From Shimia sp. Alg240-R146 (GTDB lineage: Bacteria > Pseudomonadota > Alphaproteobacteria > Rhodobacterales > Rhodobacteraceae), in the NCBI RefSeq assembly GCF_947331465.1, contig NZ_CAMZOK010000002.1, positions 434,001 through 498,000 on the forward strand: 64,000 nt of DNA, in the 5' to 3' direction. Numbering within the stretch: the stretch's first letter is position 1; the number at the start of each line of letters is the position of its first letter. Shown one piece after another: positions 1 to 64,000 of this stretch. Under the pieces are notes generated by a model. That model ran no database searches. It saw only the letters and a list, made by a program, of their open reading frames with translations, and had not been told where the DNA came from. Made by a program: the position numbers and the translations under genes.

Positions 1-1118
1 AGCGATGTAACAAGGTCGGCAGGATCGGAGGTGCCGCCTTGCATGTACGTGTTGGTCATGCGCGGCATCGGCGCGTGCGCATAGCTTTCGCGTCGTCCGT
101 TTCCAGTGGGCGCGACGCCCATCAAGCGCGCATTTTGGCGGTCTTGCATATAGCCGACAAGGATGCCGTCTTCGATCAAGGTGTTTTTACCGGACGGTGT
201 CCCTTCGTCATCAATGGTGATGCTGCCGCGGCGGTCGGGGATGGTGCCGTCATCAATCACGGTGACGCCTCGCGCTGCGACTTGCTGACCGATCTGGTTG
301 GCGAATTTTGAGGTTCCCTTGCGGTTGAAGTCACCCTCAAGGCCATGTCCCACCGCCTCGTGCAGCAAAATGCCAGGCCAGCCAGGGCCAAGCACAACTT
401 CCATTGGGCCCGCCGGAGCGGGGACAGCGTCAAGGTTCACAAGCGCGATCCGCAGGGCTTCGCGGGCTTTGGCCTGCCAATCGATTGGATCCAACAGACC
501 GTCTAGGCCAATACGGCCTCCACCTCCGGCGGATCCGGATTCGCGACGGCCGTTTTGCTCGACGATCACCGATACATTCACACGAGTCATGGGGCGCACG
601 TCGGTTATGCGGGCGCCATCGGGGCGCAGAATCACGATCTCTTGGTGCGATGCGGCCAGCATGGCAGAGACTTGCACCACACGGGCATCAAGGTCGCGTG
701 CGAAGGCATCAATCTCGCGGAGTGTTTCAATTTTTACCGGAAAAGACACGCCATTGATCGGATCGGCATCGGTATAGAGTTTGCGGTTGGTGGGCTGGGG
801 GGGCTCCGCCAAAGTGCCGCCGCCGTCGGCAATCGCGAGGCGTGTGGTCTGAACCGCCCGCGCGATGGCGGCCTCGGAAATTTCCGAGGAATGTGCAAAG
901 CCGGAGACTTCGCCGTTGACTGCGCGCAGGCCAAACCCCTGTGCTGCATCAAAGCTGGATGTTTTGAGGCGTCCGTCGTCAAACACCAGTGCTTCGGAAC
1001 TGCGGCGTTCCAGGAACAGGTCGCCGTCTTCGGCGCCATCAGTGGCCTGACGCAGTAAACGCAGGGCGGCGGCCTCTTCAATCGAGGTTTCAAACGGACG
1101 AAATGGGGTGTGGGTCAT
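1..1118 (-). CDS. tldD: TldD, metalloprotease (5' part, cut by window edge)
   Basis: Reading the minus strand from the ATG at 1118 gives an open frame of about 372 codons that runs off the left edge, so the C-terminal quarter is missing. The frame contains LLHEAVGHGLEGD near residues 251-263, the HExxxH zinc signature of the TldD half of the TldD/TldE (PmbA) protease. In enterobacteria this pair matures microcin B17 and helps degrade the CcdA antitoxin; its housekeeping role in alphaproteobacteria is less clear. In Rhodobacterales it commonly sits divergent from ctaC, as here. The 183 bp between the two starts holds an FNR-type box only 23 bp from this start codon. Confidence 0.93.
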   Translation of the reverse strand, partial: MTHTPFRPFETSIEEAAALRLLRQATDGAEDGDLFLERRSSEALVFDDGRLKTSSFDAAQGFGLRAVNGEVSGFAHSSEISEAAIARAVQTTRLAIADGGGTLAEPPQPTNRKLYTDADPINGVSFPVKIETLREIDAFARDLDARVVQVSAMLAASHQEIVILRPDGARITDVRPMTRVNVSVIVEQNGRRESGSAGGGGRIGLDGLLDPIDWQAKAREALRIALVNLDAVPAPAGPMEVVLGPGWPGILLHEAVGHGLEGDFNRKGTSKFANQIGQQVAARGVTVIDDGTIPDRRGSITIDDEGTPSGKNTLIEDGILVGYMQDRQNARLMGVAPTGNGRRESYAHAPMPRMTNTYMQGGTSDPADLVTS

Positions 1119-1140
1119 GGGGGCCTTGCTCACTCAGGTT

Positions 1141-1154
1141 TTGATCTAAATCAA
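1141..1154. promoter_or_regulatory. FNR/FnrL-type box
   Basis: TTGATCTAAATCAA is an exact match to the FNR consensus TTGAT-N4-ATCAA. It lies in the divergent region between tldD (start 1118) and ctaC (start 1302). FnrL is the oxygen-sensing CRP/FNR regulator of Rhodobacterales. The location suggests oxygen control of the aa3 oxidase operon, of tldD, or of both. The transcription starts cannot be fixed from the sequence, so the sign of regulation is unknown. Confidence 0.8.
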
Positions 1155-1301
1155 AAAAGCGACGGTTCGCCGCAAGCTTCGATCTTTATCTAGGCGCAAG
1201 AATATGGTTTCTAGGCGCGAAACAACAGCGGGATTCCGCCGGACTGTCGGCAATCGCGCGAATCTGAACAAAAACAACACCGCAACCGATCAGGGTGATA
1301 C

Positions 1302-2150
1302 ATGCGAATTCTATCGACATTCCTGGGCCTTATGGCAGCAGTAACCGCCGCACCGGCCATCGCTCAGACCGCCGAACACATCGGCAAACCTGAGCCCAAG
1401 GGCATGGGGTTCCAGCCCGCGGCCACCGAACTGGCCACCCAAATCCACCGCCTCGACTGGCTGATTCTGGTAATCATCACCCTTATTGTGGTGTTTGTGA
1501 CCGGTTTGCTGATCTGGGTCATGATCCGCTACAACCGTCGGACCAACCCAAATCCTTCCAAGTTTACACACCATACGTCGCTGGAAATCGCTTGGACGGT
1601 TCTGCCGATCGTGATCCTTTTGTTTATTGGCGCAAACAGCCTGCCGGTCCTGTTCAACCAACAGGAAATCCCCGAGGGCGAAGTGCATATCAAAGTGACT
1701 GGCTATCAGTGGTACTGGGGCTATGAGTACACTGACCACGAGTTTGAATTCGAGAGCTTCCTGCTGGCGAAAGAAGAGCTGGCTGAGAACGGCTACAACG
1801 AAGACGAATACCTGCTGGCGACCGACACCCGTGTTGTTGTGCCAGTTGGCAAAACCGTTGTGATGGACGTGACCGGTGCGGACGTGATCCACAGCTGGAC
1901 CATCCCATCATTTGGCGTGAAGCAAGACGCAGTGCCTGGCCGCATCGCCCAGCTTTGGTTTAGTGCTGAGCGTGAAGGTGTGTACTTTGGTCAGTGTTCC
2001 GAACTTTGCGGCAAGGACCACGCCTATATGCCGATCACGGTCGAAGTTGTCTCGGAAGAGAAATACAACGCGTGGCTGAAAGGCGCGATTGAAGAGTATG
2101 CGGGCGATATGTCCACGCTTCCGGCTGTCAAAGTGGCTGCGGTTGACTAA
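1302..2150 (+). CDS. ctaC: Cytochrome c oxidase subunit II
   Basis: This is the 282-residue subunit II of aa3-type cytochrome c oxidase, which takes electrons from cytochrome c through the binuclear CuA centre. A signal peptide (about residues 1-21, ending AIAQ) is followed by two membrane helices (about 53-75 and 97-117) and a periplasmic cupredoxin domain. CuA ligands are visible: H197 in VIHSWTIP and C232, E234, C236, H240 and M243 in GQCSELCGKDHAYM. The aromatic electron-entry stretch YQWYWGYEY lies at 135-143. It opens the operon ctaC-ctaB-small protein-ctaG-ctaE. Subunit I (ctaD) is absent, as expected in this group where it lies elsewhere. Confidence 0.97.
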   Translation: MRILSTFLGLMAAVTAAPAIAQTAEHIGKPEPKGMGFQPAATELATQIHRLDWLILVIITLIVVFVTGLLIWVMIRYNRRTNPNPSKFTHHTSLEIAWTVLPIVILLFIGANSLPVLFNQQEIPEGEVHIKVTGYQWYWGYEYTDHEFEFESFLLAKEELAENGYNEDEYLLATDTRVVVPVGKTVVMDVTGADVIHSWTIPSFGVKQDAVPGRIAQLWFSAEREGVYFGQCSELCGKDHAYMPITVEVVSEEKYNAWLKGAIEEYAGDMSTLPAVKVAAVD

Positions 2151-2158
2151 CAAATTGG

Positions 2159-2215
2159 CGGGGCCACGGGCCCCGTACACTAGTTTACGATAAGGACGGG
2201 CATAAGCCCGTCTTT
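2159..2215 (+). terminator. Tandem hairpins between ctaC and ctaB
   Basis: Two perfect stem-loops lie in the 80-bp ctaC-ctaB gap. The first is CGGGGCC-acg-GGCCCCG (2159-2175). The second is GACGGGC-ataa-GCCCGTC followed by TTT (2195-2215), just ahead of the ctaB ribosome site. They look like a partial terminator or mRNA-end stabiliser that would make more subunit II message than assembly-factor message. Confidence 0.6.
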
Positions 2216-2230
2216 GCGACAAGGAAGACC

Positions 2231-3169
2231 ATGAGCGACGCAAGCATCAATACGCAAGCCAACACAGGTGAAGCTAGCTTTGGCGACTATTTCGCCTTGC
2301 TGAAGCCGCGCGTGATGTCATTGGTGGTGTTCACGGCTGCTGTTGGCCTGTTGGCTGCACCGGGCAGCCTGCATCCGTTTGAAGCCTTTTGCGCCATTCT
2401 GTTTATTGCCGTGGGCGGTGGTGCTTCTGGCGCGTTGAATATGTGGTTTGACAGCGACATTGACCAGATGATGTCACGCACCAAGGGCCGGCCCATTCCG
2501 GCGGGCAAAGTGCAGCGCGACGAAGCTTTGGCGATTGGCGTGGCACTGTCAGGTTTCTCTGTCGTGATGCTCGGGTTGGCGACCAACTGGGTTGCTGCCG
2601 GACTGCTGGCCTTTACGATCTTTTTCTACGCCGTGATCTACACAATGTGGCTCAAGCGCTGGACGCCCCAGAACATCGTGATTGGTGGCGCGGCGGGCGC
2701 TTTCCCTCCGATGATTGGTTGGGCAGCTGTCACTGGTGGCGTCGCAATTGAATCGGTGCTGATGTTCACGTTGACCTTCATGTGGACGCCGCCGCACTTC
2801 TGGGCGTTGTGCCTGTTCATGAAGTCCGACTACAAGGACGCGGGCGTGCCAATGTTGCACGTGACCCACGGTCGCCGCGTGACCCGCAATCATATTCTGG
2901 TTTACACGCTTTTGCTGGCCGCTATCGCTATTGGCATGGCGTTCACCGGCGTGGGTGGCCCGATTTACCTAACGACGGCTCTGGTGCTGAACGGCTTGTT
3001 CGTTCTGGGCGCCGTGTCGATCTGGCGCCGCGATGAAACGGTCGCGGAAGCTGACGGATACAAACGTGAAAAAGCGTTCTTTGCGCTGTCGCTGGTGTAT
3101 CTGTTCCTACATTTCGGCGCGATTCTGGCAGAAGCCCTGTTGGCGCCATATGGCTTTGGAGGCTGGTAA
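2231..3169 (+). CDS. ctaB: Protoheme IX farnesyltransferase (heme O synthase)
   Basis: CtaB/CyoE transfers a farnesyl group from farnesyl diphosphate onto protoheme to make heme O, the precursor of the heme A used by the aa3 oxidase. The 312-residue polytopic protein carries the UbiA-family signature [15 protein letters not shown] at about 70-84, where the aspartates bind Mg-diphosphate, and the second conserved loop around [13 protein letters not shown] rich AAGGAAG ribosome site precedes the ATG. It lies second in the cox operon, behind two hairpins, and is followed after one base by a small membrane protein gene. Confidence 0.96.
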
Positions 3170-3170
3170 G

Positions 3171-3332
3171 ATGAGTTTTCGCGAACCTCATGAGCTTCAC
3201 AAACGTCGCTTTGGTCGCAACCTTGGCGTGGCGCTTGTGCTGACAAGCTTTATCTTCATCGTGTTCGGATTGACCTATGTGAAGATCACACGTGGCGACT
3301 ATGAGCCGGAAAACGCGAGTGTCGAACGCTGA
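3171..3332 (+). CDS. Small single-pass membrane protein of the cox operon
   Basis: An ATG one base after the ctaB stop opens a 53-codon frame ending in a TGA that overlaps the ctaG ATG (TGATG). The product begins [17 protein letters not shown], has one hydrophobic segment (about residues 18-35, ending in FGLTYVKI), and a short acidic tail. A charged N-terminus plus one helix suits a small inner-membrane assembly or stabilising factor of cytochrome oxidase, in the manner of the unnamed small ORFs between ctaB and ctaG in other alphaproteobacteria. The tight packing between two assembly genes is the main evidence that it is real. Specific function is unknown. Confidence 0.85.
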
Positions 3333-3907
3333 TGGCGATGGATCCCAAACATAAGACGTTGGCACAGACCCTGAGCGTGGTTGTCCTGATGGGCGCGCTC
3401 GCATGGGCGTCGGTGCCGTTTTATGACTGGTTCTGCCGTGTGACCGGCTTTGGTGGGGTTACGAACTCTGCGGATGCTGGCAGCGATACCATTCTGGAAA
3501 AGACCATCAAGATCCGATTTGACGCGTCCAAAGAACGTAACATGCCTTGGGAATTCAAACCCCTGCAGCGTGAAATGGAAGTGCGCATTGGTGAAACCGG
3601 GTTGGCCTTCTACGAGGCCTACAACCCGACCGACCGACCCATCGGAGGCAGCGCGAGCTACAACGTTGTGCCATATGACGCGGGTGGGTTTTTCACCAAG
3701 ATCGACTGTTTCTGCTTTGAAGAGCAGGTGCTGCAACCGGGTGAGCGGGTGACCATGCCCGTAAGCTTTTATGTGGATCCCGCGATCGTGGATGACCGTG
3801 ACGCGAAATACGTCAAGGTGATCACGCTGGGCTACACATTTTATGAAATCGACTTGCCCGAGGAGACTGCCTCCTTGACGCAAGCAACCAACAAAGACGT
3901 AAACTAA
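3332..3907 (+). CDS. ctaG: Cytochrome c oxidase assembly protein CtaG (Cox11 family)
   Basis: CtaG/Cox11 delivers copper to the CuB site of subunit I. The 191-residue protein has an N-terminal membrane anchor (about residues 12-30) and a periplasmic immunoglobulin-like domain. The copper-binding CFCF motif is at 126-129 (IDCFCFEEQ), and the additional conserved cysteine is C35 in DWFCRVTGFGG. The start overlaps the stop of the small membrane protein, so translation is probably coupled. ctaE follows after 36 bp. Confidence 0.95.
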   Translation: MAMDPKHKTLAQTLSVVVLMGALAWASVPFYDWFCRVTGFGGVTNSADAGSDTILEKTIKIRFDASKERNMPWEFKPLQREMEVRIGETGLAFYEAYNPTDRPIGGSASYNVVPYDAGGFFTKIDCFCFEEQVLQPGERVTMPVSFYVDPAIVDDRDAKYVKVITLGYTFYEIDLPEETASLTQATNKDVN

Positions 3908-3943
3908 AATACGCCTTCCAACGAGGGAAACGAGGGACTGAAC

Positions 3944-4789
3944 ATGGCGCATGCTAAAAATCACGATTATCACATTCTAGAGCCGTCGACCCACCCGGTT
4001 TTTGGCGCACTGGCTGGCTTTGTCATGTTGGTTGGGGCGGTTGTCTGGATGACCGGCGGAATGCCGATCCTTGGTCTTCTGGGGCTGGACATCACCTTGC
4101 CTGGTGGCCCGTGGATGTTCCTGATAGGCCTTGTCGGCGTTTTGTACATCATGTTCGCGTGGTGGGCCGACGTCGTTACCGAAAGCCAGATTGGCGATCA
4201 CACTCCGGTGGTGCAGATTGGTCTGCGCTATGGCGTGATCCTGTTCATCATGTCCGAAGTTATGTTCTTTGCCGCGTGGTTCTGGACCTTCTTCAAACAC
4301 GCCATGTATCCGATGGGCCCGGAAAGCCCAGCTGTGGATGGCGTTTGGCCACCCGTGGGCATTGAGACGTTTGATCCTTGGCACCTGCCGCTGATCAACA
4401 CGCTTATCCTGCTGCTGTCGGGCTGTGCTGCAACTTGGGCGCACCATGCGCTGGCACATGAGAACAACCGTAAAGACATGAAGCACGGTCTGATCATTGC
4501 TGTTCTTCTGGGTCTGCTGTTCACATACTTCCAAGCCTACGAATACAGCCACGCGGCCTTTGGCTTTGCTGGCAACATCTATGGCGCCTCGTTCTTTATG
4601 GCGACGGGCTTCCACGGCTTCCACGTAGTGATCGGCACAATCTTCCTGCTGGTCTGCTTGATCCGCTTGATGAAGGGCCACTTTACCCAAGAAAAGCACA
4701 TCGGTTTCGAAGCCGCGGCTTGGTACTGGCACTTTGTGGATGTGGTTTGGCTGTTCCTCTTTGCAGCGATTTATATCTGGGGTCAGTAA
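3944..4789 (+). CDS. ctaE: Cytochrome c oxidase subunit III
   Basis: The 281-residue subunit III has the seven-helix layout of the family. It starts [20 protein letters not shown] and carries conserved stretches such as [20 protein letters not shown] (helix III, with the membrane-buried glutamate), the [10 protein letters not shown] helix and the terminal [14 protein letters not shown]. It stabilises subunit I and supports proton uptake and turnover. It is the last structural gene of the cox cluster and is followed by a strong intrinsic terminator before surf1. Confidence 0.97.
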
Positions 4790-4847
4790 GACGCCAAATG
4801 GCCTTGATGAGCGGTTGATCCCGTGGGGCCTTTGAGATTTAAAGCTG

Positions 4848-4882
4848 ATCGCGACGGGGCCATCCCTCGTCGCGATTTTCTT
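4848..4882 (+). terminator. Intrinsic terminator after ctaE
   Basis: ATCGCGACG (4848-4856) pairs perfectly with CGTCGCGAT (4868-4876); the GGG...CCC at the loop ends can extend the stem, and a TTTT tract follows. It sits between ctaE and surf1, so it separates the oxidase genes from surf1-thrC, at least partly. Confidence 0.8.
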
Positions 4883-4899
4883 ATGAAAGGGCCTCTTCT

Positions 4900-5589
4900 T
4901 TGCGACGTTTGATCCTGCCCCTGTTCTTTGGCATCCTCGGCACTGTGGTGCTGGTGTGGCTTGGCACGTGGCAGTTGCAGCGGTTGGCGTGGAAAGAGGG
5001 CGTGCTGGCGGATATCAACGCGCGGATTGTGGCGCCGCCGGTGACTTTGCCTGAACAGCCTGACCCTGAGAGCGACACCTATCTGCCCGTCACACTGTCT
5101 GGTCAATTGACCGATCAGGAAATCCACGTGCTGGCCAGCACTCGGGATGTGGGTGCTATTTATCGGGTGATCACCGCGTTTGAAACCGAGGATGGGCGCC
5201 GCGTTCTGGCGGATCGTGGATGGATCAAAACCGAAGACAAGAACGTCTCACGTGCCCCGCAGTCCACGACGCTGATCGGCAATTTGCAGTGGCCTGAGGA
5301 ACGCGACGGGTTTACCCCCGAAAATGATGTCGACGCGAACATCTGGTTTGCCCGCGATGTCGGCGACATGGCCGTTGTGCTCAAGACTGAACCGGTGTTG
5401 ATTGTGGTCCGTGAGGCCACAAGCGATGTGTCGGAAAACGGCCCAAGCGTGACGCCGTTGCCGGTCGACACGTCAGGCATTCCCAATGATCACTTGGGTT
5501 ATGTGGTCACCTGGTACGGACTAGCGATTGTCTGGGTGGCGATGACCCTGTATTACCTGCGCCGGATGCGCAAAACTAAGAAGGCTTGA
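4900..5589 (+). CDS. surf1: SURF1 family cytochrome oxidase assembly protein
   Basis: SURF1 (Shy1) helps insert heme A into subunit I of cytochrome oxidase. The 229-residue protein has the family plan: an N-terminal helix (about 5-22), a large periplasmic domain, and a C-terminal helix (about 200-220) ending in YYLRRMRK. The conserved LGTWQLQRLAWKE stretch follows the first helix. The start is a TTG with AAAGG about nine bases upstream; the nearby ATG at 4883 is out of frame and stops quickly. A terminator separates it from ctaE, and thrC follows closely downstream. Confidence 0.93.
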   Translation: MRRLILPLFFGILGTVVLVWLGTWQLQRLAWKEGVLADINARIVAPPVTLPEQPDPESDTYLPVTLSGQLTDQEIHVLASTRDVGAIYRVITAFETEDGRRVLADRGWIKTEDKNVSRAPQSTTLIGNLQWPEERDGFTPENDVDANIWFARDVGDMAVVLKTEPVLIVVREATSDVSENGPSVTPLPVDTSGIPNDHLGYVVTWYGLAIVWVAMTLYYLRRMRKTKKA

Positions 5590-5594
5590 GCGAC

Positions 5595-6983
5595 GTGAAA
5601 TATATCTCGACCCGCGGAAATGCACCGGAACTGAGCTTTGAAGAAGCGATGCTGACCGGCTTGGCCCGAGATGGCGGGCTTTATGTGCCTGAAACCATTC
5701 CTACGTTGAGCGCAGATGACATCGCGGCCTTGTCGGGTGCGAGTTACGAGGAGGCCGCGTTCATCGTGATGCGCCCGTTTGTGGGCGACGCCTTCACCGA
5801 CGAAGAGTTCAAAGGCATCATCGCACGCGCCTATGCCAATTTCCGCCATGAGGCGCGCGCGTCTCTGGTGCAACTGGCGCCGAACCACTATTTGCTTGAA
5901 CTGTTTCACGGCCCAACGCTGGCGTTCAAAGATTTCGCGATGCAACTGATCGGTCAGCTGTTCCAGTTCTCGCTGGCGCGCCGCAATGAGCGCGTGACCA
6001 TCGTCGGCGCCACTTCTGGCGACACCGGCTCGGCCGCCATCGAAGCTTTCCGTGGGCTGGACAATGTGGATGTCTTCATCCTGTTCCCGCATGGTCGCGT
6101 GTCTGACATTCAGCGCAAACAAATGACGACGCCAGAAGATGCCAACGTGCACGCGCTGGCGCTGGATGGCGACTTTGACGACTGTCAGGCCCGTCTCAAG
6201 GACATGTTCAACGACTTTGACTTCCGCGACGGCGTCAAGCTTGCCGGTGTGAACTCGATCAACTGGGCGCGGGTATTGGCGCAGGTGGTATATTTCTTCA
6301 CCTCCGCCGTGAGCCTTGGCGCGCCACATCGCAAAGTGAGCTTTACCGTGCCGACCGGCAACTTTGGCGATATTTTTGCGGGCTTTATTGCAAAGCAAAT
6401 GGGGCTGCCGATTGAACGTTTGGTGATTGCCACCAACCAGAACGATATTCTGCACCGCACCATGGAAAGCGGCGCCTATACCAAAGAAGGCGTGACGCCG
6501 TCGATAAGCCCGTCGATGGACATTCAGGTCAGCTCTAACTTTGAGCGGGCGTTGTTTTATGCCTATGGCCGTGATGGCGGGGCCGTGGCGCAATTGATGG
6601 ACGAGCTGAACGACGGCACCTTTTCAATTAGCCAAGGCGCGATGGAAACCCTACGCGCGCATTTCGACAGCGGTCGGGCGTCGGAAGAGGAAACCAGCGC
6701 CACGATTGCGGCTGAATTTAAGGCTTGTGGAGAAGTGCTTTGCCCGCATTCCGCGGTTGGGGTAAAGGTGGGCAATGACCACCTGTCGGCCACACCCATG
6801 ATCACCCTTGCGACCGCCCATCCGGCGAAGTTCCCGGATGCTGTGGAGTCTGCGATGGGGGAGCGCCCCGGGTTGCCGCCGCACATGGTGGATATGATGG
6901 ACAAAGACGAACGCGTGACCCGCGTGCCCAATGATCTGGGCGCGTTGGAGGCACTTATCAAAGAACGGATCGCACAGCGTTGA
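5595..6983 (+). CDS. thrC: Threonine synthase
   Basis: PLP enzyme converting O-phosphohomoserine to threonine. The frame can open at TTG 5586 (overlapping the surf1 stop) or GTG 5595. I chose GTG because it gives the typical MKYISTRG N-terminus and lies ten bases from AGAAGG. The PLP-binding lysine is K112 in LAFKDFAMQL, and GATSGDTGSAA forms the phosphate-binding loop. At 462 residues it matches the long bacterial/fungal class. Its stop overlaps the TTG start of the M16 protease gene. Confidence 0.95.
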   Translation: MKYISTRGNAPELSFEEAMLTGLARDGGLYVPETIPTLSADDIAALSGASYEEAAFIVMRPFVGDAFTDEEFKGIIARAYANFRHEARASLVQLAPNHYLLELFHGPTLAFKDFAMQLIGQLFQFSLARRNERVTIVGATSGDTGSAAIEAFRGLDNVDVFILFPHGRVSDIQRKQMTTPEDANVHALALDGDFDDCQARLKDMFNDFDFRDGVKLAGVNSINWARVLAQVVYFFTSAVSLGAPHRKVSFTVPTGNFGDIFAGFIAKQMGLPIERLVIATNQNDILHRTMESGAYTKEGVTPSISPSMDIQVSSNFERALFYAYGRDGGAVAQLMDELNDGTFSISQGAMETLRAHFDSGRASEEETSATIAAEFKACGEVLCPHSAVGVKVGNDHLSATPMITLATAHPAKFPDAVESAMGERPGLPPHMVDMMDKDERVTRVPNDLGALEALIKERIAQR

Positions 6984-8242
6984 CTGTTAAACTGCACACA
7001 CTTTCTAACGGATTTCGCATCGTGACCGAGCATATGCCCGGTCTGGAATCTGCCGCTATCGGGATCTGGGTCAATGCAGGCGGGCGCCACGAGCGGCCCG
7101 AGCAAAACGGCATAGCCCATTTTCTGGAACACATGGCCTTTAAGGGCACTCAAAAGCGCAACGCGCTTGAGATTGCCGAGGCGATCGAGGATGTGGGTGG
7201 TTATATAAACGCCTACACCAGCCGCGAGGTGACGGCCTACTACGCGCGTGTCCTCAAGGACGATGTGGCGTTGGCGATGGATGTGGTGGGCGATATTGTC
7301 CTCAATCCGGTATTTGATCCCGATGAGATCGAGGTTGAACGTGGCGTGATCCTGCAAGAGATCGGTCAGGCTCTGGATACGCCGGACGACGTGATCTTTG
7401 ACTGGTTGCAAGAGCGCGCCTACCCGGATCAGCCTTTGGGGCGGACGATCTTGGGAGAAGGCGACCATGTACGCGGGTTCGGCAAAAAGGACCTCGCGGG
7501 ATTTGTTGGCGAGCATTATGCGCCGGACCGGATGGTCCTGTCGGCGGCTGGCGGCATTGACCATGATGAGATCATCAAGCTGGCTGAAGCGCAGTTTGGC
7601 CATCTGAAACGCGGCCCTGCGATTACCTTGGCGCCTGCGCGATTTGCGGGCGGCGAATACCGGACGGAAAAAACTCTGGAGCAAGCGCATTTTGCGCTCG
7701 GTCTGGAAAGCCCTGACTATTGCAGCCCTGACATCTATACGGCGCAGATTTATTCGACAGCGTTGGGCGGCGGCATGTCGAGCCGCCTGTTTCAGGAAGT
7801 GCGCGAAAAGCGGGGCCTGTGTTATTCGATCTATGCCCAGACCGGCGCATATTCGGACACCGGTATGACCACGATTTATGCTGGCACTAGCGGCGATCAA
7901 ATCGAAGAGCTGGCGCAGATCACCATTGATGAGTTGAAACGCGCTGCGGAAGATATGAACGAAGCCGAGATCGCTCGCGCCCGTATTCAGATGAAAGCAG
8001 GCCTGTTGATGGGTCTTGAAAGCCCGTCGAGCCGCGCGGAACGGCAGGCACGGATGATTGCAATCTGGGATCGTGTACCGACTCTGGCTGAAACGGTTGA
8101 GCGTATTGATGCGGTGACAGATGCGGATGTGCGTCGGTTTGCCGAGCATATGGCCGTCGCGGCGCGACCGGCGCTGGCGCTTTATGGCCCTGTGGCGGAT
8201 GCTCCGGCGTTGGAGGCGCTGCAGCAAAGGCGCGCTGCCTGA
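6980..8242 (+). CDS. M16 family zinc peptidase (processing-peptidase-like)
   Basis: The 420-residue protein carries the inverted zinc motif HFLEH (H47-x-x-E50-H51), typical of pitrilysin and the mitochondrial processing peptidase beta subunit, with the GGRHERPEQNGIAHFLEH context seen in alphaproteobacterial PepR-type peptidases. The glycine-rich GGGMSSRLFQEVREKRGL stretch in the C-terminal half is also conserved. No signal peptide is evident. The TTG start overlaps the thrC stop. The stop overlaps the ATG of the acetyltransferase gene, so thrC, this gene and the acetyltransferase form one coupled unit. The physiological substrate is unknown. Confidence 0.93.
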   Translation: MTVKLHTLSNGFRIVTEHMPGLESAAIGIWVNAGGRHERPEQNGIAHFLEHMAFKGTQKRNALEIAEAIEDVGGYINAYTSREVTAYYARVLKDDVALAMDVVGDIVLNPVFDPDEIEVERGVILQEIGQALDTPDDVIFDWLQERAYPDQPLGRTILGEGDHVRGFGKKDLAGFVGEHYAPDRMVLSAAGGIDHDEIIKLAEAQFGHLKRGPAITLAPARFAGGEYRTEKTLEQAHFALGLESPDYCSPDIYTAQIYSTALGGGMSSRLFQEVREKRGLCYSIYAQTGAYSDTGMTTIYAGTSGDQIEELAQITIDELKRAAEDMNEAEIARARIQMKAGLLMGLESPSSRAERQARMIAIWDRVPTLAETVERIDAVTDADVRRFAEHMAVAARPALALYGPVADAPALEALQQRRAA

Positions 8243-8832
8243 TGTTGATCAACCGTCGAAAGGTGAAACTGGACACCGAGCGCATGATCCTGCGCCCGCC
8301 GGTTCATTCGGATTTTCGCGAATGGGCTGAACTACGTTCGGTCAGTGCAGAGTTTCTGATCCCGTGGGAGCCTATTTGGGCGGCCAGCCACCTAAGCCGG
8401 AAGAGTTTCACCAACCGTGTCTATTGGGCGCAACGCTCCATTTCCAACGATACGGCGGTGCCACTATTTCTGGTGCGCCGGGAAGACAACCGGCTCCTAG
8501 GGGCCATCACTCTGGACAATATTCGACGTGGGCCGGCGCAAGCGGGCACGCTTGGTTACTGGACTGGCGAACCTTTTGCGCGGTCCGGGTACATGAGCGA
8601 AGCCATTGAAGCGGTAGTGCATCACGCCTTTCAACGCATGGAGTTGAGCCGGATCGAAGCCGCCTGTTTGCCGGAGAACGTGGCAAGCCGAGGTGTCTTG
8701 GAGAAATCCGGGTTCAAATATGAAGGCGTGGCGCAGAGCTATCTTCAAATCAACGGGCGCTGGCGCACACATGTTTTATATGCCGCGCTGCGCAATGACC
8801 GTCGTGGACGCACAACGGCCGGGCAAGTCTAG
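8242..8832 (+). CDS. GNAT acetyltransferase (RimJ/RimL type)
   Basis: A 196-residue acetyl-CoA-dependent N-acetyltransferase. The beginning LDTERMILRPPVHSDFREWAELR and the late block RIEAACLPENVASRGVLEKSGFKYEG are the substrate strand and the C-terminal helix of the RimJ/RimL/SpeG-like GNAT fold; LGYWTGEPFARSGYMSEA is the acetyl-CoA loop region. RimJ relatives acetylate the N-terminus of ribosomal protein S5, but this subgroup has many members of unknown substrate. The ATG overlaps the M16 peptidase TGA. About 137 bp without a visible gene follow. Confidence 0.88.
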   Translation: MLINRRKVKLDTERMILRPPVHSDFREWAELRSVSAEFLIPWEPIWAASHLSRKSFTNRVYWAQRSISNDTAVPLFLVRREDNRLLGAITLDNIRRGPAQAGTLGYWTGEPFARSGYMSEAIEAVVHHAFQRMELSRIEAACLPENVASRGVLEKSGFKYEGVAQSYLQINGRWRTHVLYAALRNDRRGRTTAGQV

Positions 8833-8969
8833 AGGTGTTTGCGCGCTTAGTTCTAGGCTTTTAGACACCGAATTTCTTTCCAATCAGACGAAACCAACAC
8901 GGCTTTTGAAAACGGCGTGCGCGAATTGGCATCCTTTCTGCTATCCTGACAAAAAGGAAGGAGCGCCGG

Positions 8970-9782
8970 ATGCGGTTTGTCTTGATACTTCTTTGTTTGT
9001 CGATTTCATTGCCAGCGGCCGCGCAGGACCGAAGGCCGAGCCATTGTATCGCGCTGGCACAAACGCCCGGTGTGAGTTTTATTCACAAGGCGTCTTATCG
9101 CGACAAGGTAGAAAAACACTCTGTCCGGATCAGCTATCTGAGCCATGCGTCTTTTCTGATCCAGAGTGATGACGGGATAAATGTGGTCACCGACTATACC
9201 GGTTTTATCGGCGTGACGGATTTGGTGCCTGATGTCGTCACAATGAACCACGCTCATGACACGCATTGGACAACAAGCCCCGATCCAGCGATCCCGCATG
9301 TGTTGCGCGGTTGGGGGCCTTACAGGCAAGGGATAGACCACCATTTGGATCTTGGCAGTATGTTGGTTCGCAACGTGTCCACAGATATTCGCAGCTATGG
9401 CGGCGTTGAGGAAAAGGGCAATTCGATCTTTGTTTTTGAAGTCGCGGGGCTTTGCATCGGGCACCTTGGGCATCTGCATCATGAGCCAAACGATGCGCAA
9501 TATGCGGCGCTAGGGCGGCTAGATGTGGTGATGGCGGCGGTGGACGGCGGCATGAGCCTTGATACGGCGACCATGATGCGGGTTCTGAAACGCCTGCGGG
9601 CGCAGGTTGTGATCCCGATGCATTGGTTTGAAGACTGGACGTTGACCAGTTTTTTGACCGGTATGTCCGAGGAATATGTGATTGACCGCTCAGAAGGCAA
9701 CAGCCTTGAGGTGTCACTGAGAACCTTGCCATCTCAGCCGACAATAAAGCTTTTGTATCCTCGCTTTTTGCAAGACCCCTAG
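8970..9782 (+). CDS. Exported MBL-fold metallohydrolase
   Basis: A 270-residue protein with a clear signal peptide (about 1-18, ending LPAAAQ). It has a metallo-beta-lactamase-like fold: the metal motif HAHDTH lies at 94-99 (MNHAHDTHW), with later histidines in IGHLGHLHHEP and VVIPMHWFED. This pattern resembles the UlaG-like branch of the superfamily rather than true beta-lactamases. The mature protein is probably periplasmic. It is read from AAGGAAGGAG upstream of the ATG. The substrate cannot be deduced. Confidence 0.85.
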   Translation: MRFVLILLCLSISLPAAAQDRRPSHCIALAQTPGVSFIHKASYRDKVEKHSVRISYLSHASFLIQSDDGINVVTDYTGFIGVTDLVPDVVTMNHAHDTHWTTSPDPAIPHVLRGWGPYRQGIDHHLDLGSMLVRNVSTDIRSYGGVEEKGNSIFVFEVAGLCIGHLGHLHHEPNDAQYAALGRLDVVMAAVDGGMSLDTATMMRVLKRLRAQVVIPMHWFEDWTLTSFLTGMSEEYVIDRSEGNSLEVSLRTLPSQPTIKLLYPRFLQDP

Positions 9783-9815
9783 ACGTTGCAAGGCGAGGCA
9801 ATTACCCCTGTTGCC

Positions 9816-11219
9816 ATGACATTGAATGCAGCCACCCCCGAGTTTGCCGAGCGCCTTGCTGCGCAGTTGCCCAAGGCGACCCTGAGCCAACCAAGCGACG
9901 GATACCTGCAAGAACCGCGTGGGCGGTATTTTGGCCAAGGGGGCCTTTTGGCGCGGCCAAGATCGACAGAAGACGTAGCGACCATCATTGCGGCCTGTAA
10001 CGCGGCGCGTGTGGCCGTGGTGCCCTATGGCGGCGGTACGGGCCTTGTCGGGGCGCAGGTGATGCCTGACGGTCCGACACCGGTGATCCTGTCGCTTGAG
10101 CGCATGAGAGACGTACGTGCGGTCCATCCACTGGAGAATGTGATCGTTGCCGACGCAGGGTGTGTGCTCGCGGATGTGCAAACGGCAGCGCAGACCGCGG
10201 AGCGGTTGTTTCCTTTGTCTTTGGGGGCAGAAGGGACAGCACGAATTGGCGGCAACTTGTCGACCAACGCCGGCGGCGTGAACGTGCTGCGCTACGGCAA
10301 TGCGCGCGACCTGTGTCTGGGGCTGGAGGCAGTCCTGCCCAATGGAGAGATCTGGAATGGCCTGACGCGTCTGCGCAAGGACAATACGGGTTATGATCTG
10401 CGCAACTTGATGATCGGGGCCGAAGGTACGCTGGGGGTGATTACCGGGGCGGCGTTGAAGCTGTTCCCGCGACCACAGTCTGTGGCGACAGCGGTGATGG
10501 TGGTTGGCTCCCCGCAAGCGGCGTTGGAACTGTTGGCAATGGCGCGCGATGTGGCTGGCGAAAGTGTCAGCGCGTTTGAGTTGCTGCACGGGCAGGGCAT
10601 GCGGTTTGTGCGCGACACGCTGCCGGATGTGCGACTGCCCTTTGAGGCGATCCCAGAGTGGTCAGTGTTGATCGAAGTGGGTATGAGCCGGGGGGCAGAT
10701 GCGGCGCTAGAGGCGCTGTTTGGCGCGGCTTTGGAGGCCGACCTGGTCAAAGACGGTGTGATCGCTCAGAGCGAAGCACAACGGAGAGCACTGTGGAGTC
10801 TGCGCGAACACATTCCTATCGCAAACAAAGCGATTGGGTCTGTGGCGAGCCACGATATTTCGCTGCCTTTGAGCGAGCTTCCTGAATTCATCTCTCGGGC
10901 GGGGAAGCAGGTCGCAGCCATGGGGCCTTATCGCATCAATTGTTTCGGACACCTTGGGGACGGCAACCTACACTACAACGTGTTTCCGCCTACAGGTGAA
11001 AGCCGTGATGCTTACAACGACCGCCGGCACGCTGTAAGCGCCGCCATCTACGATTTGGTGCATGCATTCGGCGGGTCTTTCAGCGCCGAGCACGGCGTGG
11101 GGCGCATGAAGGTTGCGACGCTTAGGGCTTATGGTGATCCAACCCGATTGGCCGCCATGCGCGCGATCAAGGCCGCGCTGGATCCAAATGGCATTATGAA
11201 TCCGGGTGTTATCCTATGA
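9816..11219 (+). CDS. FAD-linked oxidase (GlcD / D-2-hydroxyacid dehydrogenase family)
   Basis: A flavoprotein of the PCMH/VAO type oxidising a D-2-hydroxy acid such as D-lactate, glycolate or 2-hydroxyglutarate. The N-terminal FAD-binding half carries VVPYGGGTGLVGAQV and the glycine-rich GGNLSTNAGGVNVLRYGN. The C-terminal half has the metal/substrate motif GHLGDGNLHYNVF and the closing EHGVGRMK. The frame could begin at TTG 9786, but ATG 9816 gives MTLNAATPEFAERL, the common N-terminus, and 467 residues. Family assignment is firm; the substrate is not determined. Confidence 0.9.
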   Translation: MTLNAATPEFAERLAAQLPKATLSQPSDGYLQEPRGRYFGQGGLLARPRSTEDVATIIAACNAARVAVVPYGGGTGLVGAQVMPDGPTPVILSLERMRDVRAVHPLENVIVADAGCVLADVQTAAQTAERLFPLSLGAEGTARIGGNLSTNAGGVNVLRYGNARDLCLGLEAVLPNGEIWNGLTRLRKDNTGYDLRNLMIGAEGTLGVITGAALKLFPRPQSVATAVMVVGSPQAALELLAMARDVAGESVSAFELLHGQGMRFVRDTLPDVRLPFEAIPEWSVLIEVGMSRGADAALEALFGAALEADLVKDGVIAQSEAQRRALWSLREHIPIANKAIGSVASHDISLPLSELPEFISRAGKQVAAMGPYRINCFGHLGDGNLHYNVFPPTGESRDAYNDRRHAVSAAIYDLVHAFGGSFSAEHGVGRMKVATLRAYGDPTRLAAMRAIKAALDPNGIMNPGVIL

Positions 11220-11235
11220 TCGGTTGCGGCTTCTT

Positions 11236-11294
11236 TCTGACCAAAATACCCCGGGGGTGAATTGGCCATAGGCGAAGAGGGGGCTGGCCCCCGT
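11236..11294. repeat. Roseobacter-type intergenic repeat candidate
   Basis: The FAD oxidase/apt gap contains TGACCAAAATACCCCGGGGG, then TGAATTGGCC, and ends in a GGGGG-ctgg-CCCCC stem-loop (11279-11292). I recall closely similar sequence recurring between genes in roseobacter chromosomes. Only one copy is seen here, so its repeat status rests on that memory. It lies between convergent genes and may help end transcripts, though no T tract follows. Confidence 0.4.
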
Positions 11295-11296
11295 CT

Positions 11297-11836
11297 TTAC
11301 AGGCCGTCGAACTCACACAGAACATGCACATCCATGCCCATGTCTTCGAGTTTCTTGCGGCCGCCTAACTCTGGCAGATCAATAATGAAGGAACAGGAGA
11401 TGATCTCTCCACCAAGGCGTTCGATCAGCTTGATCCCTGCCTCTGCCGTGCCTCCTGTGGCCAAAAGGTCATCCACAACAAGCACTTGTTCGCCTGGCTG
11501 AATCGCGTCGTCGTGTAACTCAACGATCGCTTCACCATATTCGAGTTTGTACTCTTGGCTGATGGTCGTGCCGGGCAGCTTGCCTTTCTTGCGGATTGGC
11601 ACAAAGCCAACCGAAAGCTGGTGCGCTATTGCGCCACCGAGAATGAAGCCGCGCGCCTCGAGACCAACAACTTTGTCGATCCGCGTGCCAGCGTAGGGAT
11701 GCAGCATCTGGTCGATCGCCATCCGAAACCCACGCGGGTTGGCGAACAACGTGGTCACGTCGCGAAACATGATCCCTTCGTGCGGAAAGTCCACGATGGT
11801 GCGGATGTAATCTTTGACGTTGGCGCTTTGGGGCAT
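11297..11836 (-). CDS. apt: Adenine phosphoribosyltransferase
   Basis: Salvages adenine to AMP using PRPP. The 179-residue protein has the PRPP-binding signature [14 protein letters not shown] at 118-131, the adenine-pocket stretch [15 protein letters not shown], and the flexible loop [20 protein letters not shown]. It starts [26 protein letters not shown], the usual N-terminus. mtnP, which makes adenine from methylthioadenosine, lies 1.3 kb upstream on the same strand, so adenine release and salvage are encoded close together. Confidence 0.97.
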
Positions 11837-11922
11837 GGCTGTTTCCCGTAGAAAAGTTTACGGGGCAGCTTTGACAAATGCGGGGCGTACGCGCAAGGGG
11901 CTGTAGATAGAGGTGACGGTAA

Positions 11923-12039
11923 TTACTGGCTGCGAAAGCGGCGCAGGCGGTACATGGTTTGTGTCAACCAGTTTGCGTGTGGTTTGTGCCAGTCCATTCG
12001 GTCGCGAACGAGCAGAGATTTGGCCGTGTGTAAGTTCAT
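11923..12039 (-). CDS. Small basic protein, 38 residues (unknown)
   Basis: Reading minus from ATG 12039 gives a 38-codon frame beginning MNLHTAKSLLVRDRMDW and ending in a basic, aromatic tail MYRLRRFRSQ, then TAA at 11923. AGAGGA sits seven bases before the ATG, a strong ribosome site and the main support. The frame lies in the otherwise empty 250-bp gap upstream of apt and is divergent from the lysine-rich protein gene at 12149. The W/R-rich C-terminus recalls small DUF1127-like alphaproteobacterial proteins, but I cannot assign a family. It could be an independent small protein or an apt leader. Confidence 0.55.
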   Translation of the reverse strand: MNLHTAKSLLVRDRMDWHKPHANWLTQTMYRLRRFRSQ

Positions 12040-12083
12040 TTTGAAAGTCCTCTTTTAAACTGCTACCGTTTACTTATGCTTTG

Positions 12084-12110
12084 CTTTGTATATCCAGTGT
12101 ATATACAAAG
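12084..12110. promoter_or_regulatory. Perfect 10-bp inverted repeat (operator candidate)
   Basis: CTTTGTATAT (12084-12093) is matched by its exact reverse complement ATATACAAAG (12101-12110) across a 7-bp spacer. It lies between the divergent 38-codon gene (start 12039) and the lysine-rich protein (start about 12149). It also overlaps a plausible rightward promoter (TTGCTT, 16 bp, TATACA). It is a good candidate operator, possibly autoregulatory. Confidence 0.6.
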
Positions 12111-12148
12111 GTCCAGAAAATCTAACAAAAGCGCAGGATGATCGACTG

Positions 12149-12376
12149 TTGGGAAAGAATGACGAGGTCGCCACGAACAAGGTGAAGGCTGACTCCAAAC
12201 AAAAAGTTAAGGATAAGGCCAAGCGTAAATCCAAGAAGGACAGCCAGTTGGTGCTGCGTCTGGATAAGGAAGAACGCGATGCTTTTGTTGACCTCTGCAA
12301 GGATCTAGACACCAGCGCCGCGCGGGAGATCCGCGCCTTTATTCGCGGCTTCATGAAGACACACGCGGAAGACTGA
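12149..12376 (+). CDS. Small lysine-rich protein with RHH-like C-terminus
   Basis: The open frame extends back to TTG 12086, but that codon lies inside the inverted repeat and has no ribosome site. TTG 12149, ten bases after AGGA, is the better start and gives 75 residues; GTG 12182 is another option. The first half is very rich in lysine (KQKVKDKAKRKSKKDSQ). The second half, LVLRLDKEERDAFVDLCKDLDTSAAREIRAFIRGF, has the strand-helix-helix rhythm of ribbon-helix-helix DNA-binding proteins. A role as a small DNA-binding regulator acting on the palindrome upstream is an inference. Confidence 0.65.
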   Translation: MGKNDEVATNKVKADSKQKVKDKAKRKSKKDSQLVLRLDKEERDAFVDLCKDLDTSAAREIRAFIRGFMKTHAED

Positions 12377-12396
12377 TCCTGCGTTTGCTTTCTGCC

Positions 12397-13026
12397 TCAG
12401 ATCGCGCGCCGCAGCGTCGCTGTCAGAACGCCCATTCCGATCAATGTGGCCCCGCCGACACGTGTCAGCCAGCGCATGACCTCGGGGCGTGAAATCCGCG
12501 TCCGCAGCCGATCCGCAAGCAACGCATAGGCAAAGGCATTCAGTGCTGCCAAGGCTACGAAGGTACTGATAAGGATCGAAAATTGTGGCAACAGAGGCTG
12601 TGTCGGCTGGATAAACTGTGGCACGAAGGCGATGAAAAACCCGATGCTTTTGGGGTTCAGGGCCGTCACGGCGGCAGCATGGGTAAAGACCCCGCGCGCG
12701 GGCATGGATCCGGCAGTCGCGAGATCCCCCAATGCGGCCTGATTGGCACTTCGCAACATCTTGATCCCGAGCCAGATGAGATAGATTGCACCCACCCATT
12801 TGAGCACCGTGAAGGCCGTGGCAGAGGCCAGCACAATAGCACCCAGCCCTAGCAGGGACGCGGTCATGGCGATCAGATCCCCGAGCGCAACACCGGCGGC
12901 CGTGGCCACAGCCACCTTGCGGCCTTGGGTGAGGGCGTAGCTGAGAACCAACAAGATAGTTGGACCAGGGATCAGCAAGAGCGCGGTGGAGGCGGCAACG
13001 AAGGTCAGCCAGAGATCTAAGGACAT
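12397..13026 (-). CDS. LysE/RhtB family amino-acid exporter
   Basis: A 209-residue inner-membrane protein with about six hydrophobic segments. The N-terminus LWLTFVAASTALLLIPGPTILLVLSYAL carries the PGP motif of the LysE/RhtB superfamily, and GRKVAVATAAGVALGDLI follows as in threonine and homoserine exporters. It probably exports an amino acid or derivative; the substrate cannot be predicted. It is convergent with the small lysine-rich protein gene and lies downstream of mtnP on the same strand. Confidence 0.92.
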   Translation of the reverse strand: MSLDLWLTFVAASTALLLIPGPTILLVLSYALTQGRKVAVATAAGVALGDLIAMTASLLGLGAIVLASATAFTVLKWVGAIYLIWLGIKMLRSANQAALGDLATAGSMPARGVFTHAAAVTALNPKSIGFFIAFVPQFIQPTQPLLPQFSILISTFVALAALNAFAYALLADRLRTRISRPEVMRWLTRVGGATLIGMGVLTATLRRAI

Positions 13027-13092
13027 AAGAAGGAAGCCTGAATTGAATGTGCAGGACCTACCAAGCCTCAGCTTTGGCGCAACGTCCAGCCC

Positions 13093-13983
13093 TTAGGCAG
13101 TTAAGGCACGACCTGCGACTGCGTCGAGCTTGTTCACCATGGCTGGATCACGCATGTCCGGTGCGGTCAGGATTGCGAATTCCAGCGCGCGGTCGCAGCC
13201 GTGATCGCAGGGCGCGCGGTCTGCACCCAGAAGGTCAGGAAGGCGGCGTACCATGTCACGGGCCTTGTCGGCATTGCCCATCAAAATCGCAATGATTTCA
13301 GACACATCTACTTCGCCGTGATCGGGGTGCCAGCTGTCATAGTCCGTCACCATCGCCACTGAGGCATAGCAAAGTTCGGCTTCGCGTGCCAATTTGGCCT
13401 CGGGCATGTTGGTCATGCCGATCACATCCGCCCCCCAGCTTTCGCGATACATTTTGCTTTCTGCCAATGTGGAAAATTGCGGCCCTTCCATTGCCAGATA
13501 AGTGCCGCCGTTGTGCACGGTGATACCCGCGTCGGTGGCAGCAGTAAAACAGGCCGCTGAAAGGCGCGGGCAGGTTGGGTGTGCCACCGAAACATGGGCC
13601 ACGAGACCGGGGCCGAAGAAAGATTTTTCACGCGCAAAAGTGCGGTCAATGAATTGATCTACAACAACAAAATCACCTGGCGACATCTCTTCGCGGAACG
13701 ATCCAGTGGCCGACACAGAGATCACATCGGTCACGCCAAGGCGTTTCAGCGCGTCGATGTTGGCGCGGTAGGGAACCGACGATGGTGTGTGCACATGGCC
13801 GCGTCCGTGACGAGGCAAAAAGGCCATTTTCACACCGCCCAATCGGCCTGTGAGGATCTCGTCAGAGGGTGTGCCAAAGGGGCTGTCGACGGCTTGCCAT
13901 TTGGCGTCCTCTAGCCCGTCGATGTCATAGATGCCGGAGCCGCCGATCACGGCGATCATGGTCTCTGTTTGCGCGTCAGTCAT
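13093..13983 (-). CDS. mtnP: S-methyl-5'-thioadenosine phosphorylase
   Basis: Phosphorolyses 5'-methylthioadenosine to adenine and 5-methylthioribose-1-phosphate, the entry to methionine salvage. The 296-residue protein has the family N-terminus IAVIGGSGIYDIDGL, the phosphate-binding PRHGRGHVHTPSSVPYRAN, and the purine/ribose site NGGTYLAMEGPQFSTLAES followed by GMTNMPEAKLAREAELCY and VTDYDSWH. The start may be ATG 13983 or the internal ATG eight codons on. An 11-bp tandem repeat lies 72 bp upstream. apt downstream would reuse the adenine released. Confidence 0.95.
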   Translation of the reverse strand: MTDAQTETMIAVIGGSGIYDIDGLEDAKWQAVDSPFGTPSDEILTGRLGGVKMAFLPRHGRGHVHTPSSVPYRANIDALKRLGVTDVISVSATGSFREEMSPGDFVVVDQFIDRTFAREKSFFGPGLVAHVSVAHPTCPRLSAACFTAATDAGITVHNGGTYLAMEGPQFSTLAESKMYRESWGADVIGMTNMPEAKLAREAELCYASVAMVTDYDSWHPDHGEVDVSEIIAILMGNADKARDMVRRLPDLLGADRAPCDHGCDRALEFAILTAPDMRDPAMVNKLDAVAGRALTA

Positions 13984-14054
13984 TGCGGGACTCCCTGTCT
14001 TTTTGTTGCCAGAGTCTTGGCGGGCGCGGCGGGGAAAAGCAACCGAAAGGCACG

Positions 14055-14098
14055 TCGGTATCGCGTCGGTAACGCGACTGTATCGCGACGGTGTGAAA
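14055..14098. repeat. 11-bp tandem repeat, copy 1
   Basis: Three consecutive 11-mers, TCGGTATCGCG, TCGGTAACGCG and ACTGTATCGCG, are followed by a degenerate fourth (ACGGTGTGAAA). They lie in the mtnP promoter region between mtnP and the upstream lipoprotein gene. The same unit types recur at 53805-53837, 39.7 kb away. The period is close to one DNA turn, so a protein could bind successive units on one face. Confidence 0.7.
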
Positions 14099-14109
14099 AT
14101 CGGGCGATT

Positions 14110-14784
14110 TTAGCGGCAAATACCGCGGGTTTCGGCCTTGTCCCACGGCAGGGTGACCTCGTCGGGCTGTGGCAGATCGTGCGTTGGGAACACTTCGCCG
14201 ACCAGTTCGGCAAGCCGCCTTGTGCGCGGCGCATCCGGATCGAGCAGCGAGCAGCACAGATATTCTTCGACAACGCTGGCTTGCTGCTCATAGCCGTAGT
14301 CGAGGAAGGTGGCGTCTTTGGTGACCTCAAACAGATAGGGATCGTCGGTGATCTGATGCTCCTCGGCGGCCTTCCAGGGGGAGTAGCCGGTCAGGTCGCG
14401 GTTCTGCCATTGCCAGACGTGCACCATTTCGTGGGCGAAATACATCGCGGCATTGAGGTGAATTTTCTCGGGATAGCGCGGCATGTAGTTTGGCACCGAC
14501 CAGTCTTTGGACGTGTAAAGATGGTTCCAGAGCACGACACCAGCGGGTGAGGTGGTCACCGGGCCGGGCTTGGATGGCGGGAAAATACGCTCGCGGCAGG
14601 CCAGACGGGGGCGGGCTTGGCGGGTGAAGGTGGCGACGCCCAAGGGGGCATTTTTGGTGATGCGCACGGTTTCTGCGTCAAACGTGTCGCCTGCGAGATC
14701 GGCCATGAAGGCGCGCTCGGTCTCGGTCAGGGGTCTGCCACAAGAGATAAGCAGAAGGCAAAGAAGGAGAAGGGATGCGCGCAT
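14110..14784 (-). CDS. Lipoprotein with HExxH metallopeptidase-like motif
   Basis: A 224-residue protein with a lipoprotein signal peptide (LLLLCLLLISC, lipidation at C15). The segment MYFAHEMVHVWQW contains HEMVH at 118-122, the zinc-peptidase HExxH pattern, and a later EEYLCC may supply a third acidic ligand. NHLYTSKDWSVPNYMPRYPEKIHLNAAM precedes the motif. It may be a membrane-anchored zinc peptidase, or a catalytically silent relative. I do not recognise a named family. It is monocistronic by spacing; the next gene upstream on this strand is another small exported protein. Confidence 0.8.
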   Translation of the reverse strand: MRASLLLLCLLLISCGRPLTETERAFMADLAGDTFDAETVRITKNAPLGVATFTRQARPRLACRERIFPPSKPGPVTTSPAGVVLWNHLYTSKDWSVPNYMPRYPEKIHLNAAMYFAHEMVHVWQWQNRDLTGYSPWKAAEEHQITDDPYLFEVTKDATFLDYGYEQQASVVEEYLCCSLLDPDAPRTRRLAELVGEVFPTHDLPQPDEVTLPWDKAETRGICR

Positions 14785-14842
14785 AGGCGGAGCGTAGCAT
14801 CGCGGTTGCGTGGGGCAAGCGGCAATGGCGCGGCGGCGGTGG

Positions 14843-15259
14843 TTATTTCGGCGTGGTGATCAGGCGGCCACCGTTTATGCATTCTCCGAAGTGAAAGTCG
14901 TAAAAGCGCTTGTCAATTTTGGCACCCGCGGCGGAGCCGACGGTGCCGCCGATCATGCCAAGCGCCTCTGCCTGTTTGCGGTCACCGGTGGCGACATAGC
15001 CGGTTTGCTTGCCAAAGGTGTTGCCGGTCTGCGCGCCTTGGATGCGGCCGCCGGTTGAGGCGGCGGCGCGGGCGTATTGGTCGCAGAAAAGCTGTGTGCG
15101 CTCTTGGTTTTGCGGCCATTGGCGGGGTGTGGGCGCTTGGCGCGGTTTGTTGAGCGGCACGGAGAGGTGGTTGTTTTGATGGCGCGCGGAGTCCTTGCGG
15201 GCTTGGGCGAGGGTGTCCGTTGCGGGGAGCAGGAGGACGAGGAGGAGGGCGAGGCGCAT
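14843..15259 (-). CDS. Small exported protein, unknown
   Basis: A 138-residue frame with a signal peptide (MRLALLLVLLLPATDTLAQA). The mature part has a proline-rich N-terminal region, then ALGMIGGTVGSAAGAKIDKRFYDFHFGEC, a glycine-zipper-like stretch that could insert in or associate with a membrane. Two cysteines (about C59 and C127) might form a disulfide. I do not recognise the family. It lies between two other small exported proteins on the same strand. Confidence 0.65.
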   Translation of the reverse strand: MRLALLLVLLLPATDTLAQARKDSARHQNNHLSVPLNKPRQAPTPRQWPQNQERTQLFCDQYARAAASTGGRIQGAQTGNTFGKQTGYVATGDRKQAEALGMIGGTVGSAAGAKIDKRFYDFHFGECINGGRLITTPK

Positions 15260-15298
15260 GGGGGGGAAGGTAGGCGCGTGGGGACAGCAAGTACAGGG

Positions 15299-15634
15299 TT
15301 ACTCGTGTGTTTCCGACAAGACTTTGCCTGTGGATTTGGCAATCACGTACACCGAATCGTTGCCGATGCGGACGCCGTCCGGCGAGTTGCGCTGGTGGAT
15401 TGTGAAACTGGCGCGGTAGGTTTTGCCGCAATCCTCAACGCTGAGGTCGCGGGATTGGAGCTCGGTTTCCATGGTGTTGACGTAACCGTCGGAGTGCTCG
15501 TATTCGATGAGCGGGCGCAGGGCGGTAATTACTGTTGCGCGTGTGGCGGGGTCGTCGGTGAGAACGCAGGTTTCCGGCGTTTGGGTGCAGGCAGCGAGCA
15601 GGGCTAGAGCGGGAGCGAGGGCGTAGATTTTCAT
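15299..15634 (-). CDS. Small lipoprotein, unknown
   Basis: The frame extends to 15715, but the ATG at 15634 gives a proper lipoprotein signal, MKIYALAPALALLAAC, with lipidation at C16, so I start there. The 111-residue product contains the disulfide-candidate cysteines CVLTDD and DCGKTYRASFTIHQRN and a region YVIAKSTGKVLSETHE at the end. No family is recognised. Upstream is a conspicuous double hairpin separating it from the low-GC DUF2971 gene. Confidence 0.75.
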   Translation of the reverse strand: MKIYALAPALALLAACTQTPETCVLTDDPATRATVITALRPLIEYEHSDGYVNTMETELQSRDLSVEDCGKTYRASFTIHQRNSPDGVRIGNDSVYVIAKSTGKVLSETHE

Positions 15635-15673
15635 ACTGGAGTTGTGAAGTGTATTTGAGTGGCTGGCAACCAA

Positions 15674-15751
15674 TGCGTGATGCTTTGCATCACGCACGCG
15701 CCCGATCCGCCCCACGGGCGGGCGCGTTCGCTTCCGCCCTCGGATCGGGCG
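15674..15751. repeat. Double hairpin intergenic element
   Basis: Two strong stem-loops are adjacent. TGCGTGATGC-ttt-GCATCACGCA (15674-15696) is perfect over 10 bp. CGCCCGATCCG (15699-15709) pairs perfectly over 11 bp with CGGATCGGGCG (15741-15751), and GC-rich inner repeats fill the loop. The element sits exactly at the edge of the low-GC DUF2971 gene. It may be a REP-like roseobacter element; only one copy is seen here. Confidence 0.6.
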
Positions 15752-15761
15752 TTTGTTCTAG

Positions 15762-16451
15762 TTACTTCTGAAGTTTCTTAAGCTTTTGCGTGGTCATCTT
15801 ATAGTTTCGAAACGACGCCCTAACAGTCTTAATGTCCACTCCTTCATAAGAACCAAGTGCTTTTCTGAATTGTTTCGAAGTTAGGTTCGATCGTGGTCCG
15901 ATCAACACTTCTTTCAATTCCAGCTTGTGGTCGAAAGGGGTGAAAAAATGTCGTGCCCCTCTCTTTTTTAGAGCGATTTCGTCTTCGCTCAGGTGAACAA
16001 ATCGTCTCCATTCTACTTCGAATTGCCAATGGATGCTCTTTGTCTCTTGAGCATAGGCAAAGATTTGTTTTTTCCCATGTTCTGTTCCAAGGTCTTCGTA
16101 AGGAAACTCCTTAAAGTCAGATTCATAAACCATTTTTGTGAGTTTCTCTGTGACGTCGAAACCCAGGCAAACTCCCGCATAGCTTTCGGCGTAGTGGCCC
16201 CACATGCTTGGCACGTCCCATCGTTCCGAAAAAGAAATAAATCCAAATTCTTGGGAGTGAACAGCGATTGCATTTTGCCAGTCTAACCGCATGTCTTTGG
16301 CCTTTTTCCCTTGGCCAAAATCAAAGGGCATCATTTCGAAAAGGTCATTTACCTCATTTGGGAAAGAGATCTTGAGGTGCCTTCGCGAGACGACGTCGAG
16401 TGCAAAATTCGGCCCTGTGAAATAGTAGAGCCGTTTTTTGAACTTAAACAT
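15762..16451 (-). CDS. DUF2971 family protein
   Basis: A 229-residue protein starting MFKFKKRLYYFTG. The ATG at 16451 lies inside the end of parE (which stops at 16444), with GGAGGAG six bases upstream, so translation is probably coupled to parE. The block FISFSERWDVPSMWGHYAESYAGVCLGFD is the hallmark of DUF2971, a family of unknown function often seen in accessory regions and near defence genes. Base composition differs sharply from neighbours: 22 of 60 bases are G/C at 16081-16140, against 39 of 60 in parE at 17161-17220. This suggests recent acquisition. Confidence 0.85.
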   Translation of the reverse strand: MFKFKKRLYYFTGPNFALDVVSRRHLKISFPNEVNDLFEMMPFDFGQGKKAKDMRLDWQNAIAVHSQEFGFISFSERWDVPSMWGHYAESYAGVCLGFDVTEKLTKMVYESDFKEFPYEDLGTEHGKKQIFAYAQETKSIHWQFEVEWRRFVHLSEDEIALKKRGARHFFTPFDHKLELKEVLIGPRSNLTSKQFRKALGSYEGVDIKTVRASFRNYKMTTQKLKKLQK

Positions 16452-18399
16452 CCAACTCCTCCACAAACCGCGCGTTTTCCTGTATATACTGGTACCGCTT
16501 CTCGGGCTTTTTGCCCATCAGGTCACTGACCAATTCATCGGTTTCACCCGGCTCATCCTCGTCAATCGTCACACGGATCAGCTTGCGCGAGCCGGGGTCC
16601 ATTGTGGTCTCTTTCAGGTCTTTGGCGTCCATTTCCCCAAGACCCTTAAAGCGGGACACATCGATGCGACCTTTGCCGCCGAGGCCTTTTTCAAGCCACG
16701 CGTCTTTCTCGACCTCATCCACGCAATAGACCCGCTTGGCACCTTGGGTCAGGCGGAAGAGCGGCGGGCAGGCCATATAAAGGTGGCCCGCGTCGATCAT
16801 CGGGCGCATCTGGGTGTAGAAGAAGGTCATCAACAGGGCCGCGATGTGGGCGCCGTCGACATCCGCGTCGGTCATGATGATGATCTTGTCATAGCGCAGG
16901 TCATCGACGTTGAATTTGGTGCCAAGCCCAACGCCAAGCGCTTGAGTCAGGTCGTTGATTTCCTGATTGGTGCCAATTTTGGAGCTGGCCGCGCCCAGAA
17001 CGTTGAGGATTTTACCGCGCAGGGGCAGCAGCGCCTGAGTCTTGCGGTTGCGGGCCATTTTGGCAGAGCCGCCCGCGGAGTCGCCCTCCACGATAAAGAG
17101 TTCGGTGCCGTCGCGGTTGGTGGCGGAGCAATCCACCAGCTTGCCCGGTAGGCGGAGTTTCTTGGTCGCGGTCTTGCGGGCGGTCTCTTTTTCCTGACGA
17201 CGGCGCAGGCGTTCTTCGGCGCGCAGCACAAGGAAGTCGAGGATGGCACCGGCGGATTTGTTGTCAGCCGCAAGCCAGTTGTCAAAGTGATCGCGCACGG
17301 AATTTTCCACCATGCGCTGCGCATCAACCGTGGCGAGGCGGTCTTTGGTCTGGCCGACAAATTCGGGCTCGCGGATGAAGCACGAAACCAGCGCGCCGGC
17401 GCCTGTGGTCAGGTCCTCGCGGGTGATGGTGGCGGCTTTCTTGTTGTTGACCAGCTCACCATAAGCCTTGATGCCCTTGAGGATCGCGGCCCAGAAACCG
17501 GCCTCATGCGTGCCGCCCTCGGGGGTGGGAACGGTGTTGCAGTAGGACTGAATGAAGCCGTCACGCGAGGGGGTCCAGTTGATCGCCCACTCGACTTTAC
17601 CCGGTGCTTTGAATTTCTCAAACGACACGGTGCCGCAGAACGGGTTGTCGGCATAGGTGGTCGCGCCGGACAGGGTTTCGTTAAGATAATCGGCAAGGCC
17701 GCCGGGGAAGTGAAACTTGGCCTCCATCGGGGTGTCGCCATCGGCGATCGCGGTTTTCCAGCGGATTTCAACGCCGGAGAACAGATAGGCCTTGGAACGT
17801 GCCATCTTGAAAAGGCGCGCGGGTTTGAGTTTCAGAGAGCCGAAGATCTCGGCGTCCGGATGGAAGGTCACCGCTGTGCCGCGCCGGTTGGGGGCGGTGC
17901 CGATTTTCTCAAGTTTGCCTTGCGGCACGCCGCGGGAAAACTCCATCGCGAAGAGTTCCTTGTTGCGGGCCACTTCGACACGCAGGTGGTCTGACAGCGC
18001 ATTCACAACCGAGGAGCCAACGCCGTGCAGACCGCCCGAGGTTTCATAGCTGTCGCCGGAAAACTTGCCGCCCGCGTTGAGCGTGCAAAAGATGATCTCA
18101 AGCGCGGATTTTTGCGGGTCTTTGGGGTGCGGGTCGGTGGGAATACCACGTCCGTTGTCGCGCACGGACACGTGGCCGTTTTCGTGCAGCTCGATTTCGA
18201 TCCACGTGGCGTGACCTGCCACGGCTTCGTCCATGGAGTTGTCGACAATTTCAGCCACCATATGGTGCAGCGCGCGGTCGTCCTTGCCGCCGATATACAT
18301 GCCCGGGCGCAGGCGCACGTGCTCCATGTCTTCGAGAACTTGAATAGAGGAGGCGTCGTACTCTTTGGTTTTGGTGTCGGCCAAAAGGTCGTTGGACAT
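16444..18399 (-). CDS. parE: DNA topoisomerase IV subunit B
   Basis: The ATPase/TOPRIM subunit of topoisomerase IV, which decatenates daughter chromosomes with ParC. The 651-residue protein has the GHKL ATPase domain at the N-terminus (VRLRPGMYIGG, EIVDNSMDEAVAGHA, DNGRGIPTD, GLHGVGSSVVNALS). It has the TOPRIM domain in the second half (FIVEGDSAGGSAKMARNRKTQ, then IIMTDADVDGAHIAALL) and ends in the conserved RYQYIQENARFVEELDV. ParE rather than GyrB is indicated by the short TOPRIM region without a GyrB insert. DUF2971 overlaps its 3' end. Confidence 0.95.
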   Translation of the reverse strand: MSNDLLADTKTKEYDASSIQVLEDMEHVRLRPGMYIGGKDDRALHHMVAEIVDNSMDEAVAGHATWIEIELHENGHVSVRDNGRGIPTDPHPKDPQKSALEIIFCTLNAGGKFSGDSYETSGGLHGVGSSVVNALSDHLRVEVARNKELFAMEFSRGVPQGKLEKIGTAPNRRGTAVTFHPDAEIFGSLKLKPARLFKMARSKAYLFSGVEIRWKTAIADGDTPMEAKFHFPGGLADYLNETLSGATTYADNPFCGTVSFEKFKAPGKVEWAINWTPSRDGFIQSYCNTVPTPEGGTHEAGFWAAILKGIKAYGELVNNKKAATITREDLTTGAGALVSCFIREPEFVGQTKDRLATVDAQRMVENSVRDHFDNWLAADNKSAGAILDFLVLRAEERLRRRQEKETARKTATKKLRLPGKLVDCSATNRDGTELFIVEGDSAGGSAKMARNRKTQALLPLRGKILNVLGAASSKIGTNQEINDLTQALGVGLGTKFNVDDLRYDKIIIMTDADVDGAHIAALLMTFFYTQMRPMIDAGHLYMACPPLFRLTQGAKRVYCVDEVEKDAWLEKGLGGKGRIDVSRFKGLGEMDAKDLKETTMDPGSRKLIRVTIDEDEPGETDELVSDLMGKKPEKRYQYIQENARFVEELDV

Positions 18400-18519
18400 G
18401 CTGTGGCTGCTCTTATTGGTGTTGTTTGGCGCACATTATGGCAGGGGACGGCGAGGGGGGGAAGTGCGAAGCGCGACCAATACGCGGGAAAGAGCAGCCA
18501 GAGAGATTGTGGACCAGGC

Positions 18520-18807
18520 TTAGGCCCAGTTGATCGCCAGATCTTCGCGGAAGGCAAAGCGCAGCAGGTGTTTGTCGACCACGTCCTGCATTTTGGCAAG
18601 ATTGGCGGCGTCGGGCACGGAAATCGTCATGGTGAGACTGCTTTCGCTGGCTTGCATTGACAGCGTTCCGCGGTTTTCGGGGAAGACGACAGTGCCGGCC
18701 TGAGGCGAAAACTCGGTTTCGCATTTGTGCGACCAGTGTTTGCAGAGTTGCTGCAAATAGCGGCTGGCGTTTTCAGTGGCGGCGGTTGCGGTGTTTTGAG
18801 TGGTCAT
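18520..18807 (-). CDS. DUF2218 domain protein
   Basis: A 95-residue cytosolic protein. RYLQQLCKHWSHKCETEF followed by GTVVFPENRGTLSMQASESSLTMTI, and the ending HLLRFAFREDLAINW, match the DUF2218 family of small proteins, which are often found near iron-siderophore or transport genes but have no established function. It lies between parE and a solute-binding protein gene on the same strand with independent spacing. Confidence 0.85.
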   Translation of the reverse strand: MTTQNTATAATENASRYLQQLCKHWSHKCETEFSPQAGTVVFPENRGTLSMQASESSLTMTISVPDAANLAKMQDVVDKHLLRFAFREDLAINWA

Positions 18808-19022
18808 ACGGGCTCCATTGATGTGAGGATCAGGGCGCGCGTGGCTGCAAATATGGCTGGCGTCGCTCTCACTATATGTGTGTCAGAACGGGAATTGCCA
18901 GAGGCAGGGCTGCGCGCCCAAGCTGCACAGGGTGTGCAGGGGCGCGCAAAGGATGGACGCGAAATGATGCGCGTGGCCAGACCTGTTGGGAGGCCGGGTC
19001 GCGGCCTTTGCATCATAGCTTA

Positions 19023-19799
19023 CTACATGGAGAGGTAGTCGTCCGCCAAAGTGTCGCGATATTTGTCGACCCACTTTGTGTTGATTTTGGCAATCGTGCC
19101 GTCTGCTTCGAGTTCGGAGAAGCATCGGTCAAACTTGGCTGCAATCTCAGCGTCACGGAAGTTCATCGCATAGTTGGAGGGCTCAAAAATCGCTCGGAAC
19201 TGAACGGGTTGGTTGGCATCCACACCGCTTGTCGCACCGGCGTCGCGTAGGTTGGTCATGTAGGCCGCAAAGAGCATGCCGTCCCCAAGGATACCGTCGA
19301 CGCGCTTGCCCAAAAGCAATTTGCTCTGGGTTTCCTGATCCGCCATCTCGCGATAGGAGGCAAAGGAGTCCACGGTTTCCGAAAGGCCGGGCAAAATGCC
19401 GGATGCGCCTTCGAAGGCGGCAATTTTCATACCATTTAGGTCAGCAAGCGAGGCAATGTTATGCCCCGAATCCGCCAGAAAGGACACGCCGTTTTGGTAA
19501 GACACATAGGTTTTGCTTTGTGTGCCGGCCATCGGCATTCCTGTGGGAACCGTCATCACTGCGTCGCCCTCGCCACTGTCAAATGAAGCCCAGTGGCGGG
19601 TGAACGGCTGCAACTCAAAACTGACGTCGTAGCCGCAGTGTTGCATGACGCTGCTAACAACTTCTGCCTCGCGGCCCGTGCCATCGGAATTGACCATCGG
19701 TGGCAGATCAGCCGCCATGATTTTCAGGGTCTCAGCATGTGCGGTGCCGATCGGAAGGGCCAATGCCGCGGCTGTCATAGTGACTGTAAAAAACTTCAT
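19023..19799 (-). CDS. Periplasmic solute-binding protein (family 3-like)
   Basis: A 258-residue exported protein with signal peptide MKFFTVTMTAAALALPIGTAHA. The mature region begins TLKIMAADLPPMVNSDGTGREAEVVSSVMQHCGYDVSFELQPFTRHWASFDSGEGDAVMTV, the layout of extracellular family 3 (polar amino-acid type) binding proteins. No permease or ATPase gene is adjacent, so it is an orphan or serves a distant transporter or sensor. The ligand is unknown. Confidence 0.85.
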   Translation of the reverse strand: MKFFTVTMTAAALALPIGTAHAETLKIMAADLPPMVNSDGTGREAEVVSSVMQHCGYDVSFELQPFTRHWASFDSGEGDAVMTVPTGMPMAGTQSKTYVSYQNGVSFLADSGHNIASLADLNGMKIAAFEGASGILPGLSETVDSFASYREMADQETQSKLLLGKRVDGILGDGMLFAAYMTNLRDAGATSGVDANQPVQFRAIFEPSNYAMNFRDAEIAAKFDRCFSELEADGTIAKINTKWVDKYRDTLADDYLSM

Positions 19800-19934
19800 A
19801 TAAGGGTTCCTCTTTTGAATGATGGAGAAACCTAGGGCGCAACTTGTTAATAGATGTTTAGCCGCGGGACATCGGGCGATCTAATTTGGTCGAAAGGGCA
19901 AAATTTGCTTTGAAGGAAGCGTTCAAAGAAAGGA

Positions 19935-19965
19935 AAAACACCCCGAACCGTCGGGGTGTTTTTAG
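19935..19965 (-). terminator. Strong (bidirectional) intrinsic terminator
   Basis: AAAACACCCCGA (19935-19946), loop ACCG, then the exact complement TCGGGGTGTTTT (19951-19962). A/T tracts lie on both sides, so it works in either direction. It lies just past the stop of the exported hydrolase (19999, minus strand) and is its terminator. Confidence 0.92.
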
Positions 19966-19998
19966 TGCGGTTTCAAGCAACCCGTTGTGGAGGTTGGA

Positions 19999-21285
19999 TT
20001 ATTCGCCTTTTTTCAAGGTCTCAAATTTCAGACCAACCGCGGTGCGGGCCGGGAAGCCTGCCCAATAGGTGTGGTCGTCTTTGAGAGTGCCGTTGTCTTC
20101 GGCTGAGAAGACGCCGTCGTTGGAGGACGGAACAAGATCCAGGTAGGCGGCTTTGTCCGCGTCAGCCTTGAGGTGAATATCCAAAAACGCGGTTGAGAAG
20201 TGCTGCGTGATGTTGTTCATCCGCGTGTTGTCCCAAACCGCATCGGCATAGTGTTCAAACGCCGGGAAGCCGAGGGCCTCGGAAATTGCCCAACCTTCTT
20301 CGGGAGAGGCCATGGGGGCTGCGGCGTTGTGGTTGGCGTTTTCAAACGTCAGCAAGTGACGGTCAGTGCCCGTTGAGTTGATGAAGATCTGGCGGATCGC
20401 GTCATAGACGGACACGTCGTCGACAGAGCCCGCCATCAACATTGTGGGTTTGCGCAAACCGGCAAGGCCAGCGTCGTCCCACAGGCCATAGTTGCGGCCC
20501 CATGGACCGATGACAATCATCGCTTTGACGCGTTCATCCACCAATGCTTCGTGGGTGTCGGTGCCTGCCACGTTGTGGATCAGAGCGCCTTTTGGCGGGG
20601 CGAAGGGCGAGGCTTCGACGCCAGCGACAAGACCGGCACCGCCGAAGATCAGCGCGCCGTAGCCACCCATTGAATAACCTATGACGCCTGTGGTGGAGGC
20701 GTCGGTGATGGCGCCAATAGGGCCATCAAGAGCCGCCATGCTGTCGATCACGAATTTCTGGTCGATCGGACGGTTCAGAAGCGTGGAGCCAAAAGCCGCC
20801 TGATCGGAGTAGGTGCTGTCGGTGTGGTCAATCGAGGCCACAACGTAGCCCTTGGAGGCGAGATTTTCGCCCAGATGGCTCAGCAAAAAGCGGTTGCCGG
20901 GATAGCCGTGGGAGATCACTACCAGCGGGAAAGTCTCACCAGATGCAGGGTCTGCGTCACGCGCGGCCTGGCCGTGCAGGGTGACCTGAACGGAGGGGTC
21001 ACGCAACGGCGCGGTATAGGTGCCTCCAGGTGTGGTGCCGTCAGCCGCAGGATACCAGATTTCGACTGTCAGATCGCGGGTGTAGGTCGCCAGTGCGTCC
21101 GCGGTCGATTTCAGCACGTCGATCTGGTCGGGGTTGGAAAAGGTGCGGGTGGTTACACCCACAACGTGGTCGCCGTGCGCTGCCAGTTCTGGCGCGTCGG
21201 GGCGAATTTGGTCGATCCGGTTTTCAGCCAGAACGGGTGTTGCCATTGTCAGAGACACAAGCGCAGCTCTCATCATTCTTGTCAT
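19999..21285 (-). CDS. Exported alpha/beta hydrolase (PAF-acetylhydrolase / PETase-like)
   Basis: Start ATG 21285 has GGAGGA eight bases upstream and gives signal peptide MTRMMRAALVSLTMATPVLA; the longer frame to 21399 lacks these. The 428-residue product has the nucleophile elbow GYSMGGYG, an oxyanion region VVISHGYPGNR, and ANHN near the end as the likely catalytic histidine. It resembles predicted dienelactone hydrolase and platelet-activating-factor acetylhydrolase-like esterases. The mature enzyme is probably periplasmic or secreted. Substrate unknown. A strong terminator follows. Confidence 0.85.
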   Translation of the reverse strand: MTRMMRAALVSLTMATPVLAENRIDQIRPDAPELAAHGDHVVGVTTRTFSNPDQIDVLKSTADALATYTRDLTVEIWYPAADGTTPGGTYTAPLRDPSVQVTLHGQAARDADPASGETFPLVVISHGYPGNRFLLSHLGENLASKGYVVASIDHTDSTYSDQAAFGSTLLNRPIDQKFVIDSMAALDGPIGAITDASTTGVIGYSMGGYGALIFGGAGLVAGVEASPFAPPKGALIHNVAGTDTHEALVDERVKAMIVIGPWGRNYGLWDDAGLAGLRKPTMLMAGSVDDVSVYDAIRQIFINSTGTDRHLLTFENANHNAAAPMASPEEGWAISEALGFPAFEHYADAVWDNTRMNNITQHFSTAFLDIHLKADADKAAYLDLVPSSNDGVFSAEDNGTLKDDHTYWAGFPARTAVGLKFETLKKGE

Positions 21286-21486
21286 CAGAAGTCCTCCTGT
21301 TGCATGGCGCAAAGTAAAAGCGAAAAAAATCGAAAAAGCACCTTTGCGATGCGAAAGTGACGCAGGGTTCGAAATCTGGCAAGCTGAGGAATGTAACAAA
21401 TTGGTAACGGGGTTTGCGCTGTGTCAAGGCGGCGTCGTGCGAAAGCAGGTAGCCCTTGAGAAAATCGCGGATCAAAGGAGACATGA

Positions 21487-22431
21487 ATGGCCAATTCTGA
21501 GGACACGCAGAAGGAAAACGGTGGGTTGCATTCAGGACCAAACGCGCCGCCGCTCACGCCGCCTGCGCGCGCCAAGAAACCCTCCAAGGAAGCTATTCGC
21601 GCGGCTTTTGAACGGGGTGAGTATCCGTATAACGTGAAACTATCCCGCCGGGTTTACGAGCGCCAGAAAGCGCAAATTCAAGCTGAGCTTTTGAAAGTGC
21701 AGCTGTGGGCGCAGGAAACCGGTCAGAAATTTGTGATGCTGTTTGAAGGCCGCGACGCGGCCGGCAAGGGCGGCACGATCAAGCGGTTTACCGAACATCT
21801 GAACCCACGTGCGGCACGTGTTGTGGCGCTGAACAAACCCTCTGAGTCAGAGCGGGGCCAGTGGTATTTCCAACGCTACGTGCAGCATTTGCCTACCGAG
21901 GGCGAAATGGTGCTGTATGACCGTAGCTGGTATAACCGCGCGGGAGTGGAACGGGTCATGGGGTTCTGTGAACCTGCGGAATATCTGGAATTCATGCGCC
22001 AGACGCCGGATTTTGAACGCATGTTGGTGCGCTCTGGCGTGCGGCTGTACAAATACTGGTTCTCGGTCACCCAAGAAGAACAGAAACGCCGCTTTGAGAG
22101 CCGGGCCAATGATCCGCTGAAACAGTGGAAGCTGAGCCCGATCGACAAGGCGTCGTTGAGCAAGTGGGACGACTATACCGAGGCCAAGGAGGCGATGTTC
22201 TTTTATACAGACACCGCAGATGCGCCTTGGACGGTGATCAAATCCGACGACAAAAAGCGTGCGCGTCTGAATTGCATGCTGCACTTTCTGGATTCGCTGG
22301 ATTATCCGGGCAAAGATGTGAAGACCATCAAAGCGCCCGATCCGCTGATTGTGAATGAGGCGAGCCATGTGATCCACAAGTCAGAGCACATTTTGGGCAC
22401 CGCGCTGCATCCGGAAGCCCGCAAAGGCTGA
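21487..22431 (+). CDS. ppk2: Polyphosphate kinase 2 family
   Basis: PPK2 enzymes transfer phosphate between polyphosphate and nucleotides, usually making GTP/ATP from NDP. The 314-residue protein has Walker A GRDAAGKGG (88-96), the Walker B/lid motif DRSWYNRAGVE (145-155) and the conserved SDDKKRARLNCMLHFL near the end. The first 35 residues are a disordered Pro/Ala/Lys-rich extension. A one-domain protein of this size fits class I PPK2. AAAGGAG precedes the ATG, and a strong terminator follows the stop. Confidence 0.93.
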   Translation: MANSEDTQKENGGLHSGPNAPPLTPPARAKKPSKEAIRAAFERGEYPYNVKLSRRVYERQKAQIQAELLKVQLWAQETGQKFVMLFEGRDAAGKGGTIKRFTEHLNPRAARVVALNKPSESERGQWYFQRYVQHLPTEGEMVLYDRSWYNRAGVERVMGFCEPAEYLEFMRQTPDFERMLVRSGVRLYKYWFSVTQEEQKRRFESRANDPLKQWKLSPIDKASLSKWDDYTEAKEAMFFYTDTADAPWTVIKSDDKKRARLNCMLHFLDSLDYPGKDVKTIKAPDPLIVNEASHVIHKSEHILGTALHPEARKG

Positions 22432-22455
22432 TTGGCCAATTGGACAGTGAAATGA

Positions 22456-22490
22456 CCCGTCGCCCCGTTTTGGGGCGGCGGGTTTTTCTT
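22456..22490 (+). terminator. Intrinsic terminator after ppk2
   Basis: CCCGTCGCCCC (22456-22466) pairs with GGGGCGGCGGG (22472-22482) with a single G-U wobble, loop GTTTT, followed by TTTTTCTTTT. Confidence 0.92.
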
Positions 22491-22529
22491 TTGCTGAGAG
22501 GGGCGAGCGCGAGGTGCCGTTTGCGGGCA

Positions 22530-23174
22530 TCAGAAGATGTCTCGCAAGGCCTCCTGCAACGGATTAAGCTTTTCAAAGGCCGTCAATGTTGCGCTGTGCA
22601 GTCCGTGTTTGGCCACATCCGCGTCGGACAGATCAAACCATACCGTCATGGACTTGCGGCGCAGCAGGTCGCCTTGTGGGTGGTCCTTGTCATAAGGTGC
22701 GGGCACACGTTTTAGGTCCGGTTCATCCAGACGAGCCCCTTTGCTTTGGAGGTCCGAGATGATCGCGGCGAGGGTGTCGCCTTTGGGACCATCAACGACC
22801 TCGCGCCAGTCTATCAGGCCGTCTTTGTCAAATCCCATGACGCCACCGCCGACCGAAAGGTAATCGCGGGCAATGCCAAGAAACCAACCCACCGGAGGGG
22901 TGGACCAGAGCATGTGCAGATGCAGGTGATAAGGGGTTTTGTCTTTGGAAAAGCGCACGTCGCGGTGGGGGCGAAAGAGTTTTTGCGTGGGCGTCGCACC
23001 ATAGGCGCGCTGCAAATCGGCGCTGATGGTGTCGAGCAAGACCAGCGCAGGCGCGCGCAGGTCCGCTTCGTAGCGTGGCTTGTGGGCAAGAAAGAAGTCG
23101 CGGGTGTTGTCTTGGGCCAGCTCATTAAAAAATGCACGGGCGTCGGGCAGCAGGCGGGAAAATTCTGAGGGCAT
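22530..23174 (-). CDS. DUF2461 family protein (TIGR02453)
   Basis: Starting at ATG 23174 (GAGGT six bases upstream) gives a 214-residue protein beginning MPSEFSRLLPDARAFFNELAQDNTRDFFLAHK. The sequence continues with KLFRPHRDVRFSKDKTPYHLHLH, GWFLGIARDYLSVGGGVMGFD and LLRRKSMTVWFDLSD, the conserved blocks of the DUF2461/TIGR02453 family. No function is established for this family. It is convergent with ppk2. Confidence 0.88.
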   Translation of the reverse strand: MPSEFSRLLPDARAFFNELAQDNTRDFFLAHKPRYEADLRAPALVLLDTISADLQRAYGATPTQKLFRPHRDVRFSKDKTPYHLHLHMLWSTPPVGWFLGIARDYLSVGGGVMGFDKDGLIDWREVVDGPKGDTLAAIISDLQSKGARLDEPDLKRVPAPYDKDHPQGDLLRRKSMTVWFDLSDADVAKHGLHSATLTAFEKLNPLQEALRDIF

Positions 23175-23295
23175 GGAAATACCTCGATTGAGGGTGTGAA
23201 AAAGACGTGCTTTGGATATGGTGGCAAAACCAAGAAGATCATTCAACTTTGATGGGCCTATTGTGGCCCTCCCTCAACAGACATAAGGCTGGGTT

Positions 23296-24663
23296 ATGGA
23301 CACAGTCATGAGCACATCGGGACACGCGCGTGCGTTGCTGCGCATTGGCCTGCCATTGATCGGCGGGCATATCGCGCAATTTGGCATCGGGTTGACCGAC
23401 ACCATCATGCTGGGCTGGTATTCCGTCGAAGCGCTGGCCTCGGTGGTGATTGGCAGCACGTTTTTCTTTGTGATCTTTATTCTCGGCTCGGGCTTTGCCA
23501 TCGCGGTGATGCCGCTGGTGGCGCAAGCGGATGCGGAGGGCGATCAGGTCCTTTTGCGGCGGGTGACGCGTATGGGGTTGTGGCTGTCGGTGATCTTTGG
23601 GGTCGTGGCGCTGCCGCTGTTTTTGATGTCGGGGCCGATTTTGTTGGCGCTTCAGCAAGAAGTCGAAGTGGCCGAACTTGCGCAGGCGTATTTGCGCATT
23701 GCGGGACTCGGATTACTTCCCGCTTTGCTGGTGATGGTGTTGAAATCCTATCTGGCGGCGCTGGAGCACACACGCGTGGTGTTTTGGGTCACCGCCGCCG
23801 CTGTGCCGGTAAATGCGCTGGTGAATTATGCGCTGATCTTTGGCAATTGGGGCGCGCCTGAGTTGGGCGTCAAAGGGGCGGCTATTGCGTCGATCATTGT
23901 GCAGTTTGTGTCGCTGATTGGTGTTGTCACCTATGCTGTACGGGCCTTGCCGGAACACGCGTTGTTTCAGCGCATTTGGCGGCCTGACTGGGAAGTTTTC
24001 ATGCGTGTCTTCCGCCTCGGGGTGCCGATTGGTCTGACCAACCTCGCCGAGGTTGGTCTGTTTGCGGCGTCATCTGTGATGATGGGGTGGCTGGGCACGG
24101 TCCAACTGGCGGCGCATGGCATTGCGCTGCAACTCGCAAGTCTGGCGTTCATGTTGCATCTCGGGCTGTCCAATGCGGCAACCGTACGGGCGGGCAATGC
24201 CATGGGACGCAAGGATGCGGACCACATGGCGCGTGGTGCCAAGGTTGCGATTGCGATGTCATTTGGGTTTGCCTGCGCGGCTGTGCTGGCGTTTGTGTTG
24301 TTTCCCGAGCAATTGCTGGGCGGGTTTATCGACCCGCAAGAGCCGCAGCGGGAGGTCATTCTGGCAGCCGGCGTGAGCCTTTTGTACGTCGCGGCTTTGT
24401 TTCAGTTCGTGGACGGGGCGCAAATCATGGCGCTGGGCCTGTTACGGGGCGTACAGGACACGCGTGGGCCAATGGTGATCGCAGCGATCAGCTATTGGGT
24501 GATTGGCGTGCCGTCGGGCTACGTTTTGGGGTTTGTCCTCGGGTTTGGCGGCGAAGGCGTTTGGTTAGGTCTGGTATTGGGCCTGACTGCGGCGGCGGTG
24601 ATGTTGATGTATCGCTTTTGGGTGACCAATTTGGGCCGGCTGCGGGAAAAATTCGCGTCCTAA
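23296..24663 (+). CDS. MATE family efflux transporter
   Basis: A 455-residue membrane protein of about twelve helices. It begins ALLRIGLPLIGGHIAQFGIGLTDTIMLGWYSVEALASVVIG, the usual first two helices of NorM-like MATE exporters, and repeats the pattern in the second half (FRLGVPIGLTNLAEVGLFAASSVMMGWLG). These carriers export cationic drugs or metabolites using a sodium or proton gradient. The start may be ATG 23296 or the nearby ATG 23308. The physiological substrate is unknown. Confidence 0.93.
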   Translation: MDTVMSTSGHARALLRIGLPLIGGHIAQFGIGLTDTIMLGWYSVEALASVVIGSTFFFVIFILGSGFAIAVMPLVAQADAEGDQVLLRRVTRMGLWLSVIFGVVALPLFLMSGPILLALQQEVEVAELAQAYLRIAGLGLLPALLVMVLKSYLAALEHTRVVFWVTAAAVPVNALVNYALIFGNWGAPELGVKGAAIASIIVQFVSLIGVVTYAVRALPEHALFQRIWRPDWEVFMRVFRLGVPIGLTNLAEVGLFAASSVMMGWLGTVQLAAHGIALQLASLAFMLHLGLSNAATVRAGNAMGRKDADHMARGAKVAIAMSFGFACAAVLAFVLFPEQLLGGFIDPQEPQREVILAAGVSLLYVAALFQFVDGAQIMALGLLRGVQDTRGPMVIAAISYWVIGVPSGYVLGFVLGFGGEGVWLGLVLGLTAAAVMLMYRFWVTNLGRLREKFAS

Positions 24664-24953
24664 AGGAATTGGGCGGCACAGGATCCGGCGTGTGACCATA
24701 TCTGAACATGTCCTGCGTTTTCAGCAAAACCGGATTGATTGATCTTCGCCAGTCACGCCCTTTGCGTAGCATGGGCAAGGATTATGTGCCAAAGTCATTT
24801 GAGAGCTGAAAATTGCCGCGAACTGAAGCAACGTTCCTCGGCTCAGCTAACGATCTCGTTCTGGTTTTTGAACGTCAAAGCCTTTTGACAGAAGTTGATT
24901 GTCTTTGGAAATTTCATATGGGGCAAATGCTCGTTCTTTGGCGGAGGAAAAAT
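24664..24953. other. Gene-free 290-bp gap
   Basis: Between the MATE gene and the exported protein at 24954 I see no convincing gene. The frame of the latter extends upstream to 24813, but its first 47 codons look unlike a protein and lack a ribosome site. The region is less GC-rich than flanking genes. No clear terminator or operator was found. Confidence 0.5.
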
Positions 24954-25499
24954 GTGAAACTGAAAATTCGTGCAAGCATCGTTGGGCTTGCTTCGCTGGG
25001 CCTCGTGTTTTTCTGCGGCCCGACTTATGCCTCTGGAACAACGGAAATTAATTACAGATCGGATGGTAAGGCCGTGGCCAAAGCCTGCCTTGGATTTTTG
25101 GCAAGCGGACAAGCGACCACTGCGCTTACTAAATCGGGTTTTGAAATCAATCGTAGCACCAAAAAGAGGACCCTCTTTAAGAAGGTGGAGCAGAGCGGGC
25201 TTTTACCCACGGCTTTCCTTTTTACAGTTGCCAAAAAATCCGGTGATCAGGATTATCGGAGGTGCGGCTTCCATCTGACCCTTCCAAATCGACTGGCGGT
25301 TGAGAGATCATCGCCTGAGTTCAATGAGGTTCTGAACGCGCTGCGCACTGAGTTGAAAACAAACGGCTACAAAAAGAGTATTCGGAAAAATGCTGTTGGG
25401 AGGGAAACAGAAATCTGGACCGGCCCACACGGATCTTACAAGTTCCAGATTGTTTCCAGTCTTGGAGCCGTCGGCATGGATGTTGTGCCAGCCAAGTGA
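24954..25499 (+). CDS. Exported protein, unknown
   Basis: The GTG at 24954, six bases after GGAGG, opens a 181-residue protein with signal peptide (KLKIRASIVGLASLGLVFFCGPTYASG). The mature part is basic and includes KAVAKACLGFLASGQATTALTKSGFEI, YRRCGFHLTLPN and a final SYKFQIVSSLGAVGMDVVPAK. Two cysteines (AC.. and RRCG) could form a disulfide. No family is recognised. Its GC content is lower than neighbours (29 of 60 bases at 25141-25200), hinting at transfer. Confidence 0.75.
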   Translation: MKLKIRASIVGLASLGLVFFCGPTYASGTTEINYRSDGKAVAKACLGFLASGQATTALTKSGFEINRSTKKRTLFKKVEQSGLLPTAFLFTVAKKSGDQDYRRCGFHLTLPNRLAVERSSPEFNEVLNALRTELKTNGYKKSIRKNAVGRETEIWTGPHGSYKFQIVSSLGAVGMDVVPAK

Positions 25500-25613
25500 G
25501 ATAGCGCAGATTTGAGACGATCGGACTGCTATGCGTTGGTTGACCGAAGTCTGTTAGATATCAGCTGAGAGGCGGAGCCAAAGTTCATTGAGCGCTTTGA
25601 GCTGGCCCTGATT

Positions 25614-26018
25614 TTATTTGCCCTTTAGCAAGCGGTCGGCCTTTTTGCGCACCAGCACTGAGCGCAGATCGTGCATGGCCAAAAGCAATGTGTCGGTGAT
25701 TTCTTCGAGCTGTTCCGGCTCGGCCTTGGATTGCGCCCATTGTGCCGTCAGGTTCAGGTGATCCACCGTGCGCAGGATGTCGTCGATATCGCGGTCCGCC
25801 AGCACAGCGCGGCGCTCTTCCATCCAGGCGCTGATTTCTGCGATGTCGTCATCGGTGAGTTTGCGATCACCATTGGCTTTGATTTCGCCGTTTTTAACGT
25901 TCGCAACTGCGATTTGATCCATCTCGATCCGGCGCTGTTGGTTTTGGGTGTCCACGCGAAACACCATCGCGCCGTTTTCACGCACACGGAAAAAATACTC
26001 TGGAAGATCGCCGCCCAT
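25614..26018 (-). CDS. Conserved-looking hypothetical protein
   Basis: A 134-residue cytosolic protein lying 19 bp after the aspartate aminotransferase gene on the same strand. It begins MGGDLPEYFFRVRENGAMVFRVDTQNQQRRIEMDQIAVANVKNGEIK, continues with DRKLTDDDIAEISAWMEERR and a helical C-terminus ending in RKKADRLLKGK. The sequence has the composition and codon use of a real gene. I do not recognise a domain and propose no function. Confidence 0.75.
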   Translation of the reverse strand: MGGDLPEYFFRVRENGAMVFRVDTQNQQRRIEMDQIAVANVKNGEIKANGDRKLTDDDIAEISAWMEERRAVLADRDIDDILRTVDHLNLTAQWAQSKAEPEQLEEITDTLLLAMHDLRSVLVRKKADRLLKGK

Positions 26019-26037
26019 TGCCTGTTGCCCTTTGTCT

Positions 26038-27276
<1,239 letters not shown>

Positions 27277-27327
27277 TTAGGGTGCGCGCAAAGACCGATC
27301 AAGACCGTATGCCGGGAGAGCAGAAAA

Positions 27328-27735
27328 ATGACACAGAGCGACACCAATCTGACAGAGCAGGAAGGCGATTGGTTCGCTGAAGAGGTGGCGACCTTTGGTG
27401 ACCGGCTTGCCGCCGCGCGCGAGGCTGCGGGCCTGAAGCAGGCGGAGTTTTCCAAACGGCTGGGCGTAAAAAAATCCACGATTGCAGCTTGGGAAGAAGA
27501 TTTGAGCGAGCCGAGGGCGAACCGGTTGTCGATGATGGCAGGGGTGTTGAACGTCTCGGTGGGCTGGCTTTTGACGGGTGAGGGCGATGGGGTCGAATTC
27601 TTGGCGGATGGCGAGGAATACGCGGATGCGGATCTGGTTGCCATTGTGCAACAATTGCGCGATGTCCGTGCGCGCATCAAGAACGATCTGGACCGGCTGG
27701 CAAAGCTGGAAAAAGCCCTGCGCAAAAAACTCTGA
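27328..27735 (+). CDS. XRE-type HTH transcriptional regulator
   Basis: A 135-residue protein. Residues about 24-75 (FGDRLAAAREAAGLKQAEFSKRLGVKKSTIAAWEEDLSEPRANRLSMMAGVLNVSVGWLL) form a Cro/C1-type helix-turn-helix followed by the characteristic NVSVGWLLTGEG turn. A C-terminal helical region (LRDVRARIKNDLDRLAKLEKALRKKL) suggests a coiled-coil dimerisation tail. It is divergent from aatA and directly precedes sdhE. The target is unknown. Confidence 0.88.
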   Translation: MTQSDTNLTEQEGDWFAEEVATFGDRLAAAREAAGLKQAEFSKRLGVKKSTIAAWEEDLSEPRANRLSMMAGVLNVSVGWLLTGEGDGVEFLADGEEYADADLVAIVQQLRDVRARIKNDLDRLAKLEKALRKKL

Positions 27736-27749
27736 CACGGAACCACACA

Positions 27750-28022
27750 ATGAGCGATAGCACGGAACCCCGCGAGAACCGGTTGAAGCGCATGAAAATG
27801 CGGTCAATGCGGCGTGGCATCAAAGAGATGGATATCATCCTGGAGCGGTATGCCGATGAGACGCTAGAATCGATGACTGAGGCCGAGCTCGATCTTTATG
27901 ACGCGCTGCTGCATGAAAACGATCAGGACCTGTATCAATGGGTGACTGGGCAACAACCCGCCCCAGATCGGTTTAAGCGGCTGATTTCCGCCATTTCTGT
28001 TGCGATTAGCGGTGAGAGATGA
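27750..28022 (+). CDS. sdhE: Succinate dehydrogenase assembly factor SdhE
   Basis: SdhE (SDHAF2/Sdh5, DUF339) promotes covalent flavinylation of the SdhA subunit of succinate dehydrogenase. The 90-residue protein contains the diagnostic RGIKEMD motif (R22-D28), followed by ILERYADETLESMTEAELDLYDALLHENDQDLYQWVTGQQ, which matches the family throughout. It lies 14 bp after the XRE regulator gene, possibly co-transcribed. Confidence 0.95.
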   Translation: MSDSTEPRENRLKRMKMRSMRRGIKEMDIILERYADETLESMTEAELDLYDALLHENDQDLYQWVTGQQPAPDRFKRLISAISVAISGER

Positions 28023-28111
28023 CCCGTATTTGACCTGTTTTTTTCTCGACTTAACGACTTGTTCGCGAATTTCCGTCAAATTGCCTGCAAAGCAAGTTGA
28101 CGGAGACAAGG

Positions 28112-28609
28112 ATGAGCTTTCATTCAAACATGGAGAGCGGCTCTAACGAGGCGTTCATGACGGAATACCTGGATTCACTGGCGCTGGTGGAGCGACTGCA
28201 CCGCCTGCTGTTGGATGTGATCAAGGACGAATTCGAGCGCGTCGGCGTCTTGGAGATTAACCCGGTGCAGGCGCTTTTGCTTTTTAACATCGGCGATAAT
28301 GAAGTGACCGCGGGCGAGTTGAAATCGCGCGGCTACTATCAGGGCTCCAATGTCAGCTACAATCTCAAAAAGCTGGTTGAGACCGGCTACATGCATCACC
28401 AGCGTTGTGAGATTGACCGCCGTTCGGTGCGTGTACGCCTCACGGAAAAAGGCCGCGAAGTCCGCGACACCGTGACCGGCCTGTTCTTGCGCCACGCCGA
28501 AGGGCTGCGCTCCAAAGGTGTGTTGGGTGAAGATGGCTTTGCCGAGATCACCCATTCGCTGCGCCGCGTGGAACGCTATTGGACGGATCAGATCCGCTAC
28601 ATCTACTAA
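28112..28609 (+). CDS. MarR-family regulator (LdtR-like)
   Basis: A winged-helix regulator of 165 residues starting at ATG 28112 (GGAG six bases upstream; TTG 28097 is an in-frame alternative without a site). The core INPVQALLLFNIGDNEVTAGELKSRGYYQGSNVSYNLKKLVETGYMHHQRCEIDRRSVRVRLTEKG is a MarR fold. It strongly recalls LdtR of Liberibacter and its rhizobial relatives, which control L,D-transpeptidase and cell-wall or osmotic genes. The LdtR assignment is from memory of the sequence pattern. An AT-rich promoter region lies upstream. Confidence 0.85.
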   Translation: MSFHSNMESGSNEAFMTEYLDSLALVERLHRLLLDVIKDEFERVGVLEINPVQALLLFNIGDNEVTAGELKSRGYYQGSNVSYNLKKLVETGYMHHQRCEIDRRSVRVRLTEKGREVRDTVTGLFLRHAEGLRSKGVLGEDGFAEITHSLRRVERYWTDQIRYIY

Positions 28610-28727
28610 GCTCATTCAGGTACTGCGCGCGCGGTTTCGGTTCACGCGCAGAATCCGTTTGCCAGTTTGACCCGGACAGATCAGGGCTCGTCGCATTGCG
28701 GCGGGTCCCGTGCTGTATCGGCAGCGG

Positions 28728-29453
28728 TCAGTTGTCGCGTTGGGGCAGGTGTCCGACAATATCCGGGCTGAGCTCGCGGATCAGCTTGCGTTCCATGGCG
28801 CGTTCAAAATCGTCAAAGCCTTTGGCTGTCTCGACAAAAGCGCTTGTTCCCTTGATCAGCTGTGAGCGGTAATAGGCCGCCATTTCGCCGGGGCGCGCGC
28901 TGAGATCGGCGGCTTTGGCGCCGAAAGTTTCGATGGCCAGCCCGTTGACGATCACATCGTCGAGCGGAAAATGGGCATAGGCCTGTTTCGGCGTAAAGCC
29001 TTCGTTGTTCACACCATCACCGCTGACGTCGAGGATATAGACGTCACAGTCCGGTGCCTGCGCAAACAGCGTTGCGGCATGGCCAACAGCGTGGCCCAAA
29101 GCAGTAGGGAATTCAGTGGTTTGGCGTTGTGACAACCCCAAGCGTGCGGCGCTCTGAAAGAGAGTGCGGGATGTGTCGATGATCGTCCAGTCAAGCAGGG
29201 TCTGTTGTTTTTCGCGTCCGCTCCATTCATAGACCGCGAGGGCGACCGGCTTGGGGGTGCTCAGAAAGGCGGCGCGTACGCCCGGTGCGCTTAAGGCCGC
29301 AGCCAACCCCTGACGTTGAAGGATGTCTTCTTCGGCGTCCACGGATGAGCTGACATCCAGCGCCAAAAGCAGCGCGAGCCGGCAGTTTGGGGCGCTCGCC
29401 GCAGGTGCGGCAAGCGCCAGAGTCAACGCGGCGATGGTCGCCGCGCGGATCAC
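28728..29453 (-). CDS. DUF1194, exported von Willebrand factor A-like protein
   Basis: The best start is GTG 29453, which overlaps the stop of the upstream glyoxalase-like gene (GTGA) and yields signal peptide [21 protein letters not shown]. The 241-residue product has LALDVSSSVDAEED, a DxSxS MIDAS metal-ion site (D33), then YILDVSGDGVNNEG and a conserved AYYRSQLIKGTSAFVETAKGFDDFERAMERKLIREL tail, the DUF1194 signature. Such proteins are periplasmic and of unknown role. Confidence 0.88.
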   Translation of the reverse strand: MIRAATIAALTLALAAPAASAPNCRLALLLALDVSSSVDAEEDILQRQGLAAALSAPGVRAAFLSTPKPVALAVYEWSGREKQQTLLDWTIIDTSRTLFQSAARLGLSQRQTTEFPTALGHAVGHAATLFAQAPDCDVYILDVSGDGVNNEGFTPKQAYAHFPLDDVIVNGLAIETFGAKAADLSARPGEMAAYYRSQLIKGTSAFVETAKGFDDFERAMERKLIRELSPDIVGHLPQRDN

Positions 29454-29878
29454 CAGTGACCGGTGCTCTCCATGCTGGCCCATGGCTCAGCCGGAGGCAG
29501 GGCGTCGCCCTGCTGTAGCAGCTCAATCGAAATGTTGTCAGGCGAGCGCACAAACGCCATGCGCCCGTCGCGGGGCGGGCGGTTGATGGTCACGCCGTTG
29601 TCCATCAGGTGTTGGCACATCTCATAGATATTGCCGACCTCATAGGCGAGGTGGCCAAAGTGACGGCTGTCAGACGGCAACCCGTCGTCGCCGTCCCAAT
29701 TGTATGTCAGCTCCAGCGGCGCATCGTGATCGCCGTCGGCTGCCAGATAAACCAGCGTAAAGCGGGCCTCTTCGACGGTGTAGCGTTTGATCTCTTTGAG
29801 GCCAAAGAGCGCGTAGAACGCCATCGACGCGTCCAGATCAGCGACACGCACCATCGTGTGCAGGTATTTCACGTGCAT
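29450..29878 (-). CDS. gloA: Glyoxalase I-like VOC protein (lactoylglutathione lyase)
   Basis: Starting at ATG 29878 (AAGGA seven bases upstream) gives 142 residues beginning [33 protein letters not shown]. It contains the metal-site blocks [38 protein letters not shown] and [16 protein letters not shown], matching GloA that converts methylglyoxal-glutathione hemithioacetal to lactoylglutathione. It starts an operon with the DUF1194 gene, whose start it overlaps. Confidence 0.85.
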
Positions 29879-30119
29879 TATTGTATCCTTTGTTTCGTTG
29901 GGCACAGGAAACACCAGCCGTGCAGGCATTGCTAGGGGCAAGACGGGGCGGCGTGTTCAAAATTTGGGGATACAAATCGGTGAAAATCTACGGATGTGGC
30001 TCAATCCTGCGGTTTTCAGGTTGATGGCCACAATATATAGATGGTGCAGTCACAAGCAAAGACCGCGCAAGAATCGCCGAAACTGGCGGCTCGCAGCGAA
30101 AACACAGGCAGGACAAACG

Positions 30120-30953
30120 GTGCAACAGTATCATGACGCGTTGAAAACCATTCTTGAGCACGGCGAAAACTCGGGTGATCGCACGGGCACCGGCACGCGG
30201 TCCTATTTCGGGATGCAGGTGCGCTACCCGTTGGCGGACGGGTTTCCTTTGGTCACCACCAAAAAGCTGCATCTGAAGTCGATCATTCATGAGCTGTTGT
30301 GGTTTTTGGCCGGTGACACGAACATCAAATACCTGAAAGACAATGGCGTGCGCATCTGGGATGAGTGGGCCGACGAAAACGGGGATCTGGGCCCGGTGTA
30401 TGGCCGGCAGTGGCGGGCGTTTCCAGCGTTGGATGCAGCCGGAGAGGATGCTGCGGGCACACCGGTTTTTACCAAACGCGAAGTGGATCAGGTGGCGGAT
30501 TTGGTCGAGATGATCAAAACCACGCCTGACAGCCGTCGCATGATCGTCAGCGCATGGAATCCCGGGGACGTGCCGGACATGGCGCTGCCGCCGTGTCACA
30601 CGATGTGGCAGGTTCGGGTTCTAAACGGCAAGCTGCACCTGCAGCTTTATCAACGTTCGGCTGACATGTTTCTTGGGGTGCCGTTCAACGTTGCTTCATA
30701 CGCGTTGCTGCAAGTGATGTTGGCCCATGTGACCGGCTATGAGCCGGGTGATTTTGTGCACTCGATTGGCGATGCGCATATCTATTCCAACCATATGGAT
30801 CAGGTGCAGTTGCAACTGTCGCGCACCCCGAAGGCGTTGCCATCCGTGCGGATCAAGCGCGATGTTGCGTCGATTTTTGACTTCAAGTTCGAGGATTTTG
30901 AAATCGAGGGCTATGACCCTGATCCGATCATCAAAGCCCAAGTGGCGGTATAG
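30120..30953 (+). CDS. thyA: Thymidylate synthase
   Basis: Methylates dUMP to dTMP with methylene-tetrahydrofolate. The frame is open far upstream, but GTG 30120 (AGGA six bases upstream) gives [26 protein letters not shown], the standard start, and 277 residues. The catalytic cysteine is C159 in [11 protein letters not shown], and the dUMP-binding [13 protein letters not shown] and [14 protein letters not shown] blocks are intact. folA, which regenerates the folate oxidised here, begins 4 bp later. Confidence 0.97.
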
Positions 30954-30956
30954 GCG

Positions 30957-31442
30957 ATGATTTCACTGGTTGTTGGACGGGCCAAAAACGGGGCAATCGG
31001 GCGGGACGGGGACATTCCCTGGCATATTCCCGAGGACCTACGGACGTTTCAGCGCGAGACGTTGGGCGGGGCCATCATCATGGGGCGTCACACGTGGGAT
31101 AGCCTGCCGAAAAAACCACTGCCGCGGCGGTTTAATATTGTGGTCAGCCGCCAAGCGGACGCGGCGGATGTTGTCGTCGGCTCGGTCGCAGAGGCCGTCG
31201 CTTTGGCGCGCGACGAGGGGTATGACCGGATCTATGGTATCGGCGGCGCAGGGATTTATGCCGAGATGATGGGGATGGCAGATCGTTTGTTGATTACCGA
31301 TGTGGATACGGTGATCGAAGACGCCGATACATTCTTTCCGGAGTTTAGTGCTGAAGAGTGGAGCCTGAATCATGAGCGGGTGTTAAAAGGCGCCACTCCG
31401 GTTTCTATCGTGCGGGAATACTTGAGAAAATCAGAGAGCTGA
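30957..31442 (+). CDS. folA: Dihydrofolate reductase
   Basis: Reduces dihydrofolate to tetrahydrofolate with NADPH. The 161-residue protein has ISLVVGRAKNGAIGRDGDIPWHIPEDLRTFQRET at the N-terminus (substrate and Met20-type loop), GGAIIMGRHTWDSLPKKPLPRRFNIVVSRQ (NADPH phosphate site), and YGIGGAGIYAEMM (nicotinamide loop). It is directly downstream of thyA in the common thyA-folA order. Confidence 0.97.
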   Translation: MISLVVGRAKNGAIGRDGDIPWHIPEDLRTFQRETLGGAIIMGRHTWDSLPKKPLPRRFNIVVSRQADAADVVVGSVAEAVALARDEGYDRIYGIGGAGIYAEMMGMADRLLITDVDTVIEDADTFFPEFSAEEWSLNHERVLKGATPVSIVREYLRKSES

Positions 31443-31552
31443 CCCTTTGGACGAAACATATTGTTTCCAAATGGGAATTTGACAGTTTCCAACTTAAAGT
31501 CTTAATCTTATTTTTGACTAATTGTTTGTGCAGCCGCCGGAGCGAGTGATTG

Positions 31553-31855
31553 ATGAAACGTATTACCTTTTTGGCCGTTGCGGCCGTTATGGCTGCGGGA
31601 GCGCCAGCGATGGCGCAAACCTGGAGCAGCAACGCCCCACAGTTGGCCCCTGTGAACCAACCGGAAGGACTGCTGGTGCATCCCTTTCCGTCAGGCGCAA
31701 ACCATTGCCCAACCGGATTGCAGCCAATCACCATGGGGGGTGTCATTTGCTGTGGCACACCAAACACGTCAGAGGCCTACGTCAACCGCTCGGGTGGCAA
31801 TCGTCGCAGCCATGCTCCGATGAGCTGCCCTCCGGGCCAAAAAGGCTGTGGCTGA
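31553..31855 (+). CDS. Small cysteine-containing exported protein
   Basis: A 100-residue protein with signal peptide MKRITFLAVAAVMAAGAPAMAQ. The mature sequence has five cysteines, in HCPTG, ICCGTP, SCPPG and KGCG, and is rich in Ser, Asn, Gly and Pro. The start could be TTG 31550 or ATG 31553, and ATG is preferred. Paired cysteines point to disulfides or metal binding in the periplasm. No family is recognised. Confidence 0.7.
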   Translation: MKRITFLAVAAVMAAGAPAMAQTWSSNAPQLAPVNQPEGLLVHPFPSGANHCPTGLQPITMGGVICCGTPNTSEAYVNRSGGNRRSHAPMSCPPGQKGCG

Positions 31856-31866
31856 GGCAGCAAAGC

Positions 31867-31885
31867 GGGGCGCGTCATGCGCCCC
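31867..31885. terminator. Hairpin between convergent genes
   Basis: GGGGCGC-gtcat-GCGCCCC forms a 7-bp stem between the exported protein gene and cspA, which converge. T tracts are weak on both sides, so termination efficiency is uncertain. Confidence 0.5.
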
Positions 31886-31897
31886 AATCCTTTGATT

Positions 31898-32104
31898 TCA
31901 CAATAACTTAAGTTCGCCAGCCATGTCGCGACCATCCCGGCCTTGCGACATTTCAAACTCGACTTTTTGATTGTCCGAGAGCCCTTGCAGGCCCGATTGT
32001 TCGACGACAGAAATATGGACAAAAACGTCCTTGCCGCCGTCTTCCGGTTCGATAAATCCGAAACCTTTGGTGGTGTTGAACCATTTTACGGTACCGCGTG
32101 GCAT
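31898..32104 (-). CDS. cspA: Cold-shock domain protein
   Basis: A 68-residue single-domain cold-shock protein. It has MPRGTVKWFNTTKGFGFIEPEDGGKDVFVHISVV, with the RNA-binding motifs KGFGFI (RNP1) and VFVHI (RNP2), and the end VEFEMSQGRDGRDMAGELKLL. Such proteins bind single-stranded nucleic acid as RNA chaperones. The gene-free region upstream (32105-32320) is AT-richer and could carry a long leader, which is typical of regulated csp genes. Confidence 0.95.
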   Translation of the reverse strand: MPRGTVKWFNTTKGFGFIEPEDGGKDVFVHISVVEQSGLQGLSDNQKVEFEMSQGRDGRDMAGELKLL

Positions 32105-32320
32105 ACCGTTCTCCTCTTTTTACCAGTACATCTCGGGCCGTTGTTCCCGAGGGCGCACCTTTTTCAAATCGCAGTAAGCAATGTTGTGCCGATGCTGAAA
32201 ATGAGTTGCACCAGCCACAAGGATTGCATGGGCAATGTAAAATGCAAGCAAAACCACCTTAAATCTGTGAATTGGCTGGGGTATGGAGTGCAACAGATAA
32301 CGCAAACAGGAGGTACTTTC

Positions 32321-32632
32321 ATGCGGTTATATGGGTTGAAGACATGTGACACTTGTCGCAAGGCTCTGAAAGTATTGGACAACGCGGAAAGTGTTGATGT
32401 GCGGGCAGATGGTGTTCCGAGTGAGGTGATGGCACGGGCCTTTGATCAATTTGGCGCCGCTTTGCTGAACACACGGTCAACCACGTGGCGCGGCCTTGAC
32501 GCTGAAGAGCGTGAAAAACCGGCGCTGGAATTGTTGGCGGCACATCCGACGCTGATGAAGCGGCCGCTTATTGAGGCGGACGGCACCTTGTATCTGGGTT
32601 GGGGCAAAGATGTGCAAGCAGCGCTTGGATAA
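32321..32632 (+). CDS. ArsC/Spx-family protein
   Basis: A 103-residue thioredoxin-fold protein starting at ATG 32321, with the very strong ribosome site AGGAGGT six bases upstream. The N-terminus MRLYGLKTCDTCRKALKVLD has a CxxC motif (C9, C12), and NTRSTTWRGLDAEEREKPALELLAAHPTLMKRPLIEADG is the conserved middle of ArsC/Spx/YffB relatives. It may be a reductase rather than a true arsenate reductase. Context gives no further clue. Confidence 0.85.
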   Translation: MRLYGLKTCDTCRKALKVLDNAESVDVRADGVPSEVMARAFDQFGAALLNTRSTTWRGLDAEEREKPALELLAAHPTLMKRPLIEADGTLYLGWGKDVQAALG

Positions 32633-32677
32633 GTGTGGGATCACACTTATCTGGGGGGCAGGTAATAGGAGACACAC

Positions 32678-33046
32678 ATGCGCAATGCGGCACTGACGCT
32701 GGGGATTATCGCCGGCGTGATCGGGATGATCGTTGGCTTTTTCGGCTGGGGCTATACCGAAGCGATCAATCGGTTTGGCGAAATTCCTGATATTGCGGAA
32801 CAGGTCAATAACGTCGAGTTGGTGCGGGCAGGGTCCTTGTTGGCGCCTTTGCTGGCAATTGCGGGTGGCGCGATGGCAAAAGCACGCGCGCTTTGGGGCG
32901 GCGTGCTTTTGATATTGTCGGCGGTGGGTATGTATGCGGCCTTTGGGTTCAATGTCTTTACGATGTTCCCGATCAGCTTTGCCGGATTGGGCGGTATTCT
33001 GGCGCTGGCCGCAGGTAAGCCGGACGAGCCAAAATCACACTTCTGA
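32678..33046 (+). CDS. Small membrane protein (four-helix), unknown
   Basis: A 122-residue integral membrane protein with about four hydrophobic segments: ALTLGIIAGVIGMIVGFFGWGY, SLLAPLLAIAGGAMA, LWGGVLLILSAVGMYAAFGF and FAGLGGILALAAG. The region between the first two is hydrophilic (EAINRFGEIPDIAEQVNNVELVRAG). It resembles DUF4064-type small membrane proteins, but the family call is tentative. It is convergent with the DoxX gene of the bufferin cluster. Confidence 0.75.
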   Translation: MRNAALTLGIIAGVIGMIVGFFGWGYTEAINRFGEIPDIAEQVNNVELVRAGSLLAPLLAIAGGAMAKARALWGGVLLILSAVGMYAAFGFNVFTMFPISFAGLGGILALAAGKPDEPKSHF

Positions 33047-33048
33047 GA

Positions 33049-33564
33049 TCACTTGAGGCGCAGCAGTTTGTCCACCGAGATCGGACCTGCGCCTTTGGCC
33101 ACCAGGACGAACAGCAAGAATATCCACATTGCCCGCTCATCGATCAGGGTTTGGGAGTGATCAAACAGCGCCCCAAGCTTTACATTGTGCCCCAAAACGT
33201 CCGCGGCCGTTTGCACTACAACAAAGCCGATCATGCCCAACGCAGCGAGGCGGGTGAGCAACCCAATTAGCAGCAAAACCGGCAGCACGAATTCGGCCAC
33301 GGTGCCAAAAAAGATCACTATCCGTTGAAAAAAGCTCATTTGGCTGACGTCCCACAGCACGGCTTCGGCGGCTTTCGGGAAAATCTGACCAAAGGCACCC
33401 GCCGACGCGGAAAAAATCGATCCGTCGATTTTGAGCGTGGCTGAGTTCCAGTAATAGACAAACAGGACAGCGACAAAGGTGACGCGCGCAAGGGTCGGAA
33501 CGATCCAGTTTTGGTCATCAAGGCGGTCTGCCAGATCATTGTGAAGTGTAATCGGGTTTATCAT
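33049..33564 (-). CDS. DoxX family membrane protein of the bufferin operon
   Basis: A 171-residue protein with four membrane segments (for example VTFVAVLFVYYWNSATLKI, IVIFFGTVAEFVLPVLLLIGLLTRLAALGMIGFVVVQ). The DoxX/DoxD-type fold is the same as GigT of the Cupriavidus gigPABT cluster. It is last in the order bufA1-bufB-bufC-doxX and may help reduce or transport quinone or thiol compounds during modification or copper delivery. I start at ATG 33564 with GGAGG just upstream; an ATG four codons earlier is possible. Confidence 0.85.
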   Translation of the reverse strand: MINPITLHNDLADRLDDQNWIVPTLARVTFVAVLFVYYWNSATLKIDGSIFSASAGAFGQIFPKAAEAVLWDVSQMSFFQRIVIFFGTVAEFVLPVLLLIGLLTRLAALGMIGFVVVQTAADVLGHNVKLGALFDHSQTLIDERAMWIFLLFVLVAKGAGPISVDKLLRLK

Positions 33565-33593
33565 GAAACCTCCCATGCGGTCCGTTTGTTTTG

Positions 33594-34346
33594 TTATTCC
33601 GTGAGTGTGAGGGATGTGATCGCATTGCCTGCGAGCAACAGGGCGAGCAAAGCGCCAAGGTCAAAGTCTTGCGCCGCCTCTGAGCCTTTGGCGGCCGCAT
33701 CGCCCAGCGGAACGCCGGCCTTGAGGGCAGTCAGGCAAGCAAAACCACCTGCGGATAGGGCATGCGGTTTGGGGTCAAATTCGGTCCGGGTGATCAGCAC
33801 ATCTTGGGCAATGGCGTCGGGTTTGGGGCCGTCGGCCATGTTAAACGCCCAAATTGCATGAACAGGCCATGGGGATTGCAGGGTTTCGACGGCTGGCGCA
33901 AAGGTCATGACAACGTTGCCAAGCTGCTCGGGTGCAATGGCGGCCAAGGCGTCAGGCGCGATGGGCGCGGCATCTGCGGCGTGATAGGCGCGGCGCAGGG
34001 CGAGTTCCAATCGGGCCACATCCGCGAGGTAGCCGAGGTGTTGCAGTGGTGCAAAATCGGCGAGGAATTCCGGAAACCCCGCGCCGTAGTGCATCATCAA
34101 AGGCGACGCAGGCGGGGATTGGCGCAGAAAAACGCCAGCAATGGCGGCGAAGTTTTCCTCACCCAACAGTTTGGCGATGGTCGGGAAACCGGTTGCCAGC
34201 GCGTCGGTCAGCGATACCGCCACGTTGTTGCGATAGACGTCAAAGCGGCGTCCCGCGGCCCGGCTTTTGTCATCGACAAGACCCAAAGGGCGATCCCGTG
34301 CGCCGTCAAGCAACGCACCGCGAAATTCGGTTTGTGAGACAATCAT
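33594..34346 (-). CDS. bufC: DUF2063 protein, MNIO partner (BufC)
   Basis: A 250-residue protein beginning MIVSQTEFRGALLDGARDRPLGL. It has the DUF2063 N-terminal block (RFDVYRNNVAVSLTDALATGFPTIAKLLGEENFAAIAGVFL, SPLMMHYGAGFPEFLADF) and ends ALLALLLAGNAITSLTLTE. In bufferin and related RiPP pathways this protein partners the MNIO enzyme and recognises the precursor. It overlaps the bufB stop (ATGA-type), so translation is coupled. The name DUF2063 'DNA-binding domain' is historical; no DNA role is implied here. Confidence 0.9.
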   Translation of the reverse strand: MIVSQTEFRGALLDGARDRPLGLVDDKSRAAGRRFDVYRNNVAVSLTDALATGFPTIAKLLGEENFAAIAGVFLRQSPPASPLMMHYGAGFPEFLADFAPLQHLGYLADVARLELALRRAYHAADAAPIAPDALAAIAPEQLGNVVMTFAPAVETLQSPWPVHAIWAFNMADGPKPDAIAQDVLITRTEFDPKPHALSAGGFACLTALKAGVPLGDAAAKGSEAAQDFDLGALLALLLAGNAITSLTLTE

Positions 34347-35200
34347 GCCGGCACCTTGGCCAGCGCCTGGGTGGCGCGGGTGGCTTCGGCGTGCAGGACG
34401 GGCCAGTCAGGCACATCATTGTCCCACTCAATCAGGATCGGGCGTGGGCCAGACAGGGCGAGCGTGTGATCCAGAAGGGCCCAGACCGGATCCACAATGG
34501 CCTTGCCGTGGCTGTCGATCAACAGGGGGCTGCCGTGATCATCTTCGTCTTCGTCGTGGCCGCCGAGGTGGATTTCCCAAACTTTATCAAGTGGGTAGGC
34601 GTCAATGTAGTCCTTGGGATCGGTATGCAGATTGGTGGCAGACACAAAGACGTTGTTTACGTCGAGCAGGAGGCCACAGCCAGAACGGTTGGCCACTTCA
34701 CGCAGGAAGTCAGGTTCCGACCATGTGGATTCGGAAAAGGCGAGGTAGCTGGACGGGTTTTCCAGCATCATCTGACGGCCAATTGTGTTCTGAAGCTGGT
34801 CGATGTGATCAGCTACGCGGGTCAATGTCGCTTGGGTATAGGGCAGAGGCAGCAGATCGTTGAGAAATGCGCCGTCATGCGTGGACCATGCGAGGTGTTC
34901 AGAAAATACTGTGGGATTGAGCCAGCCAACGAGGTGCTTGAGGCGCGAAAGATGTTCGGGATCAAGCGGGCCTTCGCCACCGATGGACAGGCCAACGCCA
35001 TGCACGGAGATCGGAAATCGTTCTGAGAGGTGGCGTAGTTGGGCCAAAGGCCGGCCTCCGGCGCCCATGTAGTTTTCAGCGTGTATTTCGAGCCAGCCAA
35101 CGTCGCCTGGATCGGTTGTCAGAGCCGAATAATGCTGAGGTTTGTAGCCAACTCCGGGGCGGTTGGGCAATTTCGCAAAGCGCGGTGCATCATCCAGCAT
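34343..35200 (-). CDS. bufB: Multinuclear non-heme iron oxidase (DUF692), bufferin synthase
   Basis: Starting at ATG 35200 (GGAG eight bases upstream) gives a 285-residue TIM-barrel enzyme of the MNIO/DUF692 family. Metal-ligand motifs are present in order: HGVGLSIGG (H67), SEHLAW (E101, H102), LENPSSYL (E147), LLDVNNVFV (D180, N182), EIHLGGH (H211, H215), DSHG (H231) and EWDND (E258, D260). MNIOs oxidise precursor cysteines; BufB makes thiooxazole-type groups. The frame continues upstream to 35401 without support. It is translationally coupled to bufC. Confidence 0.93.
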   Translation of the reverse strand: MLDDAPRFAKLPNRPGVGYKPQHYSALTTDPGDVGWLEIHAENYMGAGGRPLAQLRHLSERFPISVHGVGLSIGGEGPLDPEHLSRLKHLVGWLNPTVFSEHLAWSTHDGAFLNDLLPLPYTQATLTRVADHIDQLQNTIGRQMMLENPSSYLAFSESTWSEPDFLREVANRSGCGLLLDVNNVFVSATNLHTDPKDYIDAYPLDKVWEIHLGGHDEDEDDHGSPLLIDSHGKAIVDPVWALLDHTLALSGPRPILIEWDNDVPDWPVLHAEATRATQALAKVPA

Positions 35201-35256
35201 GTCAGGTCTCCGGTCGTGGCGGTGTTGAGGAGAAAAGTGCATCCCTGTGTGAGTAA

Positions 35257-35288
35257 AGAGGCCCCGGGGGGATGAACCCGGAGCCTCT
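35257..35288 (-). terminator. Hairpin between bufA1 and bufB
   Basis: On the minus strand a 12-bp stem, AGAGGCTCCGGG paired with CCCGGGGCCTCT with one mismatch, closes an 8-nt loop, and TTACTC follows. It lies after the bufA1 stop (35301) and before the bufB start (35200). It could attenuate transcription or protect the bufA1 message, making more precursor peptide than enzyme. Confidence 0.7.
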
Positions 35289-35300
35289 GATTGGGTTAGA

Positions 35301-35603
35301 TCAACCCGGGATGTCACGCTCCAGAGCTTCCAGAGAACCCATGCGTGCGCCACCATCGGCCATCGCAGGAATTTCCATGTCTGCACAGGTGCCCGCGTCA
35401 ACCAGTTTCCAGGCGTTGCCCTGGTAATCTACGGTCGAGGTGCCGGCGCATGTGGTGCCTGGGCCTGCGGCGCAATCATTTTCGCCAGCCAGAGAAACGC
35501 CATAGCATTTCTCTTTTTCAGCGGCGACTGCGGTGGTTGCGTGGGCGGCCAGTGCGGTTGCGACGGCGCCAGCAACGGCGAGAGTTTTTACGGTGTTGGA
35601 CAT
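35301..35603 (-). CDS. bufA1: Bufferin precursor peptide BufA1 (DUF2282)
   Basis: ATG 35603 (or 35609) opens a 100-residue precursor with a signal peptide (about 1-28, ...TTAVAA). The mature part has four cysteines, C33, C44, C52 and C73, in [24 protein letters not shown] and VDAGTC, and the block [14 protein letters not shown]. This is DUF2282, the substrate of bufferin MNIO enzymes. In characterised bufferins, cysteines are converted to copper-binding heterocycles and the product is exported to the periplasm. The order after it, bufB-bufC-DoxX, supports this reading. Confidence 0.93.
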
Positions 35604-35753
35604 CTTCATTTCCCTTTCGGTGTTGAACTCGGCCAGGCGTTTCTGCCTTGGCATGTCTCAACACTAGGGTTGCCAAGCTGTAACGCGCCAATCACACGCG
35701 TGTGTGCCACAGGTATGTTATCGGTTGTAACAAAGAGAAAACGCGGCCCGCTA

Positions 35754-36776
35754 TCAGCGCAGAAGAGACGCCTCGCGAGGCCGCAACATCACGCGGGCAG
35801 AGGTGTAGCGCGGCGCGACGTCGTCAAAAAAGCCGGGGCGCAAGGCGTTGATTTCCGCTTTTTGTTCTTGCGTTAGGATGGTGGCGACTTCTTCGCCCGG
35901 GAATAGGCTTTCGGCCCATATTCCTTGGGCTTTGAGCAGGCCGTGGCGTTCAAGTAGGATGTGGAAATAGGTGATCGTCTGAGCCGCGCTGTCGGTTTTG
36001 ATGGCGTGATCATTGATCAGGGACTTGATTGGAACCAACACCTCGTCTTCACCAAACAGAAGCTCGGCCCGCCAATCCGACAACAGCACCCGATGTTGCG
36101 GAGACAGCCGGAGATCGGCACTGGGACGGCCCATGCCCAACGCGTCTTTGGTGACAACAACGGGGCGCAACTGGCGATTGTTACAAAGATCAAAGGCCGA
36201 GAAATGGCGGGAGCCGATCCACAAAATGCGGTCTGTGCCCTGTTCTGTAACAATTTCATCGCCTTCGCGCAGCGACTCGATGGCGCAATCACCGGAGGGA
36301 GTCGCAACCCGTGTGCCTTGGGCAAAGCAGATGGTGTCGTAAGGATCAACCGGGCCGTCGCTGATTCCGCCAAAAGTGACGGTCTGGCCGGGCGTGATCG
36401 GGGATGTGGTGAACACCACGAGGTTGCTACCGGAGTTGGACGTGCCAGTGCCGATACGGCCGATGATGAACGTGATTGGCGGCACATCTTCGGTAATAAC
36501 CTGATACTCGCTTTCGATATTACTGCCGGCCGGGTAGGTCACACCGCCAATCGTCAGATCATTGGTGAGAACCGACAATGTGCCGGTCTCGATATAGGCG
36601 TCTTCCAGTTGGTCGTCGTCATCGGTGATGTAAAAGCTGAGCTGGTCCGCGCCGGCGTCAAGCGTTGTGGAGGTACCAACCAGGCCGCTGCCTGTCGTCC
36701 CTGTTGCATCCGCGGCCAAAGCGCCGGAAAAATCCTCCAACGCCCACCCTGAAACCAAATAATCCGGCATACCCAC
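35754..36776 (-). CDS. Hint-domain protein
   Basis: A 340-residue protein with a C-terminal Hint (hedgehog/intein) domain. DTICFAQGTRVATPSGDCAIESLREGDEIVTEQGTDRILWIGSRHF starts at about C150, and LRLSPQHRVLLSDWRAELLFGEDEVLVPIKSLI carries the conserved histidine. The N-terminal 145 residues are acidic and beta-rich. Roseobacters encode many such Hint_2 proteins, often secreted by type I systems; whether this one self-cleaves is unknown. The first ATG of the frame is used; a second, two codons on, is equally possible. Confidence 0.88.
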   Translation of the reverse strand: MGMPDYLVSGWALEDFSGALAADATGTTGSGLVGTSTTLDAGADQLSFYITDDDDQLEDAYIETGTLSVLTNDLTIGGVTYPAGSNIESEYQVITEDVPPITFIIGRIGTGTSNSGSNLVVFTTSPITPGQTVTFGGISDGPVDPYDTICFAQGTRVATPSGDCAIESLREGDEIVTEQGTDRILWIGSRHFSAFDLCNNRQLRPVVVTKDALGMGRPSADLRLSPQHRVLLSDWRAELLFGEDEVLVPIKSLINDHAIKTDSAAQTITYFHILLERHGLLKAQGIWAESLFPGEEVATILTQEQKAEINALRPGFFDDVAPRYTSARVMLRPREASLLR

Positions 36777-36829
36777 GCCCTCTGCTTGCGTCGCTTAACG
36801 GTCTTGAGGGGCTGATATAAAATGCAAAT

Positions 36830-36849
36830 GGGGCGCGAATTCGCGCCCC
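36830..36849 (-). terminator. Intrinsic terminator after thrS
   Basis: A perfect 20-bp palindrome, GGGGCGCGAATTCGCGCCCC, is followed on the minus strand by ATTTGCATTTTAT. It lies 47 bp past the thrS stop and terminates thrS. Confidence 0.8.
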
Positions 36850-36895
36850 ACATGGTGGTTTCAGGTTAGAATAAGGCCGAAATTCGGCGCTGGCT

Positions 36896-38845
36896 TCAGG
36901 CCAAATCAGGCGGTGTTGATTCCGTTGACAGCTGGGCCACAATTTCGTCCAAAGTCTGAACCTTGGTTTGCTTCTCACCCAGACGGCGGGTGGAGACGGT
37001 GCGCTCTTCGATTTCCTTTTTCCCGATCGCAAGGATCACCGGCACTTTGCCAACCGAGTGTTCGCGGACCTTATAGTTGATCTTTTCATTGCGCAGATCC
37101 GCTTCGGCACGCACACCAACCGCTTTGAGCGCCTCGACGACCTCAAGACAGTAGTCATTGGCGTCCGACACAATTGCGGCCACAACAACCTGACGCGGGG
37201 CCAGCCAGAACGGCAGTTTGCCGGCGTGTTCTTCGATCAGGATGCCGATAAAGCGTTCAAAGCTGCCCAATGTCGCGCGGTGCAACATGATGGGGCGGTG
37301 TTTGTCGCCATCGGCGCCAATATAGCTGGCGTCGAGACGGTCGGGCAGGTTGGGATCCACCTGAAGTGTGCCGCACTGCCAGTTCCGGCCAATTGCGTCG
37401 GTAAGTGTGAATTCCAGCTTGGGTCCATAAAAGGCGCCTTCGCCTTCGAGGATTTCAAACTGGTGACCGGCCGCGTTACAGGCGTCACCCAGCGCTTTTT
37501 CGGCGTAGTCCCAGCTTTCATCAGAGCCGATCCGCTTTTCAGGGCGTGTCGACAGTTTGATGGTCCAGTCGTTAAAGCCCAGATCGGAATAGACCTCGGA
37601 CAGGAAGTCGATGAACTTCTTGGTTTCGGCGGTGATCTGATCCTCGGCACAGAAGATGTGACCGTCATCTTGAGTAAAGCCGCGCACACGCATAATGCCG
37701 TGCAGCGCGCCAGAAGGTTCATAACGTGCACAAGAGCCGAACTCGGCCATGCGCAGAGGCAGGTCGCGATACGATTTCAAACCTTGGTTGAACACCTGAA
37801 CGTGGCAGGGGCAGTTCATTGGCTTGAGCGCGTTCACAGCCTTTTCGCGGGCGTGGTCTTCGTCCACTTCCACGATGAACATGTTTTCCTGATACTTGTC
37901 CCAGTGACCCGATGCTTCCCACAGTTTGCGGTCGACCACTTGTGGTGTGTTGACCTCGACATAACCGCCGACTTCTTGTTTGCGGCGCATGTAGTCTTGC
38001 AGGGTGGTGTAGATGCGCCAGCCGTTGGGGTGCCAGAAGATCTGACCGGGGGCTTCTTCCTGCATGTGGAACAGGTTCATTTCACGACCCAATTTGCGGT
38101 GGTCGCGTTTTTCGGCCTCTTCCAGCATGTGCAGGTGGGCTTTGAGGTCTTCTTTGTTTTTGAACGCAACACCGTAGATGCGTTGCAGCATTGCGCGGTC
38201 GCTGTCGCCGCGCCAATAGGCGCCGGCCACCGACATCAGTTTGAACGCATCCGCAGGCACCTGACCCGTGTGCGCCAAGTGAGGACCACGGCAAAGATCC
38301 TGCCAATGGCCGTGCCAATACATGCGAAGGGGCTCGTCGCCGGGGATCGCGTCGATCAGTTCGACTTTGTAGGGCTCGTTGTTGGCCTCGTAGAATTTGA
38401 TTGCGCGGTCGCGGTCCCAGACCTCGGTGGTCACGGGTTCGCGCTTGTTGATGATCTCTTTCATCTTCTTTTCGATGAGAGCGAGGTCTTCGGGTGTGAA
38501 CGGCTCTTGGCGGTCAAAGTCGTAGTACCAGCCGTTGTCGATCACCGGGCCGATGGTGACTTTGACGTCGGGCCAGATTTCTTGCACGGCGCGGGCCATG
38601 ATGTGCGCGCAGTCGTGACGGATCAGTTCGAGCGCCTCGGCGTCGCTGTCTTTCATGGTGTTGATCGCAATGGCGGCATCCGCATCAATGGGCCACTGAA
38701 GGTCCCAGTGTTTGCCATCCACGGTTGCGGAAATTGCTTTCTTTCCAAGCGATGTGGAGATCGACGATGCGACCTCGGCAGGGGTCACGCCAACACTGTA
38801 AGAACGTGCGTTACCATCAGGAAAAGTAAGAGAAATATCGGCCAT
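36896..38845 (-). CDS. thrS: Threonyl-tRNA synthetase
   Basis: Class II synthetase charging tRNA-Thr, 649 residues from ATG 38845 (GAGG upstream; the open frame to 38935 has no start support). The N-terminal TGS domain ([16 protein letters not shown]) is followed by an editing domain ([19 protein letters not shown]) with the conserved His/Cys set, then the catalytic core: [25 protein letters not shown] (motif 2) and [21 protein letters not shown] (motif 3). The anticodon domain ends in [17 protein letters not shown]. The conserved cysteine in MNCPCH binds zinc. Confidence 0.97.
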
Positions 38846-39001
38846 TAGCCTCAAGCTCCTCGTCAGTTTGGCGCCCACGGAACGCCCGGTTGCGGGTATA
38901 TGGTTCGGGGCTGTTTTAACGTTGAGGCAGCGCAAGTCAAGCAGGGTTTCCCGATTGCCCAGAGAGGGTTAAGGTTTGCTTAAAGCATACAGGGGCACAA
39001 G

Positions 39002-39760
39002 ATGAGCATCACTCAGTTTCTGGACACACCTCAGGGTCGGCGGATTGCCTATCACAAGAGCGGGCAAAGCGGGCCGACCGTTGTGTTTCTGGGCGGTCTG
39101 AAATCGGACATGGAGGGCACCAAAGCGGTGTATCTGGAGGACTGGGCCAAGGCGCGCGGGCAGTTATTCCTGCGGTTTGACTATTCCGGACACGGGGAGA
39201 GTAGCGGAAGTTTCGAAGAGGGCTGCATCGGGGATTGGCACGAAGACACGGTGGCGGCGGTCACGGCGTTGACTCAAGGGCCGTTGGTCGTGGTCGGATC
39301 GTCCATGGGCGGTTGGCAAGCGTTGTTGTTGGCCAAGGCCATGCCGGAGCGGATCGCAGGCATGGTGACCATCGCAGCAGCGCCTGATTTTACCGAGGAC
39401 AGTTACTGGGCCGGATTTAGCGAGGCGGAGAAAGCAGCGTTAGAGACGGATGGATTTGTCGAGTTGCCGTCGGATTATATGGACCCCTACCGCATCACAA
39501 AACGCATGATTGACGACGGGCGCAAGCAGTTGGTTTTGCGCAGCGATTTGGTGCTCGATTTTCCGGTGTGGTTTTTGCAAGGAACAGAAGACACCGCAGT
39601 CAGCAGCAAAACCGCGATTGAGTTGATTGAACACGCTCAGGGAGCAGACATTCAGTTGCTTATGGTCAAAGGAAAGGACCATAGGTTCTCAGATCCATTT
39701 TGTCTAAAATTGATCACATCAAAAGTGGAGGCGGTGCTTTCGGCATCGAAACTTACATAA
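39002..39760 (+). CDS. Alpha/beta hydrolase (ABHD10-like)
   Basis: A 252-residue serine hydrolase. The nucleophile elbow is GSSMGGWQ (S101), the oxyanion segment is VVFLGGLKSDMEGTKA, and the C-terminal KDHRFSD supplies the histidine. The sequence recalls mitochondrial ABHD10 and bacterial acyl-protein-thioesterase-like enzymes. Its stop overlaps the ATG of a second hydrolase gene (TAATG), so the pair is probably co-translated. Substrate unknown. Confidence 0.88.
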   Translation: MSITQFLDTPQGRRIAYHKSGQSGPTVVFLGGLKSDMEGTKAVYLEDWAKARGQLFLRFDYSGHGESSGSFEEGCIGDWHEDTVAAVTALTQGPLVVVGSSMGGWQALLLAKAMPERIAGMVTIAAAPDFTEDSYWAGFSEAEKAALETDGFVELPSDYMDPYRITKRMIDDGRKQLVLRSDLVLDFPVWFLQGTEDTAVSSKTAIELIEHAQGADIQLLMVKGKDHRFSDPFCLKLITSKVEAVLSASKLT

Positions 39761-40740
39761 TGCGGACATTTGGTCGATTTTTGGGACGAGCTTTGAGTGT
39801 GATGGTTCTGGCTGCGATCGCGTTGTGGATCATTGGGCCGTATGAGGAAATTTCGGTGTCGCCTACCATTGTCGAGGGGGAAATTGGCGCAGATGTGGAT
39901 GCGTATTTCGCAGCTCAAGAGGCCCGGTTTGACGACATCACCGAAGGTGTTGAGAAACGCGTGATTTGGGCAGGCGCGCCCGGTTCGAAAACCAAACACG
40001 CAGTTGTTTACATGCATGGGTTTTCCGCCACGAGCGAGGAAATACGCCCGGTGCCTGATCTTGTGGCGGACGCGCTCGGCGCCAATTTGATATACACGCG
40101 CCTACAGGGACACGGCAGACCGGGGGCTGTCTTGGCCAATGCAACTGCGCAAGGGTGGGCGACTGATTTTGCTGAGGCAATGATTGTCGCGCGGCGGGTG
40201 GCGGATGAGGTCATTGTGATCGGCACATCAACCGGCGGCACCGTGGTGGCTGCGATGGTCGATCAGCCAGAGGTCATGGAGGCCGTAAAGGGCGTCATTT
40301 TTGTCTCACCCAACTTTGAGATTTCAGCGCCCACCGCGAAGCTACTGAGCTTGCCGGCAGCGCGCCATTGGGTGCCTTTGGTTGCTGGCAAGTCCAGAAG
40401 TTTCGAAACCATCAACGCGGAGCATGAAAAGTACTGGACGTCGCAGTATCCAACCGCGAGCGTCATGCAGATGGCAGCGCTGGTCGCGGCGGTGAAAGTG
40501 ATGGATTTTTCCGATACTGCCTTACCGGCGATGTTCATGTTTTCAGATGAAGACATTGTCGTCAAACCATCCGCAACGCGTGAAGTCGCGGCGCAATGGG
40601 GCGGGCCGGTCACGCTGGCGCCGCAAATGTTGCAGGCGGGTTCGGATTCCAATGCACATGTGATTTCCGGGGCCATAATGTCGCCAGCAGAAGTTGCCGG
40701 TGATGTCGGGGAAATTTTAAAATTTATCAATGGTTTGTGA
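39760..40740 (+). CDS. Membrane-anchored alpha/beta hydrolase
   Basis: A 326-residue protein beginning MRTFGRFLGRALSVMVLAAIALWIIGPYEE, so an N-terminal helix anchors or exports it. The hydrolase core has HAVVYMHGFSATSEEIRP (oxyanion region), VIGTSTGGTVVAAM (nucleophile serine in GTSTGG), FMFSDEDIVV (acid) and NAHVISG (histidine). The ATG overlaps the stop of the preceding hydrolase, and a VOC protein follows 10 bp later. It probably acts on an ester at the membrane or in the periplasm. Confidence 0.87.
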   Translation: MRTFGRFLGRALSVMVLAAIALWIIGPYEEISVSPTIVEGEIGADVDAYFAAQEARFDDITEGVEKRVIWAGAPGSKTKHAVVYMHGFSATSEEIRPVPDLVADALGANLIYTRLQGHGRPGAVLANATAQGWATDFAEAMIVARRVADEVIVIGTSTGGTVVAAMVDQPEVMEAVKGVIFVSPNFEISAPTAKLLSLPAARHWVPLVAGKSRSFETINAEHEKYWTSQYPTASVMQMAALVAAVKVMDFSDTALPAMFMFSDEDIVVKPSATREVAAQWGGPVTLAPQMLQAGSDSNAHVISGAIMSPAEVAGDVGEILKFINGL

Positions 40741-40750
40741 GGCGTAGTTT

Positions 40751-41194
40751 ATGTCAACCGTGAAGATGGACCAGCGCGTGAGCCTGATCACCCTGGCCGT
40801 GGGCGATCTGGAGCGGTCGGCTGCATTTTATGAAGCCTTGGGGTGGCAACGCGTCCCCAGTCCCGACGGAGTGATTGCCTTCGACCTTATCGGGCAAACG
40901 CTGGGCCTTTATAGCCGTGCGGCGTTGGCTGAAGATCTGGGCATTCCGGCTGACAGCGTTGGCGGGTTCTCGGGGGTGACGTTGGGCCACAACGTGCGTT
41001 CTGCAGAAGAAGTTGCACCGATATTGGCGCTTGCGGAAGAGGCGGGTGGCCGGATTTTGCGTCCCGCAGGAGACGTGTTTTGGGGGGGATTCATCGGCTA
41101 CTTTGCCGATCCGGACGGGCACGTCTGGGAGGTTGCGAACAACCCGTTTTCACCGCTGTCCGCTAACGGCGAATTCCGCTGGGAAGGGCACTGA
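40751..41194 (+). CDS. VOC family protein
   Basis: A 147-residue glyoxalase/bleomycin-resistance-type fold. It begins SLITLAVGDLERSAAFYEALGWQRVPSPDGVIAFDLIGQTLGLYSRAAL and ends GYFADPDGHVWEVANNPFSPL; the terminal DPDGHVWEV is the conserved final strand. It follows 10 bp after the membrane hydrolase gene and may act on related substrates. No specific reaction can be named. Confidence 0.85.
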   Translation: MSTVKMDQRVSLITLAVGDLERSAAFYEALGWQRVPSPDGVIAFDLIGQTLGLYSRAALAEDLGIPADSVGGFSGVTLGHNVRSAEEVAPILALAEEAGGRILRPAGDVFWGGFIGYFADPDGHVWEVANNPFSPLSANGEFRWEGH

Positions 41195-41256
41195 TCCGGT
41201 TGACCTTTGGCCGTTTTCCGGCAGATTGGCAAGAAAGATAAGATTGGGGAACGGGC

Positions 41257-41967
41257 ATGAGCGAGCCATTGGTGCTGCTGCCGGGCATGATGTGTGACGC
41301 GCGGGTTTTTTCATACCAAGTTGCGGCGTTGTCGCGAGATCGTGCCGTGACCATCGGGCCGGTCACGCAGGGCGAACGGATTGGGGACATGGCGGCGTTC
41401 TTGCTGACCCAGTTGCCTGAAAAATTTGCCCTGGCTGGATTGAGCATGGGCGGAATCGTTGCGATGGAAATTTTGCGACGTGCGCCGGATCGGGTGACAC
41501 GTATCGCGCTGATGAACACCAACCCCTTGGCGGAAACCCCTACGTCGGCAGCCGCCTATGAACCGTGGATCGTGGGCGCTCAGGCGGGGCGGTTGGATGA
41601 GGTCATGGCAGACTTTATGCGGCCCGAATACCTCGCCCCAGGGTCGGGTCGGGCGCAGGTTCTGGCGCAAGTTCAAGCGATGGCGCGGTCTATGGGACCG
41701 GAAGTTTTTGTTCGGCAGGCGCGGGCGTTGCAGCGGCGGTTAGACCAGCAAAAGACGTTGCGCCGTTTGAAGTGCCCCGCGTTGGTGTTGTGCGGTGAAC
41801 ATGATGGGCTGACGCCAGTCAAACGTCATCAATTTATGGCGGAACTGATCCCCTATGCCGAATTAAAAGTCATTGAAAACGCTGGTCATTTGCCGGTTCT
41901 CGAACAACCGGAAGCGACCACAGAAGCGCTGCGCACATGGATGGCGCAGCCTTTTGTATTGCAATGA
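41257..41967 (+). CDS. Alpha/beta hydrolase
   Basis: A 236-residue cytosolic hydrolase. LVLLPGMMCDARVF is the oxyanion region, LAGLSMGGIVAMEIL holds the nucleophile (S63), CGEHDGLTPV holds the acid and ENAGHLPVLEQP the histidine. It is the third alpha/beta hydrolase gene in 3 kb, after the two at 39002 and 39760, but is separated by 62 bp from the VOC gene. It converges with the flavin monooxygenase gene. Substrate unknown. Confidence 0.87.
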   Translation: MSEPLVLLPGMMCDARVFSYQVAALSRDRAVTIGPVTQGERIGDMAAFLLTQLPEKFALAGLSMGGIVAMEILRRAPDRVTRIALMNTNPLAETPTSAAAYEPWIVGAQAGRLDEVMADFMRPEYLAPGSGRAQVLAQVQAMARSMGPEVFVRQARALQRRLDQQKTLRRLKCPALVLCGEHDGLTPVKRHQFMAELIPYAELKVIENAGHLPVLEQPEATTEALRTWMAQPFVLQ

Positions 41968-42011
41968 CTCACTCGTGTCGGCAGCTAGCAGAGGGCGCCC
42001 GCGCTTAGCGG

Positions 42012-43001
42012 TTATGTCGCCATGTCGCGCAATACCTCGGATGCGATTTCAAACGATTTCAGACGCGCGGTGTGGTCATGGATCATACTTGTGAGGATCA
42101 GCTCGTCTGGTTGATATTTTGCGATCATGTCCGCAAACGCGGCCCGCACGCTGGTGCGATCACCATGTGCCGAAACGCGCAGGGCGTGGTTGACTGCGGC
42201 TTCCTCGGAGTCGGTCGCGACCTCGGAGAAGGCGTCGACCGGTGTGGGTAGGGGGCCGGGGCCGCCTTTGCGCAAGTTCAGGAAGGCCTGTTGCATAGAC
42301 GTGCGAAGTCGGATGCCCTCGGCGTCGGTATCTGCGGCAAAGACGTTTGTGGCCAACATGAAGTGCGGTTCTTGCGTGACGCCGGGTTGGAAGCGGTGAC
42401 GGTAAAGCTCGACGGCCTCTTCAAGTGCGTCAGGTGCGAAGTGAGATGCGAAGGCATAGGGCAGACCGAGTTGCGCCGCGAGTTGGGCGCCAAATAGGCT
42501 GGATCCAAGAATCCACACCGGAACGTTGGTGCCTTCTCCCGGCACGGCGCGGACCGGCTGTTCGGGCGATGGATCCTGAAGAAACCCCATTAGTTCAATA
42601 ACTTCTTCGGGAAATCTGTCGGCGCCAGACATGCCGCGCCGCAGGGCGCGCATGGTGTTCATATCGGTGCCCGGTGCGCGACCTAGGCCGAGATCAATGC
42701 GGTCGGGATAAATGGAGGCCAACGTGCCAAATTGCTCTGCGACCACCAACGGCGCGTGATTGGGCAACATGATGCCACCGGACCCCACCCGGATGGAGCG
42801 CGTGGCGGCAAGCACTTGACCGATCAGCACGGCGGTTGCGGAGGAGGCGATCCCGCGGGAATTGTGGTGTTCTGCCAGCCAGTAGCGATTATAGCCCCAG
42901 CGTTCGGCATGTTGCGAAAGGTCGACCATTTGCTGCAACGCGTCGGTTGCGGTTTGGCCACTGGGAATTGGAACGAGGTCAAGCAGGGAGTAGGGGATCA
43001 T
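42012..43001 (-). CDS. LLM-class flavin-dependent monooxygenase
   Basis: A 329-residue luciferase-like TIM-barrel protein of the MsnO8/YhbW group. Typical blocks are [85 protein letters not shown]. This group binds FMNH2 supplied by a separate reductase; no specific substrate is implied. It is convergent with the hydrolase gene at 41257. Confidence 0.92.
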
Positions 43002-43078
43002 ATGGGCTGTCCTGAGTTGTTGTGCTCAAGATAGTCCACCATGCGCCCGCGCCAAGGGGCGCGCATGGATGGGGAACG

Positions 43079-43103
43079 TAAAAACGGGGCCCGAAGGCCC
43101 CGC
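43079..43103 (-). terminator. Intrinsic terminator after phaZ
   Basis: On the minus strand CGGGGCC-ttcg-GGCCCCG is followed directly by TTTTT (43080-43084). It lies 31 bp past the phaZ stop. Confidence 0.93.
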
Positions 43104-43132
43104 TGCAACAGTAACATTTAGGATACCAAGGA

Positions 43133-44407
43133 TCAGGCGGCGTTTTTGTTGGCCGCTTTGCGTTTGGTTTTGGGCTTGCCGCTGTTGGCGTCGATGAAGT
43201 CGAGCACAAGAGGGCGGATATTGTTGCGCCAGCTTTTGCCGGCGAAAATGCCGTAGTGGCCTGCGCCGGGCTCAACATGGCTGGCTTTTTTGTCGTCGGG
43301 CAGGCCAGTACACAGATCCAGCGCGGCGATACATTGGCCAGGCGCTGTGATGTCGTCTTTGGCGCCCTCGACGGTTTTGACCGCAACCGTGGTGATTTTG
43401 CCGATGTCGACCTTGCGACCCGCAACGATAAATTCATTGGCGGCAATTTCGCCCTTTTTGAAGATGCGATCCACGGTGGAAAGGTAAAATTCCGCCGTCA
43501 TGTCCATAACGGCAAGATATTCATCATAAAACCGGTTGTGGGCGTCGTGGTCGGACGCTTCGCCCTGCGTGACGCGCATGATTTGATCCATAAACGCTTT
43601 GGAGTGGCGCTCTGCGTTCATCGACATAAAGGACGAAAGCTGAAGCAAGCCGGGATAAACCATGCGGCCAACGCCGGGGTATTTGAAACCGACACGCTGG
43701 ATCATGGTTTCTTCGAGCTGGCCCATGGTGACGCTGTGGCCGAAATCGGTCACCTCGGTGGCGGCGGCGGCAGGATCGATTGGCCCGCCAATGAGCGTCA
43801 AAGAACGCGGCTGGGCAGACGGGTCTTCTTCGGCAAGATAGGCCGTTGCGGCCAAAGTCAACGGCGCCGGTTGGCACACGGCGATGACGTGAGTGTCGGG
43901 GCCAAGCTCTTTCATGAAATCAACAAGATAAAGCGTGTAGTCTTCGATATCGAATTTGCCTTCGCTCACGGGAATGTCGCGCGCATTGTGCCAGTCGGTG
44001 ATATAAACTTCGCAGTCTGCAATCAGGCTTTTGACGGTAGAGCGCAACAGCGTGGCGTAGTGGCCGGACATTGGCGCAACCAGCATGACCTTGCGGTCCA
44101 TGGGTTTGCGGCCGGAGACCTCAAAGTGGATCAGGTCGCCAAAGGGGCGTTCCACAATGGTGTTGACGTTCACGAGGTGATCTTTGCCGTCTTCGCAGGT
44201 GAAGCTGTCAATGTGCCAATCAGGCTTTACGATCATTCGCTGGAAACTGCGTTCTGTGACTTCGCCCCAAGCGGCCATCCACTGAAACGCGGGGTTCGGG
44301 AACAACGCCATCGCCGGAGAGGAGGCCATAGCCGTTGCCGTGGCGCCCAGCCATTGGTTGGTATTGCGCATGGTTTCCATGAAGTCATACGTGGCCATGT
44401 ACCGCAT
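43133..44407 (-). CDS. phaZ: Intracellular PHA depolymerase
   Basis: Mobilises stored polyhydroxyalkanoate. The 424-residue protein begins MRYMATYDFMETMRNTNQWLGATA, with AAGGAG six bases before the ATG. The nucleophile is a cysteine in HVIAVCQPAPLT (C178) in place of the serine of typical lipase boxes, characteristic of the Ralstonia-type intracellular depolymerases. MLVAPMSGHYATLLR and EPGAGHYGIFAGKSWR flank it. It is divergent from phaC, with a PhaR-type site between. An intrinsic terminator follows. Confidence 0.95.
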   Translation of the reverse strand: MRYMATYDFMETMRNTNQWLGATATAMASSPAMALFPNPAFQWMAAWGEVTERSFQRMIVKPDWHIDSFTCEDGKDHLVNVNTIVERPFGDLIHFEVSGRKPMDRKVMLVAPMSGHYATLLRSTVKSLIADCEVYITDWHNARDIPVSEGKFDIEDYTLYLVDFMKELGPDTHVIAVCQPAPLTLAATAYLAEEDPSAQPRSLTLIGGPIDPAAAATEVTDFGHSVTMGQLEETMIQRVGFKYPGVGRMVYPGLLQLSSFMSMNAERHSKAFMDQIMRVTQGEASDHDAHNRFYDEYLAVMDMTAEFYLSTVDRIFKKGEIAANEFIVAGRKVDIGKITTVAVKTVEGAKDDITAPGQCIAALDLCTGLPDDKKASHVEPGAGHYGIFAGKSWRNNIRPLVLDFIDANSGKPKTKRKAANKNAA

Positions 44408-44481
44408 GTGCGTCTCCTTTACGTCGGGGTATCCCCGTTCTCGAAAGCTCCGTATGATATTTTAAGGAGCAATATTGAATG

Positions 44482-44492
44482 CTGCGTAGCAG
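44482..44492. promoter_or_regulatory. PhaR-type operator between phaZ and phaC
   Basis: CTGC-GTA-GCAG matches the CTGC-N3-GCAG element recognised by PhaR in Paracoccus denitrificans (recalled, not looked up). It lies 25 bp before the phaC ATG within the divergent phaZ/phaC region. It could repress one or both genes. Confidence 0.75.
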
Positions 44493-44516
44493 CGAGACTA
44501 GGGCGATTGAGTTAAT

Positions 44517-46310
44517 ATGACAACAAAAGAGACCGCGTCGGATCAGAATTTGGACCTTTTGAACGCGAATTTGGCCAAAGTTGAAGAACTTTCTCGCCGC
44601 CTCGTAGACGTCATGGGGCATCATAAGCCATTGAGAACAGAGCTAAATGCACCGGAAACGGGAATGTTCGTAAATGCAGCTGCGGCGTATTGGCAGGCCA
44701 TGACTGACAACCCCGGAAAAGTCATGGAAAGCCAGTTGGAGCTTTGGTCCAAGTCGGTCAAACACTATGTTGAGGCGCAGCATATGTTAATGCAGGGCAA
44801 GTTCGCTGCACCGCAGGATGACACGCCGAGCGACCGACGATTCTCTCATCCGATGTGGCAGACAAACCCCTATTTCAACTTTATCAAACAGCAATACATG
44901 CTCAACAAACAGGCGGTTGAAACGGCTGTATCCGAGCTTGACGGGTTGTCGGGCAAAGAACGTCAGCGTGTTGAATATTTCAGTCAACAAATCCTCGACA
45001 TGATGGCACCGACCAATTTTCTGGGCACCAATCCGGAAGCACTGGAGAAAGCGATAGAGACCGATGGTCAGTCGCTGATTGACGGGCTTGAGAACCTGAT
45101 TGCGGATCTGGAAGACAACAATGGCGAGCTTTTGGTGAAGCTGGCCGATGAAAATGCGTTTGAAATCGGGCGCAATATCGCCACGGCGCCTGGCAAGGTG
45201 GTGTTTCGCAACAGGATGTATGAGCTTTTGCAGTTCACGCCGACCACGGAAACGGTGCACGAGATCCCGCTGCTGATTTTCCCGCCGTGGATCAACAAAT
45301 ACTACATTCTGGATCTGAAAGAACAGAACAGCATGATCCGCTGGCTGACCGATCAGGGTTATACTGTCTTTGTCGTCAGCTGGATCAACCCCGATCAAAG
45401 CTATGCCGACGTTGGCATGAGCGACTATATCGAAGACGGATTTTTGTCCGCAATTGCCGAGACCAAAGAGATCACCGGCCAGAAACAGGTCAACGCGGTG
45501 GGCTACTGTATTGCCGGCACCACGCTGCACCTGACACTGGCATTGATGAAATCGCGGGGCGACAAGTCGGTGAAATCCGCGACTTTCTTTACCACGCTAA
45601 CGGATTTCAATGATCAGGGTGAGTTCACGCCGTTCTTGCAGAATGATTTTATCGACGGCATCGACCGTGAGATTGATGAGGCGGGTATTCTGCGTTCGTT
45701 CATTATGCAGCGCACGTTTAGTTTTCTGCGCTCCAACGACCTTGTTTATGCGCCGGCGATCAAATCTTACATGATGGGGGAGGCGCCGCCGGCCTTTGAC
45801 CTGTTGTATTGGAATGGCGACGGGTCAGGTTTGCCAGGCAAGATGGCGCATGAATATCTGCGCAACCTGTGTCAGGACAATCAGTTCGTGAAAGATGGCA
45901 TCGAGTTGTGTGGGGAACGTCTGCATATTTCCGACGTGGATGTGCCGATCTGCGCTGTGACCTGCGAGACCGATCATATTGCGCGTTGGAAAGATTGTTA
46001 CGCTGGCTTCCAAATGACCAAGAGCCGGTCCAAGACGTTTATCGTGTCGCAGTCCGGGCATATCGCGGGCATCGTGAACCCGCCGAGCAAAAAGAAATAC
46101 GGGCATTACGTGAACAAGGATCTCAAGGGCACGGCTGATGACTTTATGGAAGGGGCGACCTTTCAAGAGGGATCGTGGTGGCCACGGTGGGACACATGGC
46201 TGTCATCTCGGTCTGGCAAACAGGTTCCAGCACGCCAGCCCGGTGATTCGACGCACAAAGCTTTGGAAGACGCACCAGGCAGCTACGTTCAGGCCCGCGC
46301 AACAATTTGA
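44517..46310 (+). CDS. phaC: Class I poly(3-hydroxyalkanoate) synthase
   Basis: Polymerises 3-hydroxyacyl-CoA (mainly 3-hydroxybutyryl-CoA) into PHA granules. The 597-residue protein has the catalytic cysteine in NAVGYCIAGTTL (C331), the aspartate in CAVTCETDHIARW and the histidine in SQSGHIAGIVNPP. PLLIFPPWINKYYILDLKEQNSMIRWLTDQGYTVFVVSW is the conserved class I core. The acidic N-terminal ~100 residues probably contact the granule and phasin. A phasin gene follows after 142 bp. Confidence 0.97.
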   Translation: MTTKETASDQNLDLLNANLAKVEELSRRLVDVMGHHKPLRTELNAPETGMFVNAAAAYWQAMTDNPGKVMESQLELWSKSVKHYVEAQHMLMQGKFAAPQDDTPSDRRFSHPMWQTNPYFNFIKQQYMLNKQAVETAVSELDGLSGKERQRVEYFSQQILDMMAPTNFLGTNPEALEKAIETDGQSLIDGLENLIADLEDNNGELLVKLADENAFEIGRNIATAPGKVVFRNRMYELLQFTPTTETVHEIPLLIFPPWINKYYILDLKEQNSMIRWLTDQGYTVFVVSWINPDQSYADVGMSDYIEDGFLSAIAETKEITGQKQVNAVGYCIAGTTLHLTLALMKSRGDKSVKSATFFTTLTDFNDQGEFTPFLQNDFIDGIDREIDEAGILRSFIMQRTFSFLRSNDLVYAPAIKSYMMGEAPPAFDLLYWNGDGSGLPGKMAHEYLRNLCQDNQFVKDGIELCGERLHISDVDVPICAVTCETDHIARWKDCYAGFQMTKSRSKTFIVSQSGHIAGIVNPPSKKKYGHYVNKDLKGTADDFMEGATFQEGSWWPRWDTWLSSRSGKQVPARQPGDSTHKALEDAPGSYVQARATI

Positions 46311-46335
46311 TTTCAAACGAATTTCAAAAATAATG

Positions 46336-46376
46336 CTGCGATGCAGCAAGAAAAAACTTGAAATGCTGCGGTGCAG
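46336..46376. promoter_or_regulatory. Two PhaR-type operators before the phasin gene
   Basis: CTGC-GAT-GCAG (46336-46346) and CTGC-GGT-GCAG (46366-46376) both match CTGC-N3-GCAG exactly. They are spaced 30 bp apart, about three helical turns. The flanks are also alike (TGCTGC...GCAGMA). They sit in the phasin promoter region, where PhaR represses phaP in relatives. Confidence 0.88.
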
Positions 46377-46452
46377 AATAGATATTGGTTTCGAGAATAG
46401 AAACGCGGGCCCTCCCTGATTATCGCCCGCAAACGATTTGAGGACTTTGACT

Positions 46453-46899
46453 ATGGCTAAAGCAGCAACCGACGCCACCGCATTCCTGAAAGACATGATG
46501 GGCGCGTTTCCAGTCGACACATCCGCTTTTGAAGGCGCGTTCCAGAACACAGCGTCGCTGAACGAAAAGCTGACCGGTGTTGCCCTGACCGCCGCCGAGA
46601 AATCTTCGGAAATCTCGTCCAAGTGGACCAAAGACACCATCGCCAAGCTGACCGACATGTCCAAAGCCAAGGCAGAGCCAGCTGACTACGCCAAAGCAAT
46701 GACCGACTTTGCATCTGCTCAGGCAGAAGTGGCAGCGGAAAACATGGCGGCCTTCGCTGAAGTTGCGAAAAAAGTTCAGATGGAAACTGTTGAGCTGCTG
46801 ATGGCGGCTGGCAAAGACGCAACTGAAGAAGCAACTGCCGCTGTGAAAAAGGCCACTGACGAAGTGACCACCGCAGCGAAAAAAGCGACAACCAAGTAA
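46453..46899 (+). CDS. phaP: Phasin (PHA granule-associated protein)
   Basis: A 148-residue, mostly helical, Ala/Lys/Glu-rich protein beginning MAKAATDATAFLKDMMGAFPVDTSAFEGAF, with a phasin-type core (NEKLTGVALTAAEKSSEISSKWTKDTIAKLTDMSKAKAEPADYAKAMTDFASAQAEVAAENMAAFAEVAKKVQMETVELL) and a lysine-rich tail. It coats PHA granules and controls their size. Start ATG 46453 has AGGA eight bases before it. It follows two PhaR sites and is closed by a strong terminator, so its expression is independent of phaC and phaR. Confidence 0.94.
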   Translation: MAKAATDATAFLKDMMGAFPVDTSAFEGAFQNTASLNEKLTGVALTAAEKSSEISSKWTKDTIAKLTDMSKAKAEPADYAKAMTDFASAQAEVAAENMAAFAEVAKKVQMETVELLMAAGKDATEEATAAVKKATDEVTTAAKKATTK

Positions 46900-46947
46900 T
46901 TTGGCGCTGATCTAGCACACGATCCTCCCCAGTTGTGCAGATCGCGT

Positions 46948-46978
46948 GGGCAGGCCTTTGGCCTGCCCTTTCTGTTTT
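46948..46978 (+). terminator. Intrinsic terminator after phaP
   Basis: GGGCAGGCC-ttt-GGCCTGCCC forms a perfect 9-bp stem followed by TTTCTGTTTT. Confidence 0.95.
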
Positions 46979-47047
46979 CAGTGCTATCTTTTTATTCTGC
47001 AAGCGCATAAGCTTTTTCGGCAGTGCAATATTTCTGGGGAGAGTGCA

Positions 47048-47596
47048 GTGGCGGAAGACAGCAAACCACTTTTGATCAAACGCTACGCCAGCCGGCGCCT
47101 TTATAACACCGAGACAAGCGACTACGTGACGCTGGATGACATCGCCGGGTTCATCCGGACAGGGCGTGAAGTTCAGATCATTGATCTCAAGAGCGGCGAT
47201 GACCTGACCCGACAATATCTATTGCAAATCATTGCTGAACACGAAAGCCGGGGCGAAAATGTCCTGCCGGTGAGCGTGCTGAATGATCTTGTGCGGGCCT
47301 ATACCACGCAGGCAACGTCGATGGTGCCGCAATTTCTGCAAACCTCGTTTGAGATGCTGCGCGAAAGCCAGGAAAAGGTCATGGAAACCATGGGCGGCGG
47401 CGGCATGAAAGTGCCCGGCCTTGAGGCTATGCAAGCGCAGCAAGAAGCCTTTATGAAAGCCATGACTGGCGGCATGAACTGGGGAACGACCCAGCCAAAT
47501 GAGCCTGCTGCAGAGAAATCTGGCGACGGTGAAGATCTTGATGACATCAAGAAGCAGTTGGCTGAACTGCAAGACAAGCTTTCCAAGCTGAAATAA
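47048..47596 (+). CDS. phaR: PHA synthesis repressor PhaR
   Basis: The repressor that binds both PHA granules and the phasin promoter, lifting repression once granules form. GTG 47048 follows GGGGAG by six bases and gives 182 residues starting MAEDSKPLLIKRYASRRLYNTETSDYVTLDDIAGFIRTGREVQIIDLKSGDDLTRQYLLQII. This N-terminal DNA-binding and PHB-accumulation domain is the family hallmark. The C-terminus is a Gly/Met-rich linker and a coiled-coil-like end. It lies downstream of phaC-phaP. A degenerate CTGC/GCAG pair lies in its own promoter. Confidence 0.95.
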   Translation: MAEDSKPLLIKRYASRRLYNTETSDYVTLDDIAGFIRTGREVQIIDLKSGDDLTRQYLLQIIAEHESRGENVLPVSVLNDLVRAYTTQATSMVPQFLQTSFEMLRESQEKVMETMGGGGMKVPGLEAMQAQQEAFMKAMTGGMNWGTTQPNEPAAEKSGDGEDLDDIKKQLAELQDKLSKLK

Positions 47597-47621
47597 AAAA
47601 GGCAGGGCCGCGGCCCTGCCT
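47594..47621 (-). terminator. Bidirectional palindromic terminator
   Basis: GGCAGGGCCGCGGCCCTGCC is a perfect 20-bp palindrome (47601-47620). On the minus strand it is followed by TTTTTT, which terminates the aminotransferase gene. It lies just past the phaR stop and probably ends that transcript too. Confidence 0.88.
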
Positions 47622-47649
47622 CTTCGATTAAGTGGGATGGTCAGGCGTC

Positions 47650-48858
47650 TTAGGCGGCCTGACGTCCCATGACATCTTCGGCCGCATCGGTTAGAGCACC
47701 TGCGATGTAGTCGAGATCGTCTTTCTTCAGGCGCGCGGGCAGGCGGACGTCACAGGCTTTCATCAGCATGGCGCGGGTCTGCGGAAGCTCTGGCAAGTCC
47801 GGTACAAATTGCCAATTCCAGAAAGCACGGGCGTTGTCAGTGGATTGACCGAACACCTGAACTTTGATCCCGCGGGCGTTGGCCGCATCTTGAAAGGCGA
47901 GGATCTGGTCGTTGTCCAAACCCACAAGGTTGAACTGAATTGAATCAGGTGCGCGCTCTTCGGGGGGCAGTTTGTCGGGAACCTGCAGCCAGTTGGAGCC
48001 GTTCAGGATTGCCGCCACATAGTCGTGGTTGGCGCGGCCATCACGGACGCGGCGCGGTACTTCGGCCAGTTGCGGGCGAATGATCGCGGCGGCCATGTTG
48101 GACAGGCGCAGGTTGTAAAGCGGCAACTGGTTCTGCCAACGGCCAAAGGCCTCCTCCAGCGCACCGGTGTTGTCACCTTCGGGTGCTTTGTGTTTCTGCC
48201 AATTGTGCTCATAGGCGCCGGACATGATCACCGCACGGGCCACCAGATCAGCGTCGTCGGTCACCAGAATGCCGCCTTCGCCGGAGTTCACCAGTTTGTA
48301 GGACTGGAAAGAGAAGCAGCCAACATTGCCGATAGTGCCGATGTTGCGGCCGTTCCACGTTGTGCCAAGGCTGTGAGCTGCGTCTTCGACCACCGGAATA
48401 TTACGCGCGGTGCACAATTTCATGATCGCGTCCATGTCAGAAGTATGCCCGCGCATGTGGCTGATGATCACTGCGTCGATGTTGTCATCCAGCCGCTTGG
48501 TAAAGTCGGCGATGTCGATACGGTAGTTTTCGCCGACCTCACACAGCACAGGCACGCAGTCAGCGTGCACTACAGATGAGGGCACGGCAGCGAAGGTGAA
48601 GCCCGGCAGCAAAACACGTGCGTCGCGTGGCAGGTTCAACGCCTTCAGGCACAGGAAAAGTGCAGCGGAACAGGAGGATACCGCCAAGGCATATTTGGTG
48701 CCAAGCATCGCGGCAAACTCGGATTCCAGAAGCGCCACCGGCGCATTCTCTGGCGCGGTGTAGCGGAACAAGTCACCTGTTTGCAGCAGGCGCTCGACTT
48801 CGGCGCGGGCGGATTCCGGGATTGGTTCGGCGTCATACACATTCGGCGGAAGAGTCAT
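47650..48858 (-). CDS. DegT/DnrJ/EryC1/StrS-type aminotransferase
   Basis: A PLP aminotransferase of 402 residues from ATG 48858 (TTG 48867 is also in frame). The cofactor lysine is in CFSFQSYKLVNSGEGG, and the PLP phosphate site is in LAVSSCSAALFLCLKALNLP; VVEDAAHSLGTTWNG supplies the conserved aspartate. Family members act on sugars or amino sugars, but this divergent member lies at the end of a nitrogen-assimilation block. Its substrate could therefore be an amine or amino acid instead. A palindromic terminator follows. Confidence 0.85.
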   Translation of the reverse strand: MTLPPNVYDAEPIPESARAEVERLLQTGDLFRYTAPENAPVALLESEFAAMLGTKYALAVSSCSAALFLCLKALNLPRDARVLLPGFTFAAVPSSVVHADCVPVLCEVGENYRIDIADFTKRLDDNIDAVIISHMRGHTSDMDAIMKLCTARNIPVVEDAAHSLGTTWNGRNIGTIGNVGCFSFQSYKLVNSGEGGILVTDDADLVARAVIMSGAYEHNWQKHKAPEGDNTGALEEAFGRWQNQLPLYNLRLSNMAAAIIRPQLAEVPRRVRDGRANHDYVAAILNGSNWLQVPDKLPPEERAPDSIQFNLVGLDNDQILAFQDAANARGIKVQVFGQSTDNARAFWNWQFVPDLPELPQTRAMLMKACDVRLPARLKKDDLDYIAGALTDAAEDVMGRQAA

Positions 48859-48973
48859 AGATTTCAACTTTCTTAAGCTCGACTTCCAAAAATGTAAAAC
48901 AAAACGGAGCCGAGCGCTAGGCCTCAGCGGTCGTTCTGGATGAAGAGTCTATGAAATTTTCGTCGGTGTTGCG

Positions 48974-50278
48974 TCAAACACCCAACTTGTCACGCAGGCT
49001 GTACCACGTCATGGCAAGAGCCAGCAGAGGGCTGCGCAATGACGTGCCACCGGGAAAAGGTTGGGCAGGGACACGCGCCATGGTGTCAAATCCCTCGCTT
49101 TGCCCTGCAATGGCCGCAGCGATAAGCTGGCCAGCGTGCGTGGCAGTGCCAACGCCGTGTCCGCTGTAACCTGAGGCCGTCAGAATGTTGGGCGCCAATC
49201 GACGAAGATACGGCATGCGTTTCATTGTGATGGCCAAGGTGCCGCCCCAAGCGTAGTCGATCTTCACATCCCTAAGATGTGGAAAAATATCGGTCATTGG
49301 CTTGCGGACTGTGGCGGAAATATCGGTCGGGAAACGGTAGCCGTAGCTCTCGCCGCCGCCAAACAACAGCCGCTTGTCGTGACTGAGGCGGAAGTAGTTC
49401 ACCACAAACTTTGTGTCAGCCACCGCAACATCCTGGGTCAGGACTTTGGCAGCGTCTGCGCCCAAAGGCTCTGTTGCGGCGATGAAATTGTTGATTGGCA
49501 TGACACGGGTGGCAACTTTGGGTTCCAGATCTCCGAGATAGCCGTTGCACGCCAGAACCAGATGATCTGCGGTAACTTTTCCCGCCCGCGTGCGCACAGT
49601 GACCTTGCTGCCTTGGTTGATCTGAGTGACCTCGCTGGCCTCAAAAAGACGCGCGCCAGCTGCTCGGGCGGCGTCCGCCAACCCAAGTGCGAAGCTGAGG
49701 GGATGCAAGTGGGCGGCGCCCATATCAAGGCTGCCCCCCACGTATTTAGGAGAGGGGCACAGCCCCTGCATAGCGGCCTGATCTAGCGGTTCGATCTGAT
49801 CATAGCCGTAGCGATGGTGCAGATGGTCGGTATAGGCGTGTTCTTCGTCGGTTTCGCGTTTGGAAAAACAGGCATGCGCAATGCCGGGTTTAAAGTGACA
49901 GGGAATTTTGTGGTCGTTGATCAGGTTGCGAACAAGATCCTTGCCGTCTTCGGCCAGTTGCCAGAGTTTGGCGGCGTCTTCCGGACCTACCAGCTTTTCC
50001 AGACCGTCTTGCTCCATACGCTGACCGGAGCCCAGCTGACCGCCATTGCGCCCCGAAGCGCCAAATCCAACGCGTTGTGCCTCAAGCAACACCACGTCGT
50101 AACCTTTTTGCGCCAAATGGAGCGCCGCCGACAGACCAGTGAAGCCTCCGCCAATGACGCAGACATCTGCTTGCCGGTTGCCTTGAAACGACGGAAACGG
50201 GTCCAGAGGTTCGGCAGTTGCCGCGTACCAGCTCTCGGGATATTCCCCTTTGCGATCATTGCTGTAGAGCAGGTTCAT
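48974..50278 (-). CDS. FAD-dependent amine oxidase (PuuB / DadA-like)
   Basis: A 434-residue flavoprotein from ATG 50278 (GAGGT upstream). The dinucleotide-binding motif VCVIGGGFTGLSAALHLAQKGYDVVLLEAQ is near residue 40, followed by GFGASGRNGGQLGSGQR as in gamma-glutamylputrescine oxidase PuuB. It ends with ILTASGYSGHGVGTATHAGQLIAAAIAG, the typical C-terminal FAD site. It lies 45 bp after the glutamine-synthetase-like puuA gene, so it likely oxidises the gamma-glutamylated polyamine or a related amine. Confidence 0.85.
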   Translation of the reverse strand: MNLLYSNDRKGEYPESWYAATAEPLDPFPSFQGNRQADVCVIGGGFTGLSAALHLAQKGYDVVLLEAQRVGFGASGRNGGQLGSGQRMEQDGLEKLVGPEDAAKLWQLAEDGKDLVRNLINDHKIPCHFKPGIAHACFSKRETDEEHAYTDHLHHRYGYDQIEPLDQAAMQGLCPSPKYVGGSLDMGAAHLHPLSFALGLADAARAAGARLFEASEVTQINQGSKVTVRTRAGKVTADHLVLACNGYLGDLEPKVATRVMPINNFIAATEPLGADAAKVLTQDVAVADTKFVVNYFRLSHDKRLLFGGGESYGYRFPTDISATVRKPMTDIFPHLRDVKIDYAWGGTLAITMKRMPYLRRLAPNILTASGYSGHGVGTATHAGQLIAAAIAGQSEGFDTMARVPAQPFPGGTSLRSPLLALAMTWYSLRDKLGV

Positions 50279-50323
50279 ACTGACCTCATGGGCTTTATTG
50301 TTGCGCAATCATTTTTGCCGATA

Positions 50324-51682
50324 TCACACGTTCAGCAACAAGTGCTCACGCTCCCATGGGGAGATCACTCCGAGAAATTCTTCGTATTCCGCGCGTTTCA
50401 CGATGGAATAAACCCGTGCAAATTCCGGCCCCAGCACTTCGTGCAAAGCTGTGGCTTCGTCAAACAGGTCCAGAGCTCCGCCCAGAATACGCGGGATGGC
50501 TTCTTCTCCGTCATAAGCATCGCCCTTGTATTGCTTGTCGGGGCGATCCTGTTCGATCAATCCCAGATATCCGCAAGCCAGAGACGCGGCGATGCCAAGG
50601 TAGGGGTTGCAGTCCATACCGGCGATGCGGTTTTCAACGCGACGCGCAGCGGGCGAGGACAACGGGATACGAATGCCCGTGGTGCGGTTGTCGCGCGCCC
50701 ATTCCAGATTGATCGGCGCGGCGTGGTCGCGCACATACCGACGGTAGCTGTTCACATAAGGCGCGAGTACAGCGATGGCCGAGGGTAGGTGGGTTTGCAG
50801 GCCCGCGATAAAGTGGAAAAACGCATCCGTATCGCCACCTTGTGGACCAGAGAATATGTTCTGGCCGGTTTCGATATCGATCACCGAGTGGTGGATATGC
50901 ATGGCGGAGCCGGGCTCATTTTCGATCGGTTTTGCCATAAAGGTGGCGTAACAATTGTGGCGCAGCGCGGCCTCGCGGATCAGGCGTTTGAAATAAAAGA
51001 CCTGATCGGCCAGTTCCACAGGGTCGCCGTGGACCAGATTGATCTCCAGCTGTCCGGCGCCGCCTTCTTGGGTAATCCCATCGATTTCAAAGCCTTGGGC
51101 CTCGGCAAAATCATAGATGTCGTCGATCACCGGGCCAAATTCATCTACGGCGGTCATTGAATAGGCTTGCCGCGCGGCGGCGGGGCGACCAGAGCGGCCC
51201 ATCATCGGTTTGATTTCTTGTGCCGGATCGGTGTTGCGGGCGACCAGAAAAAATTCCATTTCCGGGGCGACGACGGGTTCCCAGCCTTTTTTACGGTACA
51301 GATCGACCACGCGTTTGAGCACGTTGCGCGGGCTGAAAGGCACCGGGTTGCCCTCGGTGTCATAGGCGTCGTGGATCACCTGAAGCGTCCAGTCCCCGGT
51401 CCAGGGCGCGGCTGTGGTGGTCGACCAATCGGGCCGCAGAACCATGTCTTTCTCGATGAATCCACCTTCACCGGCGGCCTCTCCCCAGCCACCGGTAAGT
51501 GTTTGATAAAAAATGGAATCCGGCAGGTGGAAGTAACTTTGGCGCGCGAATTTACTTGCGGGAACAGCCTTGCCGCGGGCGATGCCGGGCAGGTCCGAGA
51601 TGATGCACTCGACCTCATCCAGCCGGCGGTCTTTGAGGTATTCTCGGGCGGCTTCGGGGGCTTGAGAAGTCCAGTCGCTCAT
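50324..51682 (-). CDS. puuA: Glutamine-synthetase-family ligase (gamma-glutamylpolyamine synthetase, PuuA-like)
   Basis: A 452-residue ATP-dependent glutamine-synthetase-fold enzyme that probably attaches glutamate to an amine such as putrescine. It has VVAPEMEFFLVARNTDP (active-site glutamate region), the nucleotide block GSAMHIHHSVID, and NRTTGIRIPLSSPAARRVENRIAGMDCNPYLGIAASLACG. These match PuuA and not GlnA, which keeps longer adenylylation and C-terminal motifs. It overlaps the puuD-like gene upstream (51679/51682) and is followed by the oxidase gene, forming a PuuD-PuuA-PuuB type unit. Confidence 0.88.
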   Translation of the reverse strand: MSDWTSQAPEAAREYLKDRRLDEVECIISDLPGIARGKAVPASKFARQSYFHLPDSIFYQTLTGGWGEAAGEGGFIEKDMVLRPDWSTTTAAPWTGDWTLQVIHDAYDTEGNPVPFSPRNVLKRVVDLYRKKGWEPVVAPEMEFFLVARNTDPAQEIKPMMGRSGRPAAARQAYSMTAVDEFGPVIDDIYDFAEAQGFEIDGITQEGGAGQLEINLVHGDPVELADQVFYFKRLIREAALRHNCYATFMAKPIENEPGSAMHIHHSVIDIETGQNIFSGPQGGDTDAFFHFIAGLQTHLPSAIAVLAPYVNSYRRYVRDHAAPINLEWARDNRTTGIRIPLSSPAARRVENRIAGMDCNPYLGIAASLACGYLGLIEQDRPDKQYKGDAYDGEEAIPRILGGALDLFDEATALHEVLGPEFARVYSIVKRAEYEEFLGVISPWEREHLLLNV

Positions 51683-52362
51683 TGGTGGCGCTCCTGTCGG
51701 AAAAAGTCGGCAAACTGATCGGCAATTGTTTGGTTGGCGATGGGTTCGGCTAGGGTGTCTTCGGCGGCGTCAAGCAGAGTGTCGGGCACCAAGCCGCGAC
51801 CGCGGGTATTGATCAGCCCGTCCAGAAACAACCCGTCAAACTCGGGGTGGGCCTGCACCGTCAAGGCGCGATCTCCGTAAAGGACTGCGGCGTGGGCGCA
51901 AAAATCGTTGCTGGCCAGCGTCACCGCGCCGGGCGGCAGTTCTGTCACTTGATCCTGATGCCATGCGTTGAGTGCGATTTCGGTGCCGGCGAAATCGTAA
52001 GTCTGACGCCCGACCGCCCAGCCGCCTTCGTATTTTTCCACTTTGCCACCAAGGGCTTGGGCAATGATTTGATGTCCGAAGCAGACCCCAATAAGCGGTA
52101 CGTTTTCAGTTACACAGGCACGGATGAAGTCCTCAAGTGGCGGGATCCATGCATGGTCTTCATAGGCGCCGTGTTTTGAGCCAGTAACCAGCCAACCCTG
52201 TGCCACTTGGATGCTTTCAGGAAAGATCCCGTCCACCACGTTGAAGGTCTCAAACGTAAAATCGTGGCCGGCAAAGAGCGCTTGGAAAAGATTGGAATAT
52301 TCGCCGAATTCCTCCGCTAACTCCTCCGGAGTGTGGCCAGTTTGCAGGATTCCGATTTTCAT
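51679..52362 (-). CDS. Class I glutamine amidotransferase-like hydrolase (PuuD-like)
   Basis: A 227-residue GATase1-fold protein. The nucleophile is C94 in IGVCFGHQIIAQALGG and the catalytic pair is in TVQAHPEFDG (H172, E174). In E. coli PuuD releases glutamate from gamma-glutamyl-gamma-aminobutyrate. Here it begins the puuA-puuB operon, overlapping the puuA start by four bases. A TTTGATCAAA palindrome lies 14 bp before its ATG. It could also be a guaA-like amidotransferase, but context favours the polyamine role. Confidence 0.85.
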   Translation of the reverse strand: MKIGILQTGHTPEELAEEFGEYSNLFQALFAGHDFTFETFNVVDGIFPESIQVAQGWLVTGSKHGAYEDHAWIPPLEDFIRACVTENVPLIGVCFGHQIIAQALGGKVEKYEGGWAVGRQTYDFAGTEIALNAWHQDQVTELPPGAVTLASNDFCAHAAVLYGDRALTVQAHPEFDGLFLDGLINTRGRGLVPDTLLDAAEDTLAEPIANQTIADQFADFFRQERHQ

Positions 52363-52375
52363 GGTGCACCGTTTG

Positions 52376-52385
52376 TTTGATCAAA
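52376..52385. promoter_or_regulatory. TTTGATCAAA palindrome before the puuD-like gene
   Basis: The perfect palindrome TTTGATCAAA lies 14 bp before the ATG at 52362 (minus strand). An identical copy lies 20 bp before the second glutamine-synthetase-like gene (53750-53759). The pair is a strong candidate for a shared operator. It is not an FNR box, because it has no 4-bp spacer. Confidence 0.75.
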
Positions 52386-52413
52386 TTTTTTTGCGTTTGG
52401 CAGGCCGCACAAG

Positions 52414-53730
52414 TCAGACTCGTTGCAGGTAGGTTTTCCAGTGGTCACCCTTTGGGATCGACGCTAGTTCGCGCAGCTCCTGCCGCTTGGTCATGACCAT
52501 ATTGTCTATCAGCTGTTTGGGCAAACAGCGTGTAATGAACGGGTCACTGGCAAAGAGGTCGATCGCGGCTTCCCAGCCTTCAGCAAGATGGGGCAAGTCG
52601 AGGTCATAAGCGTTGCCGGTGATCGGGTCCGGCGGTGTCAGCTCTTCGTCGATGCCCTCGATTGCGGCGCCCAAGACGGCGGCCAGCATTAGGTAAGGGT
52701 TGATGTCGCCGCCTGCGAGGCGGTGTTCGATACGGCGCGCGCCATAGGCCCCGCCGGGAATGCGCAGCGCAGAGGTGCGATTTTCATAAGCCCAGCAGAC
52801 AGAGGTGGGTGCGTGGTTGCCGGACTCCAGCCGATCATAGCTTGGGCCATGAGGGGCAAAAATCAGGGTAGAGGCGCGCATGGCCTGCAGACATCCCGCC
52901 ACAGCTTGGCGCAGAATTTCGGTTCCGTCGGGACCGCCGTTGTCAAAAACATTCCGCCCGTCAGCGTCCACCACCGAAAAATGAACGTGCATGCCATTGC
53001 CGGCGTCACCGGCGTAGGGTTTGGCCATAAACGTCGCCGCAACCCCGTGTTTGCGGGCGATTCCACGCAGAAGTTGTTTGAAGTACAAAGCGTCATCGGC
53101 GGCTTTCATGGCCGACTGGTGGTTCAACGTCACTTCAAATTGACCAATGCCGCATTCTGAAATCATGGATTGGATTGGGATGCCCATGGCTTCGGCGCCC
53201 TCATAGACGTCGGTGAAAAACGCGTCAAATGCATCGATCTCATCGAGACCCATGATCTCGCCTGACATTAGCCTACGACCGCTGCGAGGATCAGTCGGCG
53301 GCACCAGGGTTTCGCCGCTTTCGTCCACCAAGGTGAACTCCATTTCGGTTGCGGCCATGACAGTCCATCCGCGCGCGGAAAAGCGATCTAGTACGGCGCC
53401 AAGCGCCTGACGTGGATCGCCCAGAAACGGTGTGCCGTCTTCGTTGAACATGGTCATTGGTACAGTTTTTGACGGCGTTGCCAGCCATGGCAGCGGCATC
53501 GGGCCGCGGTCGGTCGGGCGCAGGATGCCGTCCGGATCGCCGGTTTCAAACACAAGTGGGCTGCCTTCGATGTCATGCCCCCAAATGTCCACGTTCAGCA
53601 CAGACAAAGGCATACGTACCCCGTCGGAATCGAGCTTGCCCGCTTGTGCCGTCGGAAGGCGTTTGCCGCGGATCTGCCCGTTCAGATCTGCGATGCCAAT
53701 ACGGAAGGTTTGATAGTTGAGCGGATCCAT
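52414..53730 (-). CDS. Second glutamine-synthetase-family ligase
   Basis: A 438-residue member of the same family as puuA but a distinct subgroup. It has MAATEMEFTLVDESGE, HFSVVDADGRNVFDN, NHAPTSVCWAYENRTSALRIPGGAYGARRIEHRLAGGDINPYLMLAAVLGAAIEGIDEELTPP and ends DHWKTYLQRV. It may be a gamma-glutamyl ligase for another amine. The ATG at 53730 follows a GGTGCCCC run, and the same palindrome as before the puuD-like gene lies 20 bp upstream. The ABC permease genes lie beyond it. Confidence 0.87.
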   Translation of the reverse strand: MDPLNYQTFRIGIADLNGQIRGKRLPTAQAGKLDSDGVRMPLSVLNVDIWGHDIEGSPLVFETGDPDGILRPTDRGPMPLPWLATPSKTVPMTMFNEDGTPFLGDPRQALGAVLDRFSARGWTVMAATEMEFTLVDESGETLVPPTDPRSGRRLMSGEIMGLDEIDAFDAFFTDVYEGAEAMGIPIQSMISECGIGQFEVTLNHQSAMKAADDALYFKQLLRGIARKHGVAATFMAKPYAGDAGNGMHVHFSVVDADGRNVFDNGGPDGTEILRQAVAGCLQAMRASTLIFAPHGPSYDRLESGNHAPTSVCWAYENRTSALRIPGGAYGARRIEHRLAGGDINPYLMLAAVLGAAIEGIDEELTPPDPITGNAYDLDLPHLAEGWEAAIDLFASDPFITRCLPKQLIDNMVMTKRQELRELASIPKGDHWKTYLQRV

Positions 53731-53749
53731 GGGGCACCTGTTTCCATAA

Positions 53750-53759
53750 TTTGATCAAA
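53750..53759. promoter_or_regulatory. TTTGATCAAA palindrome before second ligase gene
   Basis: A second identical TTTGATCAAA, 20 bp before the ATG at 53730. The downstream stretch (AGGTGCCCC-ATG) is also close to GGTGCACC-ATG at the puuD-like start, so the two promoters look built alike. A further TGATCAA half-match lies at 53773-53779. Confidence 0.75.
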
Positions 53760-53804
53760 ATATCTCTGGCTGTGATCAACTTGTCCAGAGGTTTCTGCAA
53801 AGTG

Positions 53805-53837
53805 TCGGTATTGCGACTGTATCGCGTCGGCGCGATT
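53805..53837. repeat. 11-bp tandem repeat, copy 2
   Basis: TCGGTATTGCG, ACTGTATCGCG and TCGGCGCGATT run consecutively with an 11-bp period. The first two units are near-identical to units at 14055-14087. Like the first locus it lies upstream of a minus-strand gene start (53730) and downstream of a minus-strand gene end (53923). Confidence 0.7.
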
Positions 53838-53854
53838 TGGCCCTCTGCCGACAG

Positions 53855-53889
53855 CCTAAAACACCACGCGCGCCCCGATGAGGCGCGCG
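53855..53889 (-). terminator. Hairpin after the ABC permease gene
   Basis: CGCGCGCC-ccgatga-GGCGCGCG is an 8-bp GC-only stem (53867-53889). On the minus strand it is followed within six bases by TTTT. It probably ends the ABC transporter transcript. Confidence 0.65.
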
Positions 53890-53922
53890 CTGAGGGTTTA
53901 AGAAACTGGTGACGTGGAGCGA

Positions 53923-54732
53923 TCAGCGGATCAGGTTGGGACGCACGCGGAGCTTGGGCACGGCAGCCTGCGGCAAGTGCCGGTTCAGCTGGCGGTTCAC
54001 CACGCCGAAGATGCCAATGACCACCAGCGTCAACAGGATGAAGTAGAAGGCCAGAATTGGATAAGGCACAAACGGGTTGAACGTTTTGTCGGCAAAATAG
54101 CTGGCGTAGTAGAGCGCGTCGCCTTTTTGTCCACGTGCGGGGAAGGCCGAGAAGAACACCAGTGCCGTGGCATGAAACAAAAAGATCGCCTCGTTGGTAT
54201 AGGCGGGCCAAGCCAGCCGCATCATGGTCGGGAAAATGATACGGCGGAAGCGGGACCAGCCGGTGAGGCCGTAGGCGTCTGCCGCCTCTGTGTCGCCTTT
54301 GGGGATCGAGCGCAGCGCGCCGTAGAAGATCTCGGCGGAATAGGCGGCGGTGTTGAGAAACAACACGATCACCGCGCCAAGCCATGCGGCGGTCAACGGG
54401 TCAAAGAACGCGTAGTTTTTCTTGAGAGATAAGAAGAAAAAATAGGCAAAGAAGAATTGAATGAACAACGGACTGCCGCGGAACAGGAAGATGAACAGCT
54501 CGCTTGGGCGGCGATAGATCCAACGTTCCGAACTTTTGCCCACGGCCAGCGCCACAGCAAAGAAAAAGCCGGTGCAGAGCGCGATCACGCCGAAATAGAT
54601 GTTCCAGATCATGCCGGAGCCGATCAGGGTGAATTGCTCGCAGATGGTGAAATCCGAACGCGGCAGCAGGCGTTCGCCGTAACCGATGGCGCGGAAGGCA
54701 TAATCAGAAACGGTCTGGGCGCAGGTCTTCAT
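53923..54732 (-). CDS. ABC transporter permease, polar amino-acid type (HisM-like)
   Basis: A 269-residue inner-membrane protein. It has the HisMQ/AotM fold with five or so helices and the coupling-loop motif EIFYGALRSIPKGDTEAADAYGLTGWSRFRRIIFP (the EAA motif, contacting the ATPase). The start overlaps the stop of the other permease gene by four bases. With genes at 54729, 55719 and 56567 it forms one complete importer. Confidence 0.92.
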   Translation of the reverse strand: MKTCAQTVSDYAFRAIGYGERLLPRSDFTICEQFTLIGSGMIWNIYFGVIALCTGFFFAVALAVGKSSERWIYRRPSELFIFLFRGSPLFIQFFFAYFFFLSLKKNYAFFDPLTAAWLGAVIVLFLNTAAYSAEIFYGALRSIPKGDTEAADAYGLTGWSRFRRIIFPTMMRLAWPAYTNEAIFLFHATALVFFSAFPARGQKGDALYYASYFADKTFNPFVPYPILAFYFILLTLVVIGIFGVVNRQLNRHLPQAAVPKLRVRPNLIR

Positions 54733-55616
54733 GCTGAGGCCTCCTTGCGCATGGCTTCACCGCCGGAGGTGGCCTGTCCTTTGTTCAGACGGCGCATCAC
54801 GCGTTCCAGCACGACCTCGCTGACTTTGGTAAAGCTGAGGTAGAAGATCAGCAGGAAGAGGAAATACCACATGCGCCAGTCCGGATGCGGATAGGCCGAG
54901 AATTTCGAGGTTTTGGTGCCGCCCAATTCGCGGGCCCAATAGACGATGTCTTCGATACCCAAAAGAAACAGCAGCGGCGTGGCCTTGATTAGCACCATCC
55001 AGAGGTTGGACAGACCGGGAAGGGCATAGACCCACATTTGCGGCACAAGCACGCGCCAGAAGGTTTGGCGGCGGGTCATGCCGTAAGCTTCGGCGGTTTC
55101 AAGTTGGGCGCGTGGCACAGCCTGCATCCCGCCATATAGGACGTTGGCGGCAAAGGCGCCAAAGACGATGGCAAAGGTGATGACTGCGAGAAGGAAGCCG
55201 TAAAGCTGGTGCACATATTCAGGCGAGGTGCCAAGCGGGACCTTGGCTTGTGGGCAAACGAGGAAGTCGTTGCCCTGGCGGATCGGGTCGGTCCAGTCGG
55301 GGCAGACGATGTTGTGTTTGATGAGCTCAAACGACTGATCCAGGGCGATCACGAAAAACAGGAAGAAGGCGATGTCAGGTACGCCGCGCACGATGGCGAT
55401 ATAGCCTTTGCCCAACCAGCTTACCGGCTTCATAGGGCTGCGGGCGGACATTGCCCCCAGAAAGCCAAAAGACAGCGCCACGGGGGCTGTGACAGCCAGT
55501 AGGGCCAGCACCAGCAGGAAAGATTTGTAAAACGACATGTGCACGCCGGTCGTCAGATAGCAGGTGAGCCATCGGAACGTGTCCAGCGTAGAGGGGTCGG
55601 CGCAGTAGGAGAACAT
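54729..55616 (-). CDS. ABC transporter permease, polar amino-acid type (HisQ-like)
   Basis: A 295-residue membrane protein from ATG 55616, MFSYCADPSTLDTF..., though the internal ATG at MSFYKSFLLVLALLAVTAPVALSF is an alternative start. It has IAIVRGVPDIAFFLFFVIAL and the EAA-type loop NVLYGGMQAVPRAQLETAEAYGMTRRQTFWRVLVPQMWVYALPGLSNLW. It is longer than typical permeases because of a periplasmic insert (CPDWTDPIRQGNDFLVCPQAKVP) with two cysteines. It overlaps the next permease gene. Confidence 0.92.
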   Translation of the reverse strand: MFSYCADPSTLDTFRWLTCYLTTGVHMSFYKSFLLVLALLAVTAPVALSFGFLGAMSARSPMKPVSWLGKGYIAIVRGVPDIAFFLFFVIALDQSFELIKHNIVCPDWTDPIRQGNDFLVCPQAKVPLGTSPEYVHQLYGFLLAVITFAIVFGAFAANVLYGGMQAVPRAQLETAEAYGMTRRQTFWRVLVPQMWVYALPGLSNLWMVLIKATPLLFLLGIEDIVYWARELGGTKTSKFSAYPHPDWRMWYFLFLLIFYLSFTKVSEVVLERVMRRLNKGQATSGGEAMRKEASA

Positions 55617-55670
55617 CGCAGCTGTCTTTGGTTGGGGTGGCGCTGCACGGATGCGGGCAGGGGCCGGATA

Positions 55671-55704
55671 CAAAAACAGGCCCGCACCGGATGGCGCGGG
55701 CCTG
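55671..55704 (-). terminator. Attenuator between binding protein and permease genes
   Basis: CAGGCCCGC (55677-55685) pairs perfectly with GCGGGCCTG (55696-55704). On the minus strand it is followed by TTTTTG. It follows the solute-binding protein stop (55719) and precedes the permease start (55616), a classic arrangement giving excess binding protein. Confidence 0.9.
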
Positions 55705-55718
55705 AAAGATCAGTCAGA

Positions 55719-56441
55719 TCAGTAAGTGGCAGCGTTTTCGCCGAACCATTCGATGATCAGAGCGTTCAGCGTGCCGTCAGCCTTCATTGAGTCGATGGCT
55801 GCGTTGAACTTAGCTTTCAGCTCGCCGTCGGATTCACGCAGGCCCATGCCCACGCCACCGCCGAGTGGTACGTCAGCGCCGGCCCAAACCAGCTCACCGC
55901 CGGATTCGTCAACCAGTGGTGCCAGATAGTCTTTGTCGGCAAACACGGCGTCGGCTTCGCCGTTGCGCACTGCGGCAACGGTTTCTTCGGGCGTGGCGAA
56001 TTCAATCAAAGCCGCACCGGATTCAGCGATGTAGCCCGCCTGAATGGTGGCTGTCTGCGCAGCAACAACGCCGCCTGCAACGTCCGCGTCAGCGGAAGTC
56101 GCGACATATGCGGAATCGGCTGGCGGGATGTAGTTCTGTGTGAAGTCGATGACTTCGTCACGCTCGTCGGTGATCGACATGCCAGCGATGATGGTGTCGT
56201 AGTTGCCGGACACGAGGTTCGGGATGATGCTGTCCCAGTCGTTTTTAACCCACTCACAGGTCAGGCTGGCGCGTTTGCACAGCTCGTTCCCCAAAACGAT
56301 TTCAAAACCGTCGAGGTTACCCGCGTCGTTGATGAAGTTGTAGGGAGGGTAGGCGCCTTCGGTGCCCATGCGCACGGTGTCGGCCATCGCGAAGCCAGCG
56401 GTCAGCGCCAGCGCGGCGGTGGAAAGGATCAGTTTTTTCAT
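55719..56441 (-). CDS. ABC transporter substrate-binding protein, polar amino-acid type
   Basis: A 240-residue exported binding protein with signal peptide MKKLILSTAALALTAGFAMA. The mature part begins DTVRMGTEGAYPPYNFINDAGNLDGFEIVLGNELCKRASLTCEWVKNDWDSIIPNLVSGNYDTIIAGMSITDERDEVIDFTQNYIPPADSAYVA, the family 3 fold for arginine, histidine, lysine or opine-like ligands. Two cysteines (C55, C62) fit the disulfide of basic-amino-acid-binding proteins. Ligand assignment is tentative. Confidence 0.92.
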   Translation of the reverse strand: MKKLILSTAALALTAGFAMADTVRMGTEGAYPPYNFINDAGNLDGFEIVLGNELCKRASLTCEWVKNDWDSIIPNLVSGNYDTIIAGMSITDERDEVIDFTQNYIPPADSAYVATSADADVAGGVVAAQTATIQAGYIAESGAALIEFATPEETVAAVRNGEADAVFADKDYLAPLVDESGGELVWAGADVPLGGGVGMGLRESDGELKAKFNAAIDSMKADGTLNALIIEWFGENAATY

Positions 56442-56566
56442 GTTTCACTCCAAGTTGGTTTTTTAGGTCTCTGCGTGGCACACGTTGGTGCCAAACTGTC
56501 GTCAGGTTGCCATTTTGGCGCGGCAGGTCAAGGCTGCGCCGGTCTGGCGGGTGGTCTTACTCGGCG

Positions 56567-57343
56567 TCAGCCGTGCACCGTGGCGGACAAAAAGCCTTTG
56601 AGGCGTTCGCTTTTGGGATTGCCGAAAAGTGCATCGGGTGCGCCCTGTTCTTCGACAAGGCCTTGGTGCAGGAACACCACTTTGTCGGAGACATCGGCTG
56701 CCAGTTTCATGTCATGGGTCACGATCAGCATGGTGCGGCCTTCTTCGGCCAGCGCTTTGATCACGCGCACCACTTCTTGTTCCAGTTCGGGATCGAGCGC
56801 CGAGGTGGGTTCGTCAAACAGCAGGGCTTCGGGTTCCATCGCCAGCGCGCGGGCAATCGCGGCGCGTTGTTGTTGGCCACCGGAGAGTTGGGCCGGATAG
56901 ACGTCGTGTTTGTCCTGGATGCCAACCTTGTCGAGATAAGCGTGGGCGGCCTCTTCGACCTCGGCGCGGTCGCGGCCGAGCACCGTCAGCGGCGCCTCCA
57001 TCACGTTTTGCAGGATGGTCATGTGGGACCACAGGTTGAACTGTTGAAACACCATCGACAGGTTCGTGCGGATGCGCAGCACCTGCTTGGCATCAGCCGG
57101 AACCCGGTTGTGGCCGGTGCCTCGCCAGCTTACCGGTTCGCCTTTGAACAGGATGTCGCCCTGCTGGCTGTGTTCCAACAGATTGGCGCAGCGCAGGATA
57201 GTGGATTTGCCTGATCCAGAGGAGCCGATCAAAGACACGACGTCGCCGCGGTTGGCGGTGATGTCGACACCTTTGATGACTTCTAGCTTGCCGTAGGCTT
57301 TGTGCAGGTCGCGGATTTCCAGAACGGGCGCGGTATCGGGCAC
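56567..57343 (-). CDS. ABC transporter ATP-binding protein, polar amino-acid type
   Basis: A 258-residue ATPase from GTG 57343 (GGGG five bases upstream). Walker A is GSSGSGKST (40-48), the signature is LSGGQQQRAAIARAL, Walker B is ALLFDEPTSALDP, and the H-loop is IVTHDM. The RVPADAKQVLRIRTNLSMVFQQFNLWSHMTILQNV stretch is typical of HisP/OccP/GlnQ. It is the first gene of the importer operon, about 125 bp from the binding-protein gene. The frame continues upstream to 57424 without a good start. Confidence 0.93.
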   Translation of the reverse strand: MPDTAPVLEIRDLHKAYGKLEVIKGVDITANRGDVVSLIGSSGSGKSTILRCANLLEHSQQGDILFKGEPVSWRGTGHNRVPADAKQVLRIRTNLSMVFQQFNLWSHMTILQNVMEAPLTVLGRDRAEVEEAAHAYLDKVGIQDKHDVYPAQLSGGQQQRAAIARALAMEPEALLFDEPTSALDPELEQEVVRVIKALAEEGRTMLIVTHDMKLAADVSDKVVFLHQGLVEEQGAPDALFGNPKSERLKGFLSATVHG

Positions 57344-57470
57344 GTGATCCCCATCAATTCTTGTTATGACTTGGAGACACAATAGGAATGAAAAATTGCG
57401 CAATTGCAACTTGCAAAACGGCACCTACGCAGCGGGTTTTGTCAATTTGCACGCATTTTCGTCCGAATGG

Positions 57471-58205
57471 TCAAGGTGCGGGCGGAATGGGTACTGCCAG
57501 ATAGGCCGTCTGGCGGATGTCGACGATGTCATGCAGATGCAGCACGTCGCGGTCTGCTGGCGAGAGGTCGAAAATCGCGCGTGACATGGCGTTGGACAAC
57601 GGCATGGGGTCGCGTTTGAGTGCTGTAATAAAGGGCAGCGCGGGTGTGGGCGTGGTGCGCTCGACTTCGATCAAATCCGCTGCATATTCTTCGTAGCGGC
57701 GGATCATTTCCCAGCTGAGCGCGTCCAGCGCGGCAAAATCGGTGAAGCCATCCGCCACTGACCGACCCGATTCGACGTGTGAACCGGTTTCACGCAGCTC
57801 TCCGATTCGCAGGCCGTTGTCTTGAAAATGCTGATAGGGCGCGGCCCAACCGGATTGGGAAAGCGGGTCGTTGAAAGCCATCTTGGCGCCATCAAACGCG
57901 GTGATCGGCTCACCTGCGCGGGAGCGGTGGGCTACAATGACCGAGTTGTAGTAACCGGGCTGGCAGCCATACAGGCGATAGTCGGGCGTGCCGACCAATT
58001 TCACCCGCCCATGCAGTTTGGAGCGGTAGGGCAGCCCGCAGGTTTGGGCGATCACAAGATCGGGGTCTTGCCAAATGTCCCAAACATCCCGCCCACGGGT
58101 CAGACGAGATGGACCGAATCCGAGATGGTCGCGCACGGCCTCCCAAAATCGGTTGTTGGCCTCGGCAGTTTCCGGCCTGTCATACATTGGCAAGGCAGCG
58201 ATCAT
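57471..58205 (-). CDS. PhnD-like substrate-binding domain protein
   Basis: A 244-residue protein similar to the phosphonate/phosphite-binding PhnD family: IAALPMYDRPETAEANNRFWEAVRDHLG, PDLVIAQTCGLPYRSKLHGRVKLVGTPDY, GYYNSVIVAHRSRAG and AFNDPLSQSGWAAPYQHFQ. No signal peptide is evident, so it may be cytosolic or start differently. Its ATG overlaps the stop of the TerB-like gene upstream (ATGA). No ABC permease is adjacent. Ligand unknown. Confidence 0.8.
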   Translation of the reverse strand: MIAALPMYDRPETAEANNRFWEAVRDHLGFGPSRLTRGRDVWDIWQDPDLVIAQTCGLPYRSKLHGRVKLVGTPDYRLYGCQPGYYNSVIVAHRSRAGEPITAFDGAKMAFNDPLSQSGWAAPYQHFQDNGLRIGELRETGSHVESGRSVADGFTDFAALDALSWEMIRRYEEYAADLIEVERTTPTPALPFITALKRDPMPLSNAMSRAIFDLSPADRDVLHLHDIVDIRQTAYLAVPIPPAP

Positions 58206-58642
58206 TTACTGGCAGCCACCCGTTGGCGCGCCAGAGCACTGTCTTTGTCGTTGATGCCCAACAGATTTGCCGACAGGCGCAACAGCGCGTCTTCTTCGGC
58301 GTCGCGCTGTCCGTCTGCCAGCGCCACGGACCACATTGCCTCGATCACTGCGATGCGGTCATCATGGGCCACGGCGTCTTTGATGGCGCGGGTAAAGCGC
58401 ACGGTGTCTGGCGCCTCGGACTCAAGGGTTTCAGCGTCGCGCATGAGGGTTTGCGCATCCGCCGCATCAAGAGCGTAGCGTTCAGTGACAATGCGCTCGA
58501 TGCGCGCGGCTTCAGCACTGCTGTAGTGATTGTCAGCCCGCGCAATGCGCACCAAGAGCGCCGTTAACGCCAAGCGGGCGTCGGTTTGATCCAGCGGGTC
58601 GGGGGCGGGGGCTGTGAGCCGTTTCAAAAAATCTGCAAACAT
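58202..58642 (-). CDS. TerB-like protein, copy 1
   Basis: A 146-residue cytosolic helical protein from ATG 58642. The block LALTALLVRIARADNHYSSAEAARIERIVTERYALDAADAQTLMRDAETLESEAPDTVRFTRAIKDAVAHDDRIAVIEAMWSVALADGQRDAEEDALLRL is a TerB/DjlA-type domain, with acidic residues that can bind metal. It is clearly paralogous to the protein at 59991-60416. Its stop overlaps the PhnD-like gene. Function unknown. Confidence 0.82.
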   Translation of the reverse strand: MFADFLKRLTAPAPDPLDQTDARLALTALLVRIARADNHYSSAEAARIERIVTERYALDAADAQTLMRDAETLESEAPDTVRFTRAIKDAVAHDDRIAVIEAMWSVALADGQRDAEEDALLRLSANLLGINDKDSALARQRVAASK

Positions 58643-58687
58643 GGTCAAAGATGTAGGCGCGCCAGAGGGGCGGGGCAACTTTTTCTT

Positions 58688-59379
58688 TTAAGGCCGGCGG
58701 TGTTTCGCGGTGGCATCTTCCCAGCCTTTGATCAGGGCGGCGCGTCGGCCGGGGTATGTGTCAGGCAGAACCTGCAGGTCTGTGACGCGGTCGGTACGGA
58801 AATGGCGGTAGTCCTGACGGGTTTCGCACCAGGCCACGATATAGCGGGCGCCGCCAAGGTAGGCGATCAGTAGCGGCCATATGGTGCGCGCGGACACAGA
58901 ACCTGTCTGATCACGGTAGAACAACTGCAGCCGATAGCGGTTGCGGATCGCGTGGCGAAGGCTGTGGCTGTCAAACGCGTCTGGTTTTGGCGCGTCGGTG
59001 GCGATCGGGCGGCTGCTTGCGTCCAAGATGACAGGCCGCAAGTCGTCGGGAATGGCCTCAGAGAGTTTGGCGACCAGATCGCGGGCGGCTGTGGCAAGCG
59101 ACGGGTCTGCCTGTGCCGCCACTAGAGCCGCGCCAAGCGCTGCGGCTTCCAACTCATCCGCTGTGAGCATCAGAAGCGGCATGTCGTAGCCGTCTTGCAG
59201 AACATAGCCGGTGCCGGCCTCACCCAAAATGGGACGCGTTGCGCCGTAAGTTCCGCCATATCGCGATAAAGCGTGCGGAGAGAGACTTCGAGTTCTTCTG
59301 CAAGGCGCGCTCCTGTCACTGGCGCCCTCGAGGAACGCAATATCTGGATAATCTGGAACAGACGTTCGGTGCGACGCAT
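58688..59379 (-). pseudogene. YafY-type WYL transcriptional regulator, frameshifted
   Basis: ATG 59379 (AGGAG seven bases upstream) starts MRRTERLFQIIQILRSSRAPVTGARLAEELEVSLRTLYRDMAELTAQRVP, the HTH of a DeoR/YafY-like regulator. In this frame the sequence then turns to nonsense. The family sequence resumes in another frame with ILGEAGTGYVLQDGYDMPLLMLTADELEAAALGAAL and ends in a WYL domain (RNRYRLQLFYRDQTGSVSARTIWPLLIAYLGGARYIVAWCETRQDYRHFRTDRV). The break lies in CCCATTTTGGG at about 59226-59233 and equals one missing base. It is either a true mutation or a sequence error. Confidence 0.85.
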
Positions 59380-59388
59380 TTTTGTCTC

Positions 59389-59423
59389 CTGCTGACACAC
59401 TGCTGACATAACGCTGTCAGCAG
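59389..59423. promoter_or_regulatory. Triple half-site operator of the WYL regulator
   Basis: CTGCTGACA occurs at 59389-59397 and again at 59400-59408. The second is the left arm of a perfect inverted repeat with TGTCAGCAG (59415-59423) across six bases. The direct copies are 11 bp apart. The group lies between the frameshifted regulator (start 59379) and the divergent SRPBCC gene (59489), where an autoregulator would bind. Confidence 0.75.
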
Positions 59424-59488
59424 GGCAAGGATATCCAAGGCTGAGACACAGTTTGTGAAGGCCGGGAAAGGCCGGGAAGGGAAAGACA

Positions 59489-59959
59489 ATGTTGAAGATT
59501 GAGCGGTCATTGGAGATTGATGCGACGCCGGAGCAAGTCTGGGCAGTGATGGGGCGGTTCAAGCACATTGACGCGTTCGCATCAGAGGTCGCGCGGGTTG
59601 AGGCATTGACGAGTGGCGAGGATCAGGTGGGGTCGCAGCGGCGCTGCCATTTCAACAATGGGCAGACGTTGGTGGAGACGGTTACCGCCTGGGATGCGGG
59701 CCGTGGCTATACCGTGGCGCTTTCGGAGATGGGCTCGATGCCGATGTCGGCGGCGAGTGCGGTGTTGCGGATTGAACCGGTTGGCAACAAGGCACGCGTT
59801 GTGTGGGGTTTTGAAGGGCGGATGAAATTTGGCCCGCTTGGGTGGCTTATGGGGCAGCTGATGCTGAAGCCGATGATGGGCAAAGCGATTGCCGCCAGTT
59901 TGAAAGGGCTGGCCGAGCAGGTGAGCAAGGCTCCCAAAATCGTCAACGCGGTCGCCTGA
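59489..59959 (+). CDS. SRPBCC (START-like) family protein
   Basis: A 156-residue protein with a polyketide-cyclase/SRPBCC fold: MLKIERSLEIDATPEQVWAVMGRFKHIDAFASEVARVEAL, QVGSQRRCHFNNGQTLVETVTAWDAGRGYTVALSEMGSMP and FEGRMKFGPLGWLMGQLMLKPMMGKAIAASLKGLAEQV. These bind hydrophobic ligands in a cavity and may act on or carry them. It is divergent from the frameshifted WYL regulator and is the likely target of its operator. Confidence 0.88.
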   Translation: MLKIERSLEIDATPEQVWAVMGRFKHIDAFASEVARVEALTSGEDQVGSQRRCHFNNGQTLVETVTAWDAGRGYTVALSEMGSMPMSAASAVLRIEPVGNKARVVWGFEGRMKFGPLGWLMGQLMLKPMMGKAIAASLKGLAEQVSKAPKIVNAVA

Positions 59960-59990
59960 CACTCACACAGGCGACCCGTCAGCCTCGCGG

Positions 59991-60416
59991 TCAATCGTCC
60001 GCGGGGCTGTCTTCGGGGTTGATGCCGAGCATGGCCTCGATTTCGTGCAGGCTGGTGAGTTCCGCGGAGACGCGGGCGCCGTCAGCGATGATCACCTGCC
60101 AGAGCTGCTGTGCGACCTCAAGACGGTGCGGGTAATCGATGTGTTCGCGGATCATCAGCGCGAAGTCTGGTGTGCCCGGCGCGGCGGCTTCGAGTTTTTC
60201 GCAGGTCGCCCGCATCTTGGCGGACTCGACGGCATTCAGGCCATAAGTGGCCCCTAGGATGCGGTCGATTTCGCCGATTTCCATAGCGTGATAGTTGTTG
60301 TCGGACTTAGCCACCCGCACCATGAGCGCCCCAAGGGCGAGTTTTTCGTCCAACTCAGGCAGCTCTTGCTGTGCGGGTTTGTTTTTTATGCGTTCAAGCA
60401 GGCTGTCCCAGATCAT
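59991..60416 (-). CDS. TerB-like protein, copy 2
   Basis: A 141-residue protein from ATG 60416, which overlaps the TGA of the DUF1330 gene (ATGA). The core LALGALMVRVAKSDNNYHAMEIGEIDRILGATYGLNAVESAKMRATCEKLEAAAPGTPDFALMIREHIDYPHRLEVAQQLWQVIIADGARVSAELTSLHEIEAMLGINPEDS aligns over its length with copy 1 at 58202-58642, ending in the shared LGIN-x-x-DS. The two are tandem-type paralogues separated by the WYL/SRPBCC pair. Confidence 0.85.
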   Translation of the reverse strand: MIWDSLLERIKNKPAQQELPELDEKLALGALMVRVAKSDNNYHAMEIGEIDRILGATYGLNAVESAKMRATCEKLEAAAPGTPDFALMIREHIDYPHRLEVAQQLWQVIIADGARVSAELTSLHEIEAMLGINPEDSPADD

Positions 60417-60706
60417 GGTTCGTACCCTTCGACGATCACCAGATCGCTGGTGGCGACAGCAGAGCGCAGTTTGATCGCGGCTTGATAATCCGCGCTTTGG
60501 TAACACTCGAGCGCGGCCTGATATGTAGGAAATTCGATCAAGACATTGCGTGAGCGCGAGCCGCCTTCCGGATTCTCAAATTGCCCGGCGCGGACCAAAA
60601 ATTGGGCTCCAAAATCGGCAAACGGTTTTGCGTTGGCGGCAATGTATTTTTTGTATTGCTCAAAGTCGTCGACGTCGACGCGTGCGATCCAATAGCCCTT
60701 GGCCAT
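60413..60706 (-). CDS. DUF1330 family protein
   Basis: A 97-residue protein from ATG 60706 (AGGAAGG eight bases upstream): MAKGYWIARVDVDDFEQYKKYIAANAKPFADFGAQFLVRAGQFENPEGGSRSRNVLIEFPTYQAALECYQSADYQAAIKLRSAVATSDLVIVEGYEP. This is a complete DUF1330 ferredoxin-like (dimeric alpha-beta barrel) domain. The family has no fixed function. It is coupled by overlap to the TerB-like gene downstream. Confidence 0.92.
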   Translation of the reverse strand: MAKGYWIARVDVDDFEQYKKYIAANAKPFADFGAQFLVRAGQFENPEGGSRSRNVLIEFPTYQAALECYQSADYQAAIKLRSAVATSDLVIVEGYEP

Positions 60707-60755
60707 GCGTGTTTTCCTTCCTGAACTTTTTTCTTTTTGGTCAAGGTGCCGAAGG

Positions 60756-61022
60756 TCAGGCGCCTTGGCAACCTTTGTCAGAGAGTTTGATGCCCTCAAA
60801 TTCATGCGTGTCGACCAGGCCGGCTTGTATCCAGCTCAGGACAATGAGGCGGGTCTCGTCCATCGTGAAGCCGTGTTGGGGCAGCATTGTGTCGGCCTCT
60901 GTGGAGGTCATCTGACAGCCATTGGCGCGGATGAGTTTCATAAGCTGGTCTGCACGCTCGGATTCGGTGGCGAGGAGCGGCGTTGCGATGAGGGTGGCAA
61001 CTGCGAAAATGCGCAAAAACAT
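60756..61022 (-). CDS. Small exported protein, unknown
   Basis: An 88-residue frame with signal peptide MFLRIFAVATLIATPLLATES. The mature segment, ERADQLMKLIRANGCQMTSTEADTMLPQHGFTMDETRLIVLSWIQAGLVDTHEFEGIKLSDKGCQGA, has two cysteines that could form one disulfide and a winged-helix-like or EF-hand-free helical pattern. I do not recognise a family. It is upstream of the DUF1330 gene on the same strand with about 50 bp between. Confidence 0.75.
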   Translation of the reverse strand: MFLRIFAVATLIATPLLATESERADQLMKLIRANGCQMTSTEADTMLPQHGFTMDETRLIVLSWIQAGLVDTHEFEGIKLSDKGCQGA

Positions 61023-61144
61023 AAATACAATCCTTGGTTCAAATGATCCTCACACAGATTTGGCGAAGCGGTGATTCTAGTCAATCAGGGATTTGGGGGG
61101 AAGATTGATGGCTTCGCATCAGAGCTGACATCTCGCATCAAAAA

Positions 61145-61180
61145 CAAAAAACGCCCGACCAACCGGCCGGGCGTTTTAAG
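61145..61180 (-). terminator. Intrinsic terminator after pyrG
   Basis: AAAACGCCCG (61148-61157) pairs with CGGGCGTTTT (61168-61177). A and T tracts on both sides allow termination in either direction. It is 23 bp past the pyrG stop. Confidence 0.92.
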
Positions 61181-61202
61181 CAAAAATCTGTCGCGGTGTG
61201 CT

Positions 61203-62846
61203 TTAGACGAGGCGAGAATTGTCTTTCGCAGCGCGCACGAAATCGCGGAACAGCGGGTGCGGGTCAAAAGGCTTGGATTTGAGCTCCGGGTGGAACTGTA
61301 CGCCGATGAACCACGGGTGATCTTCCCATTCCACGATCTCTGGCAGACGGCCGTCGGGGCTCATGCCGGTGAATTTCAGGCCGCACTCTTCGAGCTTTTC
61401 GCGGTATTTGATATCCACCTCATAGCGGTGACGGTGACGTTCCTCGATTGCCAGACCGCCATAGACATCCGCCACTTTGGAACCTTCAAGCAGGGTGGCG
61501 TCATAAGCACCCAAACGCATGGTGCCACCTTTATCGTCGGAGGTTTTGCGTTTGACTTTGGCGTTGCCCTGCACCCATTCCTTGAGGTGGTAGACCACAG
61601 GCTCAAAGCGGGTGTGGCCGGCCTCGTGGTCAAATTCCTCAGAGCCTGCGTCAGCAATACCAGCCTTGTTGCGGGCCGCTTCGATGACGGCCATTTGCAT
61701 GCCAAGGCAGATGCCGAGGTAGGGGATCTTGTGCTCGCGCGCATATTGTGCGGCTTTGATTTTGCCTTCGGTGCCGCGTTCGCCAAAGCCGCCGGGTACC
61801 AGAATGGCGTCATAGCCTTCCAGATAGGGTGCCGCGTCGCCTTTGTCGAAAACTTCGGCGTCGACCCAGCTGACGTTGACTTTGACGCGGTTGGCCATGC
61901 CACCGTGGGTCAGCGCTTCTTTGATGGACTTATATGCGTCCTCAAGCTGCGTGTACTTGCCAACGATGGCCACGTTCACGTTGCCATCTGTGTTGTGAAT
62001 GCGGTCGTTCACATCTTGCCAGACCGTCAGGTCAGGACGTGGGGCAGGGGCGATGCCAAAGGCATCCAGCACGGCCTGATCGAGTCCTTCGCGGTGATAG
62101 GCCAGCGGGGCCTCATAGATCGATTTCAAATCATAAGCGGCCACAACGTGCTCTTTGCGCACGTTACAAAACAACGCGATCTTGTTGCGTTCTTTTTCAG
62201 GAATCGGTTGCTCGGAGCGGCACACCAGAACGTCGGGCGCGATGCCGATGGATTGCAGTTCCTTGACGGAGTGTTGCGTCGGTTTGGTTTTGAGCTCACC
62301 GGAGGCCGCAAGGTATGGCAGCAGGGTCAGGTGCATAAAGATGCACTGCCCGCGCGGCTTGTCGTGAGAGAACTGACGGATCGCTTCAAAGAAGGGCAGA
62401 CCTTCGATGTCGCCAACGGTGCCGCCGATTTCACATAGCATGAAATCAACCTCGTCATCTCCGACATGCAGGAATTTTTTGATTTCGTTGGTGACATGCG
62501 GAACCACCTGAATGGTTTTCCCCAAATAGTCGCCGCGACGTTCGTTTTCCAGAACGTTGGAATAGATCCGGCCGGAAGACACGGAATCGGTATTTCGCGC
62601 AGGCACGCCGGTAAACCGTTCGTAGTGGCCAAGGTCGAGGTCGGTTTCCGCACCGTCATCGGTCACAAAGACTTCGCCGTGCTCAAACGGCGACATCGTG
62701 CCGGGATCAACGTTCAGATAAGGATCAAGTTTGCGCAGGCGCACAGTATAGCCCCGTGCCTGAAGCAATGCGCCCAATGCTGCTGACGCCAGACCTTTGC
62801 CCAGAGACGAAACAACCCCACCAGTAATGAAAATATAGCGTGCCAT
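61203..62846 (-). CDS. pyrG: CTP synthase
   Basis: Makes CTP from UTP, glutamine and ATP. The 547-residue protein from ATG 62846 begins [32 protein letters not shown] (the ATP-binding P-loop-like synthase domain) and has the GATase domain with [17 protein letters not shown] (catalytic cysteine) and [18 protein letters not shown] (His/Glu pair). The frame runs to 62921, but ATG 62846 is the canonical start. It lies upstream of nothing in this operon; secG precedes it on the same strand. Confidence 0.97.
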
Positions 62847-63033
62847 GCCTGCGGCATCTCCCGTGATTTTTAGACGTGCCTGTCGATGTATGAAGCGCCC
62901 GGAACAGAAGAATCTGACCATGCATCACGGGACTTGAGTAATAAAGGATTCGCAGCAATTTGGCAACCGGACCGCAAGATGCTGTTGCGGACGGCTTTGG
63001 TGCCTCAAGCTGTAGTGGATGCCCGCAGGGGGC

Positions 63034-63062
63034 AAAAAATCAAGCGGTCCCGAAGGACCGCT
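63034..63062 (-). terminator. Intrinsic terminator after secG
   Basis: On the minus strand AGCGGTCC-ttcg-GGACCGCT is followed by TGATTTTTTG. It lies 27 bp past the secG stop, separating secG from pyrG. Confidence 0.85.
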
Positions 63063-63088
63063 GAAAGAAGTTTAAGTCTGCTACCCGA

Positions 63089-63451
63089 TCAGTCGGCGCG
63101 TGGCACCAGCGGTGCGTCGCCTTCGGCCGGGGGCAGCAACGAGTCGCCGCCAGGCAGGGTTGTGTCGGTTTCTTCCGCCGCAGGAGCGGAGGTGCCAAGT
63201 CGGTCAAAAACCGAGCTCGAAGAAGAATTCTGAGCTGCAATCACGGTCAGAGCGACCGAGGTGCAGATGAACGCGGCTGCAAGCACCCAAGTGACTTTGC
63301 CAAGCGCGGTTGCCGCTGCGCGACCAGACATTGCGCCGCCGCCGCCACCGCTGCCCATACCAAGGCCGCCCCCTTCAGAGCGTTGCATCAGCACGACCCC
63401 GATCAGGGCCAAAGCGAGAAGAAGGTGGATGATGAGGACAACGTTTTCCAT
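63089..63451 (-). CDS. secG: Preprotein translocase subunit SecG
   Basis: The small accessory subunit of the SecYEG channel. The 120-residue protein has two membrane segments (VVLIIHLLLALALIGVVLMQ and TWVLAAAFICTSVALTVIAA) joined by the glycine-rich SEGGGLGMGSGGGGGAMSGRAAATAL loop, diagnostic of SecG. The acidic, proline-rich tail (DTTLPGGDSLLPPAEGDAPLVP) is common in alphaproteobacteria. secG upstream of pyrG is a frequent alphaproteobacterial order. Confidence 0.95.
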   Translation of the reverse strand: MENVVLIIHLLLALALIGVVLMQRSEGGGLGMGSGGGGGAMSGRAAATALGKVTWVLAAAFICTSVALTVIAAQNSSSSSVFDRLGTSAPAAEETDTTLPGGDSLLPPAEGDAPLVPRAD

Positions 63452-63603
63452 TGGGACCTGTCATGCGAGCGTTCAGATTGTTAGCGGGCTATGTAGGCAA
63501 GTTTTGCGCGGGGGGCAAGGATGTTTCCTGCGCATTTGTGACCGCGCCGCAATTGCCGGTCACGGGGTGGACATGGGGCACATGCCTCTGGCAGGGTCGC
63601 GCC

Positions 63604-64000
63604 ATGCCACATGACCATGACCACCCGCATTCCCATCTGCCTTCTGATCCCGCCCTGCGGGTGAAGGCACTTGAGACCATTCTTACCGACAAAGGGCTTG
63701 TTGATCCGGCCGCTTTGGACGAGATCATAGACACCTATCAGAACAGGATCGGGCCTAAAAACGGCGCGGCTGTTGTGGCCAAGATGTGGTCTGATCCGGC
63801 GTTTCGCGAAGAAATGCTGACCGATCCGATGCCGCGGCTCAAAGAAATGGGGCTCTATGGGCGGCAAGGTGAGCACATGGTGTTTGTCGAAAATACGCCT
63901 GAGATGCACAACCTCGTGGTTTGCACTTTGTGCAGTTGTTACCCGTGGCCGTTGCTGGGCATTCCGCCGGGCTGGTACAAATCAGACGCCTATCGGGCGC
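63604..64000 (+). CDS. nthA: Nitrile hydratase alpha subunit, cobalt-type (3' end cut by window)
   Basis: ATG 63604 opens a frame running off the right edge, 132 codons so far. It starts MPHDHDHPHSHLPSDPALRVKALETILTDKGLVDPAALDEIIDTYQNRIGPKNGA and reaches the metal-binding claw VVCTLCSCYPWPLLGIPPGWYKSDAYRA, with C107-T-L-C110-S-C112. The threonine in CTLCSC is typical of cobalt enzymes (iron types have serine there). Nitrile hydratase converts nitriles to amides; the close relative thiocyanate hydrolase gamma subunit cannot be excluded. The beta subunit gene should lie beyond the window. Confidence 0.93.
   Translation, partial: MPHDHDHPHSHLPSDPALRVKALETILTDKGLVDPAALDEIIDTYQNRIGPKNGAAVVAKMWSDPAFREEMLTDPMPRLKEMGLYGRQGEHMVFVENTPEMHNLVVCTLCSCYPWPLLGIPPGWYKSDAYRA

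Follow-up and report, generated by a model that had tools for sequence, protein, structure and literature searches.

A bufferin-1 operon in Shimia with a lineage-specific promoter and a putative dedicated regulator in place of sigma-F

By analyzing a stretch of 64,000 nucleotides from the Roseobacter group genome of Shimia sp. Alg240-R146 (hereafter, the window), we found that its minus strand at 33049-35609 carries bufA-bufB-bufC-doxX, very probably a bufferin-1 (captophorin) operon making a copper-chelating modified peptide from a lineage promoter under a putative dedicated regulator, and not under sigma-F. Few groups of modified bacterial peptides are as large as the bufferins and their kin and, to our knowledge, their control is known in outline through ECF sigma factors only. 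The bufferin system itself is already known and well described, and NCBIfam names the enzyme. What is new is that sigma-F has given way to a private double operator throughout the lineage, and that the precursor has a conserved tail and its gene a hairpin behind it. Our literature search found no dedicated study of bufferin, MNIO or DUF2282 in roseobacters.

Results

Identity of the operon

The first-pass annotation had read four genes in one order on one strand, and place, order and strand all proved correct (Table 1). The order bufA-bufB-bufC(-doxX) is the same in all 24 other sampled Shimia genomes and in most Rhodobacteraceae loci, so the four-gene arrangement is far beyond chance. A profile search of the whole genome returned a single MNIO gene and a single DUF2282 gene, both of them in the buf operon.

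The precursor had been described as a DUF2282 protein with four cysteines, and so it is: BufA has 100 residues, with a hydrophobic N-terminus ending in AVAA, then Cys33, Cys44, Cys52 and Cys73, which are invariant in the alignment of family members, and finally the tail. Its N-terminus, about residues 1-27, fits a Sec signal peptide. In the tail, R87, S90, L91, E92, R96, D97 and P99 show the same invariance as the cysteines among 24 family members, and the RD[LIVM]P motif was found in 79 of 80 named Roseobacter loci, a set picked by BufB similarity that includes a few Shimia. The tail is also retained in tandem and orphan bufA copies. A recognition or docking role is possible for it. The AF2 model of BufA was poor (pLDDT 49) and unusable as a test of anything. 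In two loci (L066 in G035 and L272 in G288) the C-terminal tail is longer, with about 15-20 extra residues after RDLP.

BufB passes the NCBIfam BufB equivalog NF050167 (367 bits vs a cut-off of 310) and can be aligned with 3bww, TglH and MbnB, whose structures are solved. The first-pass annotation had credited it with intact ligand motifs and had let its reading depend on a profile search placing the frame in the DUF692 family. The search does place it there, and the MNIO ligand-type residues H67, H102, E147, D180, N183, H211, D229, H231 and E258 are at least 98% conserved among 59 BufB sequences. The HvfB/oxazolin type does not apply, with BufB scoring 237 bits vs the HvfB cut-off of 360 and the precursor belonging to DUF2282, not to the EGKCG type. 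The closest named relative is Shimia sp. SK013, with 94% BufB identity.

The gene for the presumed DUF2063 partner, bufC, overlaps bufB by 4 nt, and its product belongs to that family by profile. A sequence search for solved relatives of BufC returned none. Its AF2 model (pLDDT 92.6) has TglI (8hci/8hi7) and 3dee as best PDB matches (E-values 8e-6 for 8hci and 4e-4 for 3dee), and the modelled fold, a DUF2063 plus an RRE-type domain, resembles that of TglI and 3DEE, which are MNIO partners. BufC scores below the HvfC equivalog cut-off (47 vs 142 bits). The fourth product, also correctly named before, is a DoxX protein with several hydrophobic segments. The earlier identification as a bufferin-type operon thus stands, every defining feature of a bufferin-1 operon that sequence can address being present. 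By analogy with the homologues, the Shimia peptide would bind copper and carry modified cysteines.

Table 1. Features of the buf operon and its promoter (positions in the window).
Feature	Position	Strand	Support
Double operator TAACATACCTGTGGCACACACGCGTGTGA, tandem dyads TAAC-N5-TGTGG then ACAC-N5-TGTGA, 15-bp period	35692..35720	-	0-mismatch pattern match
Predicted -35-like element TTGGCG, directly after proximal dyad	35686..35691	-	TTGG after dyad in nearly all Shimia loci
Predicted -10 box TAGTGT	35661..35666	-	TANNNT at same offset in all Shimia loci
bufA, DUF2282 bufferin-1 precursor	35301..35603	-	PF10048 E 3e-24; alignments; alternative in-frame upstream ATG 35609
BufA C-terminal tail (13 residues)	35307..35345	-	residue conservation, RD[LIVM]P motif
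Hairpin AGAGGCTCCGGG-N8-CCCGGGGCCTCT between bufA and bufB	35257..35288	-	12-bp stem, z -3.6
bufB, multinuclear non-haem iron oxidative enzyme (MNIO, ex-DUF692)	34343..35200	-	PF05114 (MbnB_TglH_ChrH) E 1e-102; NF050167; 3bww E 5e-44
bufC, partner protein, DUF2063 + RRE-type domain	33594..34346	-	PF09836 E 4e-24; AF2 fold
doxX, integral membrane DoxX protein	33049..33564	-	PF07681 25.7 bits vs 23.6; in-frame ATG also 33576

Evolution and surroundings of the locus

DUF2282 was found in 74 of 120 sampled relatives, including every Shimia genome. Since the operon keeps its place between thrS and csp/thyA in Shimia and most of the family, and since the BufB tree holds the genus together, the buf operon is an old resident of an ancestral locus between thrS and thyA and no recent arrival. 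Tandem bufA pairs occur in about half of the Shimia species; Shimia sp. Alg240-R146 has a single copy. Outside Shimia, one locus (L063 in G031) also has a tandem pair, about 56 nt apart and with the hairpin after the second copy, which looks like a separate duplication. Two orphan bufA genes lie off the buf operon (L057 in G005 and L058 in G013, at about 2270-2573 on the reverse strand), with the same four cysteines and RDLP tail and no operator dyad. Among the neighbors, the gene between thrS and bufA, at 35754-36776 (-), encodes a Hint-domain protein (PF13403), of which two close relatives (L036 and L040) retain only fragmentary matches at this place, and a small conserved Cys-containing protein of no clear family, with a signal-like N-terminus, lies at 31550-31855 (+), syntenic beside csp in Shimia.

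Loss of sigma-F/NrsF control

The first-pass annotation had seen no sigma/anti-sigma pair next to the operon and had guessed that its regulation might differ. The first point holds and the second is supported: no such pair adjoins the operon, the whole-genome profile search gave 0 matches to NrsF, and an operon-specific double operator stands in place of the sigma-F promoter. The sigma-F site mapped in Caulobacter, upstream of a DUF2282 gene, is GTAACC-N16-CGAA (PMC3511200). This promoter is absent from the window and from all 45 NrsF- loci, and the sigma-F-type sites of the NrsF+ family loci match it. Counting over 53 family loci (8 NrsF+, 45 NrsF-), we found GTAAC-N15/16-CGAA or CGTA upstream of bufA in 8/8 NrsF+ and 0/45 NrsF- loci (Fisher 1e-9), a pattern that, like the dyad described below, had first been spotted by eye in the loci where it was first counted. 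NrsF status, 12 new NrsF+ loci and a scan of 247 genomes were all collected after the patterns were first seen. The 80 named Roseobacter loci likewise contain no sigma-F site. NrsF and the sigma-F promoter have been lost in this lineage. A thrS-linked buf operon with both NrsF and a sigma-F promoter (L065 in G034) is nested in the NrsF- clade, either by retention or by regain.

The double operator and its promoter

In place of the sigma-F site, the NrsF- loci share an NCAC-N5-YGTGA dyad, and in all Shimia loci a TANNNT box follows 25 bp after it. Among the 80 named Roseobacter loci, 70 have the dyad (0.5 expected in shuffles), 60 of these 70 with TANNNT at +24 or +25; about 10 of the 80 lack the strict dyad. 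The dyad is not confined to loci that have lost sigma-F. First, a single dyad lies just upstream of the sigma-F -35 element in 7 of the 8 NrsF+ loci, by a strict rule applied to a feature first seen by eye. Second, of the 12 new NrsF+ loci, which played no part in defining the dyad, 10 have it before bufA, its start 18-20 bp from GTAAC where a sigma-F site was found. The dyad is absent from sigF-side sites of loci without bufA, and bufABC loci in other families of the class lack it too. By our own calculation from the -10 elements, the dyad centre is near -45 in both promoter types, and near -45 is a usual activator position.

We then asked how specific the double form is, with the pattern TNAC-N5-YGTGR-NNCAC-N5-YGTGA. 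The exact site at bufA is the only match in this genome, and in 24 of 25 Shimia genomes the pattern occurs with 0 mismatches exactly once, at bufA. Scanning 247 sampled family genomes, almost every one from a different genus, we found the exact double operator in 72, at one place per genome, with none of the reversed control pattern among the matches listed. Of 30 sites examined, 28 are at buf operons: bufA is directly downstream by profile in 26, and in two more (L272 and L277) buf genes are beside the site by inspection. The remaining two (L260 and L262) are within chance, L262 (G330) carrying its site at 1501-1529 just before an msrA-like gene. In the genome of Shimia sp. Alg240-R146, a stricter pattern gave nothing beyond chance-like matches and failed to recover the bufA site.

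From this site conservation we infer that a dedicated putative regulator acts at the bufA dyads and outlived sigma-F. Three other candidate features of the region were rejected. As for MerR-type (CueR-like) control, the spacer does measure 19 bp but has no evident dyad. An upstream ORF across the operator is open in the window and, by inspection, stops soon in relatives. Finally, a hairpin in the bufA mRNA 5'-UTR appears as small stems in most single sequences, with no RNAalifold consensus.

The intercistronic hairpin

A comparably strong hairpin follows the precursor gene in 80/80 named loci, always below -18 kcal/mol. In the tandem bufA pairs of Shimia it follows the first copy in 14/14 cases and the second in 0/14 (the paralogues of L034, L037, L039, L041-L043, L045, L048-L051, L053, L055 and L056). 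Its anatomy suggests that it likely acts as a partial terminator or protects the 3' end, so that precursor would be made in excess over enzyme.

Discussion

We propose that BufA would be synthesized with a Sec signal peptide and that, in the cytoplasm, BufB, held to BufA by BufC, would oxidize the central Cys44 and Cys52 to 5-thiooxazoles, while the outer Cys33 and Cys73 would pair as a disulfide. The peptide would then be exported and chelate excess periplasmic copper, with DoxX as a presumptive membrane accessory. This chemistry, export and chelation are modelled on homologues, in which the chemistry and role of bufferins and captophorins are described (PMC12452194; PMC13097082); in Buf1 bufferins it is the central cysteines that carry the modification, and a disulfide joins the outer pair (PMC12452194). 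At the tandem dyads near -45, a putative DNA-binding regulator would switch the bufA promoter in place of sigma-F/NrsF. The hairpin behind bufA would probably favor precursor mRNA over enzyme mRNA. The regulator, its mode of action (read from its position) and what the hairpin does are all suggested by the anatomy of the locus.

The signal may not be copper alone, because the Caulobacter sigma-F work used chromium and cadmium. The same operon and chemistry could have another stress (chromium, cadmium, gold or oxidants) as trigger and main ligand. The homologous Caulobacter operon is induced via sigma-F by chromium and cadmium (PMC3511200), in Cupriavidus both gold and copper elicit a gig response (PMC10304878), and one non-buf double operator precedes the msrA-like gene at L262. 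We consider this unlikely, as characterized bufferins and other captophorins bind copper and help growth under copper stress (PMC12452194; PMC13097082), and a single msrA site in 247 genomes is within chance.

It is quite possible, if short of probable, that an undescribed dedicated regulator operates across the Rhodobacter/Roseobacter lineage at the dyads near -45, ancestrally together with sigma-F, that it kept control after the loss of sigma-F/NrsF and the shift to TANNNT, and that it probably reports excess periplasmic copper. Alternatively, the operon might do without a dedicated regulator, being constitutive or served by transcripts that read through from thrS or from the Hint gene, with the upstream repeats as a remnant. 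In favor of this, thrS or the Hint gene does lie some 150 nt upstream of the operon and in the same orientation, and no regulator gene adjoins the operon. Nevertheless, about 70 genera preserve the repeats with single-site precision and with a -10 box at fixed spacing, unlike a remnant, and the element is single-copy and has no T-run after it, which speaks against both a terminator and a dispersed repeat; we therefore regard this alternative as improbable. Most improbable is a second role for BufC as an autoregulator, binding the operator whenever BufC is free of precursor. In favor of this role, a site of its own implies a protein of its own, and no other product of the operon has an RRE (winged-helix type) domain. 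In addition, the BufC relative NGO1945 (3dee) entered the PDB as a putative transcription regulator, and an association of GigB with DNA has been suggested (PMC10304878). Against it, RRE-type domains bind peptides, NGO1945 has been reclassified as an MNIO partner (PMC12452194), and in other families of the class bufABC loci do without the dyad.

The private operator, which some 70 genera sampled from a dominant marine group retain, is a bait for a new metal-responsive regulator and predicts that bufferins can be induced in the absence of sigma-F. Two more parts open to testing are the invariant tail of BufA and the hairpin behind its gene.

The bufferin-1 operon of Caulobacter vibrioides was reportedly described by Leprevost et al. 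in PNAS in 2024. The Shimia operon is like this one (CC3254-CC3257), with a DUF2282 precursor bearing a signal peptide and four cysteines, an MNIO, a DUF2063 partner and DoxX in the same order (PMC12452194, PMC3511200). They differ in two respects. First, Caulobacter uses sigma-F/NrsF and the GTAACC-N16-CGAA promoter, whereas Shimia sp. Alg240-R146 lacks both and has the double-dyad operator with a TANNNT -10 box. Second, Shimia BufA carries a conserved RxGSLExLxRDLP tail that is absent from the accessible discussion of the Caulobacter bufferin. The operon also resembles gigPABT of Cupriavidus metallidurans, a single operon for a small precursor, DUF2063-containing partner enzymes and a protein related to DoxX (PMC10304878). 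gigPABT is copper-induced through periplasmic signals, and ECF control could not be shown; gig is divergent to rpoQ-rsqA, with control by RpoQ not demonstrated (PMC10304878), whereas the Shimia operon has no ECF/anti-sigma pair nearby. Finally, it shares with the captophorins fontiphorin, oxazolin and gonophorin the pair of an MNIO and PME1 (DUF2063-RRE), with a 5-thiooxazole as the expected product, but their precursors are EGKCG-repeat peptides (PMC13097082) and that of Shimia is a DUF2282 protein.

Follow-up and report, generated by a model that had tools for sequence, protein, structure and literature searches.

The locus lies in a 64,000-nucleotide stretch of the genome of Shimia sp. Alg240-R146 (the window; source genome 4.19 Mb in 6 contigs) and comprises a minus-strand HTH_11-WYL regulator gene whose frame is broken near 59223-59236 by the lack of one base, a divergent SRPBCC gene, and, between the two, three 9-bp half-sites that form a candidate operator (Table 1). 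The HTH frame opens with an ATG at 59379 (minus) and stops at 59170, and the WYL half, read in another frame, shares 89% identity with the intact protein of Shimia sp. SK013. In an alignment with the SK013 ortholog, the window lacks exactly one base between helix-turn-helix and wing, and this gap lies immediately 5' of CCCATTTTGGG (59223-59233, minus). The HTH and WYL domains, contiguous in the genus orthologs, share no single open reading frame in the window; with PF08279 and PF13280 matched in different frames and the alignment one base short, the initial annotation of a WYL regulator disrupted by one missing base is borne out. Intact orthologs comprise approximately 230 amino acids, of which some 20-25 residues remain after the WYL match, where a C-terminal WCX extension of the CapW/BrxR/DriD type would lie. 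Structure prediction for the SK013 ortholog from its sequence alone was uninformative (mean pLDDT 37.3).

Table 1. Features of the regulator/SRPBCC locus, in window coordinates.
Feature	Position	Strand	Basis
Regulator 3' half, other frame: wing remnant and WYL, to stop	58688..59233	-	PF13280, E 1.7e-14
Regulator 5' half, HTH_11, 69 aa then stop	59170..59379	-	PF08279, E 3.2e-14, profile positions 1-45 of 55
Parting point of the two frames; one base short relative to intact orthologs	59223..59236	-	Alignment and frames
Operator arm3, CTGCTGACA; direct repeat of arm2, 11-bp period, ends 9 nt before the regulator ATG	59389..59397	.	
Operator arm2, CTGCTGACA; perfect 9-bp dyad with arm1, 6-bp spacer	59400..59408	.	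Sequence search
Operator arm1, CTGCTGACA on the regulator strand (TGTCAGCAG at 59415)	59415..59423	.	Sequence search
-10-like TATCCT (TAnnnT) of the regulator promoter; T 10 bp from arm1	59428..59433	-	Conservation
Divergent SRPBCC gene	59489..59959	+	Polyketide_cyc2, E 1.7e-22

If the break is real, the 69-residue product keeps the recognition helix and lacks both the wing and the WYL domain, so it should be inactive and should not regulate, leaving the operator orphaned. The WYL frame itself remains open upstream to a GTG within the operator (58688-59398, minus), a chance open reading frame of 236 codons.

Comparison with close strains, which the initial annotation had proposed, identified a regulator ortholog in 10 of 24 genus-mates, with 66-89% identity over the WYL half, and all 10 of these Shimia orthologs read in one frame where the window is one base short. 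Across the wider set of ortholog loci, HTH and WYL occupy a single frame at 87 of 88. The exception, L068 (positions 2380-2500; Pseudovibrio denitrificans JCM 12308), is split by one extra base approximately 16 bp upstream of the equivalent point, a shift opposite in sign to that of the window, and its operator is intact despite the split; this second split could be a draft error or a sign of tolerated loss. The suggestion that the window's shift is programmed, yielding the full protein from the split gene, draws on the long overlap of the two frames and on the constraint acting on both halves, but none of the genus orthologs needs such a shift, the L068 copy would need one of the opposite sign, and by inspection the overlap contains no canonical X XXY YYZ slippery heptamer. 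Because the split is not kept in relatives in the same direction, this candidate was rejected as scarcely credible.

Sequence divergence past the break indicates ongoing constraint. Between the window and SK013, dN/dS is 0.129 in this part of the gene, compared with 0.085-0.175 for pairs of intact genes with measurable synonymous distance, and lineage-specific residue changes number five in each of the two. The HTH half differs by seven synonymous and no nonsynonymous changes, and the SRPBCC gene has a dN/dS of 0.118. Both halves of the regulator are therefore evolving as coding sequence, and the break is either recent or an assembly error. That the deficit arose in sequencing or assembly, the cell possessing a normal regulator, could equally be right or wrong: coding constraint is full on both sides of the break, a single species genome is affected, no further damage has accumulated, and the operator and SRPBCC gene are intact. 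Against this, 64 SK013 genes match within the window and 58 of them are covered over at least 90% of their length in one frame, which indicates a record with few indels. Of the other six, two are at the window edges, one falls just below 90%, one matches only weakly and locally, one is ambiguous in its 5' part, and the last is this regulator, the only clean split; no widespread assembly trouble was seen among the 64, and a very recent true mutation would look alike. Such a mutation, with the regulator lost and the SRPBCC gene constitutively on or off, is judged a shade short of evenly balanced. It accords with a clean split amid few other indels and with the L068 split near the same place and of opposite sign, which would mean that loss may be tolerated; an excess of amino-acid change is not observed, however, and both split copies could be errors. 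The frameshift alone matters little beyond its warning that the record may hold a natural null or an error.

Elsewhere in the window, TerB-domain genes at 58202-58642 and 59991-60416 (minus) lie on either side of the regulator/SRPBCC pair, both on one strand, and resemble duplicated neighbours. At 46885, a one-base length difference from SK013 falls in an A run of the open reading frame 46460-47008 (minus), and the SK013 match there splits into two frames.

The operator is the better finding of the two. The half-sites described in the initial annotation were all located, CTGCTGACA at 59389 and 59400 and TGTCAGCAG at 59415, and on the regulator strand they form the layout arm1-N6-arm2-N2-arm3, spanning 35 bp from 59423 down to 59389. 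With CTGCTGACA occurring 63 times on both strands of the 4.19 Mb genome, a chance cluster of three half-sites within 35 bp is expected approximately 5e-6 times, and the exact pattern CTGACA-N6-TGTCAG occurs once in the genome, at this locus. A search of the genome with the 24-bp dyad at up to three mismatches returned two other places, against two for a reversed control pattern, and revealed no regulon of the three-half-site element elsewhere.

Relatives were scanned as the best 80 of 184, and operator scoring covered 87 of the 88 ortholog loci, L068 being left out for want of a single-frame start. Within 120 bp upstream of the regulator, the 35-bp layout scores at least 17 of 27 in 83 of the 87 alphaproteobacterial orthologs; loss of half-sites in relatives with an intact regulator, named in the initial annotation as the evidence that would count against the operator, was looked for and is not the pattern found. 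The operator usually ends approximately 9 nt before the regulator start codon and starts exactly 44 nt before it in 52 rows. Letter counts were confined to rows whose operator lies between -52 and -42 (54 of 59 rows of the Arg type, defined below by residue 35), with L117 and L021 left out of these counts and of the arm-to-arm comparison. In the 54 Arg-type rows, T2, T5, G6, C8, and A9 of arm1 and the letters T, G, C, A, and G of arm2 show little or no variation, and the central letter varies, being A or C in arm1 and T or G in arm2. When the dyad alone sets the placement, 55 of 61 Arg-type rows have an arm3 that agrees at six or more of its nine letters, a level reached by 1.15% of 15441 control 9-mers. 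These comparisons support a real operator with three half-sites, predicted in silico and kept by relatives with an intact regulator.

Beside the operator, the -10-like TAnnnT is fixed: its T is conserved in 53/53 Arg-type and 22/22 Ser/Ala-type rows, and its A in 47/53 and 22/22, respectively. The predicted transcription start of the regulator therefore falls inside arm1. An operator over the transcription start is the usual place for autorepression, and the position of this one over the regulator's own start region suggests that the regulator may repress itself. A different account would place the three arms in the mRNA leader, where arm1 pairs with either arm2 or arm3 as an RNA switch, without a protein operator. 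In that arrangement arm3 overlaps the ribosome-binding site; the leader hairpins are predicted to be stable, that of the window reaching -18.3 kcal/mol with arm1 and arm2 paired (z -2.7) and those of L044, L045, and L072 pairing arm1 with arm3. Yet complementarity at the variable core position holds for arms 1 and 2 in just 35 of the 54 Arg-type rows, and for arms 1 and 3 in 22 of them. All three arms, moreover, vary at the same central letter and keep the letters around it constant, a pattern resembling that of a protein site. Dyads of the wider family also lie far from regulator starts, heading other genes, and, with the transcription start placed inside arm1 by the -10-like box, arm1 would be only partly transcribed. 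An RNA switch is accordingly considered very improbable, and a protein-binding site is the interpretation carried forward.

The letters of this site vary with the regulator. Residue 35 lies in the recognition helix, within the motif S-x-R-T-[LIV]-Y-R-D, and its pairing with the arm1 core base among the 87 loci is Arg/G at 60, Ser/C at 18, Ala/C at 4, and Arg/T at 1, with no operator at 4. The Arg/T locus, L117, stands at a poor operator placement, and the four operator-less loci all carry Arg. In the Ser/Ala types, CTCTCA occupies arm1 in 22 of 22 rows and arm3 in 20 of 22; arm2, between them, is CTGTCA in 18, equal to the number of Ser loci, and CTATCA in 4, equal to the number of Ala loci. 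Half-site type thus appears to follow residue 35 (Arg35, Ser35, Ala35). In a phylogeny of the protein region that follows the HTH, the Arg/non-Arg distinction requires one change (support 99) and the three states require three; given this single Arg to non-Arg event, the correlation between helix and operator is suggestive, not independently replicated. Core identity in the Ser/Ala types averages 5.91 of 6 for the outer arms (1/3) versus 5.00 for the N6 pair (1/2), a match not readily explained by a simple dimer on arm1 and arm2; the outer arms may form a wide palindrome whose centre is the TGNCA of arm2. By mechanical search, no SRPBCC-like divergent open reading frame was found beside the Ser/Ala-type operators of L077, L082, and L066; at L082, a transposase-like open reading frame lies further upstream.

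Palindrome binding is usual for WYL factors, and short HTH-WYL regulators with palindromic sites are already known, which narrows the earlier impression that the operator looks new. What stands of it concerns the dyad, the third half-site, and the correlation with residue 35, for which full-text searches of freely accessible papers gave no description. To our knowledge, WYL regulators are abundant in Proteobacteria, but the DNA site has been established for few of them. A conserved dyad found at many of their loci, with a helix residue that varies along with its letters, would, if true, allow WYL targets to be predicted from sequence and cheaply tested.

Excerpts from the literature on WYL factors offer several points of comparison. 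CapW, a CBASS-associated WYL repressor, acts as a homodimer on a 19-24 bp imperfect palindrome overlapping the -10 element of the controlled promoter; it shares with the present regulator the HTH and WYL domains and a palindrome over the -10 region next to its own gene, but it controls phage-defence operons and has a WCX domain, and the excerpts describe no third half-site (PMC9122588). BrxR, the WYL regulator of BREX, binds DNA as a dimer whose recognition-helix start, with a conserved SRQQ motif, contacts bases in the region where Arg35 lies here; in the excerpts it differs in its defence context and in being a longer protein with WCX (PMC9122589). DriD of Caulobacter, a homodimeric activator responding to ssDNA, is likewise an alphaproteobacterial WYL factor with a pseudo-palindromic site, although the excerpted consensus is ATACGAC-N7-GTCGTAT, as opposed to CTGACA-N6-TGTCAG at this locus, which does not qualify as a DriD site (PMC12340889). 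SiwR of mycobacteria binds a 19-bp imperfect palindrome between divergent genes and resembles the present case in its detoxification-like divergent neighbours, with a glyoxalase-like (pfam18029) gene at some loci; as excerpted, it is an actinobacterial activator with a DinB/YfiT-like partner (PMC10693628). PafBC, a WYL-family sequence relative of the window's WYL half, differs in the excerpts as a heterodimer with a non-palindromic motif and requires two conserved recognition-helix arginines for function (PMC6789036). Residue 35 probably corresponds to one of these two arginines, without which PafBC does not function; since the HTH profile retrieved only NiaR-type matches from the PDB, we infer the residue correspondence to PafB or BrxR.

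The divergent SRPBCC gene appears to belong to the same unit. Within the genus, 11 of 25 genomes carry the regulator together with a strong SRPBCC match and the remaining 14 have neither, which fits a single module; a twelfth genome, G015, carries a weak SRPBCC paralog only. The SRPBCC promoter was not placeable from conservation (L117, L021, L020, L023, L024, and L025 left out), so loss of the regulator could derepress the gene, silence it, or do nothing. The proposal that the SRPBCC gene may be derepressed consequently overreaches, since the operator covers the regulator's own start region and the SRPBCC promoter was not located. Control of the SRPBCC gene could have either sign: CapW represses, whereas SiwR and DriD activate.

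The arrangement favoured here, and considered quite probable, is an autoregulated HTH_11-WYL regulator and a divergent SRPBCC gene served by one three-half-site operator. A dimer would read the inverted pair of arm1 and arm2 (CTGACA-N6-TGTCAG), and a further subunit or second dimer would use arm3, one helical turn away at the 11-bp period. The bound protein would cover the start region of the regulator promoter and block transcription of the regulator, and a signal sensed by the WYL domain would change binding. The SRPBCC gene would likely be controlled from the same operator, with either sign. In this genome record, the regulator is split by one base, recently or through assembly error.

A wider set of 82 further WYL-regulator loci, drawn from class and phylum searches and including two that are not independent genomes, extends the dyad beyond these orthologs. 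Within 150 bp upstream of the regulator, the best CTGACA-N6-TGTCAG match reaches 11 or 12 of 12 letters in 27 of the 82, and the 6-bp spacer is preferred, with 27 upstream regions at 11 of 12 or better versus at most three at any other spacer from 0 to 15. From these upstream counts, L127, L128, L129, L131, L133, L135, L139, and L144 were left out as repeats, and L179, L197, L207, L210, L226, and L230 yielded no regulator by the search motif. Some control windows held exact dyads, and the control is raised because several loci carry the dyad further from the regulator, heading a neighbouring gene. The exact dyad occurs within the locus of approximately 3 kb in 33 of the 82, where arithmetic leads one to expect approximately 0.02, and six of the 33 (L201, L204, L205, L206, L208, and L209) come from genomes outside the class. 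It is absent from the other 49 of the 82, and regulators of the MSRxxRLL type are mostly without it. Across the 25 genus genomes, the exact dyad is found 13 times versus eight for the reversed control; seven of the 13 are this locus and one lies beside another WYL regulator (L253 beside L031).

The partner genes are more changeable. Among 85 mechanically chosen divergent open reading frames of orthologs (84 of 86, plus the window's), 47 match Polyketide_cyc2, 18 GST_N_4, and 4 GFA, and among 34 partners in the wider set (33 of 44, plus the window's), 10 are glyoxalase-like and 5 GST_N_4. These families suggest that the partners share a part in dealing with reactive or toxic compounds, and their exchange beside an unchanging regulator and operator suggests a signal common to the loci, either a stress or a toxic compound. 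A broader proposal, about as readily true as false, holds that a large branch of the short HTH_11-WYL regulators of Pseudomonadota shares CTGACA-N6-TGTCAG as its general operator code and guards small, interchangeable genes of a detoxification-like kind (SRPBCC, GST, GFA, glyoxalase-like). The three-half-site element would be the form read by one sub-branch, in which residue 35 would set the half-site letters: CTG(A/C)CA for Arg, outer CTCTCA with middle CTGTCA for Ser, and outer CTCTCA with middle CTATCA for Ala. In the same genome as the window, the WYL paralog L229 (C2:648201-651400) carries TTGACA-N6-TGTCAG 51 nt before its start, matching 11 of 12 letters, so this paralog may read a near-identical site.
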